The notes under the pieces: model-generated
The model's input: only the letters and a program-made list of their open reading frames with translations
Databases searched by the model: none
Told to the model about the DNA's origin: nothing
Shown: one piece after another, positions 1-64,000 of the stretch
Layout: every line of letters begins with the position of its first letter
How positions within the stretch are numbered: position 1 is the stretch's first letter
From: Chloranthus sessilifolius
Lineage: Eukaryota > Streptophyta > Magnoliopsida > Chloranthales > Chloranthaceae
Reading direction: 5' to 3'
Assembly: GCA_021018995.1 (NCBI GenBank)
Contig: CM037586.1
Location: 153,120,060 to 153,184,059 of the forward strand
DNA length: 64,000 nucleotides
Program-made: the position numbers and the translations under genes

Positions 1-2505
1 TTGAGTAATTTTTGGTAACTTGAATTCCATTCCAAATAATACCGCTAAACGAAAAAAATTGCCCTAAGCTAAAAGAATAATTTTCAAAATTTTAAAATAT
101 ATGCATTAAACTTCTAGATAAATTTTTTAGAGAAGACCAAATGGAGGTCATTTTGGAGGTATCCTATTTAGAAAAAGTTCTCTCGACAGGGAAAAAGGTG
201 GCTGACGTGGGCCACAATCTAAAGCTTAACTTGACCAACACCAAAATTGTCACGACTCAGAATCCTAGCCAATCTCAAGGGCCTAGAATTTCGTGTTATG
301 ACACCGCATGCTTGTTAAGGTGATAAACGGACATACATATCTTATCAGAATTTAAATGAAACTGGGCTCCTAAAAATTGTGAACCAAAATTTCTTCTCAT
401 ATTAAAAATTCTCTTTAGTAAACTCACATTGAATTTTGAATCTATTATACTAAATGATCATAAATTAAAGTACGACCAACTATTGGAAAGTATTTCTAAA
501 TATTTAATACATACCTGACATCATCTAATAGGTCATCCATGTCGTCACCCTCATAAACCGCACAATCTACTAGTTCATTAAGTCCATTGGTGGGATGAGT
601 TTATTTAGTCACATAAACTCAGTGAGTTGCACAATCGATCTACCACAATCTATCCAGGTGATCATGAGTGCACCTTGTGAGTGGAAGTGAATCATTTACA
701 ATTCAATATAATAGCATAATAAAAGTTTTCATAAATATTTCATATCTATAAAGGTAAAAGGACATAACAGATTTCAGTGCATATGATACTTCTAATGCTT
801 ATAATTTTTCTTACTTGTCTTGTCAACTTAGCTTATGTGACATATCTTAAATCTTACTGTAGCTCCATACGCCTACACAACATTCTTCGTATCATAATTA
901 TTTTAGGTAAATGACCTATGTCAGGGTCGCTGTTCGAGCCTACCACATAAGGTCCACGTGTAGATAATCACCTAACTTTCATATCATATCGTAAACCACC
1001 ATCCAGCCCGATGAGGTTGCACACATAAAAATTAGTGTCCCCTTATATCGAAATATTGTCTTATCATATTGTCCTTAAGACCCGTCTTAGTTGCAGACGT
1101 TATATCCTGACGGTGGCTCGTAAGATATGGCATGTGTATAATTAAATTTCATATTCAGCTGACATTCACAGAATATCTTATCGTATTCGTATCTTACCTT
1201 ATTCATATCTTATCATATTTGTATTTTCTTATTATTTGCATACAATTTAAGTTAGAGTGAGTCATGGTGTGATATGTTTTACTAAACTATGTTTTCCAAT
1301 GGACGGGTTCAGTAGTAATCTGGATGTACTTCGTGTGACAGCCCATACTCCCATAGAGGTATTACATCTGTATATGGATGCCTAAGTGATGAAGGCTTAT
1401 AAGTCGTGTGTCATATCTTATTTCTTTTCTTATCATACATATATTTTAACGTACTTCTAAGTGATGAATATCACATAATGCAGATAAAGCCTATGATAAG
1501 AAAGCAACTAACCGTAAAGGAAATAATATTACTCGTAATATTTTGAACTATAATTCATACACACAAATTAATTATATGAAAATGTTAGAAATACTGATAT
1601 CAAATCGGTATCTATAAAAGGCTGAGTTAGATTTTAACTCCTAGATATATTAGATTAAACTCTAAAACCTTATAGAGTTAGATTATGATTTAAGATTGAC
1701 TTCGGGCGCCTTGCTTATCTTTAAAAGAGAGAATAAGATGACCTACAATGAAGGTATATGAGTTCTAAAATACATATCACAAAGTGATGTTAGATTGATC
1801 TCAACAAATAGGTATTGTTGATCTGATGAAAACCGACTGGTCATTTGTGAAATTTGGTTAAGGATTGACTCTCGTGTGACTCACACTAGTTTCGACCGTT
1901 GGATCCTTATTACACAATTTTCTGGATATGCACACCTTCATAACGTGAGTAGAAGATATATTTAAATAATTATTCGAAGCTTAGAAGGTGGGTTGGGCCT
2001 ATTCCAAAAGTTTCGGCTTCGACTTTTCAGGAATCTTTGATATAAATTGAGTCTTTGGGCTTCTTGGGCACTTAGGCCCGTCTAGGGTCTGAAGGTCAAA
2101 TAGGTCCACTTTGTGGAATCCGTGGACTCAATTAATGATTTGTGTGTCTTGTAGGATCCATATGATTAAAGACATGGACCTAGAATCCTTATGTCTTAAT
2201 TTGAGAATTTGATTATAAATTGTGTACGGGCCTATTTGGATAGTTTCTCGCAAAAATTACCTATGTGGACCACTTTAGGTGGCTCAAAGACCGAAATGTG
2301 TTTTAATCAAAATCTGATCATTGATTTAATAGATGACCAACTAATCTTTATTTTGATCTATGGGCTTCGACTCATAGGTCTATGATTCACTTAATTTAAT
2401 CGATAAAATTGGACCCTTTGACTAGTGTATATGCAGATTTACAAAAATAAGTGCAGAAAATATTCTAAGTATAAGATGAATATATTCACAGATTTTTTTT
2501 TAGTA
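1..2505. other. AT-rich DNA without a recognisable gene
   Basis: I see no open frame with recognisable protein similarity and no convincing terminal repeats. Blocks such as 460-1500 have the look of old plant LTR-retrotransposon non-coding DNA, but I found no primer site, polypurine tract or paired LTR, so I do not assign a family. Confidence 0.5.
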
Positions 2506-4142
2506 CTAGTAAGGATGCACGTGCAAATGCACATGGATTGCAGGATTAGAAATCATCTCATCCCTTGAAACTAAAATTAAATTCAATGGCTAGGATTCAC
2601 CTAGGATTTTTAATTAATATATTTATATTTTAAAAACTCTAATTATTAAACTACTACGATATCCTTTAACATATTTCAATTATATCATATCCTAGAGCAG
2701 ATTGCATGTCCTATATAACAAAAAGCAAACCCAAACGAAAATAAAAGAAGAAATCAAAGAAACCCATTGAACATTTGATTTGAGTCGATTTGCCAAGAGA
2801 GAGAGAAATAGATGTGACCTAAGATCATTCTTTTCGGTGACTCGATCACAAAAGAGTCGTTTGGAGATGGAGGTTGGGGTGCATCTCTTGGCAACCATTT
2901 CTCTCGAAGGGTATATAAATTTCATCTTATTTTAGTTTTAATGGTGGTGATTTAGTCTTCTTCTTGATGGGCCGAAGAATGGAGCGAGACGTCGAAGAAT
3001 GGAGATCCGACAATTCAAGTTCGAAAAAAATAATAACTGTATCAAAATACAAAATATGCAAAAACCCATATAATATTTCTTAATCCAAGCTTATTTATAG
3101 TCATACATAAAGTTCTTTGCTTATAAAATACACCTCTATATCGGACCATGGTGAAAACAAACTGATTTCTGTTTGTACCATCCGATACAAAATTACAAAT
3201 AACTCGATATGAAATTATATCTTATAATTCTTTTATGCCTATAACTATTGCCTCCACATCAGAGCCAGACAATGATAATAATATAAAGATATGATTGTTT
3301 TGAGTGAAACAACTAACCCATATCCCCAATTGATAAATAAAAAATAAAAAATATATTATTCCCAACAGTTAATCTCATAACACATATAAATAAATAATAA
3401 ATAAATAAATATCCACATTCATATAATCCCGAATGGAAATCTAATTGTTTCAGGATGAATAAAAAATACAAAATTTTAGACCAGATTCATGTCATCAATA
3501 AAATATAAAATTGTTCAAAAATAAATCAAAACAAATTAAGAGATATAAATAAAACAAAGACATATAAATATACATGAAATTAAGAAAAAGCGATTTGTTA
3601 ATGAGAGACTGTTTGCTTAACGAAAATCTATGAAAATCTAACTGTTTCAGGATGAATAAAAAAATACAAAATCTTGGATCAGATTCCTGTCATCAATAAA
3701 ACATAAAATTGGTCAAAAATAAATCAAAGCAAATTAAGAGACATAAATAAAACAAAGACATACATACATACCTGAAATCAAGGAAAAAATTGTGTTAATG
3801 AGAGATTGCTTGCTTAACGAGAATCTATGTATGATTTTTTATTTTTATTTTATTTTTTTCACCTTTTATTTTATAAAATTTCAATGAGGAGAAGGAGATA
3901 TTTATTAGCCTTTGTTTAAGAGAGAGAGTCGTGTACATGGGAGAGAGAGAGAGAGAATTACAGTTTATATCAGATATGAGTTATGAGATAGTTTAGAGTC
4001 CTAGTTTAATTAAAAGATTTTTAGAGTCTTAATTTAATTATCAGATTTTGTAATTACAATTGGGAGAAGGGTTGCAACTCTTAGGGGTATTTTAGTATAA
4101 AATATGACAGAAACTATTGTTACTTTTATATAGTAGTAAGGA
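2506..4142 (-). mobile_element. Candidate non-autonomous Helitron
   Basis: Read on the minus strand the segment starts with TC (TCCTTACTACTATATAAAAG), typical of plant Helitron 5' ends, and ends with CTAG. A short GTGC-aaat-GCAC stem lies about 10 nt before that end. The base before TC is A and the base after CTAG is T, as expected for insertion between A and T without a target duplication. No Rep/helicase frame is present, so it would be non-autonomous. The hairpin is weak, and only other copies with empty sites would prove the ends. Confidence 0.5.
3437..3829. repeat. Two-copy tandem duplication, unit about 197 bp
   Basis: Two imperfect copies (about 3437-3633 and 3634-3829) each run from ATCTAA(T/C)TGTTTCAGG to a segment ending in ATCTATG. 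They lie inside the candidate Helitron. Copies differ by scattered substitutions and small indels. Confidence 0.85.
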
Positions 4143-4949
4143 TTAATAATTACAAAAATAAGAATAATAAGGTTAAAGTGAGCTATCAAATTTGAAGTAC
4201 AAACTTGAATAACATGAGAACAATTCGGGAATGAGAACTTAAATTATAAATAATATTAAATTATATCAAAACTGTACATATAGAGATTGAATTAGGCTTA
4301 GGTGTGAGGTACCCAAACTTAGACGAGTACATTACTTACATTGTACGTGCTTATATAATATCATTTACTTACATTGTACTTACATTTACATTATACTTAC
4401 ATTGTACTTGATTATATAATATCATTTACGAGTCTTAGAATAATGGACTAAATTTGATATAAGTCTATAACAACTCAATGTTTGTCACTATCTAGATACC
4501 AGTGATCACAAAATATATGTATAAATATACATAATCTATATGGGCACAATTGTTTAGGCGTTTTAATATTTCTGGGGGTCCACGTCTTGATCCAGGACCA
4601 GTTTGATCATTCAAAGAATATACCAGGTGGTCAAAAATAACCTCTAGCGCAAGCGCGCCAAATTATAAGGGCAACAACCCATTGACAGAATGTAGCTGCT
4701 AAGTGTTGGACAACTAAGTGCCTGATTTTGAAGTCCTTAGGGTTTGTTTTGTTGCCACACTTGTGTACAATATGGAAGGTTATAGTACCCTCTTATTCTC
4801 AGCTGATGGGTTCAACCATAGTGTCAACCATTTGACTCTAACAGTTTTGTGAATCCACACAAAACATAAAGATGAGAAATTATAATTTTCATATAATCAT
4901 CATAAATTCATCATATATAAGTGTAAAAGCATGGATTTAGATAGATGGG
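4143..4949. other. No feature seen
   Basis: AT-rich DNA with small local repeats of TTACATTGTAC at 4330-4410. No gene, hairpin or element end is recognised. Confidence 0.5.
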
Positions 4950-6160
4950 AGGGCACTCATCTATTAGAGCGTGATCGAGAAGATTTGGCAAAGATTTTGG
5001 TTGATTCAGATCGAGGGGTTAGCGTTGACGCAAAACATATATGACATATCGCTTCAGCTTGGGTTCTTTTCGTGAAGGTTTGGTCGCAACTGGAATATGT
5101 GTGGAGAGTGTGATCAATTGTGGCTTCGTGAGGTGTGGAGCACACTTCTCAATGAATGAGAAGATGATAGTGATCCCATGTGTGATCTCGACAACAATCG
5201 TGTTTTGACAATGGGCTTCGTTGGCATGATGAAGACACTGAGAAAGAGGGAGGTGGACGGTTGTAATGCTCGCTGAAATCAAACATAGGAAGAGAAAGTT
5301 GAGGGGGGGGGGGTAGTTTGGTGGTTGCACAAATTAAAGAATAACATAGTGGATGTGGTGTTTTGATAAGGGGCTGATGTTTACCAAGTGGTATAGAAGG
5401 AGTCTCAGCGATTGTTGGAGAAGAAGGAAGGGGTTGCTCGATTGTATAGATTGTGGAGCGAGAAAAGATGCCAAGTTCTTTGGGTTTTTTTAGAGAGACA
5501 GAGGAGGTGAGAATATAATATACGTAGAGGGAGAGAGATAGAGAGAAGATGGGCGGCTGGGTTGCTGCATGGGTTAACGGGGTTAGAGAGAGAGAGAGAA
5601 ACACGTGGGTTCTTTTCTTTTGGAGGAACAAAAGAGAGGGAGAGACTGAGATTAATGGTTGCTTAGGTTAACAGTGAGAGAGAGAGAGAGAGAGAGATAT
5701 CTTGAGAGAAAGGGTTTAAATGAGGCTTGGGCTGCTGGCTGCTAAGGTCAACGGTGAGAGAGAGTGAGAGAGAGAGAGAGAAAAGAGAGGGCAGCCATTG
5801 GCCTGTGGCTATTGGGTCTCGGTGAAGTAGAGATAGAGAGAGACAGGAGTGGGCTATTGGCCTGTGGCTATTGGGTCTCGGTGAAGTAGAGATATATATA
5901 TAGAGAGAGAGAGAGAGGAGTGGGTTATTGGCCTGTGGTTGTTTGGTCTCGGTGAGATATAGAGGGGTGAGAGAGAGAGAGAGATCTTGAGAGAAAATAA
6001 TATACAATGAGGGAGAAAGAGAGGATGGGTCGGCTGCTATGTGGGGGTTTGATTGGGTAGGAAGAGACGATATATATATATATATGTAGAGAGAGAGAGG
6101 GTGAGTTGGGAGAGAGAGAGTTGTTAATTGTGAGGCTGCTTGGGTCTCGGTGAGGTATAA

Positions 6161-6194
<34 letters not shown>

Positions 6195-6245
6195 GAGAGG
6201 AGATCGGCTGGGCAAGTCGTTTGGATGAAAGGAAAGAGTCCCAAA
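4950..6245. repeat. GA/CT-rich microsatellite and minisatellite block
   Basis: Runs of (GA)n separate recurring phrases. The phrase GGCCTGTGGCTATTGGGTCTC and its variants recur at about 5800, 5859 and 5930, each followed by CGGTGA and more GA runs; related GGTCTCGGTGAG phrases occur to about 6160. Long open frames on the minus strand are low-complexity Ser/Leu-rich readings of (CT)n and are not genes. Confidence 0.8.
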
Positions 6246-6384
6246 AGGACTCTAATTGCTTTTTAGAGAATGAGCTATGATAGGGTGTGGAGCACCACGT
6301 AAAGTTTGGTGCTCATCCTCATCTAAGACCATTAAATTGAGTTATAAAAACTCAGGTCATAACAAAATGAAACAAACATGCTCT

Positions 6385-7847
6385 ATGTATTACTACCCCC
6401 ACCTTCTCCATCCTTGTCAATGGGTCCCCACATGGTTTCTTTAGTGGAACATGTGGTATTAGACAAGGGGATCATTGTCTCCTTTATTATGTACTCTTGT
6501 AATAGAAGTTTTTACTTGTATTCTTGAGCAAAGGGTTGATAAAGGGAAGATTCGTGTTCCTAAATTGTTAGGGGGGCTAGTGTTTCTCATCTTATGTTTG
6601 TCGATGATCTCCTTCTTTTTTGGATGATGACATTAGCTCTGCAAAAGTGGTGAAAGAATCTCTTGAATTCTTTCATAGATGCTCCGGTCTTATGGCAAAT
6701 GATAACAAAAGCTCAGTGATATTTAGTGAAGCTTGTCAGGCCAAAAAAGACATCCTGTATGGTTTAAACTTCAAGCAAGGACCTCTACCCATTCGCTATT
6801 TGGGCATTCCCTTATTCTCTTCAAGAATGACTCATTCTATGTGTAGTCCTCTCATTCAGAAAATTAGGAACAAATTGGAAAGTTGGAAGGGACATTTTCT
6901 TTCTCATGTTGGCAAACTTGTTTTGATTTCTTCAGTTTTGAGCAGTTTTCAGGTGTACTGGACGGGTGTATTTTTCCTTCCAAAGAGAACTATTAAGGAG
7001 ATTGAACATATCTTTTGTCAGTTTCTTTGGCGAGGACCGTCGTTGGCCCAGTCTATGCATCCCATCAGTTGGAAGAGGGTTTGTAAACCGAAAGAGGAAG
7101 GAGGTCTTGGCATTCGTAATCTTGCTGATTGGAATCATGCTGGTATGGCTAAACTTGTTTGGTCTATTGTTCAAAATGATTCTCTTTAGGCCCAAGCTAT
7201 GTGGGCTAAGTATATGGGGAGACAAAGCATTTAGAATTGTTCTTGGTCACGGGATCCTTCAGGGGCATGGAGGGGAATACTTGCTGTCAGAGATGTTGTG
7301 TTAAGAAACTGTCGGATAGTTTTGGGGAATGGGGCTACTACTAGTTTCTGGCTTGATCCTTGGGTTAATGGAAAATCTCTAATTCCTACCTTTAGCAGAA
7401 GACTTCTACTTCATTCAGGTCTTGATGAGAACACGATGGTTAACGAAGTGGCCCATGATGGAGTGTGGATGTTGCCACATCCATCAACGATTCGATTGGA
7501 AGAAGCTTGGAAGGTTGTTTATACTATTGCTGTGCCAAATTCGGATCGTCATGATAGGTGGAGTTGAGAGCCCTCAAGGGATGGGAGATTTTCTCTTTAG
7601 TCGGCTTGGCTTGCTATTAGAACCAAAGGATTAGTGGCTGAATGGAATGCCTTCATTTGGAATTCCGAAAATATTCCAAAGTACTCTTTCTGTGCATTGC
7701 AAGCAATAAACTCTAAGCTCATGACCATGGACAATCTTTGCAAAAGGAGTATTAGTATTCCGTCTAGGTGTGTTTTATGTTGGGTTGATTCAGAGAACAC
7801 TGAGCACTTATTTTTTGGTTGTGGTTATTCTCAATGGATTTGGAGAT
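6385..7847 (+). mobile_element. L1-type LINE, ORF2 reverse transcriptase to zinc-binding region (segment 1 of 3)
   Basis: The plus strand encodes the C-terminal half of a plant L1 ORF2. GIRQG (about 6455), the FVDD catalytic motif (about 6596) and RYLGIPL (about 6797) belong to the reverse transcriptase. After it comes the zf-RVT region with CVLCW and HLFFGC (about 7765-7825). The reading contains several stops and frame changes, for example TAG after NDSL near 7187, so it is dead. The 5' end is truncated inside the RT. CTCTATGT at about 6382 weakly resembles CTCTATAT after the poly-A tail at 27908 and may be a decayed target duplication. The LINE is cut by two LTR insertions and resumes at 9374 and 27703. 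Confidence 0.85.
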
Positions 7848-9373
7848 TGGTGGATTTTAAATGTAACCCTTGCAAGTGCACAAGATCTATTGCAGTATGG
7901 CAAGAACAAAGGTGTCGAACCCATAGGAAAATGTGAATTTTAATTAATTCTTTCAGAGATTTAAAAACGTCCCTAAGGAAGTACCAAAGGGTAGATTCAA
8001 TTTTACCAAAATTTATCACACTTTTCCTAAATACAGAAAAATAAATTAATCTAAACAACTAATTACCGATGAATCTAAAATAATAATTAAATGAGATCAA
8101 GGAATATGCTACCCCAGATTTATACCCCTTTTCTACCATTAAAACCTACAGTTTTATTAAAGCATCATTCACACAATCATTCGTCTATAGAGATGATTCG
8201 TAATAAAATATGATCATCAATCCGGCGTACCCTATCTAAAAATAATGACTTAGCCTATCATTACGGTATGAGTCATGTAAGAAGCATAGCGTATCTCATG
8301 ATGTTTAGATCATAACAGTAAAAATATAATCGCTCCGCAGCCTAGATCAGTCTGCAAGTCCAGATCTAGCGATTATAGCCGTTGATACGCGCAATCAACG
8401 GTCATAACAAGCATTCAATATATTTTCAATAACACAAACTTTTAGTAAAACGATTCCATGATGACAAAAAATCGACTATGGTATTAATCATAAATAAGGG
8501 TACTTATCTGGGGATCGCATCTTCCCCGATCAACTGATTTAGCCGCTCATCTTTGGTGTATGATCTCCTTGTTCATTCAAAGTCATTCCTCTTTTTATTT
8601 CTTCCAAAAGATCTTTGTTTACAATGCCTTTTCCTACATACAATCTATGCTTTTATGAACGTAAAGAAAAAATAATGCAAATCCTAAGTACAATCTATCC
8701 AGATGGAACCCTAGAAGAAGGAGAAAGAAGAACTCTTGAAAAGATGCCAAGAGGAGTCTAAAACCAAAAATAATAATAATGAATAATAATCTTCTAACAA
8801 ATTTTCTCCAAAAACTCTAAAAAAAGAAAAGCCAAAACTAACTCTCTAATTCTCTATCTCTAATTTCTCCTCTAATTTTCTATCTCTAATTCCTCCTTTT
8901 CGAAGTGTTTGATCCGCTTTAAATAGAGCCGAAGTTTCCTAGCCACAGAGGTCTTCCAACTTGAAAATTTAGGGTCGATGCATAGACCTCCCAGATTTTC
9001 GTGAATTTCTGCCGAACTTTGCATCAGATAGTGCTTCGGTATTTTGGCTATAACTTTCTGTCCCGAACTCAGATTGAGGTGATGCTTATGCCGTTGGAAA
9101 GCTGATAGAAAGTTCTACAACTTTTGTGTTTTAACAATTTCATAATTTGGCCGTCTTGAAGGTCCAAATTGATCTGCAAGTCACACTAAGTTCTCGATAA
9201 CCCAAAGTTATAGTGTTTTGACATTATTTTCAAAATTCTTGGGCTGTTTTCTGCACTTGGCTTGTATTTACCTGAAACACTTCAAATCTAATAATTCTTA
9301 TCAAATAGCTTTCATCGGATAGCTAAATGTAGGTATCTAGGGGTGAAATATCATCATATTTCACTACTCATCA
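7848..9373 (-). mobile_element. Solo LTR, Athila-like family (subfamily A), inside the LINE
   Basis: Runs TG to CA and is flanked by perfect 5-bp duplications GAGAT (7843-7847 and 9374-9378). It shares the CCTGTGGGTTCGACAC region (minus strand) and much else with the LTRs of the 9632-27702 element, but the U3-like part near 8850-9300 is different and lacks the TCAATCGATTGA palindromes. Its family LTR orientation is minus. About 1.5 kb; no internal region remains. Confidence 0.88.
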
Positions 9374-9631
9374 GAGATCCATTAAATCCAGGCTGGGAAT
9401 TAGAACTACCAACAAACCTTCGTTGCTTGAAGAGTTGAAGGACTATATGGAAAAATTTAAGGGGAAGAAAAGGAAGGATCATTTGATTCGCAATTCCTTT
9501 TGCACTGCCATCTCCTGTATTTGGAGAGAGCGGAATAACCGTATCCTCAATGATGTGATTACTCAAAGGAAGACGATTCTTCTTAATATTATTAGAGAAG
9601 TCTCCTTCCGGGTGGATTCTTTAAAGCTTCC
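9374..9631 (+). mobile_element. LINE ORF2 C-terminal segment (segment 2 of 3)
   Basis: Continuation of the LINE after the solo LTR. It reads through a typical plant L1 tail including TAISCIWRERNNRI at about 9508-9550. It is interrupted at 9631 by the Athila-like element, whose left target duplication CTTCC is 9627-9631. Confidence 0.85.
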
Positions 9632-11007
9632 TGATCGGTTTTAAAGTGTACCCTCGTAAGTGCACAAGATCTATTACAGCACGGCAAGAACAAGGGTGTC
9701 GAACCCACAGGAAAATGTGAATTTTAATTAATTCTTATAGGGACTTAAAAACATCCACAAGGAAGTACCAAGAGGCAGATTCACTTTATCAAAAACTTAA
9801 CAGACTATCCCTAAATGCAATAAAATTAACTAATCTGAGAAAAGATGATTAAAAAAAACAAATATTTTCAATGATCTAGGAATATGCTACCCCAGATTTG
9901 TACCCCTTTTCTACCATTAAAACCCACAGTTTCATTAAAGCATCATTCACACCATCATTCATCTAGAAAAATGATTCGTAAATAAATGTGATCATCAATC
10001 CGGCATATCCTATCTAAAAATAATGACTCAGCCTATCATTGCGGTATGAGTCATGTAAAAAGAATAGCATATCTCATGATGTTTAGATCACGACAGTAAA
10101 TACACAATCGCTCTGCAGCCTAGATCAACCTGCAGGCCTAGATCTAGCGATTACGGTCGCTGATTCGCGTAATCAACGGTCATAACAAGCATTCAATATA
10201 TATTCAATCACACATACTTTGAGAAAAATGATTCCATGATGACGTAAATAGACTGTGGTATTAATCATAAAAAATGGCTACTTATCTAGGGATCGCATCT
10301 TCCCTGATCAACTGATTTAGCCGCTCATCCTTGGTGTATGATCTCTTTGCCTGTTCAAAACCATTCAACTTTTCATTTCTCCCCGAAAAGTCTTTTGTTT
10401 ACAATGCCTTTTCCTAAATACAATCTATGAATGTAAAAGAAAGACAGTGCAAATCCTAAGTACAATCTACCCAGATCAAACCCTAGAAGGAGGAAAGAAG
10501 AACTCTTGAAGAATGAAAAGAGAAAGTCCCAAAATTCCAAAATGAAAAAACCTAAAAACTAAAAATGAGTAATGAATTAATAATCCTCCTCCTCACAAAG
10601 CCGTAGCTTTCATTTTATAGGGTCAAGCAAACCCTATCCCTAATAGCCTCAATCGATTGAGGATAAGTTCTCAATCGATTGACTTTTGATTCGCAAAAAG
10701 TAAGGGCAAAGCTGTCTTCTAATGTCAATCGATTGACATTCTTGTGTCAATCGATTGACACATAAGGATAGAGTCTTCATTCCTTTGTTGGATGTTGAGC
10801 TACTTCACGGATTTCAATGCTTCTTTTGACCTTTTTATCCATAGCTCTTATGCAGCCATTAATTACTTTCTTTTATACTCTTTAACGATCCAACGATCAG
10901 AAACACCTGTAATCATTAAAACCTCACAACAACCATCAGATGCTTTCATTGGATAGCTAAATATAGGAATTAGGGTGCGAAATATAGTCACATTTCGACA
11001 CCGATCA
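9632..11007 (-). repeat. 3' LTR of the Athila-like element
   Basis: 1376 bp; matches 26348-27702 along its whole length. It contains two 22-bp-spaced palindrome pairs (10649/10671 and 10725/10747). The polypurine tract abuts its inner edge at 11008. Confidence 0.92.
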
Positions 11008-11049
11008 CACCCCCAAACCTACACTTTGCTAGTCCTCGAGCAAAGAGAA

Positions 11050-11052
<3 letters not shown>

Positions 11053-11092
<40 letters not shown>
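11053..11092. repeat. (AT)n microsatellite
   Basis: A pure AT dinucleotide run in the element's 3' untranslated DNA. Confidence 0.95.
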
Positions 11093-11095
<3 letters not shown>

Positions 11096-12476
11096 AAGCA
11101 AACAAAACTAACATCCTAAAAATTTAAATGCCACTTTCGTAGGGAACACGATCGTATTTAGCGTATGCAATAAACCTTTAAACCCCTAGGTGATCCCTAG
11201 TGGAGGAGTTTTGTTTCCTGAAGGTTTTCAGTGAAGGTACCTACAAACTTCGGAGCTTATGAATTTCAGAATTTTTAGTCATGCCCTTCAAGTAGTTAGA
11301 TGACCCTGGAAAATCTTTTAAACTACATCTGACCATGTTCATTTTATTAGTGCTCATTCAATTCAATCCATTGTCTTTCAATGCTCATGTTTTATGTCTT
11401 AGAGTATTATGCAATTATCACTGCTAAAGTTCTTTTATCTGAGAAGAAGCTTAAAATAGGAACCTTTAGATTACAAGTCTAGACTCAATCCTTACCATGG
11501 GTATTTACTCACAATAAAATCACTCCTGATGAATGGTTTTACTTTTTACTCAAATGTGAAATGGAATTACAATGCAATTTAGAAAAATCTCACAAATTAT
11601 AAGAAAGAGGTGTATCAAAGAATTTTAAGAGAAATCTCATTACAAAAATATTTGTATTTTAAACATGCATATACCAAGCACCATAGACATTGTATAATCA
11701 CTCTCCACAAGGCATTTACCACTCATGATTGGATCAAAAAGGTCTTTTCTAAGGTTGTAATAGAGCTCGGTGATCGGTACCGAAATGTGATTATATTTCA
11801 CACCTTAATCCCTATATTTAGCTGTCCGATGAAAGCATATGATGGTTGTTGTGAGGTTTTTATTGATTACAGGTGCTTCTGACCGTTGGATCGTTGAAGA
11901 GCGTAAAAAGAGATAATTAAAGGCTACATAATGGCTATGGACCAAAAGGTCAAAAGAAACACAGAAATTCGTGAAGCAACTCAACAACCACTAAGAGAAA
12001 GAGGAGTCTACCCCTATGTGTCAATCAATTGACACATGAATGTCAATCAATTGACAAAAAAAGGCAAGTGGCCCTTCTCAATTTTCGAATGTAAAAGTCA
12101 ATCGATTAAGACTTCATCCTCAATCGATTGAGGTTATTCGGTATAGGGTTTGGTCGACCCTATAAAATGAAAACTACAACTTTGTAAGGGGGATTGAGGA
12201 TTATATTATTATTCATTTTTTGGTTTTGGACTCTTTTTGGCATCTTTTCAAGGGTTCTTCTTCCTCCTTCTTCTAAGGTTTGATGTGGGCAGATTGTACT
12301 TAGGATTTGCATTATTTTTCATTTACATTCATGAAAGCATAGATTGTATTTAGGAAAAGGCATTGTAAACAAAGATCTTTTGGAAGAAATGAAAAGTGGA
12401 ATGGCTTTGAATGAACAAAGAGATCATACACCAAAGATGAGCGGCTAAATCAGTTGATTGGGGAAGATGCGAATAT

Positions 12477-14895
12477 TGCGATTTCCCGTGTGCTTACTTT
12501 ATTTGTTGGTGGTAAAAGCAATTTAAAATCAAAGTAAAATAGGGGATGGAATCAGCACAACTGAGAAATCCTAGACCTGCAAGATACAGGGTCCATTTGT
12601 AGCAAGTTTTGATAAGTAAGAGTTTGTCCCACAGGGAAGAGTTGATCTACGGCTCCAAGGGAGCCATCTCTAGTAGTCCCTCTAGATCTGACTACAGATC
12701 TGGCAGTCCTAAAAGGAAGGGAGTTTAGGGTCACTTATTCTAAGTATCCCAAGGTAGCATAATGAATTAACTACAGAAAGGGTTGAGATGATGGATGGAG
12801 TGTGGGGAAATAAATATAAAAAGGGTGAGAAGTATGCTATTAAGTTTAGATCTGCTGGAATTTATGACTCAGATCCAGGTCTGCTATTATAAAAATCTTA
12901 TCAAATAGCTGCATTATCACCACTGAGGAGAAAGAATCCAACTCATCCCTGTGCCATGATCCAATCCCTTAAGGTTATAACCTGTCCACTTAAATGGTCA
13001 CAGACTATCCCATAGGGGAACCACAGTCCAGAGATGGGTCAGAACAAGTTAATCATTGTAGGCACTACTTCATCCAGGCTACAAGCTCAGGAATCCATAG
13101 GGAACCTCAACATCTAAAGCTCTATGTGTGGGGCTAAGGCTGTATAGGGCCATGATAGCCCAGACACATAGAACTAGCAAGAGATTGAGTACCACCTTCG
13201 ATCTAGCTGTCTATTGCTTGAGTGGGACTACAATGGTCCAGTCACAAGCCTACAATCTCCATAACCAGATCAGATCTAACATCTGATGGCGGGTCTATGC
13301 TAATATAGGGGAGTCTTCCTATGTGCAATCTCCTACCAGGCTACAAGCTCAGGCTCGGAGAAGAAGGATCCATTTTGGATCGGCGGATTGGATTCACCCT
13401 AAGGCTATAACTTGTCCACTTGAATGGTCACAGACTATCCCAGAGGCTATCCTCCTCACGGAGCCCAAAATAAAACAAGAATATTGCTGCCACCACCATG
13501 GTCACAAGGCTACCAGCGCAGGCTTCCATGGGAATTTTAGATCTAGTGGGTCCTGTGGTGGGGCTAAGGCTGTATCGGGCCATGATAGCTCAGACACACA
13601 GGTCACTTGGATCTTAATGGGTCCTTAGAATCAGTCCTCCATTGCTTTGAATCACAGCGAAAGCAATGGTGGATCACAAGGCAGCAGCCTTACACAGAAC
13701 AGCTCACAAACACATGAATCCCATAAAAGTACAACACCCAATCACAAATTTCATTTTTCTAATCTCAATAAACATCCATAGGCATGGCCAGCAAGTGCTG
13801 GGCCATGGAGAGAAGGAAAAGAAAAAGGAAAACTACTTACAACTACAGAAGAACAGAAGAGAAAATGATCTCAATCCAAAAAAAAGATATTCTAAAAGTC
13901 CAGAGATATTTTTGAGATCCCTAAACCTAAACCATGCATAGGTTTATATAGCAGTGGGTGTGGCGGCACATTAGGGTTAGGAAACCCTAATTTTAGCGAT
14001 GTCATGTGGCCTATTGATGATCCTTGGATGCCTCAGGGCGCGTGCACAGAGATTTAAGCGTGGGAGTGCATGCCCTAATCGCTGGAAATCTCCAGAATGA
14101 TGGAAGTTGGAGTTCAGAGCTTCGCCAAGTTGCAGTCGATTCCCAGACTTGTCGCGTGGTAGCACAGACTTCAAGAGGATGAGTTTGCATTAAAACTTCA
14201 GACGTCGCGGGGTTGCAGCTTCTTGAAGCTTTGAGCAGTCGCGAGGTAGGTAGTTAAGCTCTCGCTGGATTGGGCTTCGCGAGGCTGCTTTCTTCCTGAA
14301 CAGCGTGAGAACTACGCGAGAAGTTCACTTCTTAATGGAACTTTGTGAGGATCCTCGCGATAGCTTTGAGGCTCTTCTGAACTGCGTGATAGGTTCTCTT
14401 GACATTTGCATCCCGCGGCTACTGCACAGTAGCTACGCGAAGAATCTCCTGAAGCTCTCTCTCCTCAACGGTTCTGAGTGAACTGCGCGAGATTGATTGC
14501 AGATCTTCTTGAACTGCGCGAGACTGCGCGACCATTTACTCCTGAACTTCGTGAGAGTTGCGTGAGGTTATGCTTCTGAAGCTCTTCTGTTACTCAACTG
14601 CGCGAGCACTTGTTGTGAAGTCTTGGGAAGCTCGCGAGGACTGCACGAAGCATAGTTTTTTGAATCCTTTGAAGCTTCATGGAAGCTGTGCGAGGCTGAT
14701 TTCAGGTCTGGATTCAGTGTTTATCCTTCTGAGGGACTTCCGGTGCCAATACAGGCTCCTTAACATGATTTATGGCCCTATTGCACTGCTGTTTATTATC
14801 TATAGAAAATACTTAACAAAACTTTATTAGATGGCTAAGGGTCTAATCAAAGGCTAAGTTAAGGAGTGAAAAGTGGTACTTTTCAGGTCTTAACA
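12477..14895 (-). mobile_element. 2.4-kb solo LTR of a different gypsy family, nested in the solo LTR at 11771-15574
   Basis: Begins TGCGATTTCCC and ends TCTTAACA on the plus strand. The right flank is GCGAT and the left flank GCGA plus ATAT, consistent with a slightly altered 5-bp duplication; the uninterrupted LTR reads GATGCGATCCCC here. CCCTGTGGGACAA (minus strand, about 12637) is near the LTR 3' end, as in the first family, which gives the minus orientation. It has an internal duplication (about 12950-13170 and 13380-13600) and a CpG-rich stretch with recurring TGCGCGAG (14180-14690). No coding region. Confidence 0.8.
12950..13605. repeat. Internal direct duplication in the 2.4-kb LTR, offset about 420 bp
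   Basis: TGTCCACTTAAATGGTCACA at about 12976 recurs with one change near 13395. GGGGCTAAGGCTGTAT at about 13131 recurs near 13561 with the following GGGCCATGATAG. Sequence between the shared blocks has diverged or been replaced. Confidence 0.75.
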
Positions 14896-15579
14896 GCGAT
14901 CCCCAGATAAGTAGTAATTTTTTATGATTAATATCGCAGTCTATTTATGTCATCATGGAATCATTTTGCTTAAAGTATGTATGATTGAATATATATATAT
15001 TGAATGCTTGTTATAACTGTTGATTACGCATATCAACGACCGTAATCGCTAGATCTGGACATACAGACTGATCTAGGCTGCAGAGCGATTATGTATTTAC
15101 TATCGTGATCTAAACATCATGAGATATGCTATGCTTTTTACATGACTCATACCGTAATGATAGGCTGAGTCATTATTTTTAGATAGGATATGCCGGATTG
15201 ATGATCACATTTATTTACAAATCATTTTTCTAGAAGAATGATGGTGTGAATGATGCTTTAATGAAACTGTGGGTTTTAATGATAGAAAAGGGGTATAAAT
15301 CTGGGGTAGCATATTCCTTAATCATATTTAAATATTGTTCTTAGATCCATCAAAAATTAGTTGTTTAGATTAAGTTATTTTTCTTGCATTTAGGAAAAGT
15401 GTGATAAATTTTTGGTAAAATTAAATCTGCCCTTTGGTACTTCGTTGGGGACGTTTTTAAATCTCTGAAAGAATTAATTAAAATTCACATTTTCCTGTGG
15501 GTTCGACACCCTTGTTCTTGCCATACTACAATAGATCTTGTGCACTTGCAAGGGTACACTTTAAAAACCGACCACTCGG

Positions 15580-17030
15580 GTAAATGGTTAAGAAAGGAAA
15601 AATATGATTCAAGTTTCTCTAAGAGATCGGAAAAAAAACACACTTGATTTTCTGATATCTTTCGAATTCTCTAGAACCTTTTCTCTTCAATACACTTTTT
15701 TTTCTTTCTTGTCTTTTTCTTTTTCTTTTTAACATCACTTCCATATACTTCTGTACTTCTTGCAGTAAACTAAATTTTCTTTTTTCTCTCCCCTTTTACA
15801 TTTCTTTACCATTTATTCCTTACAGATATTATTGCCATAATTTTTTATTTCCTTCCTTGATCTCATACCTAATTTCTCAGAGATAAAAGGGTAAGGCTTT
15901 TCAAACTGGTGTGGGGTATGGCTAATATAGCTTACAAAAAATAAATAAGGCAAATTTTTCAGTTGAAGCTCAAAGGGAGTGCAACAAGATAAATCAGTAT
16001 ATAGTGGGATACTTTGGGCACAAATGAGCCAATAATGGCCTTAGATCATTTCCTTTCATGATGGTACTAATGCCTAATTGCCTTGAGTTTTTACACAGTG
16101 ATTTCTAGTGTAGTGGTATAACACATGTAAAGTCAACAAATCAAAATACAATGCATGAGGTTTTAACAATTTAAGCGAGAAACTCAAAGATGCTCCAAAT
16201 TTATTTCCAGCACTCATCAAGAACGAGAACAAAGTTTCAAAACTCACTGGGTTTTAGCCCTTCTTTGTGATCTTAAGGTTTCAAGTTACACACTTAATCC
16301 TCATATTTGAAATTAAAGCACAGTGATGGTGCAAAAATTTTCAGGCATAGATCATGAATATCGCTATTTAATCTTGAACTTCATGAGCAATCATAAAAAT
16401 AATTATGGCATGATTACAATTCTAAAGAATTTTAGGTCATCCACATAAAAATTCGAACTTCATTAGTCTTCCTGTCATCAGTTGATCGATTGAGACACTG
16501 GTCTCAATCGATTGACTTCTACAATTCCCAGTCGGCTTCTGGTGATTATCAGTCGATCGATTGAGACACTGGTCTCAATTGATTGACTGATATATTTTTA
16601 GATTCCGAAAATAGCTTCCTTTTTTTTTTTTAAATAGTAACCGAAAATACATGAAATTGACCAAACCTGAACTGTCCAATGTCCTCATTGCGATGATGTT
16701 GAGAAAGGAGGTAAGACCCCCCCCAAACTTGTTTAATGCAATCGAGGGCCAAAAAGAAATAGATTAAGTGCAAGGGATGGTGATCAAAAAAGAAAAACAC
16801 CATTATTGAACTAACGAAAGTTGTATTAAATATATGGAAACAATGACAATTATTAGAAAATAAAAATCCTACCCTAAAATTAATCGAAATCTAACCTAAA
16901 CCAAAACATAAAATAAAAATAAAAATAACATAAAGAAAGGACTCCTAAAACTAGACCCTAAAACTAAAATTCCTAATCCTTTAGTCAATCATGGTAGAAC
17001 GTCCTTCCTTCGGCTTTGGAAACGCGTAAT
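15580..17030 (-). other. 3' non-coding DNA of the Athila-like element
   Basis: No coding frame is recognised. Low-complexity T-rich and A-rich stretches occur (15700-15860, 16860-16950). Two palindrome pairs lie at 16482/16504 and 16553/16575 and share the same spacer GACACTGGTC. Confidence 0.6.
16482..16586. promoter_or_regulatory. Two 22-bp-spaced CGAT palindrome pairs
   Basis: Variants of TCAATCGATTGA at 16482, 16504, 16553 and 16575. Each pair has a 10-bp spacer. A regulatory role is inferred from the strict geometry only. Confidence 0.6.
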
Positions 17031-17031
17031 T

Positions 17032-17346
17032 TCATATTTCTTCCGGGATGCCACCCTCGCGTGGAGGTGGGGTAGGTATGTGCGGCGGAGACAATGGTGG
17101 GGCGGAGGGTGGGTTCAATTCCGCCCACAAGTAGGTCGAAATCACAATATAGGATGGGTCGGTGGCAGCCTCGACAGAGAGCGTAAAAATCGATTTGACC
17201 TCTAACGGTGATTCATCGTCAAGATTGATGACTTCATGATTTGACAAATCGATTGATGATCGCGGAGAGTGATAACGTGCATATTTTTGTGCGGGTTTCA
17301 TCAACTTTTTCACAGCAGATCGGGTACGATACCGAATGGAAGACAT
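17032..17346 (-). CDS. Small ORF of unknown function, 3' part of the Athila-like element
   Basis: A 104-codon frame starting MSSIRYRTRSAVKK, with a Pro-rich C-terminal part (PPSAPPLSPPHIPTPP). It lies downstream of the extra ORF in a region of palindrome pairs. I recognise no domain. It may be part of the element's accessory coding region or chance. Confidence 0.25.
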   Translation of the reverse strand: MSSIRYRTRSAVKKLMKPAQKYARYHSPRSSIDLSNHEVINLDDESPLEVKSIFTLSVEAATDPSYIVISTYLWAELNPPSAPPLSPPHIPTPPPREGGIPEEI

Positions 17347-17537
17347 GGCTTGAAAGTTGGGAAAGGAGAACTAAAAGTTTGACTAATGGTGAGGAAGAGG
17401 ACTATCCTTGGATTAGTTTAAATAGAGAAAATTTGCTAACACACAGACTCTAAGAGTTTTCTAAATTAGGGACTCTAAGAGGACTTGATTCTCGAATTTC
17501 GGAGTGAAAGAGGAATTCTACCGCAAATATACCGCAG

Positions 17538-17788
17538 TCAATCGATTGACATTTTAGTGTCAATCGATTGACACAAGATGTCAAGGAAGCTTTCCAGTGT
17601 ACGGGTCAAACTTTCTCAAAACAGTTTCTATTTAGAAACTTGCTAGTTCGGACTGATGTAGACAGGTTTCCCATGCATGAGTCAATCGATTGATAATTGT
17701 TCCTCAATCGATTGACTAATGGGAGTACATTTCAGTAATTTCCAATCGAAGTGCTCAATCGATTGGGAGTTAGATCTCAATCGATTGG
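17538..17788. promoter_or_regulatory. Three 22-bp-spaced CGAT palindrome pairs
   Basis: Motif starts at 17538/17560, 17682/17704 and 17755/17777. Spacers differ (CATTTTAGTG, TAATTGTTCC, GAGTTAGATC), so the palindrome and the spacing are what is shared. The last pair ends in TTGG in both halves. Confidence 0.65.
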
Positions 17789-18019
17789 CTGATGCACTAA
17801 TACACCAATCCGAGAGTGAACATAAAAATAAACACATCAAAAAGACTCTGATTCCATTGATTTCTTTGATGCAATTACACAGCAGTGGTCCCCAACCACT
17901 AAACACAAACTAGGATTAATCAAAATCTAAAAACACACAACAAATTAAAAGCCTAAACACTAAACACCCACAAACACCAAACACTAAACACAAACATCAA
18001 AAACACTACACAAAAACAA

Positions 18020-19190
18020 ACTAAACATCATCATCATCATCATCATATTTCGGATCCCTCTCCTCATTCATTGCCGCTCGCGCTCCTACAATGAATTCGT
18101 CGGCACGCCCAAGGAACGACTCCCGGGCCGTCCGCATGAGGAGAGAAGTGGAAAACCTAGACCGTCGATCAACACCTCCAAGATTCGCACTCAACCCGTC
18201 CATTCGTACCTCGAGGCGAGCTACGGCTGCCTCAACATTAAAATTCGGGACCTCTTCTGGGCGAGTCGTCTAACACCGCCACGTTGGCGTTGTGCGGGGT
18301 ATGGACGTGGTTGAGGTACATCATCGACGTCAATTGGAGGTGGCGTCACAAGCAGAATAGCCTTGATGCTCTTGTCCCAGACGTTGGTGCTGTAGTGATA
18401 AAACTGCATATCACCCATTTCCTCATCATCGTAAATCGGGCACCCAAGCTGGTCCAGGAGATGCATCACATAGTGCGGGAAGTGCAGAAGTATAGCCTCG
18501 CGCTTCTTTGGCGCAGCGGTGGTGGCGATGTCCTGGTGACACCGATACATCTCCTCTAGCATCAACCCCGAAGCATCAAACCACGTATTCGTGTGGGCCG
18601 CGTACAATGCCAGCACCCTATTCTTTGTGCACTCACTCTTCGTGCCATGCGGTAGCAAATTAGTTGACATCACGATGTCCCAAAACAAGATGTCCATAGG
18701 TAGGACTGCTCTTTTCGTTTCCAACCCGGTCCCGTGCTGTCCTCCACACATATTATTGATCATGTCGTTTTGGCTAAGATTAACGGCGGGGTCGATGTGG
18801 TGGTTCAAGGGGTGAACTACGAAGAAGTTGAAAGCCCGCGCCAGATCAGCCGCGTGCAGGTTATATCGCCAATTATCGATCGCAAGGCTGATGTAGGTCA
18901 TTCCCGTTGGCGAGAGTGGTGCAGGTACCCACTCCATTTTCTGGTAAAACAAGCGAACGATACGCAGAGAGACATCAATGGGAGGCGGGGCAAGTAGCAT
19001 TTCTAAGTGTAGCACTTCGATGAATTCGATCGAACAGGCGCATTCTGCGATGCGACGGTACTTAGCAAGATCGAAGAAATTTTTCGTTTGGAATTGGCGC
19101 TCGATATACAATTCATTGGGGATGCACATCGGGTTGTTTTCGGGACGAGGTGGTCTGAATATTGGTGGGCCAGGTGCTGCCATTTGATCG
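18020..19190 (-). CDS. Extra ORF after integrase (Athila-type accessory ORF), broken
   Basis: A long frame (320 codons at 18221-19183) in the position of the Athila downstream ORF. It reads like the plant-specific retrotransposon domain that databases label ATHILA ORF-1 or putative plant transposon protein, with hallmarks such as ILFWDIVMSTNLLPHG and RVLALYAAHT and a charged C-terminal tail. No convincing signal peptide or transmembrane segment is seen, so it is not shown to be an envelope. Function unknown. No 22-bp palindrome pairs occur inside it, although they flank it on both sides. Confidence 0.6.
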
Positions 19191-19283
19191 GACGAGGAGA
19201 ATGCGATCGTGGAGATTCGGTTTGGATTGGAGGAGAGAGTAGATGAAGGGGACCACGGGTGTCCCCATTATATAGTCTGGACA

Positions 19284-19777
19284 TCAATCGATTGAGGATG
19301 GATCCTCAATCGATTGACAATGTTTGGCCTCCCCACATTGCGCGAAATTGAAACGACAACAGTCAGACGGATGCGACGTGGTGTGATCCACTCCTCCTCT
19401 TTGAATGTCAATCGATTGACAATGTGATGTCAATCGATTGAGAATACTCTTTTTTGAAAAGTCGCATCGGTTAGGTGCCTCAGAAACGGGTGAACTAAAT
19501 ACTCAATCAAGTAAATCGATTGAGGGGTTAGTCTCAATCGCTTGACACAAACGTGCCCTAAAAGTTAGTTGCCACGACAAGATGTGTCAAGTGGCGCTTC
19601 AAATTCCAAAAACCATCCAAAATCCTAGAGGCTGTCAATCGATTGAGATTGGGCTCTCAATCGATTGACAAGGAAGAAGAGAGATGATGATGATTGAATT
19701 ATCAATCGATTGACAGTGTTGTCAATCGATTGAGGGGCTGATGTCAATCGATTGCTGTTTGGCAGTCAATCGATTGA
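19284..19777. promoter_or_regulatory. Densest cluster of 22-bp-spaced CGAT palindromes in the gypsy element
   Basis: Pairs start at 19284/19306, 19408/19430, 19512/19534 and 19635/19657, followed by four motifs at 19702, 19722, 19744 and 19766 (intervals 20, 22, 22). The cluster sits between integrase and the extra ORF. In minus orientation it would be upstream of that ORF, a natural place for a promoter. Confidence 0.65.
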
Positions 19778-19920
19778 ACAGAGACTCAATTCTAACAAAA
19801 ACAGAAATAAACAAACATACTGGGTTGCCTCCCAGGAAGCGCTGAGTTTAAGTGTCAATAGCTCGACCTTTTCATTGATCAAATATTTAGATCACTGAGG
19901 TGTATCACCTCAATTCTGTA

Positions 19921-20817
19921 CTAGGTCATCGGCTCAAACATTGGTTTAAGACGTTGCCCATTGACTTTGAAAACTCGATTGTCCTTGAGACTACGGATCT
20001 CAATCGCACCATGCGCACTAATAGAAACAACCTGAAACGGGCCTTCCCACCTAGATTTCAATTTTTCCGGGTGAAGCTTTAGTCTGAAATTAAACAGCCA
20101 AACCTTTTGTCCAATGTGAAACTCTTTTCGAGAAATTGACTCATCATGCAGCTTTTTGTACTTTTCTTTGTACATATTGGAGTTTTCATACGCATCATAG
20201 CGTAGCTCTTCCAATTCACTCAGCTGTAGTCTTCAAGTTGGTCATGTCGCTTGCATATCAAAGTTAAATCTTTTGATAGCCCAAAATGCCTTATGCTCCA
20301 ATTCAACAGGAAGATGGCATACTTTGCCATAGACAATTCTGAACGGAGACATTCCAATTGGTATCTTGAAGGCAGTACGATATGCCCAAAGAGCATCAGA
20401 TAGGCGATTCGACCAATCTCTTCTATCCGGTCTCACCATCTTTTCTAAAATTCGTTTGATCTCTCGGTTCGACACTTCCACTTGACCACTAGTTTGCGGG
20501 TGATACGGCGTTGCCACCTTGTGGGTAACACCGTATTTCTTCATTAAAGTAGCAAAATAGCGATTGCAGAAGTACGAACCGCCATCACTAATGATTGCCC
20601 GTGGAAACCCGAATCTGTTAAAGACATTTTCCTTCAGAAATTTGACCACAACGTTGTAGTCATTCGAACGGGTTGCCACAGCTTCAATCCATTTGGAAAC
20701 GTAGTCAACAGCTACAAAAATATAGGAATATCCGAACGACGGGGGGAAAGGACCCATGAAGTCGATCCCCCATACATCGAAAATTTCAACTATCAGAATT
20801 GGGTTCAGAGGCATCAT
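19921..20817 (-). CDS. Integrase region of the Athila-like element
   Basis: Contains the integrase core ([11 protein letters not shown], then DYVSKWIEA and [12 protein letters not shown], matching the first two acidic catalytic positions) and, downstream, a C-terminal part with [17 protein letters not shown] typical of gypsy integrases. The region is a fossil in at least two frame pieces. Integrase joins the DNA copy to the host genome. Confidence 0.85.
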
Positions 20818-21164
20818 ATTTCGCCGTGAAATATTTTCAAGTTGCTGACATCTTTGGCATTCTTTACAAAATTTGACAGTGTCCTGAAAGATGGAGGGCC
20901 AATAAAATCAGCTTTGAAGAATCTTGTGTGCGGTCTTTTGTCCTCCAAAATGGCCTCCACAGGCCCCAGCATGGCAAAAGTCAATAACACTCAATTGCTC
21001 TTCTTCAGGCACACATCTCCTGAGACCTGATTTGAACAAACTTTAAACAGTTGTGGCTCATCCCAAAAATAGTATTTTATTTGTGAGAAGAACAGATTCT
21101 TATCATTTTTGTTCCATTGGGTAGGGATTTTGCCAGTTACCAGATAATTCACAATATTAGAGAA

Positions 21165-22553
21165 CTAAGGAACTTTTGTAGTGGCAGCACCTATTGCCAT
21201 CAACTGTTCATCCGGAAAGGTGTCCCGGATAGTCTCGGAGACCGAGGATTCTTCAGGCAGAATTCTTGACAGATGGTCAACCACTACATTTTTGACACCC
21301 TTTTTATCTTTGATCTCAAAATTGAACTCTTGTAGGAGTAAGATCCATCGGATCAACCTTGGTTTGGTGTCCTTTTTCGCTAGCAGATATTTCAATACAG
21401 AGTGGTATGAAAAGACCACTATTTTCGAGCCAAGCAGATAAGAGCAGAACTTATCCAGAGCATACACCACGGCTAATAACTCCAGAGCATACACCACGGC
21501 TAATAACTCCTTCTCAGTGGTGGTGTAATTTAACTGGGCATCAATCAATGTCTTATTGGCATAGTAGATCACATGAGGTACTTTGTTTACCCTCTGCCCT
21601 AAAACTGCTCCAATAGCATAATCAGATGCATCACACATGAGTTCAAACGGTATAGAATAATCCGATGGTTGGATTATCGATGCATTTGATAGCAACTCAC
21701 GCAAGTTCAAGAATGCTTTCATGCAATTCTCATCAAAGTCAAAAGGAACATCTGTGCCAAGCAAGGTACACAATGGTTTAGCCACCTTGCTAAAATCTTT
21801 GATGAATCTTCTATAAAATCCTGCATGACCCAAAAATGATCAAATTTGTCGAACACTCTTTGGTGGGGGCAAATTAGCGATTAAATCGACTTTTGCCCTA
21901 TCAACTTCGATTCCTTTCTTTGAAACATGTCCCAACACAATTCCTTGTTGCACCATGAAATGGCTTTTCTCCCAGCTAAGAACAAGTTTTGATTCGACAC
22001 ATCGTTGCAATACCTGGTTAAGGTGTTGCAAACACAGTTCAAAGGTCTTTCCGAAAACAGAAAAGTCATCCATGAAGACTTCGATGAATTTATCAATCAT
22101 GTCCGAGAATATGGCCAACATGCATCTTTGAAAAGTGGCAGGTGCATTACACAAGCCAAAAGGCATTCTTCAGTATGCAAACGTTCCGTAGGGACACGTG
22201 AACGTTGTCTTCTCTTGATCTGCAGGAAACACCGGTACTTGGTTGTAGCCCTAATATCCATCAAGGAAACAATAAAACTCTTGTCCTGCTAACTTTTCAA
22301 GAATTTGGTCAATAAATGGCAGAGGAAAATGATCTTTTCTTGTAGCCATATTCAATTTTTGATAATCGATGCACACGCGCCACCCCGTGGTTTCGCAAGT
22401 GGGCACCAATTCTCCTTCAGTAGTTTCTTTCACAGTGATGCCAGACTTTTTCGGAACAATTTGAGCTGGACTGACCCATGGACTATCAGAGATTGGATAG
22501 ATGATTCCAACATCGAGTAGTTTTATGATTTCCTTTAAAATGACTTCTTGCAT
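21165..22553 (-). CDS. Reverse transcriptase and RNase H region of the Athila-like element
   Basis: The RT shows [39 protein letters not shown] and the YMDD-type catalytic motif as [10 protein letters not shown] (about 22050-22075). RNase H follows with [18 protein letters not shown] and [14 protein letters not shown], and a short in-frame duplication repeats the ELLAVVYAL stretch. Broken into several frames; fossil. Confidence 0.9.
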
Positions 22554-22555
22554 GT

Positions 22556-23719
22556 TTAGATTAAGTCGCCTTTGCGGTTCCCTCGATGGTTTACATCATC
22601 TTCCAAATGTATTTTGTGCATACATACCGATGGTTCAATCCCCTTTAGATCGGCTAAAGTCCATCCAATGGCTTCTTTATTTTCTTTCAGCACTTTCAGC
22701 AACTCATTCTCTTGTTCTTCTGACAATGTCGATGATATTATTACTGACAATGTTTCTCGAGGTCCCAAAAATGCATACTTGAGTGACTCCGACAGTTTCT
22801 TTAATTCCATAGCCGATGGCTGCTCAATTGATGGAGTCAGCGCACCCTTTACCTCGAGAGGTAATGGTTCTACCTTAGTCACATTTGCACATAAGTCATC
22901 ATCTGGACATGATAGACTCGACCTCGTTTCTTCTGACTGTTTCCTTTCAAATCCTTTTTCCTCATAGATGGCCAATAAAGCAGCTTCAAATTCTTCTTTG
23001 GTAAGCATTGATGATAACGCTTCATCCACTACTTTGTCCATCTGGTCAATGTAAAAACAGTCAACCTCATCCTCGTTGGGGAAATGGTTCATCGCATGAA
23101 ATATATTCAATCTAACCTTTATGTTTCCAAAAGGAACGTCCATGACTCTCGTTCGACAATTAATGTAAGCATTTGCAGTGGCGAGAAACGGACGTCCAAG
23201 GATGATGGGGACTTGATTAATGGATTTAACAGGTGGTTCCATGTCTAAAACAGCGAAGTCCACGAGAAAGACAAACTTATCTATTCCAACCAAAACATCC
23301 TCGATGATACCCCTAGGCCTTCTTTCTAACCTATCGGCAAGTTGAAGTGTAACCGTTGTGAGTTTTAATTCACCCAATCCTAATTTCTCATACACCGAGT
23401 ATGGGATCAGATTAACGCTTGCTCCCAAATCCAGTAACGCTTTTCTAATTGGTTGTCCACCAATGACACATGGAACAGTTGGGACTCCAGGGTCCTTGAG
23501 TTTCTGTGGGGCTTCTAATTGCAATATCGAACTGACTTGATTAGTCAGAAACACTTTCTTTGAAATATGAGTGCATGCCTTTCTCTTACGAGTGCACAAA
23601 TCTTTGATGAATTTGGCGTACTCAAAAACTTGTTTGATTGTCTCAAGTAATGGAAGATTTATCTTTACCTGTTTGAATGTTTCAAAGATTTCTTCCATTT
23701 TTGCAGGTCCCTTCCCCAT
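22556..23719 (-). CDS. Protease and N-terminal pol region of the Athila-like element
   Basis: A retropepsin-like segment with CVIGGQPIRKALLDLGASVN at about 23410-23470 (DLGAS in place of the canonical DTGA/S, common in this branch) and ILGRPFLATANA further on. The downstream part is an acidic linker leading to the RT. Fossil part of the 18-kb element. Confidence 0.85.
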   Translation of the reverse strand: MGKGPAKMEEIFETFKQVKINLPLLETIKQVFEYAKFIKDLCTRKRKACTHISKKVFLTNQVSSILQLEAPQKLKDPGVPTVPCVIGGQPIRKALLDLGASVNLIPYSVYEKLGLGELKLTTVTLQLADRLERRPRGIIEDVLVGIDKFVFLVDFAVLDMEPPVKSINQVPIILGRPFLATANAYINCRTRVMDVPFGNIKVRLNIFHAMNHFPNEDEVDCFYIDQMDKVVDEALSSMLTKEEFEAALLAIYEEKGFERKQSEETRSSLSCPDDDLCANVTKVEPLPLEVKGALTPSIEQPSAMELKKLSESLKYAFLGPRETLSVIISSTLSEEQENELLKVLKENKEAIGWTLADLKGIEPSVCMHKIHLEDDVNHRGNRKGDLI

Positions 23720-23806
23720 TCTAGATGGAGGAGTTAGGCATTCAGGGAATGGTGCCTTAGGGACATAAGGTGGAGATTTAAGTTCTGACTCTTTTCCACG
23801 TCCTTG

Positions 23807-25490
23807 TTAGACAGTTGAGGGAAACACTTCCTCTACTTCTTTTTCTTTTCCCTTCTCTCTTCCTTGCTCTTTCTCTTTCTTTGACTCTTTTGCTGCTTCT
23901 TTTTTTTCATCAGCTTCCACAGGCATTTCCACTTGATTATTGGTTTCTCGTCCACTTCTCAGCACCGTAACAGCTTTCAACTGTTGACTATTTGATGGTC
24001 CTTCATCAGATGATGCTTTGCCTCGAGGATTGTTAATGGGTTGGCTAGGGAGCCTACCTTCCTCTCTTTGACTCAACTAATTTGTCAGTTGACTAAATTG
24101 ATCTATCATCATCTGCTGAAAAGCTTGCATATTTTGCATAATCTTTTCCTCCAAATCAGAATCTTTTGAAACGGAGGCCTGAGATTGATTAAAATTCTGA
24201 TTTTTTCGATAATCAAAATTCGAAAGATAATAAGGAGGGTTCTGCTGGAAATTAGAATTTTACTGTGGATCATTACATTGGATATGAACTGCTGATTCAC
24301 CTGTCCAGTTTGGTTTGATCCTCTCCATCCGAAGTTGGGGTGATTTTTCCATTCCGGATTGTATGTGTTTGAGTACATGTTCCAACCTTGTCGCTGATAT
24401 GATTGAGTCAGATTCACCTGCTCTTGAGGAGTAGGTTCATCAGGAAGAAATGACAAGGTAGTAGGGCACTCGTTAGCCATGTGACCTGGGTGGTCACAGA
24501 TTGAACAAGCGGTGGGGTTGATGGGACTCTTAGCTTGCTTAGTTGCAGCTAACAACATGTTCATTTGCTTGGACAACATATCAACCTTTGTTGAAGGATC
24601 TGAAGTATTGTTATTGACATCAAATAATCCATTTCTGGTCAACACATGTGATTTTGTTGCCACATCCAAATTAGTTCGCTCCATTGTCGCATTTGGATTG
24701 AAGTTTGATATAACTTTTCAAACAATGCACACAGCTCATCAGCCTCTTTCGTGGCACACGATCCTCCGCAAGATGCATCAACCATGCGTCTCTCTTCGAG
24801 AATTAGTCTATTGTAAAAACTCTGGACCTGCTGCCACCTTGGCAGTTGATGATTTGGACAGCTCTTAATCAATTCCTTAAAACGTTCCCAACATTTATGA
24901 AATGTTTCTGTAGGTTGTTGGGAAAAGAATTGGATCTTCTTATGCAACTCAATGGTTTTAGTCATGGGAAAATATTTTTTAAGAAACTGACGGTGTAGCT
25001 CTGCCCAACTCTGAATAGATTGTGGTTCTAAGGAGTAGAACCAAGTTTTTGCCTTATCTCTTAAAGAGAAAGGAAAGAGTCGCAGCTTAGCTATTTCGTC
25101 GGTCACATTTTGTACACGGAACATTTTACACACTGCAATGAACTCATTCAAATGAACATGTGGATTTTTGTTTGATAATCCATGATAAATTGGTAACATT
25201 TGAATCATTGCGGATTTAAATTCATAATTATTCCCTGGGATGGGGGCATGCATGATACTATCTTGATCCTCGTAAAAACCAAGATCATTATAATATTCCA
25301 ATATTCTCGGGCCCTCATCATGATTATTGTTTCCATTATTTTCATTATTATTGTTCTGATTATTTCCATTCCTTTGATCTGCTATAGTCTCAGTATGATG
25401 ATACTGATTCCTCTGGATTCTGCGATTCTCTCTACAAGATCATTCGATCTCAAGATTAAATGGTTGCAGATGTGGGTGATGAGAACGAGT
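23807..25490 (-). CDS. Gag region of the Athila-like element
   Basis: Retrotransposon gag core with RLFPFSLRDKAKTWFYSL and FHKCWERFKELIKSCPNH (about 24850-25080), preceded by an Asn-rich N terminus. It is followed by one CCHC zinc knuckle (CSICDHPGHMANEC, about 24470-24512) and an acidic/basic linker rich in Glu and Lys (23807-24076). Broken; fossil. Confidence 0.87.
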
Positions 25491-25556
25491 AAAGCTCATG
25501 CACCAACACCCAAAACAAAGATTGTTGAGTCCACAATAAATCCACAAATATCAGCT

Positions 25557-26270
25557 TTAATCGATTGAAGCAAATGTTTCAATCGATTGACACAAAGCAC
25601 AGACAAATATTCAACCAGGGACTTAATCCGTCAATCAATTGAAAGAGTGGTCTCAATCGATTGATGTTCAAAAGTTAGAATCGGTCAACACAGAAATTTC
25701 AGTTGAAATGGCCAACAGCAGAGGCCTAGTCAATCGATTGACATAGAAATGTCAATCGATTAAGCTCTATAATGAACAGTAGCCAGTATCAGAAGAAAAG
25801 AAATTTTTTTTTTTTTAATTAAATTCGAAAATTAAAATCTAAAATTTAAATTTCAAAATCCACAATTAAAAATTAAAAATTCAAATTTTAAAACCTAAAG
25901 GCAATCCTACAAAATCTTATAAAATCTTACCTAAAAGACAAAAAGAAGGGAGAGAATAAAAAGATTCCTACAAAGCCTAAGTAGTCCCACAAAAATTAAT
26001 AACTAGATTTTAAAAAATCCTACAAGATATTTTCTTAAAAAGGAAGATAAGGAAAAAGAAACTCCTATAGAATCTAAAATACGAAGTCCTAACAATCTCT
26101 ACTTCCTAAAACAAATCTTTGATTTCCTAAAAAAAATATGAAATTTGCAATTCGGGTCTCACACAAAATAGTCAATCGATTGATCCTTTCGTCTCAATCG
26201 ATTGACGATTCAATATAGAGACCACACAGAACACACTCAATCGATTGAGGAACAGATCCCAATCGATTGA
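25557..26270. promoter_or_regulatory. Five 22-bp-spaced CGAT palindrome pairs in the 5' leader
   Basis: Pairs start at 25557/25579, 25631/25653, 25730/25752, 26172/26194 and 26237/26259, between the primer site and gag. All spacers are 10 bp and all differ in sequence. Confidence 0.65.
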
Positions 26271-26323
26271 CTGTCAACCAAAAGTACAAATCTCTTTTCG
26301 AATTAATCAAAATTTCGTCGATT

Positions 26324-26341
26324 TCCCCGGCAGCGGCGCCA
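26324..26341 (-). other. Primer binding site (tRNA-Asp type)
   Basis: TGGCGCCGCTGCCGGGGA on the minus strand begins 6 nt after the 5' LTR and resembles the tRNA-Asp primer site known for Athila elements. Confidence 0.88.
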
Positions 26342-26347
26342 AAAACT

Positions 26348-27702
26348 TGGTCGATTTTAAAGTGTATCCTTGCAAGTGCACAAGATCTATTGCAGCATGG
26401 CAAGAACAAGGGTGTCGAACCCACAGGGAAATGTAAATTTTAATTAATTCTTGTAGAGACTTTAAAACGTCCCCAAGGAAGTACCAAGAGGCAGATTCAC
26501 TTTATCAAAAACTTAACAAACTATCCCTAAATGCAATAAAACTAACTAATCTGAGCAGAGATGATTAAAAAAAAAAAATATTTTCAATGATCTAGGAATA
26601 TGCTACCCCAGATTTGTACCCCTTTTCTACCATTAAAACCTACAGTTTCATTAAAGCATCATTCACACCATCATTCATCTAGAAAAATGATTCGTAAATA
26701 AATGTGATCATCAATCCGGCATATCGTATCTAAAAATAATGACTCAGCCTATCATTGCGGTATGAGTCATATACAAAGAATAGCATACCTTATGATGTTT
26801 AGATCACGACAGTAAATACACAATCGCTCTGCAGCCTAGATCAGTCTGCAGGTCTAGATCTAGCGATTACGGTCGCTGATTCGCGTAATCAACGGTCATA
26901 ACAAGCATTCAATATATTCAATCACATATATTTTGAGCAAAATGATTCCATGATGACATAAATAGACTACGGCATTAATCATAAAAAATGGTTACTTATC
27001 TAGGGATCGCATCTTTCCCGATCAACTGATTTAGCCGCTCATCCTTGGTGTATGATTTCTTTGCATGTTCAAAACCATTTCACTTTTCATTTCTCTCTGA
27101 AAGGTATTTTATTTATAATGTCTTTTCCTAAATACAATCTATGAATGTAAAAGAAAGACAGTGCAAATCCTAAGTACAATCTACCCAGATCAAACCCTAG
27201 AAGAAGGAGGAAAGAAGAACTCTTGAAGAATGAAAAGAGAAAATCCCAAAATTCCAAAGTGAAAAAACCTAAAAACCAAAAATGAGTAATGAATTAATAA
27301 TCCTCCTCCTCACAAAGCCGTAGCTTTCATTTTATAGAGTCAAGCAAACCCTATCCCTAATAGCCTCAATCGATTGAGGATAAGTTCTCAATCGATTGAC
27401 TTTTGATTCGCAAAAAGTAAGGGAAAAGCTGTCTTCTAATGTCAATCGATTGACACATAAGGGTAGAGTCTTCATTCCTTTGTTAGATGTTGAGCTACTT
27501 CACGGATTTCAATGTTTCTTTTGACATTTTTATCCATAGCTCTTATGCAGCCTTTAATTACTTTCTTTTATGCTCTTTAACAATCCAACGGTCAGAAACA
27601 CCTGTAATCATTAAAACCTCACAACAACCATCAGATGCTTTCATTGGATAGCTAAATGTAGGAATTAGAGTGCGAAATATAGTCACATTTCAGCGCCGAT
27701 CA
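26348..27702 (-). repeat. 5' LTR of the Athila-like element
   Basis: 1355 bp, collinear with 9632-11007. It has one palindrome pair (27366/27388) and a single motif at 27442 where the 3' LTR has a pair. Confidence 0.93.
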
Positions 27703-27907
27703 CTTCCCGATGATAACAATAGTATTGGTCGAGATGGAATATGCAATAGAGTGATTATGAGGAGTAATAGGGGTGATGGCATTGTCGAAGCTCCTGTTGT
27801 TCCTTAAAGTTTGATTTGTTTTGTATTCTTTGTACTATGTCACTTCCTTTTCAATAAAATGGGTGAGGACCCTACAACCTCAAGCTTATCTATCAAAAAA
27901 AAAAAAA
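27703..27907 (+). mobile_element. LINE 3' end with poly-A tail (segment 3 of 3)
   Basis: The LINE reading frame resumes after the CTTCC duplication (DDNNSIGRDGICNRV) and stops at TAA about 27808. The short 3' UTR contains AATAAA (27855) and ends in a run of A (27894-27907). Confidence 0.85.
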
Positions 27908-28376
27908 ACTCTATATAAACAACCTCACAAGCTTCCATGAACCATACCAAGTGCTGAAATCAATACATATTAAAGGAAACTTGATTTCTGTATTGAGTAA
28001 GGTGAGATTTGAGAGATTTGTAGTTTTCACAGATTAATAAAATGACTCAACATCACTCATGGACGTGAACAAATTGTCGAACCACGTAAATTTTGTATTT
28101 GCATTTTGCTTGTTGTGTGTGTTATTTGATTGTCATAATTTCTACATGTTATATTTTCAAATGAAAGAAAGAAATGTTAACTATTTATATATACTTAATT
28201 TCTAGAAGGCTAGTAGCATTAACTACTTAGATATTGATAGTTTAAAAATAATACTTAAATTTTACTTCGACTGGAGCTCCACTCGATAGAATTGACCTAG
28301 AACATGAAAGTTTCAAGCTTGAAGAGCATATCGCTAAAATAGAGCTTAGGTACATTTTCTCAATTGTCAACAAAAC
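27908..28376 (+). other. Copia-like LTR-type DNA, boundaries unclear
   Basis: CTCTATATAAACAACC resembles a TATA box. ATTGTCGAACCACGTAAATT (about 28074) is a phrase common near the 3' end of plant Copia LTRs. The start is hidden by the LINE. No coding sequence seen. Confidence 0.35.
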
Positions 28377-28745
28377 TGTTAGGAATTTAATCAGACACCA
28401 TCGAACTCCCTATCGCAATGAATACGGAAAAATAAGAAGACGCAAAAGCAATCTAACACAACACAAAGAGATTTACGTGGCTCACTCAATCTAGGGCTAC
28501 ATTCACGGAGTATATGCACTATTAATGAACATTTACAACGCACACACTCTTTTCTCTCTAGTAAACTCTCATTCAAGATCTAATACAATCTTCAATAGCC
28601 AACATGCTGTTAAACCAAGGGCGTAGTCCTTTAAAGAACAGAGAAGAGATCTATTGGAATATGTTAAAGATTCCAATACAAGAATGACTTCAATCGAATG
28701 TTTCGATCCCCAAGCTTTTCTTCAATACCTTACCTCTCAAAGTAT

Positions 28746-28814
28746 CACTACAAAAAAATAGACTATTATTAACGGCAGTTTTTGGCTGCCACTAATATCT
28801 TGTTTTTGCTAGTG
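28746..28814. mobile_element. 69-bp CACTA-type miniature element
   Basis: Starts CACTACAAAAA and ends TTTTTGCTAGTG, with 3-bp duplications TAT at 28743-28745 and 28815-28817. The centre has the foldback GGCAGTTTTTGGCTGCC. It shares the (G)CGGCAGTTTTT subterminal motif with the element at 30257-30409. Confidence 0.75.
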
Positions 28815-28964
28815 TATTCACTCTAGTTTTTTCTCTTGAAAACTCTCGTGAAACCCTAGAAAACCTTGTGCTAATAGGTTCCAACCTTTATTTTGAAACT
28901 TTGACTAAAAGAATCTTCTATAATAGCCACGCAGTTCAAATCCGCGGAACTTATCCGCCCATAA

Positions 28965-29141
28965 TCGATCGATTGATTTCACCACTCGATCAATCGATTT
29001 CAATCTGAGAGCTACCAAACAATTTTCTGCTCAGACTCAATCGGTCGATTTCCCAGCTCGATCGATCGACTTCAACCAATGAGCAGCATGTTTATTTTCG
29101 TTTAGAATCGATCGATCGCTCCCAAAGCTTGATCAATCGAT
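28965..29141. promoter_or_regulatory. Three 22-bp-spaced CGAT palindrome pairs in a Copia-like LTR
   Basis: Motif starts at 28965/28987, 29037/29059 and 29108/29130. Cores are variants of TCGATCGATTGA and CGATCAATCGAT. Spacers are 10 bp (TTTCACCACT, TTTCCCAGCT, TCCCAAAGCT). Confidence 0.55.
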
Positions 29142-29784
29142 TGGGACCCGAGACCACTCTTCAGAATATCTCAAATCGTACTGTTGGGATTAAACCTAAC
29201 CAACAAAGATAACAGTAGTTTGTCTAGTAATATTTTCGTTAACATACTCTAATCTTCTTACATCTAGAGATGATATACTTAGAACTACATAAACACATGG
29301 TTAATATCAATAGAAAATATGCCTAAGCTTAATATATTAGTTCTTGGATTTGGCATAAGAAAATGGCTCCCAGGTCAATCTTGCAAGTAAAAAATTTTAG
29401 GCTTTTCGAGTTCTGTGATCTCGACGGTCCCTTCCAGCATCTTGGCAACCTTCCCCATCGAAGGCCTCATCTCCGGTCTCTCTTGCAGGCACCACATAGC
29501 AGTCTTTACCATCCAATCCACCATCTCAAAGTGTACCCTCTTGTTGTAGGAATCAAGAATCCGAGCGTCTAGAATGTCTTCCACTTTCTTCTCTATATAA
29601 ATTTTCTCAAATGCCCAACTCGGAAAATATAGCTCCTCGCTCTCCATCGAGGACTGGCAGAATTCAAAGTTTATGATTCCACTCACGATCTCCAGCACCA
29701 CCATACCGAAACTATAGCGTCAGCTTTGGCTGTAATAGGGCCGTTCATCACCCTTTCGGGCGCCAGGTACCCCCGCGTTCCCCG

Positions 29785-30694
29785 TAAAGAAAGAGATGAA
29801 CATAAGAACATTAGAATAGAGAAATTACCACAATCGATTACATTGTTTACCGTACATTAATTCTTTGATAAGAAAGTGTATAAATGAGATTACAAATATA
29901 ACCGTCAATGGTTATCTAGAAGTAGGAATGAACATGGGTAAGTGAATTGTTATCTAGAAATAGGAATGATACGATATTGAGCGTTATTATCTAATATTCC
30001 CCTTCAAGTTGGAATGTGAACGCTGAGAACATCCAATTTTGAAGATAAACATAATCTTAAAAATTCGCGATGATGTTGCCGAAAGTCAATCTTACTTGTT
30101 GGTGGTCACCGCCTGTCTATGAAGTTCATCACTGTCGCATCCCGCTCATCTTGGAGTCTGTCGAAGCCAGTGGCACACTTGATCAGGTCTGTCATGATCT
30201 CTCCCAACAACAATTGAAGACAAATCATATGATAAGTCTCTTAATGCGTGTTCATACACTACAAAAAATAAGACTATTAGCGGCAGTTTTTTTAACAAAA
30301 AACTGCTGCTATTAATCCTATCACTACCAAAAACTGCTGCTATTAGTCATGCCGCTACCAAAAAATGCCTTTATAGCAAGTGCTGCTAAAACTTCTTATT
30401 TTTATAGTAATAGGAAGGATAAACTCTAAAAACTATATTTTTTTTTAAAAAAAAAGAATGAATTGAATAAGGCGTGAGCCATTAGGACTCTAATACCATA
30501 AAGAATGAGATAAGAAGAAGACAAAATAGAAAAAGTAACTTTTATTATATTTTCCTTTGATGAATACAAAAGAGCTAAGAGTTCTTTTTTTATAATACAC
30601 TAAGTTTCTGGCAATGTAGGTTAGTGGATACATGGGTAAGTGAATAGTTATCTAGAAGTGGAAATGATAAGGTATTGAGTGTTATTATCTAATA
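29785..30694 (-). mobile_element. 910-bp LTR mini-element (TRIM-like or deleted Copia) in the kinase exon
   Basis: Perfect 5-bp duplications CCCCG lie at 29780-29784 and 30695-30699. LTRs are 29785-29996 and 30499-30694, both ending TATTAG..TTCTTTA on the minus strand. A tRNA-iMet-type primer site (TGGTATTAGAGTCC, minus strand) lies beside the upstream LTR, and a polypurine-like AAGGGGAA beside the other. No coding capacity. A CACTA MITE has inserted in its centre. The empty site restores the kinase codons for GIRGTRGYL. Confidence 0.85.
30257..30409. mobile_element. CACTA-type MITE, 153 bp
   Basis: Begins CACTACAAAAAATAAG and ends CTTATTTTTATAGTA (the last base is changed from the usual G). 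3-bp duplications ATA flank it at 30254-30256 and 30410-30412. The inside repeats AAACTGC(T/C)GCTATTA. It is nested in the 910-bp LTR mini-element. Confidence 0.75.
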
Positions 30695-31961
30695 CCCCGG
30701 ATGCCAGACACACTCACCATGTCCTCTTTCTTGGCAAGCTTAGCCAACCTGAAATCCGATACTTTTGGGAAGAAATCATCCTCCAAAAGTTTGTTTTCGG
30801 GCTTGATATCACAGTGAAGCACCCATTCCAGGCATTCTTCGTGCAAGTAGGCGATTGCCCTTGCCACTCCTGCAATTCGGTATAGAATTTTCCAATCCAA
30901 CAACGGTCTCAGTGGCGAAGCAGTATATGTTTGAACCGGTACCAGATTTTGGTCTCTAACAGGAGCTGCTGTAGCAAAGAGGAACTGATCGAGAGAACCA
31001 TTTGGGATGTACTCGTACAGTAGCATTCGCTGCGACCGCTCGGCACAGAAACCCCACATGCGGATTAGATTGAGGTGGTGCATTCGGGCAATTATAGTAA
31101 CCTCAGCCCAAAACTCTGCCTCACCCCCGGCGACATCTTTCAGGCGCTTGATGGCGACAATTCGATGGTCTGGAAGCTCGCCTCTATAGACAATGCCAAA
31201 CCCGCCGTAACCGACGACGTTGGAGAAGTCCTTTGCGTCTGCTTTGATTTCAGCATAGGTGAACCACTTAGGCCCCCCTGCCCGAAGGAATTCGAGACCA
31301 AAGGTTCTAGCCATGTCTCTGTACTTGGAGTATTTCCTCAAGAAGGCCCAAAAAGAGAGCACGCCACCGATGAGTTCGAGCACGAAGAGGGAGCAGATGA
31401 GTGCGAGGTTTCTCGTCGTCGCATTGAATTCATTCGGGGGTAAAGGGAGGCTTATTCGACTCGGGCAAGTTGTGTCGAGCGTTGAAGTCATACCAGTGAA
31501 ATTGGTTGCAATATCAGGTTCTGACCGGCCGAACACGGAGATAGGTGACCATTTCGGTGGCTGGGGACCAGTACCCATTTACGAGGCGATCGACGTGGAG
31601 AACACAGTACCGATTTCCTTCGAATTTGAAGGAGAATCCAAGGCACCTGGGATTGGATTGGCAGTTCGATTGGCAGGTGGTCAAATTGGGGGATATTAAA
31701 TTGGATCCACCAGTGTAATTGACGAAATCGAGTCGGATGAACTTGCTGTCTAATGGGTCGTCCGATCTGATGGTTAGTTCACAGGATCCAACAGATATGC
31801 AGGTGGTCTTATCGGCGTTGTCGCTCTCGCAGATGTAATTTGGGCCGCACGTTCCATGGACCCTGCATATCTGTTGGATCGCTTGCCAAACAATGGTCCA
31901 GTTACCCCTAGTAAGATCTAGGCTATGGATTCGCAGGTTGCCGTCGAGATCCAAAGTCAAC

Positions 31962-33829
31962 CTATTACGAAAAACCCAATAAATGAACGCTACTTAGAGA
32001 AGCAAATTCACCATGGCATTTAGAATACGAGAGCCGTTACTTGCACAAGCTACCGTAGAATCAGATAATACCCATCCATGATCTGATGATTGGAAGAAAA
32101 GATAATCTACGGTCAACTATTGAATCATATAATAGCCTTTTATGACATTTAATCACATGATAAAGATTATGATCATAACCTTCAAATCAGACGGAATGGA
32201 TGGTGCATAGGTCTACAAAATACCAAGCCTATCGTTTAATCTATGTGCAAGGCCAACTACTCGGTGTGTACAAGTAACGGGTCCCTAAAATATTCTTGAA
32301 CAATAAATCCAAGGGTGCTGACGTTCGCGCCCACGCAATCTCTGAGGTGCCAACTTTTGGAATCGCCTGAAAACAGTTGACTTCTTCAATCAGACAATCT
32401 AGATAGTTTTTCATCACAATCTTCCACTGGATGGATCTTGAGACCATGAAAATACCATTAGACGGTCTGTTTTTATTTCATGTGGTACAAATCTCTAAAA
32501 ATAGAGAACAACTACTTGCACACGAGACGAGATTCCACATGTACACATCACACTCAAACGACATTTTTCGGGATCTAGACCACGTGGAATAAAAAACAGA
32601 CCATGTAATGGTACGTTCATGGTCTCAAGTTTCATCGTGTGGATAACTGGGGAGAAAAACGATCTTGATTGTCTGATTCGAACGTACGTGCCCTTAGAGA
32701 TTGCGTAGGCGTGAAAAGAGGTACTCTAAATCCAAAGGCAACCTCTATTCGCGCCAACTGGTTTACTGAATACATCAAGGTTCGAAACTCCTTTAAACCT
32801 TTCGACTACTTGAAATTAGATGATGAAGATTGTTTTTCACCGCGATCTTCCACACAAATGATCTTGAGACCATTAGCATACCATCAGACGACCAACTTTT
32901 TATATCGGGGTAAAAATAATGTCTATCATCAGATTTCAAGCCGTCAATGGTTTCAAGGGGTTTCGAACGTAGGCGCTTTCAGAAAACCTATCAGCGCTAA
33001 TAGAGGTACCCATAATCCAAGGATACCTAAGTTCGTTTATACATCCAAAAACCCTTGAAACCCTTTGACTGCTTAGATCAAACGATCAAGATCATTTTTC
33101 ACCCCAATTTGGATCTCACCCCAATCTTTTATTCGAACGTGATTTTAGGGCCATTGTTTTGGGATGTGTCATGTGGAATAAAAAAACATTCTTTTGATCA
33201 TCAAATTATGGTCTCAAGATCTATTGTGTTAAAGATTGAGGTGAAAAACGATCTTGAGTGCCTGATTCCAAGTCATCATGGGTTTCAAGGGCTTTCGGAT
33301 GTAGAAGCTAAACCTGTAGGCGCGAATAGAGCCACCCTAAAAATCCAAGGTTAGCTCTATTCACGCGTCTGGATTAGTGTCAGCACATAAGTTTAAAAAT
33401 CATTAATTGCTTTCAATCATGAGATGGAGATGGAAGATACGAGATCATTTCATCCAAATCTTTCACCCAATGGATCTTGAGATCATGCTTTGTATTTCAC
33501 ACCAAAAAGGCATTTAAAATTATATTTGAGCGTGATGTGTATCATATTATTTTTAGTGACTTTCAAATATGGTTGGCCCATGGTCTCAAGATTCATTTGT
33601 GGAAGATGATCCGAATGAAAAACAATCTCCATAGTGTGATTTAAAGTAGTAAATGATTTCGAGAGGTAGGTGCCCTCCGTGATCTGTGATCTGTGATATG
33701 GTTGGCGCGAATATTGCTTACCCAAATTTGATTACCCTATTTTCTTAGAAAATTCAGACCGAAATTCTAAAACATTTAAAATTTCATGCAAAATCAGGAG
33801 GAGGTTGGAACTAATAAGTCAGAACAAAC
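31962..33829 (-). other. Intron or insertion in the receptor-kinase pseudogene
   Basis: The coding sense is continuous from KLR to RLTLDLDG when this segment is skipped. Its edges read CG/GTTTGT and TAATAG/G, acceptable splice sites, but GGTT also occurs at both joints and could be a 4-bp target duplication. It contains inverted and direct copies of a dispersed repeat (key phrase GATCTTGAGACCAT or its complement) near 32420, 32610, 32850 and 33200. No coding content is recognised. Confidence 0.6.
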
Positions 33830-34644
33830 CGGCGTAGTTTGCCTTCAGCGCCAAGGTCAGCCGAAATCCTCTGCGACCCATCCGCCATGACCAGTGACCC
33901 CTCCGAAGTAAGATTTCGAATTTGATTTTCATTGTCGGTAGGCCAATATTGGTCAGTGGAACTAAACACTAGGTTTGTCAAATCAAGAAACTCGAACTTC
34001 CCGGGAGTCGTAAGAGCTCTCATCTTTCCGTGACACGAGCTTCGCTTTATTAGGCCTCAACATCTGGTTCGGGAGGATCGTGTCTGTGAAAAAGTCAAAG
34101 CTCGTCCACTTCCCGAACACCAAGTTTCCTTCTTCATGAAGCTCTAACATCGAAGAATTGGAATTAGGTGCTCCAACGGCTGTACGAAGTACATCACTTC
34201 CGGTCAGTCCGGTGAGGACGAGGGCGCCAGAAGGAGAAACTACGAGAGACGAAGAGCTGTTTGCCGTCGCCGTTGAGGGTCCATGTAACAGTTTTTTCAG
34301 AGGCGTTTTGGTACCAAATTGCGAAGACGTAGAGTTGGGGAGAACCGGGTAGGGTGCGGAAACCGGCTGCGAAGGTGGAGTTGGGAGATACGAGGATTTT
34401 GGTTTGTTGGTTGGGGCGTCATGGAGAGTCGGTGATGGAAAAGGAAGAGAGTTGTTGGGAATATCTGGGAGAAGGAGTGCAAGAGAGGAGAAAGGATAAG
34501 AGAAAGAAGATGAGCCCTGAGGAGTTCATTTTTATTTTTTTTTACGACTCTTGTTTAGCCATTAGGTGTTTTCTTGCTGCTTTGTGGTGTTAGATTTTAT
34601 AGAATTGTTGTAGTAGCTACAGGGAGATGTTGATCGAAGACTTG

Positions 34645-34825
34645 GGCATTAAATTTGACCAAGGCTTTTAGAGTGAGTTTGAGTAGAGAGACCGTCTTCC
34701 CTGGGCTGTAGACTAGCATATATTCTTTCACAGGCATTAAATTTTACCAAGGCTTTTGGAGTGAGTTTGATTAGAGAGACCGTCTTCCCTTGGCTGTAGA
34801 CTAGTATTCTTTCACAGGGCATTGC
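34645..34825. repeat. Tandem duplication, unit 85-88 bp
   Basis: Copies start at 34645 and 34733 with GGCATTAAATTT(T/G)ACCAAGG and a third start is visible at 34818. It lies just upstream of the receptor-kinase pseudogene. Confidence 0.85.
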
Positions 34826-35615
34826 CTTTCAAACATGGACAGTTCTATATGGCAGGCAAAGAGCCTGCAGCTGATGTATCACAATGCAATGGGATGCAAA
34901 TGCAGTGGGGCCAAGAAATACAGGTCGAGGCAGCCAGTCAATACACACCATGTCAGCAGCCTGTACAAAGCCTGCTGCCGTCTGCAATTTTCTTTCAAAC
35001 ATGAAAGAGACCGAAACTAACCTCATCTTTTTCTGCGTGAGAGTCCCACTGCTATGCAGGCGACTACCGTGGCGCTACGTGATGCAGGCGGCTAACGTGG
35101 TACTATGTGACTAGCTGTGCACCCACTTACATAAATTGAGTCCACTGCTATGCAGTCAATTACACCATGCCATCTCAATCACTTGCACTTTGTCTATATT
35201 AAATTTGTCCTTTGTTTAACACTGTCCGAGTTTACCTACACCTTTAATTCCGTCCCAAAAAGGAATGTCACATTGTAAACCCAAATTCGACTTGGGTGAC
35301 TATGATTCCCGACTCCCGAGTACCACCTATTTCAATTTGAAGTATTTTTTTCAAAATCCAACAAAAAGTAACTATGAATCCCGCGGACCACCTATTTCTT
35401 TTTGAAGTATTTTTTCAAAATTTAGATTAATTCGGAGAATTTTGTGCGAGAGCCCGTTCTCACTTGGTCTGCCTAGGTTTTAGCAATTCAAATCATGGTA
35501 GCTCATATTAGAACTTAACGTTGGCCAAAAATTATGGTCTATTGCGGGATTTGTACATCTATGAACGCACATTTCAACGGTGGTACAAGTGATAATCATA
35601 TCCATGAAATATTTC
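34826..35615. other. Intergenic DNA, no gene
   Basis: No coding frame or element end recognised. Small local repeats of CTATGCAGGCGACTACCGTGG type occur at 35050-35150. Confidence 0.5.
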
Positions 35616-35991
35616 GGGTACGTTTGGTTCATTGTAATTGGTTCCATATAAAAATTACTTTACTTGTAAAATGATGCTGACTGGATTATATATAGATTTT
35701 ACTTTTTCTCATGTAAAATACATGTTTGTTTTATCATAAAATTTTGGCGTAAAGTTCACTTTTTGTAAAAAATAGAGCCTTTGGAGTTTGCTTTTTACTT
35801 TTGTAAGTAATATTTCAATATTACGAGTCATCACCCTCGTAAGTCAAAAAAATTACAGGTAATTTTTGTGACACAATTCACGAGAAATTACGATAAAACA
35901 AACGACTTTTGGTGTAAAATATAGAGCCGTTGGGGTGATATTACAAGCTTTATATGTAATATCCCCCCTTTACATTGAAACGAACGTACCC
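35616..35991. mobile_element. MITE with GGGTACGTT terminal inverted repeats
   Basis: Left end GGGTACGTTTGGTTCATTG; the right end read inverted is GGGTACGTTCGTTTCAATG. Arms continue with partial inverted similarity through the 376 bp. No clear target duplication remains, so the superfamily is open. Confidence 0.7.
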
Positions 35992-37146
35992 TTAGTCATT
36001 TACAATGATCAAAGATGTATTTTTATGTCCTAAATGGAAACTTTTTAGGGGAATATTTTTGTAAACTGCAAAGTAATCTTTTCTAGCTATTAGGTACCTC
36101 TGCTTGGCCCTACATAGTTTAAAAGAAAGACTTGGTATTTTGGAGACATGTTCCATGTGAAAACACCATTTAAGTCATCTGATTTGAAAGCCATAGTCAG
36201 TAGCGGAGCTAGGATTTTTCTGATGGGGGTCTATGATAGTCGTCAAATATTATTAGTTTTGTTATGCTTATTTTTATAGACCAAATAAATAAATGAGAAC
36301 CAAAATGAGGCTTATTAAAAATAATTAATTAATTCTTAGGCAACAGGCTTTTTGAAGAATTGAGGGCCCCATTTGGGTCTAATTTTGGCGGCCTCTTCCT
36401 CGCCTATACTCAAAGTCGGCCCTACACTTTATTTTATAATCACCTCACTTAAGCAAAGGAAAATTTTGTTAATTATTTTGAATCTGATGACGGAGATTGC
36501 TTTTCGCCCTAATCTTCCCTACAAATCATGAGATCACGAGTCTACAATCAAACGGTTAGATGTTTATTCCTCTGTGATGAACCATATTTGATGAACCATC
36601 AAATATGGTTCATATTCACTTTTAACACATATACTCAATATTTTACCGTCTGATAACAGGCCCATGATCTCAAGATTTATAGGTGACTATAACATAAAGT
36701 GGTGTGGTAGTAACACCAACCCTTCTTCTTTGGAAGGAGATATTGTGGGTTTGAAAAAAGAGGGGTATGAAAGTTTTAATAATGAGTAACGTTATTTGAG
36801 ATTTTATTCTTTGTACTATAATTGCAAATAAAATAACTTGAATGATAAGTATTAGAATTTCTTTCAAAAAAAAAAAATATTAGATTTTCTTTATTAAAAA
36901 TCAGGTGACTAAATTCAGAGATAGAGAGAAGTTAGGAGAATGACTCAAGAGAGAAAAAATAATATCTTACGTTAACAGGTTGCCCCTAAAAACTCTCCTT
37001 AAAGGAAGTTTAAGATTTTAAAACTCTCTTTAAAGGGAGTTTAAGCTATTTTTATAAAGGATGGGGGATCCCTTACAAAATATTGGCATGAATACGTCTT
37101 TAAACAGTTGATTTCATTGAATCATATGATAGTTAATTGTGTTTTG
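35992..37146. repeat. Intergenic DNA with dispersed-repeat fragments
   Basis: No gene. Segments at 36130-36200 and 36480-36690 belong to the unclassified dispersed repeat that also occurs at 32000-33700, 38160-38520, 48020-48660 and 50380-51100 (phrases on nearby bans of GATCTCAAGAT, CCATGTG and AAAATACCA). Confidence 0.45.
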
Positions 37147-37610
37147 TAGGTCTCTCAATGGGCCGGATTAGGATCGGGTTGGGGTTCAACCCGGCCCTCA
37201 CCTACCTGTGCCGGTTTCCAAATTTTCAACCCCTAACTTTGCGATGTATCTTTTTTTGTTTTTTTCTAATAAAATTTAGTTGGGCTATTTTTTTAAAGCT
37301 ATTTTTTTGGGCTATTCTTTCTAATAAAATTTGGTTGGATATGAGCTGTTTTTTTTCTAATAAAAGTTTGAAGAAAGTTTAAATTTAATTAAATAATTAT
37401 ATTAACATTATAGAGGCTCGGGTACATAATTTTATTCAAATATTTCATTTTAGTTTGTTGCACAATGATTATAACGGACAACAGTTGCACAATAGTTATA
37501 ACAGACAACAGTTGCACAATGATTATAACGAACAACGGTTAATCTCAAGGCGTTTTAAGTAAATTATATTTAATTAAAATGATATTTTTTTTATAACTTT
37601 AAAAGGATAA

Positions 37611-37681
<71 letters not shown>

Positions 37682-37850
37682 AGGGTCGGGTGTTGGAACA
37701 CTCAACCCAAGCCCGGCCCGGATTGATCCAGGTTGCAACATGTTTAGCTACGTTTGAATACCCTACCAGGTTTGCCTGATAGAAAGTACCACTTTTTTCA
37801 AGCCGGGTGGGGGCTAAAATCTTGGCCTGCCTGGCCCATTGAGAGCCCTA
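37147..37850. mobile_element. hAT-type non-autonomous element, copy 1
   Basis: Ends TAGGTCTCTCAATGGGCC and GGCCCATTGAGAGCCCTA are inverted repeats, flanked by perfect 8-bp duplications GTGTTTTG (37139-37146 and 37851-37858). GC-rich subterminal blocks with CCCGGCC repeats surround an AT-rich centre holding an (AT)n run (37612-37679). No transposase. Confidence 0.88.
37612..37679. repeat. (AT)n microsatellite
   Basis: Pure AT run inside the hAT element; the inverted copy has one in the corresponding place (about 48882-48927). Confidence 0.95.
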
Positions 37851-38247
37851 GTGTTTTGTTCACCTGAAATATTTAGATCATGACATTCAAATCATAATGT
37901 TTAATCAGAAAGCATTGATAGAGTTTTTACATGGCACATGTTCTCAAAATACCAAGTCTTTCCTTTTCTTTTTGAGTTAGTCTACAATGAAGGTGGACAC
38001 GACACTGTCCGCATGTCTGCATGATTGCATGGCATGCAGTAGACTACTTTAATTTTTTTTAATATCATAACATACCAAGTCTTTCTTTTAAATTATGCAC
38101 AATGGGCCAATTTTTCGTGTGCAAATAATGGCCTCTTTATTTATTTTGGGCGCTAAACCCAAACCCCTTCAAAAAAAATTGATTGCTTCAACTCAAGTGA
38201 TAGAAAGTGTATTTACCTTGTCTGATAGGTGCATCATGATCTTAAGA

Positions 38248-38469
38248 AGCCGAAACAACCTCGAAAACTGAGCAGACACGCATACACATCTGACAGTTAT
38301 CGAGCAGCGTGAGGGGGTACCAACTATAGTGGTGAGAGTTAACTAACAGAACCCAACCCATACATTGTAAAGACAAGGGTGAAAAATGGTGTGGAGGACA
38401 AGAATCGAACCCATAACCAACTGTCATACATTGGAGGGAGTATATCAACTGAGCTAATGCCTCTTTAGT
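38248..38469 (-). mobile_element. tRNA-derived SINE
   Basis: On the minus strand a box A (TTAGCTCAGTTGAT) lies near the start and a box B (GGGTTCGATTC) about 35 nt later. Near-identical flanks ATGATCTTAAGA (38236-38247) and ATGATCTCAAAA (38470-38481) look like the target duplication. The element interrupts a copy of the dispersed repeat. The rest is unrelated to a tRNA and ends T-rich. About 222 bp. Confidence 0.7.
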
Positions 38470-38481
38470 ATGATCTCAAAA

Positions 38482-38745
38482 TCCATTGTGTGAAAGATTG
38501 GGACAGTTTTAGCTGTTTGGATGGTCGAGACGATGCACCCAAGAGACGCAGAGATTTCAGAGTCTCTTTACAAGTAATTGGTCCCTATGAATTTTGACCC
38601 TCTTTTTTTTTATTTATTTAATAGAATTTTTACCCAATTAAATGGACAACACTAGAAATTGCTCTCATACCTATGAAATTAATTTTTTTTGTTTTTATGT
38701 GCAACAGCTGCACATCGCACATACGAGTCAATAGCGATAAATTTC
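38482..38745. other. Short intergenic stretch left of the MULE
   Basis: Holds the left 9-bp target duplication ATAAATTTC at 38737-38745. Nothing else recognised. Confidence 0.6.
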
Positions 38746-38835
38746 GGAAAATTTACCTAATCGACCCTGTCAGATACACCTTTAACGTATAGTTTCACCT
38801 TTACCCAAACTGACCAGCTCGAAGCCGAGTCAACC
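38746..38835 (+). repeat. Left terminal inverted repeat of the MULE
   Basis: Pairs with 47450-47549. The right arm has about 10 extra bases between TACGT and TAGTTTCACC. Confidence 0.88.
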
Positions 38836-39151
38836 CTAAGGAGAATAAAAAGTCCATATTACCCCTTTCTCTGACTTTCTTTAACCGACGAATACATCCC
38901 CTTCTTCCTCATTTTAATTTTCTAGAGTTAGTAAGAAGTTAGAGCTGGTGAAGTTGACAACGTCTTCTGCCTCAAATCTGCTACCTGGAAGAAGAAACAG
39001 AGGTTTGGGAGAAGAAGCTCCTGCATTTTGCCATTGGGAGTTGAAGATCCTTCAATTTGTCATTCTGACGCGAGGTATGTTCAGATCCAGTGTAAACCTC
39101 ATCGAAAGTTATTTTGAAAAATTAATTTTACTGGGTAAATATATGGAAAGA

Positions 39152-39427
39152 GTCGATAAAGCCTTTATAAACAATCATTATCGACAGTTTAAACGATCGA
39201 TATCGATCGTAAATAAAATCAATATCGATTGTATAGAGAATCGACATCGATTGTAAATAAAATCGATATCAATTGTATAAATAGTCGATAACGATTGATT
39301 ATACAATCGATAACGACTACATAAACAATTGTTATCAACTATTTATACAATCGATATCGATTCTATTTACAATCGATGTCGATTCTCTATGCAATCGATA
39401 TCGATTCTATTTACAATTGATATCGAT
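39152..39427. promoter_or_regulatory. 22-bp array 1 of the MULE (13 units), upstream of the transposase
   Basis: Variants of ATCGATATCGAT spaced exactly 22 bp, with AT-rich 10-bp spacers such as TGTAAATAAA and TCTATTTACA. It ends about 85 bp before the first transposase ATG (39513), a position suited to a promoter or a protein-binding array. Confidence 0.8.
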
Positions 39428-39512
39428 TGTGTATCAGTTTTTTTACTACCAATTTGTCATTTCTTTTTATCATCCGTCTTATGACCCCTTCCTTCTCCTT
39501 CTTAAATAGGCG

Positions 39513-42272
39513 ATGTCTGATGTGAAAATTTTTCTTCTCTATCACTTTGATGGTCATATTGTAAATGATGATGATTTGTATGAAGGTGGTCGCCGGAGGG
39601 TTATTACAATTTCGACGGATATGTCTTATGAACGATTTATATGGCGAATTTTTGTTGTCAGTTTTGCGATGCAAGATGAAACAATTTCTATAAAGTTCTC
39701 TATGAAGATAGTGAATATTCCTATGCTTGTCGACGTTTTGGATTCGGATGATTTGGCCACCCTATTTTCGTTTTATAAATTCGGGTCAGGCATTATAAAG
39801 GTATTCATCATTAAAGAACCATCCTCATTCCGATTCGAAGTTGAACAGGTATCTCTAGGTGGGACTAATTTTGTGAGTAACCATTCTTTCCAGCCATGTA
39901 AGTTTGAGGAGAAAGAACCTACATATGATACCATTCAGTTAGGCGATAACGGCGATTTTGCAGCAAACATATCGACCATGAAGGCAACTATTGATTTAAA
40001 CCATGCCCGAGTTGAATCATATGATGACCCACTATAAATTATGCATGGATCACAACATTGTAGTCAAGAGTTAGACTACATGTCTCTAAGAGTGGGGGAT
40101 GAAGACGATTTTCGTCATATCTTCCCTGGTGGATTCACAACTTGGCTGACTCACGAATTATGTTCTATTATGCCATCAATGGAGATTAACGAAGGAGCTC
40201 AATCCTATTTCCATACACATGAGCACCCTTTCGGTGAAGGGCCTAGTCAACCATGCCAGAACCCGTTCGGTGAAGGGCCTAGTCAACCATGTCATGACAC
40301 ATTCGTGAAAGGCCCAGTCAACCACATCAAAACCCTGCTAGTGAAGAGAACGTCGAAGATTATGATGACGAACCAAATGGATTTATAAAAGAGGATCCGA
40401 AAATTTTTATGAGAGGTATTGATAATCCCTTAGTAGATGGAGCTTACGAAGTGTCAGAGACATCGGACGAGTCTTCCGATCAAGAGGTGAAAATCGAATA
40501 CCGGAATTGGACGTTTGAAGTTGGAAACATCTTCAGAGACAAACAAATATTTCAAAGAGCATTGAAAGAGCACGCGGTGGGCAAAAACTTCCAAATTCGG
40601 CCTTTAAAAATCGCTAGTTATCGAGTGACAGCCGCATGTTACGAAGCCGGTTGTTCATGGTGAATACATGTGTCTAAATTAACTAGGCTCAACACTTTCA
40701 AAATCAAGACTTTCAATAGTACTCACACATGCGGGGCCGCTAAGATCGGGCCGTATGGTCACCGTAATACAACAATCTCCTTCATAGCCAACTATGTACG
40801 GGAGAAATTTATGGAAGGATTCGACTACACCTCAGCGTCGATAATGTTTGATATTGTAAAAGCTTACAATATACAAATCTCATATGCTAAGGCTTTGAGG
40901 GGAAAAGAACTTATCCTTAATGATATTAAAGGCAATTAGAAAGGACAATTTATAAATCTACCAATTTACGTGAAGGAGATGGAGAGGGTAGATCCTAATG
41001 TACAAACATCCTTTCAACTAACGCTTGATGATAAGTTTCAAAGATTTTTTTGGAGTTTCGGCTCGTGCATCGGAAGCTATCGCAATACACTTCGTCGCAC
41101 ACTGCTTGTAGATGGCACACACCTACGGGGACGTTTCGAAGGGATCCTACTTATCGCCCCGGCGCAAGACGGTAATGGCCATATATTACCATTAGCATTT
41201 GTCATCGTCGAGTTAGAAGAAAAGGATACGTGGATGTGATTTCTTTAACGGGTAGGTGCATTTGTGATCGATGAGTTTACCGAAGATTTCTTTTTTATCA
41301 TGGATAGGTCGAAAGGTTTAATTAAGGCGGTGAAATATATCTTCCCTAACGCACACCACAACTACTGCATGTGACATGATACAAAATTTACAGCATAAGT
41401 ATCCCAGGAACAATGTGAAGGGTCTATGGTGGAGTGTCGCGCGTGCATATTCAGTAGAGAGATTTGATTATTTTATTAACGAAATGAAGAAAGATCTTGC
41501 TGATCCTCGGACCGTAGAGTATATTTTAAAAATAGACCCAAAACATTAGGCAATCGCATATATGAAAGGAAGGCAGTACGATTCCCTGACTACAAATAAT
41601 GCTGAAAGCTTGAACTGCGTACTAAAAATAGCTCGAGAGAGACCAATTATCAACCTAATCAGAACTACTAGAGAAAAAGTCGTCGATCATTTCCAAAAGC
41701 GCCGACAGGTATCTGAGAAATGGACCACCCTCCTCTACCCAAAAGCAAATGAGCACATAAAGAAGGTGCTGCAATGGGTCGATAGAAAGAGAGCTCAACC
41801 ATACGAGCGTGATCAATTCTAAGTCAATTTCAAAAATTTTATTCATCACATCGACTTGGAATACAAGACACGTACTTGCCGCCGTTGGCACCTTCATGGC
41901 TTGCCTTGCTCTCATGCCGTTACGGCCATCAATCGGAGAAGTTACGATTACCATAACTTCTGTGAGAAGTGATTTTTCACTACTTATTTTAGACAAACAT
42001 ACGACGAATAATGGCTTCCCACCCTCGATAAAAGCCAAACATACGACGAATAATGGCTTCCCACCCTTGATAAAAGTCAATGGGAATTCCAAGCTGAGCA
42101 ACTGCCTGAAAATATGAAAGTGAGACTACCCTATAATTGTCGAAAGCAAGTCAGCCGTCCGAGAAAGAGAAGGATACGGTCTAAGGGTGAGGTTAGGGCC
42201 TTACAGTGTGGCAGGTACAGTGAGTATGATCACAATCGCAGGAGTTACACGATAGTGGGGTCGATGGGTTGA
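39513..42272 (+). pseudogene. MURA-type (Mutator) transposase, decayed
   Basis: Would cut and join the element ends. Parts in order: N-terminal region of unknown fold (39513-40380), the MuDR-type DNA-binding domain (FRDKQIFQRALKEHAV to AACYEAGCSW, 40500-40662), the MULE DDE domain with VDGTHLRGRFEG (about 41110-41145) and LPLAFVIVELEEKDTW, the SWIM zinc finger CRRWHLHGLPCSHA (about 41876-41917), and a C-terminal remnant of a CCHC knuckle (HNRRSYT, about 42234). Stops occur at 40035 and after GCSW (about 40661), and a frame change near 40300; more stops follow after 41237. A 42-bp tandem duplication at 41994-42077 repeats QTYDE..WLPTLDK. Host-side splicing could hide one or two stops but not all. 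Confidence 0.88.
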
Positions 42273-42431
42273 TACAGTACAAGAAGTTAACTATCTTCAA
42301 CGACAACACCCCACAGTCCATTAGCTATAAATTTGGATGTAATATATACGATGAATTTCTATTATAAATGTAAAGAAGTACATTTTAGTAAAACTTTTAA
42401 GCATTTGTAAAGCGTTTTCTCAGGATAGATA

Positions 42432-42709
42432 GTTGATATCGACTACTTATACAATCGCTATCGACTACGTATACAATTTATGTCGATTGTATAAGTAGTC
42501 GATATCGACTGTATAAGCAGTCGATATCGATTGTATAAGCAATCGTTATCGACTGCATAAAAAATCGTTAATGACTTCTTTTACAATCGATATCAATTAT
42601 ATACGCAGTCGATATCGATTTATTAAGCAGTCGATATCGGCTGCTTATACAGTCGATATCGATTGTAAAAGCACTCGTTATGTACTCTCTCTATATAGTC
42701 GATATGACT
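42432..42709. promoter_or_regulatory. 22-bp array 2 of the MULE (13 units), between the two genes
   Basis: Motif GTCGATATCGA(C/T) with spacers such as TGTATAAGCA; all intervals are 22 bp except the last (24 bp). It lies between the 3' ends of the convergent genes. Confidence 0.8.
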
Positions 42710-43298
42710 GTCAATATGGTCTGCGACACGCCCAAAACCAGCCTATTGTTTCATTTTTGAATATTCACCAGATATATTTTTATATACTTGAGATTACAAG
42801 TTTCCAAAATAAGTTCAATATTACAAAAATTGAAATTTTCATTTACAAATTTCGATGTATGTTTTGCTTACAACTAAATATAATTTTAACTTATGAAAAA
42901 AATTAAGGTGGTGCATCAGTAGTAGGTTCTACATTGGTATCTTTCTCCGCTTCTCCATCGACAGTGAATTTAGTAAGGGCTTGATCAATTTCTGCCCTGA
43001 TCTGACTCATTACTTTGGCTGAAGTCAAATTTCTTCCCCGCCATAAAGTACTCTATGTACTTCAAAACAAACATCCCACAGTCCCACCCATTGCTCTGTC
43101 GGGGTACCGATTTGATCCTGTAATCAGAACTTGACCACGGATAGATCTCAGCGTTCAATGCAGTGGAGTCTCCATATATATGTAAAAGCGCGGGTAGGTA
43201 TTTGGTCTGTTTTGAAAAGTGCAATGTCAGATAAGATAAGCATACAGTAAAATTTTTTACCACTATCAGAATTTTCTAAGATTTCGACTGTTAATACA

Positions 43299-43432
43299 GT
43301 CAATATCGACTGTCAAAACAGTCATATAAGCAGTCGACATCGACTATCTAGGCAATCGTTAGCGACTGTCTAGACAATCGATAGCAACTATATAAGAAAT
43401 CGGTAACGACTGCTTATGCAGTCGTAAACATA
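43299..43432. promoter_or_regulatory. 22-bp array 3 of the MULE (about 6-7 units)
   Basis: Sits between the Cys-site exon and the His/Asp-site exon of the protease gene. One interval is irregular. Confidence 0.75.
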
Positions 43433-44027
43433 GTCAAATAAAATAAATCAAAATTGAAATTTTATAATTCGTAAGTATAGATAATTCTTACCAGGACGTT
43501 CATTTGGACAGGATACTTCTCTTTAGAGGGCCTATCCAAAATAGGGTCAACGATCATTACCGATTGTTCTAAAACCTTAACGATCGCAAGCGCCCAATGT
43601 AATGGACCGTGACTATGGACTGGGACAAATATCTGAAATGAATATTATATTAGAGGATACAACGGTAAAAATTATAAAAAAAGTTTACAGAGATCGTAAT
43701 GTACTGTGTTACATTGGTGAGCCCACAAATCCCTCAACCTATTGAAGAAAAAGTTTTAGAATACCTTTTTGCCTGGGTTAGCTGCTTCCTTAATGAGAGC
43801 CCACCGTTCGATTTGCGTGGCCAATGATTGGTCGTTGAGCTTTTCAAATTCAATAAAGAATTTGAAATCATTATAATTTATAGTCATATAGGACAAACCG
43901 GTGGGGCTCATAAGAAAGCATTTATCCATTACCTTAGGATGAGCAATGTCATCAATGACTTTCAAAAGTCTTAGGTAGCCTCCCAAAATCAGAATGAAAT
44001 TTTTTTTAATAATCGACTATATAGAAA

Positions 44028-44237
44028 ATTGTTATCGATTCTGTACACAATCAATATCGATGGTTAAGACAATCGTTAACGATTGTTAATACAGTCGATA
44101 TCGACTGTTAAGAGAATCGATAACGATTGTTAATACAGTCGTTATCAACTGTTAAGGCAATCAATGTTGATTGTTAATACAGTCGTTATCGACTGTTAAG
44201 GCAATCGGTGTCGATTGTTTAAACAATCGCTAACGAC
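44028..44237. promoter_or_regulatory. 22-bp array 4 of the MULE (10 units)
   Basis: Motif starts at 44028, 44050, 44072 and so on to 44226, every interval 22 bp. Spacers are mostly TGTTAATACA or TGTTAAGGCA. Confidence 0.82.
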
Positions 44238-44996
44238 TATCTATGCAATCATTTTTGTTTGGTTAAGCAATCGTAATTCTGAGAAAACATGAACATAAAA
44301 TAGCATCACTGAAAAGAATTAAGAATTAAATATGTGAGATTTAGTTACTTACAATATTGTCTAAGTGTCCCTGGCCTTCCAAACATTTGAATGTATGCAT
44401 TCGGAGTGTATAATCACCCACGGTGCTTACGTAGGTGCTGCATAAAACATAACGGTCAAAAGTTTAAATTTAAAATCGAAATTAACTACTAACTGACAAC
44501 TAACTATCATAAAAAAAAATAGATAAATTACGAAAATAAGTAACTTACTCGGCATCCTTTTCGGGAGCTGTCCATATGGCATTCATGAACGTCTGCTCAT
44601 CTGTCAGCTCATCCGTAGCAGAAGGCATCGTCTCGGTTGCAAATTTTTTTACCGCCTACTTTCTTTCGGTCCTAGGCTTCCAGGCAATTTATTTTACTTT
44701 AATCATAGGCCTCAAGCGAGCGTCGAATGGCTGCTCGGGTTGTTCATCACCAGCCGGACCACCCTTATCATCATGATCATGGGGTCGGTTGTCAGCTGTT
44801 GCCACCTCCTCTTGCGTGGGAGAAGGTAGTCCCATATCAGCTGATCCCTGGTCTGCTGGACCAGCAAATTCTGGTCCCATATCAGCAGTGAGAGACACAT
44901 CCGATAATAACTTCGAAACAGCACCATCCTGAACACAGAAAGAAATAAAATCGATAAATAGCCAGATATGAGAGAATAGATATGACCTCTAAACCA

Positions 44997-45140
44997 ATTT
45001 ATATCGACTCTAAAACCAATCGATATCGACTCTACAAACAATCGATATCGATTGTAATTGTAATCGGTATCGACTGTAAATACAATCGTTATCAATTGTC
45101 AATTCAATCGTTAATGATTGTATTTACAATCGATACTAAA
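44997..45140. promoter_or_regulatory. 22-bp array 5 of the MULE (7 units)
   Basis: Starts at 44997 with 22-bp steps to 45129, just downstream (minus sense) of the coiled-coil exon. Confidence 0.8.
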
Positions 45141-45913
45141 TGCAATCGATACAGATTTAATAAATAATCGAAATAAATTAAAGCAGACTACATTACGACT
45201 CATACCTTGGGTGTCACCTCCAAGATCGTCTGAAGGAGTTCTATAATTTTTCCTTGCTCCTTCCAGATCACCTTGTTGAAATGATTCGCCATTTGCAATT
45301 GTACATCCCTTGAAATGAGCCGGTCATCAAAAGAGGTGCATCGTGTCCGGAGGAGCTTATTCTCTTCCACCAACTGCTTATTCCCTTCCACCAATTGGTT
45401 CACTAACTCTTCCAAATTGCTCACTTTTTGGTTGAGTTTCAAGTTTTCCAACTCCATACCGTCAATCCTCCTCAACAACTTTTGATTAGAGGAGGTTGGT
45501 GTGCTGCCGGTTGTCTTTGCGGCGTCCCTTCTAGGCCGGTTAAATTGGACGGGGACGTCTTCTGACGACAAGTTTTCGTCAGACGTTGTTTCGTCCTCAA
45601 ACTTTTCCTCGTCAACCTCTTTGACAGGAATATAATTCCTTTTCTTCGTGGGCCGCAAAGCAAATTCCACAACTTTCTTGACCACTTCAACCTCTTTCCT
45701 CTTCCCCTCAATCTTTCCCTCAATAGCCTTTCGACCTCACTGATAATCCCTTACGAGGGGTATCTCCAACTCGAAGAAAACAGGTTCGAGGGGGGCATAA
45801 ATCTGTTACAACAAAGGACAGGTTGTAAAATAATATAGCAATATTACAGAGAAAATTGAACAATCACTGCAGTATATCGGCTGCTTAAAGAGTCTATACC
45901 GATTTCACTTACA

Positions 45914-46057
45914 GTCAATAATGATAGTGTAGGAAGTCGATGTCGATTGTGTAGGAAGTCGATACCGACTGCATAGGAAGTCGATACCGATTGCGTAGGC
46001 AGTCGACACCGACAGTGTAGGCAGTCGATACCGACTGCATAGGCAATCAATATCGAC
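45914..46057. promoter_or_regulatory. 22-bp array 6 of the MULE (7 units)
   Basis: A GC-richer variant, GTCGATACCGAC, with spacers such as TGCATAGGAA; steps of 22 bp from 45914 to 46046. It lies between the DUF1985 and coiled-coil parts. Confidence 0.8.
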
Positions 46058-47049
46058 TAATTTGGTAGTCAGAATCTTACAATTTACTCTTTAAAGTCCT
46101 TCCAAATTTATCTTTACAAATTTGAAGTATTTAAAACGACATCATACCTTGCTGTCCAGCATCTTCTCAAGAGTGTAGCCTTTCGTCGTCGTTTGCGGCT
46201 TCTCCGCCTACTTCAACAATCAGAGGAAAGGGTTTACCATGGACGTTCTTTGAGGTGAGATGTCAGACAGCATCTCATAAACCCACCATTATAGTACACA
46301 CATACAGCCATAAGTATTATACAGCTTAAGGGCTTTATCGTTGTCAGCAGTCTTTCTATTTGTCACGCCCTTCTTTATATACTCCAGCAAGTCATTGAAC
46401 ATGTAGAGACCCCCACGGAGTTTGTTTGAAGTTCTCTACGGCATCGATGAGTTCAATGTGGTCTTCCGACACTTGATGGTAAGACCCGGGAAAAAGAAAT
46501 GTACACAGAATAAATAGAAGAGTCAACTTGACGAAGTCGTCATCACTTTCCGCTAGCCTCAATCCATTTTCTATATGAGACCGAATAATTTTTTCGATCG
46601 ATAGTCCACGAAAATATTTGTATCGAATGATTTCCTTTTCAAGTGGTTTATTGGAAGGGGAATACTATTGGGGTTCAACCACCACAAGACCCAGTATTAA
46701 GGCAATGTCCATCTTCCGAAGATAGACATCTCTCTTCTCGATTCGGAAGTGGTTCTTATTTACCCAAAAACTCAACATGACATCGACAACATATCTAACA
46801 AAACTAACACCCTTTGGCATTTAGAATATTATCCCAAAAATTGATGCCCTTAGCAACTCCTTCCGTTGCGGGCTAGCGTCCTCATAAACTTTCGAAATAC
46901 CAGTAGGCGAACATTTGCCAACAGCCCGCTGTACAATCATCTTGACTGCTTCTGTATATGAAATTTAATAAAATTGAAAGGCATGACTCATATACTAAAA
47001 GAGATTATTTATAATCAGGCTAGATAAAAAATCACCGATTATGCATACA

Positions 47050-47171
47050 ATCGATATCGATTGTACATACAATCGTCATCGATTGTTAATGCGATCGATA
47101 ACGATTGTGCATACAATCGTCATTGATTGTATATACAATCGTTATCGATCGCATTAACAATCGATGACGAT
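47050..47171. promoter_or_regulatory. 22-bp array 7 of the MULE (6 units), upstream of the protease gene
   Basis: Steps of 22 bp from 47050 to 47160 between the first recognised DUF1985 exon (about 46965) and the right terminal inverted repeat. This is the likely 5' or promoter side of the minus-strand gene. Confidence 0.8.
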
Positions 47172-47449
47172 CGTGTTGGAAACCGTATGATAAAGAAAAT
47201 TAATTCAAAACATAGACCATAGAAAGGAGAATAAAAAATTCTACAGAAATGGAAGGTAATTTAATTTCTAACTTACTGCTTTGGTAGGTTGAAAATTCAA
47301 AAACGAAGCGCCAGTGACTACAAATCGACACCGCCTCTCCACCGACGTCGAACGAAAAAGGAAAAAATAAAAAAGGTAAATTGAAAAGATTTGACTAAAG
47401 GATGGCTATTTATTAACTTGGGAGTAATTTCGATATTTCAAAAGGCGGG

Positions 47450-47549
47450 CGACGGCTCGGCGTGCAATGGGTCGGTTTGAGTAAAGGTGAAACTACAAGG
47501 CCTCTGACGTAAAAAGTGTATCTGACAAGGTCGGTAAGGTAAATTTCCC
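47450..47549 (-). repeat. Right terminal inverted repeat of the MULE
   Basis: Pairs with 38746-38835. The right 9-bp target duplication follows at 47550-47558. Confidence 0.88.
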
Positions 47550-47596
47550 ATAAATTTCTGCGAGTGGGCAAATGGGTGAGATTTAAACTAGGAACC

Positions 47597-47825
47597 ATGG
47601 GTCAAAATATCGTCCGATACCGATATGTATCGGACGATACGTATCGGTATTGGACTAGGACGATACAGTACATTGATGTACCGTATCGTCCAATATGTAT
47701 GGGAAGGCCTGGACGATACATTCAATGTATCGTCCGGTAAGTTACTATTCCGATACATATCGTCCGATACGTATCTGTTTGGAGCTCGGACGATACATAT
47801 CGGAAACGCAAGATTTTGACCCTTG
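47597..47825. mobile_element. Mutator-type MITE built of GTATCG/CGATAC palindromes
   Basis: Ends GGGTCAAAAT and ATTTTGACCC, flanked by perfect 9-bp duplications CTAGGAACC (47588-47596 and 47826-47834). The 229-bp interior is a string of short inverted repeats around ATCGTCCGATAC and its complement. It starts 38 bp after the MULE's right target duplication. Confidence 0.85.
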
Positions 47826-47834
47826 CTAGGAACC

Positions 47835-48711
47835 TCCATTCTTGGGGCATGGTCCTGCGCCAACCCCCTCATTGATTACCAAATTAATTGTTTAGCTGGT
47901 ACTATGTATAAGGCATGTATCCAACAAGTCAAACCTTTTTAAAGGCACAAATATTTATGACATATTGGCGTTTTTTTTAATCGTTTTTTCCTGTAAAGAG
48001 CATACTCTCTCACACGGAAAAAATCATTAACTACGCTGAGTCAAATGATAAAGATCTTTTTTATCCCTCTTCCACACAATAGATCTTGAGATCATAATCT
48101 ACTTATTAGACGGTCATATGTTGATTTCACATGACACACATCTCTAAAAGTGATCGTCTGATAGGTACACCCATGATCATTATTGCATTCAAGGATGTTG
48201 TCATTTGGAATCCAGATCTGATCATCTTATAGGTGGGCGTCGATATCAAGATCAATTGTGTGGTAGGTTGTGACAAAATAATTTCCATCAATTGATTTAA
48301 GGTAGTCAACATTTTTTTCTTGTGAATGAGCGTATGCTCTTCACAAGAAAAATGCGTGTGAATAGAAAAATGCGTGTGAATAACCCCTCCTTTTATGATT
48401 TTGTGTCTCATTTGTTTTAGAAGTAACACCTTTTTTATGTTACAACCACTTGAGCAAAGCAAAAAATATTGGCTACTTGGAATATGAGGATTGAGATCAT
48501 TTTCCTCCCAATCTTGCACACAATACAGCTTGTGGGATCATAGCTCTACCTTGAGATGGTCAGATGTTGATTCATCCTCCCAATCTTGCACACAATAGCA
48601 GTTGGGATGATAGCTCTATCGTAAAATGGACAGATATTGATTCCACACGGCACACATCCCAAAAATAGACATTAACCATATTTTTTATTTTTATTTTGTG
48701 ATAACTACGAG
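47835..48711. repeat. Intergenic DNA with dispersed-repeat fragments
   Basis: No gene. Two or three diverged copies of the dispersed repeat are seen (48020-48330, 48470-48570, 48570-48660), with shared wording around CACACAATAGATCTTGAGATCAT and CAGATGTTGATT. Confidence 0.5.
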
Positions 48712-48880
48712 TAGGGCTCTCAATGGGTCAGGTTGGCCCGGATTTTGGCCCACACTCGGCCCAGAAAAAAGTAGTACTTTCTATCAATCAAACCCGGCCC
48801 GATATCCGGTTCGGAATAAACATGTTGCAACCTGGATAAATCCGGACCAGGCTTCGGTTGAGTGTTCCAACACCATACCC

Positions 48881-48928
<48 letters not shown>

Positions 48929-49335
48929 TTATCCTTTTAAAATTATAAAAAAATTTTCTTTTAATTAAATATAATTTACTTGAATGCCCTGAGATTAATC
49001 ATTGTCCGTTATAATCATTGTGCAACAAACTAAAATGAAATATTTGTATAAAATCATGTACCTGAGCTTCTATAATGTTAATATAATTATTTAATTAAAT
49101 TTTTAACCTTCTTCAAACTTTTATTAGAAAAAAAAAGTTTAAACCCAACCAAATTTTATTAGTAAAAAAAAGCTCAACAAATGCCCAAGCTCGGCCCGAC
49201 CCGAGGGGCCGGGTTTGGACTGGGTACATCGCAGCCCGACTTAGGACCGGGTTGAAAATTTTGGCAACCCGGCCCGAGTACATTAGGGCCGGATTGAGCC
49301 CCTGCCGACCCTAATCCGGTCCATTGAAAGCCCCA
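48712..49335. mobile_element. hAT-type non-autonomous element, copy 2 (inverted)
   Basis: Same family as 37147-37850 in opposite orientation. Ends TAGGGCTCTCAATGGG and CCATTGAAAGCCCCA. The 8-bp flanks ACTACGAG and TCTAGAAG only partly agree, so this copy looks older. It contains an (AT)n run at about 48882-48927. Confidence 0.78.
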
Positions 49336-49847
49336 TCTAGAAGAACCACATTTGATGTTATGTCATTTTCAAATTCACTTTGAAATGTGTGTCATAGGGA
49401 ATCAATATTTGAGATGGTAGGCCCAAAAGCTCAATATTTATTATGTTAAAGATTAGGAAGAAAAATGATCTCCATCATTTGCTGTGCTTAAGTGATGTGG
49501 CTGTAACTAAAAAAGGTTGGGCAATAACCTCTTTTTTTCTAAAAGGAAACAAGTCACCTATTATGATAGGTGGAAATTTGTTTTAATCAAGTCTATCAAT
49601 TATGTAAAAAGTTCTATAAAAAAACCAAAAAATTTATATAAAAAGTACAATGTTTAGATTTAATAAAAAAAAATACCACTATCGTGGCCTTCGGGCAGGT
49701 CAATAACTTTTTAAAATTATCAATTAAAACAAAGTTTCCAAAATTTAGATTGTAACTATTCATTTTAAAAGCGTTGATATACAATAAGGGCACATTTCGT
49801 TGGTTACAAGGAGTTTCACATGAAACGTGCTTTCCATACATGCCTAG
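49336..49847. other. Intergenic DNA
   Basis: A dispersed-repeat fragment at 49350-49510, otherwise AT-rich with no gene seen. Confidence 0.5.
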
Positions 49848-50215
49848 GGCTGCTTATGGGATAGCTCTCTATTGGCCCTTGTTGTAAAAGAGTTTACCTA
49901 TTTTAGTAAGTTCTCATCCTCTTTGCTAACATTATACTACTTAATTTAGTAGGTACCCCTTCTTTTTGATAACTCTTTATAGAGCAAGATTTTATATAAG
50001 ATTTATATGTTCAGTAATTCTACCCTCCTCTCTACTCACACCTTGTCAGAGCAGATTTTATTTGCTCTGATAGGGAGTTAGTAGAGAGCAGGGAGGTTAC
50101 TGCTAGAGCAAATAAATTCTCATTTGCAGGGAGTAAGAAAAGATAATGGGAATCAACTACAGCAAGTGAACTCTGCTATGGTAGAGGCTAGCAAAGAGTT
50201 ATGCCATACGCAGCT
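49848..50215. mobile_element. MITE with GGCTGCTTATGG terminal inverted repeats
   Basis: Left GGCTGCTTATGGGATAGCTC and right (inverted) AGCTGCGTATGGCATAACTC match over about 30 bp. TAG flanks both ends (49845-49847 and 50216-50218). Interior has further inverted repeats (AGAGCAGATTTTATTTGCTCT). Superfamily uncertain. Confidence 0.72.
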
Positions 50216-50218
50216 TAG

Positions 50219-53200
50219 ATTACTTGCTTTCCACCTCATTTAAAATACTTTATCACAAAATGTTTTCGTAAAATTTACTTTTGTGAAAAAATTCAAATGA
50301 TATTCGACTACTTTAAATAGAGAGCCAGTAGTTATACTCGAAAAGTTACCCCTTACACCGAATTTAAAATAAAGACTTATAAGTTTGACAACCTTTGTTA
50401 TGTGAAAATATTATCTAAGTCGTTTAATTTGAAAGTCATGATTTAAAGATATTAAGTGTAAAAGATTAGCACAAAATAATTTTTATCATGTAATTAAATT
50501 TAGTCAAAGGCTATTATCTGATTCACTCGTTGACGACAATAGATTATATGATAAATATTGTGTTTTGCTCCAATGTTATTCACCGGAGATCTACAAATCA
50601 TGAACTTCACATCCGACGACCTAAGTTATGTTTTCACGTGTCACATATCCTAAAATACCAAATCTTTCTTGAAACTCGATGCAAATGCCAAACTTTCTGT
50701 GTGCAAGTAATGACTCCCTTTAAAATCTTACTTGTAACATATAAATGAAAAATATTCATTGGAATCTGAATAGTGGATTGCACCGAGTGATTACACAACT
50801 ACAAGCTTAATGTATCACCATTGTCGAAAAAAATTCCAGACGAGGATGTGGAACTTTTAACCTGTTTGGGATGTCTAATATGTGAAGACACCATCAGTGA
50901 TCTAAAACTCTGGAGCTGAATATTGTTAAGAGAAAACATTTTTCATGTGTGATTCAATGCAGTCAATAGTTTTAAATGAACGGCTAAGATGATGTTTTGC
51001 ATGCCAATCTTTAACACCATAAATTTATAGATTATAGGGCTACATCAAACAATAGACATGATGACTCCACATGCCACATGTCCCAAAAGTGACTTATTCC
51101 AAATCACTGTCTGGACCCTTAGGGGATATGGGTTAATCTCCATCCATTAAATTATACAAACCGTGGGAGATGCACATGTTTTTTAAGTACCAATTCATTG
51201 AAAGGTTAGAAATTACTTTCACTAACAATAGCACACCGGCGGGGCACGTTACGCTAACTCCTATACACAATAGCCTACCCAAAAGTTAATGGCTATAGCT
51301 ACCTACCCAACACGCTACGCTAACTCATATGCACAATAATCTACCCAAAAGTTAATGGCTATAGCAACCTACTCAAAACTCAGGCTAGAAGCCAGCTTGA
51401 GGCTTAGGGTCTCAAGGGGTTGGGCAGTGTCTGGACTGGACCTCAAACGTATAGATTATAATCGGGCCTCTTGGAGTTACCTCCCATTTATGAACTGGGC
51501 TTACTTACCTCAGCCCATGTCAGGCTCGGACTCAGGACGGTCCAAGAATATCTATGTAAAAAACATTAATTTGATCTATTCGGGCCGAGATTAAACAAGT
51601 CAACTTTTAATAGAGCTTTTTGTACTAGTCCATAGTCGGTCCAAACTAACTAATCGGGTTGGGCCAACCCATTGCAGTATGGACCGGGTATGAACAAACG
51701 ATGTGACCCATGAGTTTGAATGCAAAATCACGTGCTGCATGCCACGTGATCGCTAGTTACACCCATCCTCTAAGGGTTCACTTATCTCCATAGGGTTTTA
51801 GAAGTGATAATTTTTGGACCAATTTGCACTTCAAAACTCAGGTAAAGTATCCCATTCACCACTTGAATCTTATGCATTGAAATTTTACATATTTGACTAA
51901 CATTTGAATGGTGGATAATAATAATAATTTTTTTTTATTTTTTTTTAAGTACCTAATTAATCTTGGGAAACTTACCATGACAGCCAATCCTTTTAATGGG
52001 TGCCATATAGAGCCCAATTAGTTCGAATGCATGGATAAACCGTTCGTTCCGGGTAGGCTGCCCCGAGATTCTTCCTGGATCTGAGAGACAGACAAAGAGT
52101 TAGGGTAGACATGGAGTTGGTAATGCCCTCTCCTTTGTCGGGTTAACGGCCAAAAAGGTACATCTGTATTTTTGTCTGGTTATTTTATTCAAAAGGTATG
52201 CAACTTTTATGGCTATTCTTTTGTGAAAGTGACCACAAGGAGATGCAGAAGTCAAGGAACATAGTATCTATTTAGAGCGCAGGTGATATGCAGCCCCTCA
52301 AAGGCTATATCATATGCTATTAAAAACTCTTTTACCCTTTATTTGATGACTCAAAAATAAAATAACACCCGCACAATTTGGTACATTGAATTTATGCACC
52401 TTTAAATATAGGGATCGAGTCAGGGTTTGAGAATAAATGGGCTTGATAAAAATTTAAAAAAATCCGACAAAATTCGTCAAATTCGAGAAAAACAAAAAAT
52501 ATATTGACCTGAAATTAAAACATAGAAAAATATTAGCTTGTGACTAAAATAGGGAATAATTTGGAAAAAAGTCGTTTAATTCGCGTATAAGTCGTAAAAT
52601 TTGCAAAATATTCGAAAAGAAGGAATTTTATTCGGAATTTCCAAATAATTCAAATTTTATTGGTTTTTTAAAAAATTTACGAATTATTCGTGACTTTTTC
52701 AAAAAGTCGCGAATTTGATCAGACTGCCTTTGACCATATTTTCAATGGAAGATATGCATTGAATCATGCCCAAATTTTTTGGGTGGTACGTGATCGATCT
52801 TGTCCAAGTGGCCATGACTCCCAATCCTTGTGATGGTGATACAGAGCTAAGGACTACATCCATACACATAGTCCCCGGGCCTCACATATTTATAATTAAA
52901 GGATTATAAATGGAATATAGACAGAGTATTATGTAATTTTAAATCTATATTTTTTTATACCATTTCATCCTAATTTTTTATTAGACACAATACTACCGTG
53001 AGTAAATAACTACGTTTATACAAAACTTCAAAAAGAGACAAAATTTAACGAAACATGCAATGAGAAACGACCACATGACATCTCAACATTACCTGTTGTA
53101 TTCTAACACTAATTTGGCCTCCCCGGTTCTTACGAGGAAGAACCACAATGCTAAGTTGCTAACAAAGCAAAGTGAGATTAAAAAAATATATAATAGACAT

Positions 53201-53305
53201 ATCAATCCCAATCGCTCTCACGTCGATCTCTTCGAGGACTCCAAACGAGAAATAAAAAATCCTAAATTTCTTCTCAAGGTCTCCACACTCTCTCTCATAC
53301 ACAAA
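50219..53305. other. Intergenic DNA upstream of the ANTH gene
   Basis: No gene recognised. It contains dispersed-repeat fragments (50380-51100), a 66-bp tandem duplication (51245-51376), and AT-rich DNA with TTCGNNAA-like wording at 52430-52720. The promoter of the ANTH gene must lie within its last kilobase, but I see no clear TATA box I would defend. Confidence 0.5.
51245..51376. repeat. Tandem duplication, unit 66 bp
   Basis: Two copies, at 51245 and 51311, both reading CACG(T/C)TACGCTAACTC through CCCAAAAGTTAATGGCTATA. Confidence 0.9.
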
Positions 53306-54544
53306 ATGCAGAGGCGACTCCGACAAGCGTACACCGCTCTGAGAGAGCATGGTTGGGTCGGGTACGCTAAGATCGCAACGATCGGAGGGTTCTGTGACCT
53401 CGATCTCATAATTGTAAAGGCGACTGCCCCCGATGACATCCCCCTAGCAGAAAAATATGTTCACGAGCTCCTCAAAATCTTCTCCATCTCCCCTTCGTCC
53501 ACTCGTGCCTTCTCCCTAAGCTTCACTCGCCGATTCGGCAAGACTCGGTGCTGGCGAGTCGCACTGAAATGCCTAGTCCTCCTTCATCGTCTCCTCCGAT
53601 CCCTCCCAGATGACAACCCCTTCCGATCCGATCTCTTTTGGGCCCGATCCAACGGCTTACTCTGTCTCTACCCATGCCACTTCTGTGACAGCTCATCGTC
53701 ATCATCAGCCGATTTCACTGTTTTCGTTCGTTCATACGCTCGGCTACTCGACGACGCTCTCGACTGTTTCTTCTACGAGAAGAGCCTCTATTCATCTGAG
53801 AGCTTATTAGATAAGATGAAGGAGGTAGGGCGAGCTCTAGAGAGTTTGCCTCAGCTCCAGAACCTTATGGACCGGGTAATGGATTGCGAGCCAATGGGAG
53901 CCGCCGCTCGAAGCTTTATCGTTCGCACGGCAATGAAGCAGATCATTCGTGAGAGCTTTGCCTGCTACGCTGCCTTCGGGGGAGACATTGTCATTGTTCT
54001 TGACAACTTGTTCCAGATGCAGTACCGGGGATGCATCTCAGCCTTGGGGATATACAAGCGAGCGGCGATCCAGGTGAGTCGACTCGACAAGTTCTACGAG
54101 TCATGCAAGTCGATGTGTCTCTGCGGATCGTACGAGTATCCGTTCGTGGAACAGATTCCTCAGATATACGTCCGAGCAATGGAGATTTTCCTCGACGGGA
54201 TGTGGCAGTTAACAGAATCATCGTCATCTGTGACGTCATCGCCGGAAGATCCGCTGTCAATTTTAACAGAGGAAGAGAGCGAAAGACGTTTGGAAACAGT
54301 TATTAATACTCAGTGGGAGAAGTTCGAGGAGGAGGACGATATGGAGGAGCCGTTAATTCAGTTGGAAGTAAATAGCGTCAGTTGGGAAGTTCTTTTAGAA
54401 GCTTCAACGTTTCAACATTGGATTCCTCGAAACTTGATTTATTGCTCTACCGGATACGGTAATGAAGATAAGGGATACGGCAGCTACCGCGATGAGAATG
54501 ACAGTTGGCAATTGCAAGTTTATAATAGTAACCCTTTTATGTAA
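53306..54544 (+). CDS. ANTH-domain clathrin assembly protein (AP180/CALM family, At1g33340-like)
   Basis: 412 residues in one exon. The ANTH domain covers about residues 15-285: CRWRVALK-type helix (CWRVALKCLVLLHRLL, about 100-115), DFTVFVRSYARLLDD and the late helix MQYRGCISALGIYKRAA. Family members bind PI(4,5)P2 and clathrin and recruit cargo at the plasma membrane or trans-Golgi. The lipid-binding motif K-x9-K-x-K-(H/Y) is partly changed: K38, K50 and Y51 are present but the middle lysine is Ala48. The C-terminal tail is acidic and ends in NPF (409-411), an EH-domain ligand motif. I start at 53306 (MQRRLRQAY), as in the family; an in-frame ATG at 53060 would add 82 unrelated residues. The gene converges with THO2. 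Confidence 0.92.
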   Translation: MQRRLRQAYTALREHGWVGYAKIATIGGFCDLDLIIVKATAPDDIPLAEKYVHELLKIFSISPSSTRAFSLSFTRRFGKTRCWRVALKCLVLLHRLLRSLPDDNPFRSDLFWARSNGLLCLYPCHFCDSSSSSSADFTVFVRSYARLLDDALDCFFYEKSLYSSESLLDKMKEVGRALESLPQLQNLMDRVMDCEPMGAAARSFIVRTAMKQIIRESFACYAAFGGDIVIVLDNLFQMQYRGCISALGIYKRAAIQVSRLDKFYESCKSMCLCGSYEYPFVEQIPQIYVRAMEIFLDGMWQLTESSSSVTSSPEDPLSILTEEESERRLETVINTQWEKFEEEDDMEEPLIQLEVNSVSWEVLLEASTFQHWIPRNLIYCSTGYGNEDKGYGSYRDENDSWQLQVYNSNPFM

Positions 54545-57500
54545 GCAACGCCAAATTATAGTTAGCTAAATAGACGTACCGGTATCCGTGGCGCTGTTAA
54601 TCTGCTATCTCTACTTCACTTCTCAATTCTTCTTCGGCTGAATGATCCGGTGGGTCGCATAGAATGGGACTCATCGCCGTGTGATTTAGGATTGGGACAT
54701 GATATTAGAATGTGAGGCGAAGCATATATCATATCATAATTTCTGTACCCCAGGTCAAACTTCCTGCATCGTTGGACGTTGCGTTGTATTGGCCGGTGAT
54801 GGAGGGACACCAACAAATGAGATGTGTTTTAAACAAAAGAGATATGAACCTATATGCTATATTTTGTACCCTTTAGGCTATTATTACGATGCATTCCATG
54901 TCATACTAACGTGTGATTTATCATTATACCATGTGACTGCACATTAGTGACCAATCAAAATTGTCAAAGTTTGGCAATCCGTCTTTGGAAGATATATCAA
55001 TCCAGAGAAACATGCTTATAAGTTGTAAGTGGATGTGAACCATCCCATTGATAAACTTTAATATCAGCCATTGAAACTAAAAGCAACGGTTGATATTATA
55101 ATCAATAAGTCAGATAGTTTAAATCTCCCTAAAACACCATCTTTTAACCTGTTGCAATTCAATCTATGATCTCTCACTTTGATGGTATGGATCACCCATA
55201 TCTTAAATAACGGTCAAGAGAGTCCGGAGAGTAAGGTCCTTATTAATCTCACCTTTCTACAACCAATCTGTAGGACGTGTACCATATAATTCAACCTGGG
55301 CCCACATTGCAAAACCGTTGGATTGATCCCTAGAAGTGATACTACTATACATGTAGCACAAAAATAATGCCCTCTGTGACATTTCTCCGTCACTAGAGTT
55401 AGGCACGGGAACCAAAGTAATGGATGGAAACGGGTCGGATTTTGGATGGGTTAAGGTTAACCTAAAGCCTGACCTTATAACCACTTCCCTTGACCGTGAA
55501 CCTGAACCCGACCTGAACCTGGCCAAAACCTGACTTGCTTGCTGGACCTAGAACCGCACTTGGACCTGCACCCAACCAGCTAGTATAATTTAGCTGAATT
55601 TTTAGCTCTAGACCCGACTTGTTAGCCACTTTTGGAACTGACCTGAACCTGTTGGAAAGTATAATGTAAATGTCTGATAGCCAATAGGTACTAGGTCGGG
55701 TTTCGTGCTAACATGAACCCAACCTGTTTACGCAACAGGCCGATATTATTGACCCCAACCAGCATATATGTGTTGATATTTTTAACCCCGGAACTGATCT
55801 GTGTAACAGGTTGGATCTGATAAACTTACCAGATCGACCCAACTCGTTTGCACCCTATCTATACCATGCATGTGTCATCATTGTTCAAGAATCAAGTTCA
55901 TCTGCATGGAAGGTCACAATGTTGATGAAGATCAACCCACAACTCTCACTAATCAAACTATGCAAGCCATCCGGCCAAATGCACTTTCTCATTATATACA
56001 CGGCCTGTTGCCCATCTTCATATCAGCTCTTCATTTGCAGGCTCACTCTTGATCAGAAAGATGTCCAAGTTCATGAGCTATTCTTTAGCTACGTCCAAGC
56101 GGATGAATTAGATTCCTACGTATTATTGCCACATTTGTCCAACAGATGATCTGAACCCCATCCCCAATATTCAATCAAGCCTGGCCACCTATTGCCAATT
56201 AGTGAATGATCCCCTTGGTGGGCTCACCAAAAGAATATTTCTTTTCCAATTAGAAATAAATAATAAAAAGTTACTGAAAGATTCGTTGGTGGGCTCACCA
56301 GATTGCGACACATTCATAACTAGCGACACGAGCAAGGTGTGTGATGTTGTAACTGCTAGCAATCATGTTTCCTGTGGACCAGAGTAACTAACTGTGGGGG
56401 GCGGTTGGCATAAAGGCTCGTCTCCACTGGATTAGTTGTCTGGCATCCAGATTCTCTCATCACATCCATGTGTTCCATTCAGTCTCTAAAGTCCTTTCAG
56501 CCTACATGGTCAACTAGTAAATGGTTCCTCGTGGTCGGCTCTAAACCATGCATACACTTGGAAGCAGGGCCAGCAAACTATGTATGTCATGGGTTACACA
56601 AGGCTGGTGTCATGTTGTGTTTCTCCTCCGTGCACACTGACCTGTCAACAATAGGTGGCTGCAAAATTGTTCCCGCCACCAATTCCCCTACCTTGCTTCC
56701 GATGCAGTATGCTGGGCAGAACCGCCAGATCAAACTCTCCATTCTTGCTTGAGGACCTGTCATGAAGATGGTTACTCAGCTCAGGGAACACAAAGTAATG
56801 CTAAATTCACTCCATGGGTCAATGACGCATGTGTCAAGCGCAGTGCAGGAGTCCATCTCCCTCCTCAAACTGGTCAAATCTTGGCAGATGCATATATATT
56901 TTGAGAACTAAATCAGAGAAAGGTCATCATAGAGGGGGGGAATTTAGATGACCAGCAGGCCATCATATTCGGTAACCTCAGAAAACTAAAAAAACTATGA
57001 AACAGTTGAGTCTCCTGATGGAACTGACCAGTTGTGGTATCTTGAACCCACTGCCACAAACTCCCTGACAGCAACCAAGTTTGTAGTTATCCAGAAGTCC
57101 GTACCTAGGTCGGCATTCAGAGATAGGTTATCGTAGAGGTAGATTCACTTTATTTCACTTATTAAATTGAAAGACCCTCACCTTGGCCAGACATACTACA
57201 ACAGTACCAGCTTGAAAGCTGAAAATCTGTTGGAACTTTGAACTCTTAAATCTATATAATATTCAGATTTTTGCAGCAACAATCCAATAATCATATGCTT
57301 TAAAAGCCAGTATAAAAATGATACACTGAAGACTAAAGTTTGCTCAAAATATATAACCTTAAGAGTATACATGAGGGACAGATCCCGTGCTCAATGTTCC
57401 ATTCCATGGCTTTCCAGCTTCCTCTTCAAACACAGTAAGTAACAGAACCACCAAAATCTGAATGGGCATCAGATACTTCCCCACTGATAAAATTAGTCGT

Positions 57501-57666
57501 GATCAATAACCCCCTCCACCCAAAAAGTCAAAATGCAGATGACAATAACTTACCACAGATGGAACATAGTGATTCACCATCCATGGGCACTGGCTTCGAA
57601 TGAGCGGCTGGCTTAGGATTCAGCAATACATAAACTGGAGTTTAAAACGAAATAAGTCACCTCTCT
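54545..57666. other. Intergenic DNA between convergent host genes
   Basis: Contains 3' ends of both genes. A GC-rich segment with CCCGACCTGAACCTG-type repeats (55430-55800) looks like a worn hAT-type element, without clear ends. The 15-mer TTGGTGGGCTCACCA occurs at about 56213 and 56285. Confidence 0.45.
56950..57100 (+). mobile_element. Possible worn Copia gag/protease relic
   Basis: QLWYLEPTATNSLTAT (about 57030-57078) resembles the Copia motif around WYLDSGATxHMT. Flanking sequence to 56160 may belong to the same relic but I cannot align it securely. Broken beyond counting; very old. Confidence 0.3.
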
Positions 57667-57742
57667 TCAGGGACGAGGGCGATGCCTGCGTTTTGCTTCA
57701 GCTCTCTGCCGCTTCTCGTCCTCCCAGTCTCGTTCATAAATC
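57667..57742 (-). CDS. THO2: THO2 last exon
   Basis: Acceptor AAATCAG before 57742. Its first base completes a Gln codon, then IYERDWEDEKRQRAEAKRRH and four more residues to TGA at 57667-57669. Confidence 0.9.
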
Positions 57743-60700
57743 CTGATTTCAGCTGGTTAAGGCTTTCCCATTTATCAGATGAGGATGTGACTGTGGGCAT
57801 GTAGTTGGAATTCATTTCTAGGAATTAAATCCATGACATGAATTTAACATTATTTTGATAAGATGGTTGACAAGCAATAAATTCTCTAACGAATCAAACA
57901 CTTGAATCATCTCATTCGTAAATTGGGTGAAAAGGTGTGCTTGGTAAATCCTCAAAACACTTTTTCCATTTCAATTGTATCTTTGCCCCAATTTGTGAGT
58001 GAGATTAAAAGTAAGATTTCTTTCATGACTTTGGTGGAAAACAATTGGATCAATCACAAATTTCTTAAGCAGCCAAAGATAATAAGATTGCAGTTGTAAA
58101 CAACTCCGTTTATAAACAAATTTCTAAGTACTGATAGCAAACGAAAACAGCAGGACTCATTTTTCTCCTGAAAGATGCAGTAGATCCTATTTTTTTATCA
58201 ACCAATCATGACCTAACAGTAAGCATATTCCTTGTCATCTAGGTATACTCCCATTCCTCTAAAAAATATAGGCAATTTAAATAATATACGAAGGATGGGA
58301 GAAGTTCGGCCCCACAAATCAGCACTGAGAGGTAGGTTGAAGGAGACAATTCTCCAAAGAATTTTATGAGGCAGACAAGCCATCTTAACGCTAACGGCAA
58401 ACAGACTAATCTCAGTCCTCCGCAAATAAACCATGGGACGTGCACATATTTCTATCTGTGAAATCCGTGTAGGTTTACTTTTGAGCATGCAGATAGACTG
58501 ACAATGGACTGTGTACCACCAGCACTACATGGTTTGTGTACCTAAACAAACTCGGACTCAAGTGTGATGAAACTCAGTTGCCGTATCCAGTGTCTGCAAA
58601 CGAAACAATGTGTCTGCTTGACTGGATGTCTAACATCTTTGGGGGGCTAGCTGCAAACTAGGTGGGGCACGTGGGCTACTGACCTGGTTGTGTATGGCCA
58701 GATTCATCAGGATAATGAAATGACTACTGGTACCAGTACATCAGCCAACACCACTCATCCTTATTTTGCCACCAACACACTACAATTCCTCAATTTCAAG
58801 ATATGGAAAAAATGAGAAATGTGACTAACTATGAAAGGCCGTTTTAAGGTTCCAACATTTCAATGCGAAGAAATGAAGTTTATTAGTATTAAGGATACTG
58901 ATCATTGTCCCGGCGGGTAATCTTGCTGGAAGCCTCTTTGCCATGCATCCTTGGCACTGGTTCTTCTGTGTAAGATGTCCGCTGCACCAAGGGTCCCTTC
59001 TTGTCTCCCCTTTCCCTTCCATCATATGGTTGTGACATCCCCAGCGGAAGTGGTGACAATGGTGGTACCCCTTGCGAGTTCTCACCACCGGTTTCTGCTG
59101 ACGTTAGGTGGTCTCTTTTAATTTTTCGCCTCTTGGATGCTGCAGATGCATCCATGTCATCCTTCAAAATGTTCCCTTTATCCCTCTCCCTCTCTTCTAC
59201 CTATATACAACATTGGAAGAATTATAGCAAGTATCTCAATAAAAGGATATGTGATTCAACACAATTCTCCCAAAACAGGGAATAGATAGAAAGGCATATG
59301 TCAACAGTTCCACATTTTTTGGGGTTGGTAAATAGAGGGTCATTCGCGTTAAGTGCTATATGAAGCTCGACTTCAGAATAAGCACTTTAAAAAATAAGGA
59401 TAAAAGGGAGGAGTCACTGCCCCATAACAGATTGGGGCATGACGTCTCCAATTGGAAGCTATTGGGTGCACAAAATTCACACTCATTGGGGTATTTGAAC
59501 CGTCGTATCTATGCACTCTAAAATGGATGGGTGTGCATATATTTTTGACAGTCGACTTTAAAGTGCATAGATGGGATGATTCCATTCCTCTCATAGGCAT
59601 GATTCATTGACTGTAACGAATGCTAATAATGAGCTGCTAGTTGGACTACTTGGATTGATCAAAGAAGTGCGCCTATCGACATAAAACTAGGTGATCATAG
59701 CCCAATCTGTGTACAAGCTGTCAGCAGAGTCAGTGTCAAAACATTTGTTTCTTTAATTTTTCAATTGTACTTTTTTCTAGCCATTATAGATAGGAAGATT
59801 CTAAACAACTAATCTAACTGGTAAATTTGATTGAAATATCCTATACAGTAAATTGATTTGCATGCTAACAGCTTGTGCAACAGCACCATTTGAGACGGAG
59901 TTTGAAATATATTAGAAAGCAGACAGACTGTAAATTTCTGAATTTACAGTCCGTCTGCTTTCTAATATGCCCTTTGCCCACCAGGCGGCAAAAAATTTGG
60001 CCTGATCCAACCCGACCCATTGACTGATACAGTAAAGGCCACAACATTAGCATTCCCCTTGGGAATGTTCCTTGCAGAAGTGATCTTGAAGGTAGATCCT
60101 GTTACTTCAATTTTGGTTCTCTATGAATCCCTTGATTATGCTTTTGGGTACACTTCTCAACAATGTTTGAAGCTGTAATACTAGAACCTAGATTTCCCAA
60201 TCCTCATACATTATTGGTCAAGTAAATTATAAAAACAGGGCATTAGTACTCTATTTTGTCAACTGCATGATTTTACTTTTTGGGGATTGTTTGGTCATTT
60301 TGGTCATTAGCAATGTATGACCGCTAGATTCAACAGACTCTGGCGGAATAATGATCACATCTAAGCACTGCCATAATTTGCACTCATGATAAAAATAATA
60401 ATCTATTGTCAAACATTTGATCAATTAAGATATGAGAATAATTTCTATGCCAGATAAAACTCCAACAAGATGTGGGTTTCCCTATTGTAAATTATCCCAG
60501 CTAAATATTAGAGAACTTAACTACAATCTCACGATTGCCTGCATAAAAACCTAGTGCAGAATAACACTAGCTAAATATTAAGTTAATAGATCACTCATAA
60601 CTTAATTATTTTGTTTTAAATCTTTTTTGTTTCACACCAAAAACTTTGCAACTTGGACAGAAGCATAATAAACCTGGGTGCAAAAGAGTTGTATAAGTAC

Positions 60701-61876
60701 CTTTATTGACATACCATCCCGCTCATCGCGTTTCCTCTCCCGAAAGTCATCTTCCCTCCTACGTTTGGCATCATCTTGAGTAATTAACAAATTCTCTTCT
60801 GACCGTCTGCGTTCTTTTTCTTCATGTCTAGGAGACAACCTTTGAATGTGTCTGGTACTAGCAACCCTTCTATCAGCATCTTCGTCTCTTCTGCTAACAC
60901 TAAGAGATTGGGGAACAATATTGGGAGGAAGAGGCGGCGGGGGAGGCAAATTTTGCCCATGAAAACGATCATCAGGATGCAATTTTTCAATCGAAGTCTC
61001 GCTGTAGCGAGGTTTGCTCCGGTCGTCTTTAGTTTTGTCAACTGCCCTATCAAAACTCCTTTCTGCCCCTTTCTCTGGAATTCTTTCAATTGAGCGTTCC
61101 CTTCCGTATCTTTCCATAGACCTGTCTCTCGACATCTCGCCTCCCATGTCTTCACCACGGGACTTATCAGGACGCTCCAGTCTTTCCCTATGCTCTCTGT
61201 CATATCTTTCACTACCCTTATCTTTTGATCTATCCAAAAGCTTATCTGTTGGCCTGTTAAGATTTTGTTCATCAATTCCGTTCTTTTCATGTTCTGTAGG
61301 ATGAGATTTGTCCCTATCAGAGAATCGAGCATCCAAACCCTCTCCATCTTTAGCATCACTATCACCCTTCCTCCGTTTATTCAGTCTGCCTTGTTCATCG
61401 GCTGGACTAGTTCTCTTTTGTTGCTTATCTACAGACTTTGAAGCAGTGAAAGAATCATCAGGGAGGGGAGTATGAGAAGGACGAGATGAGAGAGATCTTG
61501 GTACCTCGGTAAGTTCAGTGCCATCAGTATCTTTTCCACCCGAGCTCCTCAACTCAGAGAGCTTAGCAGCTCCACCATCCATCTTTGATAGACTACCATG
61601 CATATCCATGGACATTCTCGCAGATGCACTAGATGATTTAGCTGAAGCTGGAATTGTGCTACCATTGGTAGCAGCTGCAGAAGAAGAATTACTTGCTCCA
61701 CCTTGCCTACTATCTGATGGAAGAGCAGAGAAATCTCTGTCAATAGTGGAGGAAGGAAAAGGGCCAGTCACTTTATTGACAGATTTCCCAGATTTAACAT
61801 CATCTTTAGCTAGCTCTAGTTTGGTTTGTTTTGTAAGAGATCCAGCCACCATTGAGCGTTTTATCTGAGGTCTTGA
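57667..61876 (-). CDS. THO2: THO complex subunit 2, C-terminal part (last three exons; 5' part outside the window)
   Basis: Three exons join in phase: 60701-61876 (392 codons), 58899-59200 and 57667-57742, giving 517 residues to the stop. The encoded tail matches plant THO2: Ser-rich N part, RDRSMERYGRERSIERIPEK and many RE/RD repeats, a Pro run, then DDMDASAASKRRKIKRDHL and the final WEDEKRQRAEAKRRHRPRP. THO2 is the scaffold of the nuclear THO/TREX complex, coupling transcription to mRNA export and, in plants, to small-RNA production. The basic tail is expected to contact RNA. Splice sites are GT-AG (acceptors TTCTTGGCAG, TATATAG, AAATCAG). The exon at 61876 starts in phase 0, so further exons lie past 64000. 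I see no break. Confidence 0.93.
58899..59200 (-). CDS. THO2: THO2 penultimate exon
   Basis: Starts GTA GAA GAG after acceptor TATATAG and ends GAT CA before the donor GTATCC. It encodes VEERERDKGNILKDDMDA onward, including the basic KRRKIKR motif (a candidate nuclear localisation signal). Confidence 0.9.
59909..59968. repeat. 60-bp near-perfect hairpin in a THO2 intron
   Basis: Arms ATATTAGAAAGCAGAC.. and ..GTCTGCTTTCTAATAT pair over 28 bp with one mismatch and a 4-nt loop. It lies in the intron between 59201 and 60700. It could be a tiny foldback transposon or a small-RNA precursor. Confidence 0.9.
60701..61876 (-). CDS. THO2: THO2 large C-terminal exon
   Basis: 1176 bp, phase 0 at both ends. 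Starts SRPQIKRSMVAGS after a pyrimidine-rich acceptor and ends DERDGMSIK before GTACTT. An alternative donor GTATGT lies 10 bases earlier, but it would break the frame with the next exon. Confidence 0.9.
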
Positions 61877-62649
61877 CTGCCAAGAATGAAATAAAAGGTT
61901 AGGAAAAGTAAGGGTTGAAACTGGCATTCTTGGGAAAAAAGCAGGAAACATATTCTGCACGTCAATTACAGACACACTCGTACAATAATTAACCTTAGTT
62001 TTTAGTCAAAAAATCTGAAGTTAAAATCCAAACATAAAAAATATAGAATTCGCACAGGCCCTAAACAAGGAGAAAGCTACCGAAAGGTAACTGAGTACTT
62101 GCAAGCGAAGTAGAACAAGCACCCTATGGATCAATATCAGCATATCCACACAATGTTAAGAAATGCCTAAATGTGCATTGCCTTTTGATATTGCACTAAA
62201 GAAGCACTGGAGTTCACCATCTCCAGAAAAGAAATATATTTTACTAACTATAACAAATGAATTTTTTTTCAAGAGCTTTTCCCATGATTGATATCAATCA
62301 TTGCACAGTAAAGCATATAGCTAGCAATGGACTGGCTTCAAGTGTATACACTTTGGGCCAGCGGAAACATACTAATATTTTATCATTATATTCCAGAAAT
62401 TCGCTATAAGGGATTGTTTTGTGTGGCTCTAATTCTGTCACCTACAGAAGTAAAGTTGCATATATTATTAAATTGTCAGTCACTTGCTAATTTAAAACAT
62501 GGTTAACAATTATATCCTGTATGTACTGCTCAAAAAAAGGAAAAAAGAAATTACGACATGTATGTGTTATTAACGGTAGTTTCAGAACTTCACATTTCTC
62601 TAGTTATACACTCGGATGTTTATCCCGTGGGCTTTGGAGGTTAAAGTGA

Positions 62650-62968
62650 TGTTGGATTTGTCCCACATGCGGGCTGGTCCTTCTTGGGCTCTTTATATCG
62701 TGGGCAAACCTCACCTTACAAGCCTGTTTTGTGAGGTTGAGTTAGGCCCGTGGAATTCTATCATGGTATCAGAGCCGTTCTTTCTCCCCACATCACCGCT
62801 TTCTTGACCACGTGATTTGGCTCAATCTTGCCAACACATGCAGGGGCGTGTTGGATTTGGTCCTACATCGGCTGTGGGCTGGCCCTTCTTGGGCTCTTTA
62901 TATCTTGGGCAAACCTCACCTTACAAACCGGTTTTGTGAGGTTGAGTTAGGCCCATGGAATTCTATCA
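62650..62968 (+). mobile_element. TRIM (terminal-repeat retrotransposon in miniature)
   Basis: Direct repeats 62650-62763 and 62849-62968 both run TGTTGGATTT to TTCTATCA. Directly after the first is TGGTATCAGAGCC (62764-62776), the tRNA-iMet primer site. A short purine stretch (AGGGGCG) precedes the second. No coding capacity; 319 bp, apparently whole in structure. The flanks AGTGA and ACCCA do not match, so the target duplication has been lost or the ends are slightly off. Confidence 0.85.
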
Positions 62969-63260
62969 ACCCAATCTATATTAACTAAAAGAATTAAAAA
63001 TATTGTTAAATACAGTGTACCAAATTATCCTCTTTCAAAATAACAGACTCTATGGTTAATCATAAATATTACATACGCAATAAAATAAACCCATAATTCT
63101 CAAAGACAGGAATATGAAGGGGTATAGGAAGCAAGCTGAGAAAACAGGTGTGCACCGTTTCCAATATGTTTTATATCATAGGTAATTTTATGCAAGGAAA
63201 ACATGATGGCATAAAAATACTTACAAAAATCATGGAATACTAGGATACAATCAGGTAAAA

Positions 63261-63433
63261 ATTTATTTTTTAACATCGCCAACAGCCATTAGAACACCTC
63301 GTAGTATTACAATGCCAAGAGAAAATCCACATTGCTGCTTTAAACCTCAGAGAATAGCCCCTAAAAGGGTTACCAAATGGGATAGTGCCAGCCACTTGAC
63401 AAAGAAATGTCCATCTTGTGTTTCCCCCTTTTG
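63261..63433. repeat. Direct repeat, copy 1
   Basis: Shares with 63827-64000 the wording ATTTATTTT..AACAT(C/T)GCCAACAGCC and AATCCACATTGCTGCTTTAA through CCCCTTTT. Unclassified; the second copy is cut by the window edge. Confidence 0.85.
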
Positions 63434-63529
63434 AAATTGGTCACTTTTCTCGATTTTCTTCTTGTATCTTCTTCCACGAGTCTTTCATTACAAAGTAGAA
63501 AAACCAAGGAATGAAGGTTTAAGTTTTTA

Positions 63530-63823
63530 GGGATTTCTACCAAAATAGTCCCAAAATCAAACTTATTACCAAAAATATAGTTTCCAAAAACATGCTTAAA
63601 CAAGCCCATGTATCCAATGTCTACACTGAAAATTTACCGATTTACCCTTTGATTCTTGGTACCAAAGCATGCCAAAATGATTTTCAAAGGTAGGTAAAAT
63701 GGGTATTTCATAGTGTAGGCATGTGATACATGGGCCCTTGTAGGCATGTGTTAGTAATAATTTAGAAAAGAAGGATTTTTTGGTAATAAATTTGATTTGG
63801 GAGTATAATCTGGTAGAGATCCC
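63530..63823. mobile_element. MITE with about 45-bp terminal inverted repeats
   Basis: Left GGGATTTCTACCAAAATAG and right (inverted) GGGATCTCTACCAGATTATA continue with shared CCCAAA.TCAAA.TTATTACC. No exact target duplication (AAGTTTTTA against AACATTTAT, 5 of 9). It sits between the two direct-repeat copies. Confidence 0.75.
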
Positions 63824-63826
63824 AAC

Positions 63827-64000
63827 ATTTATTTTAGTAACATTGCCAACAGCCATTTAGAATTCCTCATGGTATAACATTGCAAAGAGAAAATCCACAT
63901 TGCTGCTTTAAACCTCAGAGAGTAGCCCCTAAAAGGGTTGCCAAATGGGATACTCACGGCCACATGACAATGAAATGTCATCTTAGGTTTCCCCTTTTTT
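63827..64000. repeat. Direct repeat, copy 2 (truncated by window edge)
   Basis: About 90% like 63261-63433 by eye; begins 4 bp after the MITE. Confidence 0.85.

Follow-up and report, generated by a model that had tools for sequence, protein, structure and literature searches.

Phased dyad arrays in the non-coding gaps of a TIR-bearing Mutator-like element: candidate binding platforms for its own DUF1985-Ulp1 protein

A Mutator-like element (MULE), represented here by a dead copy, lies at positions 38746-47549 of the window, the 64,000-nucleotide stretch of DNA that was analysed as a whole. It is flanked by a 9-bp target-site duplication (ATAAATTTC, at 38737-38745 and again at 47550-47558) and bears terminal inverted repeats (TIRs) at 38746-38830 (forward strand) and 47465-47549 (reverse strand), both with approximate inner borders. 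The left and right ends match at 37 of the 43 terminal bp, and a genome-wide search with the TIR pattern (up to two mismatches) returned 2445 matches, versus none for a reversed-pattern control. Encoded on the forward strand is a MURA-like transposase (39510-42272; DBD_Tnp_Mut, MULE and SWIM domains by Pfam) that is broken by stops and frame changes. PF03108 (30.4 bits, cut-off 25) and PF04434 (24.5 bits, cut-off 19.6) scored above threshold, and PF10551 scored 25.3 bits, under its cut-off of 27.6. The MURA-like transposase, the terminal repeats and a target duplication within the 9-11 bp range place the element among the MULEs.

A second gene, convergent with the transposase and on the reverse strand, is predicted to join a DUF1985-type domain to an Ulp1-type protease domain. 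From its 5' side, it comprises a 5' intron (46952-47276, GT-AG), exon A-C with the DUF1985-type domain (46148-46951, broken in the window copy), intron C-D (45803-46147, GT-AG), exon D (45206-45802), intron D-E (44929-45205, GT-AG), exon E2 (donor at 44352), the intron leading to exon F, exon G (43492-43644, 5' border approximate), intron G-H (43207-43491, GT-AG) and exon H (42985-43206). The acceptor of the E2-F intron is altered in the window copy and intact in a sister copy (L011). The Ulp1 C48 domain (PF02902) was identified on two exons, G, which contains HWALAIV (23.3 bits on 43462-43644), and H, which contains QSNGWDCG (37 bits on 42985-43275); exon H also matched a SENP2 chain from the PDB (E 6.7e-07). 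Present in the sequence are the residues HW, D and Q-DCG, which we take to be catalytic.

Profile comparisons predict that the element encodes a DUF1985 protein beside its transposase. The family profile matched DUF1985 proteins of other loci in the same genome (98.7%, E 1.6e-16), and these reference proteins exceed Pfam's cut-off. PF09331 was detected at E up to 0.01 in seven of nine family members, with scores for this MULE family (26.8 bits, on a piece of exon A-C in the window, and 28.4 bits) under the curated 35.1. Plant mobile domain nearly equals DUF1985 on one member (26.5 vs 28.4 bits) and matches two of nine other members. DUF287 was absent from the matches in the protein pieces scanned, a protein search obtained no homologue, and comparison of the DUF1985 profile with solved structures gave no credible relative (best E 0.7). 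The DUF1985 exon is under long-term purifying selection (dS 0.58-1.22 and dN/dS 0.18-0.38 between deep subfamilies). Exon D evolves fast, with 0.37-0.60 of its length alignable to subfamilies B and C (67-68% DNA identity), and is coiled-coil-like, its matches to coiled-coil families all being below cut-off (best E 0.0017).

The first-pass annotation had reported seven 22-bp-period arrays in this one MULE, and all seven were located. They consist of ATCGATATCGAT-like units and occur in non-coding gaps only. Array 1 (39174-39427) lies upstream of the transposase and array 2 (42432-42663) in the gap that separates the convergent genes at their 3' ends. The other five are within introns of the DUF1985-Ulp1 gene: array 3 (43333-43410, plus one unit set apart at 43299) in intron G-H, array 4 (44028-44237) in the E2-F intron, array 5 (44997-45118, with two off-phase units at 45145 and 45167, reaching 45178) in intron D-E, array 6 (45892-46057) in intron C-D and array 7 (47050-47171) in the 5' intron. 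None of the seven overlaps a coding part, in agreement with the reported absence of the motif from exons. The description of arrays as filling the gaps slightly overstates the case: the short F-G gap (about 115-180 bp) is without an array and has a single unit in one of 15 scored loci.

With up to two mismatches, the ATCGATATCGAT 12-mer occurs 36 times in the arrays and three times elsewhere in the window; 30 first-order Markov sequences as long as the element averaged 1.07 occurrences each, with a maximum of 3. With up to three mismatches there are 56 occurrences in the arrays, versus a Markov mean of 8.9 (maximum 17). Including phased positions between matches, the tally is 57 units plus three outliers, close to the roughly 63 estimated earlier. 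Steps are 22 bp or multiples of it, and the near-invariant step previously described is broken only by a step of 34 at the unit set apart from array 3 and one of 38 in array 5. In each of the seven arrays the three strongest lags are 22, 44 and 66, which is not so for the transposase, exon D or the DUF1985 exon.

A position weight matrix built from 959 units at 21 loci resolves the 22-bp unit into a dyad RTCG-N-TA-N-CGAY and, 11 bp away, a second dyad T-NNN-TA-NNN-A. The constrained positions are 2-4 (TCG), 6-7 (TA), 9-11 (CGA), 13 (T), 17-18 (TA) and 22 (A); positions 5, 8, 14-16 and 19-21 are much freer. The skeleton RTCGNTANCGAY-T-NNN-TA-NNN-A is common to subfamilies A, B and C, analysed separately, and is found in the same gaps. 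Positions 14 and 21, partners about the second dyad, are subfamily-specific: the commonest bases are G and C in A, A and T in B, and C and T (non-complementary) in C. Covariation was identified in the linker (14/21, z 8.9; 16/19, z 6.1), and adjacent linkers are alike (mutual information at distance 22).

Transcribed arrays might act as RNA, with hairpins of the palindromic units serving as a source of small RNAs or influencing splicing. Array 1 as a whole is a long near-palindrome (arms 39190-39309 and 39314-39433, 88% complementary), and its fold (MFE -137.3 kcal/mol, z -20.3 vs dinucleotide shuffles) and that of array 4 (z -10.2) are consistent with such a role, as are the 15 of 103 arrays with z below -2 (five below -3) relative to their own units in shuffled order. 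However, good folding is expected of any palindrome array; the median z against unit shuffles is -0.48, and in the window array 1 alone falls below -2 among the six arrays eligible for the comparison. Linker positions do pair, but the free positions of the core lack compensatory change (5/8, 0.407 observed vs 0.440 expected, z -2.4; 1/12, z 0.8). We regard an RNA function as decidedly improbable.

Across the 2.17-Gb genome, 699 pairs of perfect 12-mers are separated by 0-30 bp; in 648 of them the separation is exactly 10 bp, which gives the 22-bp step. We sampled 50 of these 648 places, all on contig C1 and amounting to 33 loci, and every one of the 33 contains parts of this MULE family. An ordinary satellite, with blocks independent of one element family, was rejected on this result, and the sample yielded no arrays outside MULEs. 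The earlier contrast between one phased motif spread over the gaps of a MULE and a satellite confined to a single site is supported by placement that is conserved gap by gap. No sister copy in the sample lacks arrays; the loci were picked by a perfect motif pair, so array-less copies could not surface there. The 5' array is missing in one of 15 copies (L020). Units (up to two mismatches) number 15 in 66.1 kb of coding sequence versus 713 in 100.2 kb of other sequence. Units are retained in copies L025, L026 and L027, where no genes were detected, and in L023, also without detected genes and represented by one 5' stretch only. Three stretches adjoining DUF1985 domains of other families had no such arrays, so the presence of DUF1985 is not enough to predict arrays.

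Recruitment of a host DNA-binding protein (an activator, insulator or nucleosome-excluding factor) that holds promoters and introns open is another potential role. Helically phased TCG/CGA half-sites arranged around a TA dyad suit many dimeric factors, and the transposase has an array upstream of it, as the second gene has one in its 5' intron. However, none of the 33 sampled loci was a host target (all being this MULE family), and a host factor alone would leave the subfamily differences at 14/21 unexplained. We consider this very improbable.

The skeleton of the arrays outlasts other internal non-coding sequence of the element between subfamilies. Eight unit-free internal non-coding segments of subfamily A are alignable to 2-6 of the six other A copies, to none of five B copies and to at most one of five C copies. 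In these comparisons arrays stay in their gaps while most other internal non-coding sequence has diverged beyond detection. A functionless minisatellite, growing through slippage and inverted duplication at any site where the element can bear it (introns and spacers), would fit the variation in unit number among copies in the same gap, the likeness of adjacent linkers, the inverted arrangement of array 1 and the divergence rate of non-CpG array sites, about 1.7 times that of other non-coding sites. Such neutrality sits poorly with restriction to one TIR family in the sample, despite 4046 DUF1985 and 4408 transposase candidates in a loose first look at the genome (150 of each scored), with survival of the skeleton at dS around 0.9, a distance over which other internal non-coding sequence was lost, and with the exact step of 648 of the 699 pairs. 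It is, in our view, quite unlikely.

CpG decay gave no sign of array hypomethylation relative to the element's other non-coding DNA. In 16 partial copies, CpG transitions were 39/1111 in arrays versus 41/1164 in other non-coding element DNA (p 1.0), and arrays were slower than coding sequence (31/524, p 0.035). Five full-length copies point in the same direction, with 18/767 at constrained array sites, 55/1713 in other non-coding sequence (p 0.30) and 89/1975 in coding sequence (p 0.008).

Short repeated motifs bound by an element protein are familiar from En/Spm, whose subterminal repeats bind TnpA, a protein also linked to demethylation. En/Spm belongs to a different superfamily from MULEs, and TnpA sites are clustered at the ends rather than in introns. 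Like the subterminal repeats of other DNA transposons, the arrays may bind the transposase (or a second, TnpA-type element protein), preparing the ends for transposition and regulating the promoter. Arrays lie near both ends in most copies, L025, L026 and L027 are short copies that need mobilisation in trans and yet keep their units, and a dyad motif suits a multimeric transposase. However, five of the seven arrays are intronic and four of those five are far from the ends, where end-binding would be useless. The transposase is also well conserved (88% DNA identity to subfamily B in the MULE domain), yet linker positions 14/21 differ. Transposase binding is, in our view, unlikely.

We suggest, with somewhat better than even confidence, that each array is a platform on which the element's own DUF1985-Ulp1 protein binds at high density, and that selection has acted on it as DNA; the binder could also be another protein, either the transposase or a host factor. 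Because its two dyads are 11 bp apart, the unit fits a symmetric, probably dimeric protein, and exon D resembles a coiled coil. The sites would all lie on one helix face with neighbours two turns apart, favourable for cooperative loading. If DUF1985-Ulp1 binds the unit and binding counters silencing, protein loaded upstream of the transposase, within the introns and between the two genes would remove or obstruct silencing marks element-wide. The effect would reach array-bearing copies only, gene-less ones included. The protease may also have a role, as the Ulp1 domain might take SUMO off silencing factors at the platform.

The VANDAL/VANC systems of Arabidopsis are described as anti-silencing: VANC binds a motif, and copies with the motif lose methylation. 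VANC, for which the named domains are DUF1985 and DUF287, binds to short, tandemly repeated motifs in noncoding DNA, including introns; the motifs are family-enriched and target motifs differ among families (PMC5735166, PMC10398659). As described there, VANDAL21/VANC21 and VANDAL6/VANC6 resemble our element in being MULEs whose DUF1985 gene evolves faster than the conserved transposase, and VANDALs likewise have short-motif tandem repeats in noncoding regions, in introns and upstream of the transposase. The window element differs from this kind in its TIRs, dyad motif and strict phasing. The VANC21 motif YAGTATTAY is directional, and its arrayed copies all face the same way, whereas here the unit is a dyad with a strict 22-bp step, the arms of array 1 are inverted and a CA-centred unit variant occurs on both strands inside one cluster. 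VANDALs are described as having degenerate TIRs; those of the window element are clear (37/43 bp identical). Unlike VANC, one gene appears, from its sequence, to fuse DUF1985 to an Ulp1 protease domain. Ulp1-bearing VANC genes (KIU) act alike on related elements according to a review, and Kaonashi/KIU MULEs similarly carry a gene with an Ulp1 C48 domain; by that review's description they are non-TIR MULEs, whereas the window element has TIRs (PMC13317346). Short interrupted repeat cassettes of Arabidopsis transposons include short repeats in MITEs, with matches in a VANDAL3 copy, but are direct repeats with unrelated spacers, and the passages cited mention no fixed 22-bp phase (PMC10342631).

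More speculatively, and with a good deal of doubt, the 22-bp phase may be a polymerisation code, by which side-by-side DUF1985-Ulp1 dimers, on one helix face, would extend along each array as a nucleosome-excluding filament and carry SUMO protease to every silenced segment, introns included; new introns may be born with or from arrays. A filament would imply that the transposon has distributed a barcode for self-recognition over DNA dispensable for its proteins. If the binding-platform explanation is right, self-recognition by MULE DUF1985 proteins would not be tied to degenerate-TIR VANDALs with directional motifs, and a TIR-bearing lineage would employ a phased dyad motif. Strict phase and symmetry would then provide a directly testable DNA code for the reading of DNA by DUF1985, and the family, with its 648 exact perfect-motif pairs within a single genome, provides many natural variants.

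Intron G-H has its array wherever it was observed, and it was observed only in subfamily A. In the other scored loci the corresponding gap has no units and the exons are at most 115 bp apart (10 of 10), and the intron is present with 5-8 units in all six scored subfamily-A loci.

The repeats lie within a single MULE of 8,804 bp (38746-47549) that encloses all of the coordinates of the first-pass annotation and has complete ends, but is dead. It is bounded by 9-bp target duplications that match perfectly (ATAAATTTC), and 37 of the 43 outermost bp of its TIRs are identical between the two ends. Remains of a MURA-like transposase were identified on the plus strand (39510-42272), with DBD_Tnp_Mut and SWIM domains above the cut-offs and a MULE domain slightly below. 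The coding region contains stops and frame changes, as well as tandem duplications of a 36-bp unit (2.8 copies, 40225-40324) and a 42-bp unit (2.1 copies, 41994-42080). The second gene, on the minus strand, is multi-exon and encodes an N-terminal DUF1985-type domain, a coiled-coil-like middle (all matches below cut-off) and a C-terminal Ulp1 (C48) domain. Outside the target duplication are two pairs of inverted repeats (37381-37481 with 49002-49102, 96% complementary; 37599-37746 with 48817-48964, 84%). TA microsatellites accompany these repeats. An older inverted-repeat element seems to enclose the MULE. Just beyond the MULE (47613-47820) is a patch of CGATAC/GTATCG-like imperfect palindromes that lack the 22-bp step.

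The first-pass annotation had described seven arrays of palindromic units, stepped at 22 bp, in the non-coding gaps of this element. These arrays are real. With up to two mismatches, the 12-mer unit core occurs 36 times in the element, whereas 30 Markov controls averaged 1.07 and never exceeded 3. The arrays together comprise 57 phased positions, and in all seven the top three lags are 22, 44 and 66, which is not the case in the transposase, the coiled-coil-like exon D or the DUF1985 exon. Array 1 is upstream of the transposase and array 2 is between the two convergent genes. In the DUF1985-Ulp1 gene, splice borders locate arrays 3, 5, 6 and 7 to GT-AG introns and array 4 to a fifth intron, the donor of which is intact; the acceptor is altered in the window and intact in the sister locus L011.

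To sample sister copies, 33 stretches were retrieved: 20 no longer than 10 kb, and 13 of 4 kb. These 33 loci cover the 50 places listed by the genome search, out of 648 in total, and span 1.97-137.67 Mb of one contig (C1) of one genome. They were picked by the perfect-motif pattern, which favours array-rich copies, so the array-bearing fraction of the TIR family is not derivable from them. Every one of the 33 combines arrays with parts of the window-type MULE family, although L023 and L029 are assigned from the TIR and 5' stretch alone. Transposase parts were found even in L022, though it had one array and no TIR at first look. The contrast drawn earlier with an ordinary satellite is thus borne out in the sample, for which a satellite that also occurs outside MULEs is ruled out. 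A protein search for homologues in other organisms found none, and we found no description of a 22-bp array of this kind in the open-licence literature.

The first-pass annotation had also proposed a comparison of sister copies, and in these the arrays recur in the same gaps and the unit-free non-coding segments have mostly diverged between subfamilies (A, B and C, assigned in this analysis by similarity). Counts refer to loci with a scorable gap and to matches with up to three mismatches, with missing cells and the negative gaps of L016, L018, L020 and L024 omitted. All 16 scorable loci have at least three units within 900 bp upstream of the transposase, and 16 of 16 have at least four between the two genes. 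Within the DUF1985-Ulp1 gene, at least four units occur in gaps F-E (10/10), E-D (10/10) and D-C (11/11). In a separate comparison of the loci, an array of at least three units lies 5' of the DUF1985 exon in 14 of the 15 loci with this side in view, the exception being L020. Intron G-H, with 5-8 units, is found in all six scored subfamily-A loci (the window, L011, L015, L017, L019 and L021) and is visible in L024 too. The G and H exon matches of the ten other scored loci are at most 115 bp apart, with zero units; the L006 gap of -15, from overlapping matches, was treated as adjacent exons. No array occurs in the short F-G gap, where one of 15 loci has a lone unit. Overall, 12-mer matches (up to two mismatches) number 15 in 66.1 kb of coding matches versus 713 in 100.2 kb of other sequence.

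The unit skeleton, derived from 959 phased units of 21 loci, is R-TCG-N-TA-N-CGA-Y-T-NNN-TA-NNN-A. It contains two dyads (RTCG-N-TA-N-CGAY and T-NNN-TA-NNN-A) spaced exactly 11 bp apart. Neighbouring hits are stepped by 22 bp 669 times, by 44 bp 60 times and by 66 bp 14 times, and no other step is commoner than 21 bp (n = 9). Across the 2.17-Gb genome, which is that of a plant judging from its genes, 648 of the 699 exact 12-mer pairs with 0-30 bp between them have a 10-bp gap. Among 791 distinct units, the free core positions 5 and 8 do not covary as paired bases. This speaks for protein recognition of two half-sites and against a core constrained by pairing in RNA or a cruciform. Covariation gives no support to such a constraint, though array 1 forms a long inverted repeat. 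Linker positions do covary (14/21, z 8.9; 16/19, z 6.1), at least partly because of subfamily differences and the kinship of units.

Array 1 (39190-39433, ~240 bp), just upstream of the transposase, is a near-palindrome with mirrored linkers and 120-bp arms that are 88% complementary. Its fold has a z of -20 relative to dinucleotide shuffles. The folding of 103 arrays of 6-14 exactly phased units was also compared with that of versions in which each array's units had been shuffled; z was below -2 in 15 and below -3 in five (median -0.48). These results suggest that inverted duplication is probably a part of the growth of some arrays, rather than a general mechanism.

The DUF1985 exon of subfamily A (L017, L024) differs from that of six other loci by dS of 0.58-1.22, with dN/dS of 0.18-0.38 (12 pairs). 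The closest pairs give dN/dS of 0.55-1.07, as expected of dead copies. Eight unit-free internal non-coding segments align to 2-6 of six other A copies, to none of five B copies and to at most one of five C copies. Three further segments (26-80 bp) align to no A copy and are uninformative. All five B copies are alignable at the TIR-adjacent segments, at the segment separating array 1 from the transposase and at the 5' exon region. Despite the loss of alignment in the eight segments, the unit skeleton is common to the arrays of all three subfamilies. The subfamilies differ at positions 14 and 21, which are partners in the second dyad: G and C are most frequent in A, A and T in B, and C and T, which are not complementary, in C. 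Clean co-evolution of motif and protein is not established, and TA- and CA-centred motifs coexist within the TIR lineage. The window MULE domain is 88% identical to subfamily B and 86% to A; its DUF1985 exon C is 86% identical to A versus 74% to B. This mismatch may reflect rapid evolution of DUF1985 or an exchange between subfamilies.

In 16 partial copies, CpG transitions amount to 3.5% in arrays, 3.5% in other non-coding sequence and 5.9% in coding sequence. The pattern of CpG decay does not support hypomethylation of the arrays, which equal the other non-coding DNA of the element. The remaining array sites of these copies change at ~1.7 times the rate of other non-coding sites. The core is thus better preserved than the remainder of the array. 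The CpG test on full-length copies used constrained positions derived from the same units and is circular to that extent.

The closest known likeness is to the VANC/VANDAL system. VANC of Arabidopsis VANDALs is a DUF1985 protein encoded by a MULE. It binds short, tandemly repeated motifs in noncoding sequence, introns included, of its own family and lifts silencing at these sites, the motifs diverging between families (PMC5735166, PMC10398659). Ulp1-bearing versions act alike, according to a review (PMC13317346). In contrast to VANDALs, the window family has clear TIRs, and its motif is a dyad whereas that of VANC is directional. DUF287 was not seen in the scanned pieces of the DUF1985-Ulp1 gene. 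Given these three features, we do not class the window MULE as a VANDAL. The VANC likeness and the review lead us to prefer the reading that the arrays are most likely target platforms of the element's own DUF1985-Ulp1 protein. We infer that this protein would bind the arrays and affect silencing, with a role for the protease.

Units also occur in elements without a detected gene. The TIR elements L025 (~1.1 kb) and L026 (~0.7 kb) carry mostly CA-centred units with a top lag of 22. The strict skeleton RTCGN4CGAY occurs six and four times in them, respectively (control means 0.05 and 0.04), and neither has a chain of the 12-mer. L027 (~2.8 kb, no gene detected) has four 12-mer chains, and the strict skeleton is not enriched there (one observed, control maximum one). 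The gene-poor copy L023 has three chains. The CA-centred pair pattern has 1287 matches in the genome (reversed control, 0), and such pairs are also found inside L011, L015, L017 and L036. At G000:C1:4888619-4889045 and in similar clusters, CA-centred units are arranged in mirrored order on both strands within ~430 bp; they may form a family of short, non-autonomous foldback elements.

Control stretches (three, of 4.4-4.5 kb each) lying downstream of canonical DUF1985 domains from other parts of the genome lack both such units and a 22-bp period. The domains beside them are homologous to those of the window MULE family (98.7%, E 1.6e-16). As far as these three one-sided controls tell, the array trait belongs to the TIR lineage of the window MULE. 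The N-terminal domain of L011 (1205-2029) scores 28.4 bits for DUF1985 and 26.5 for Plant mobile domain, both below cut-off, and these two Pfam families may be related.
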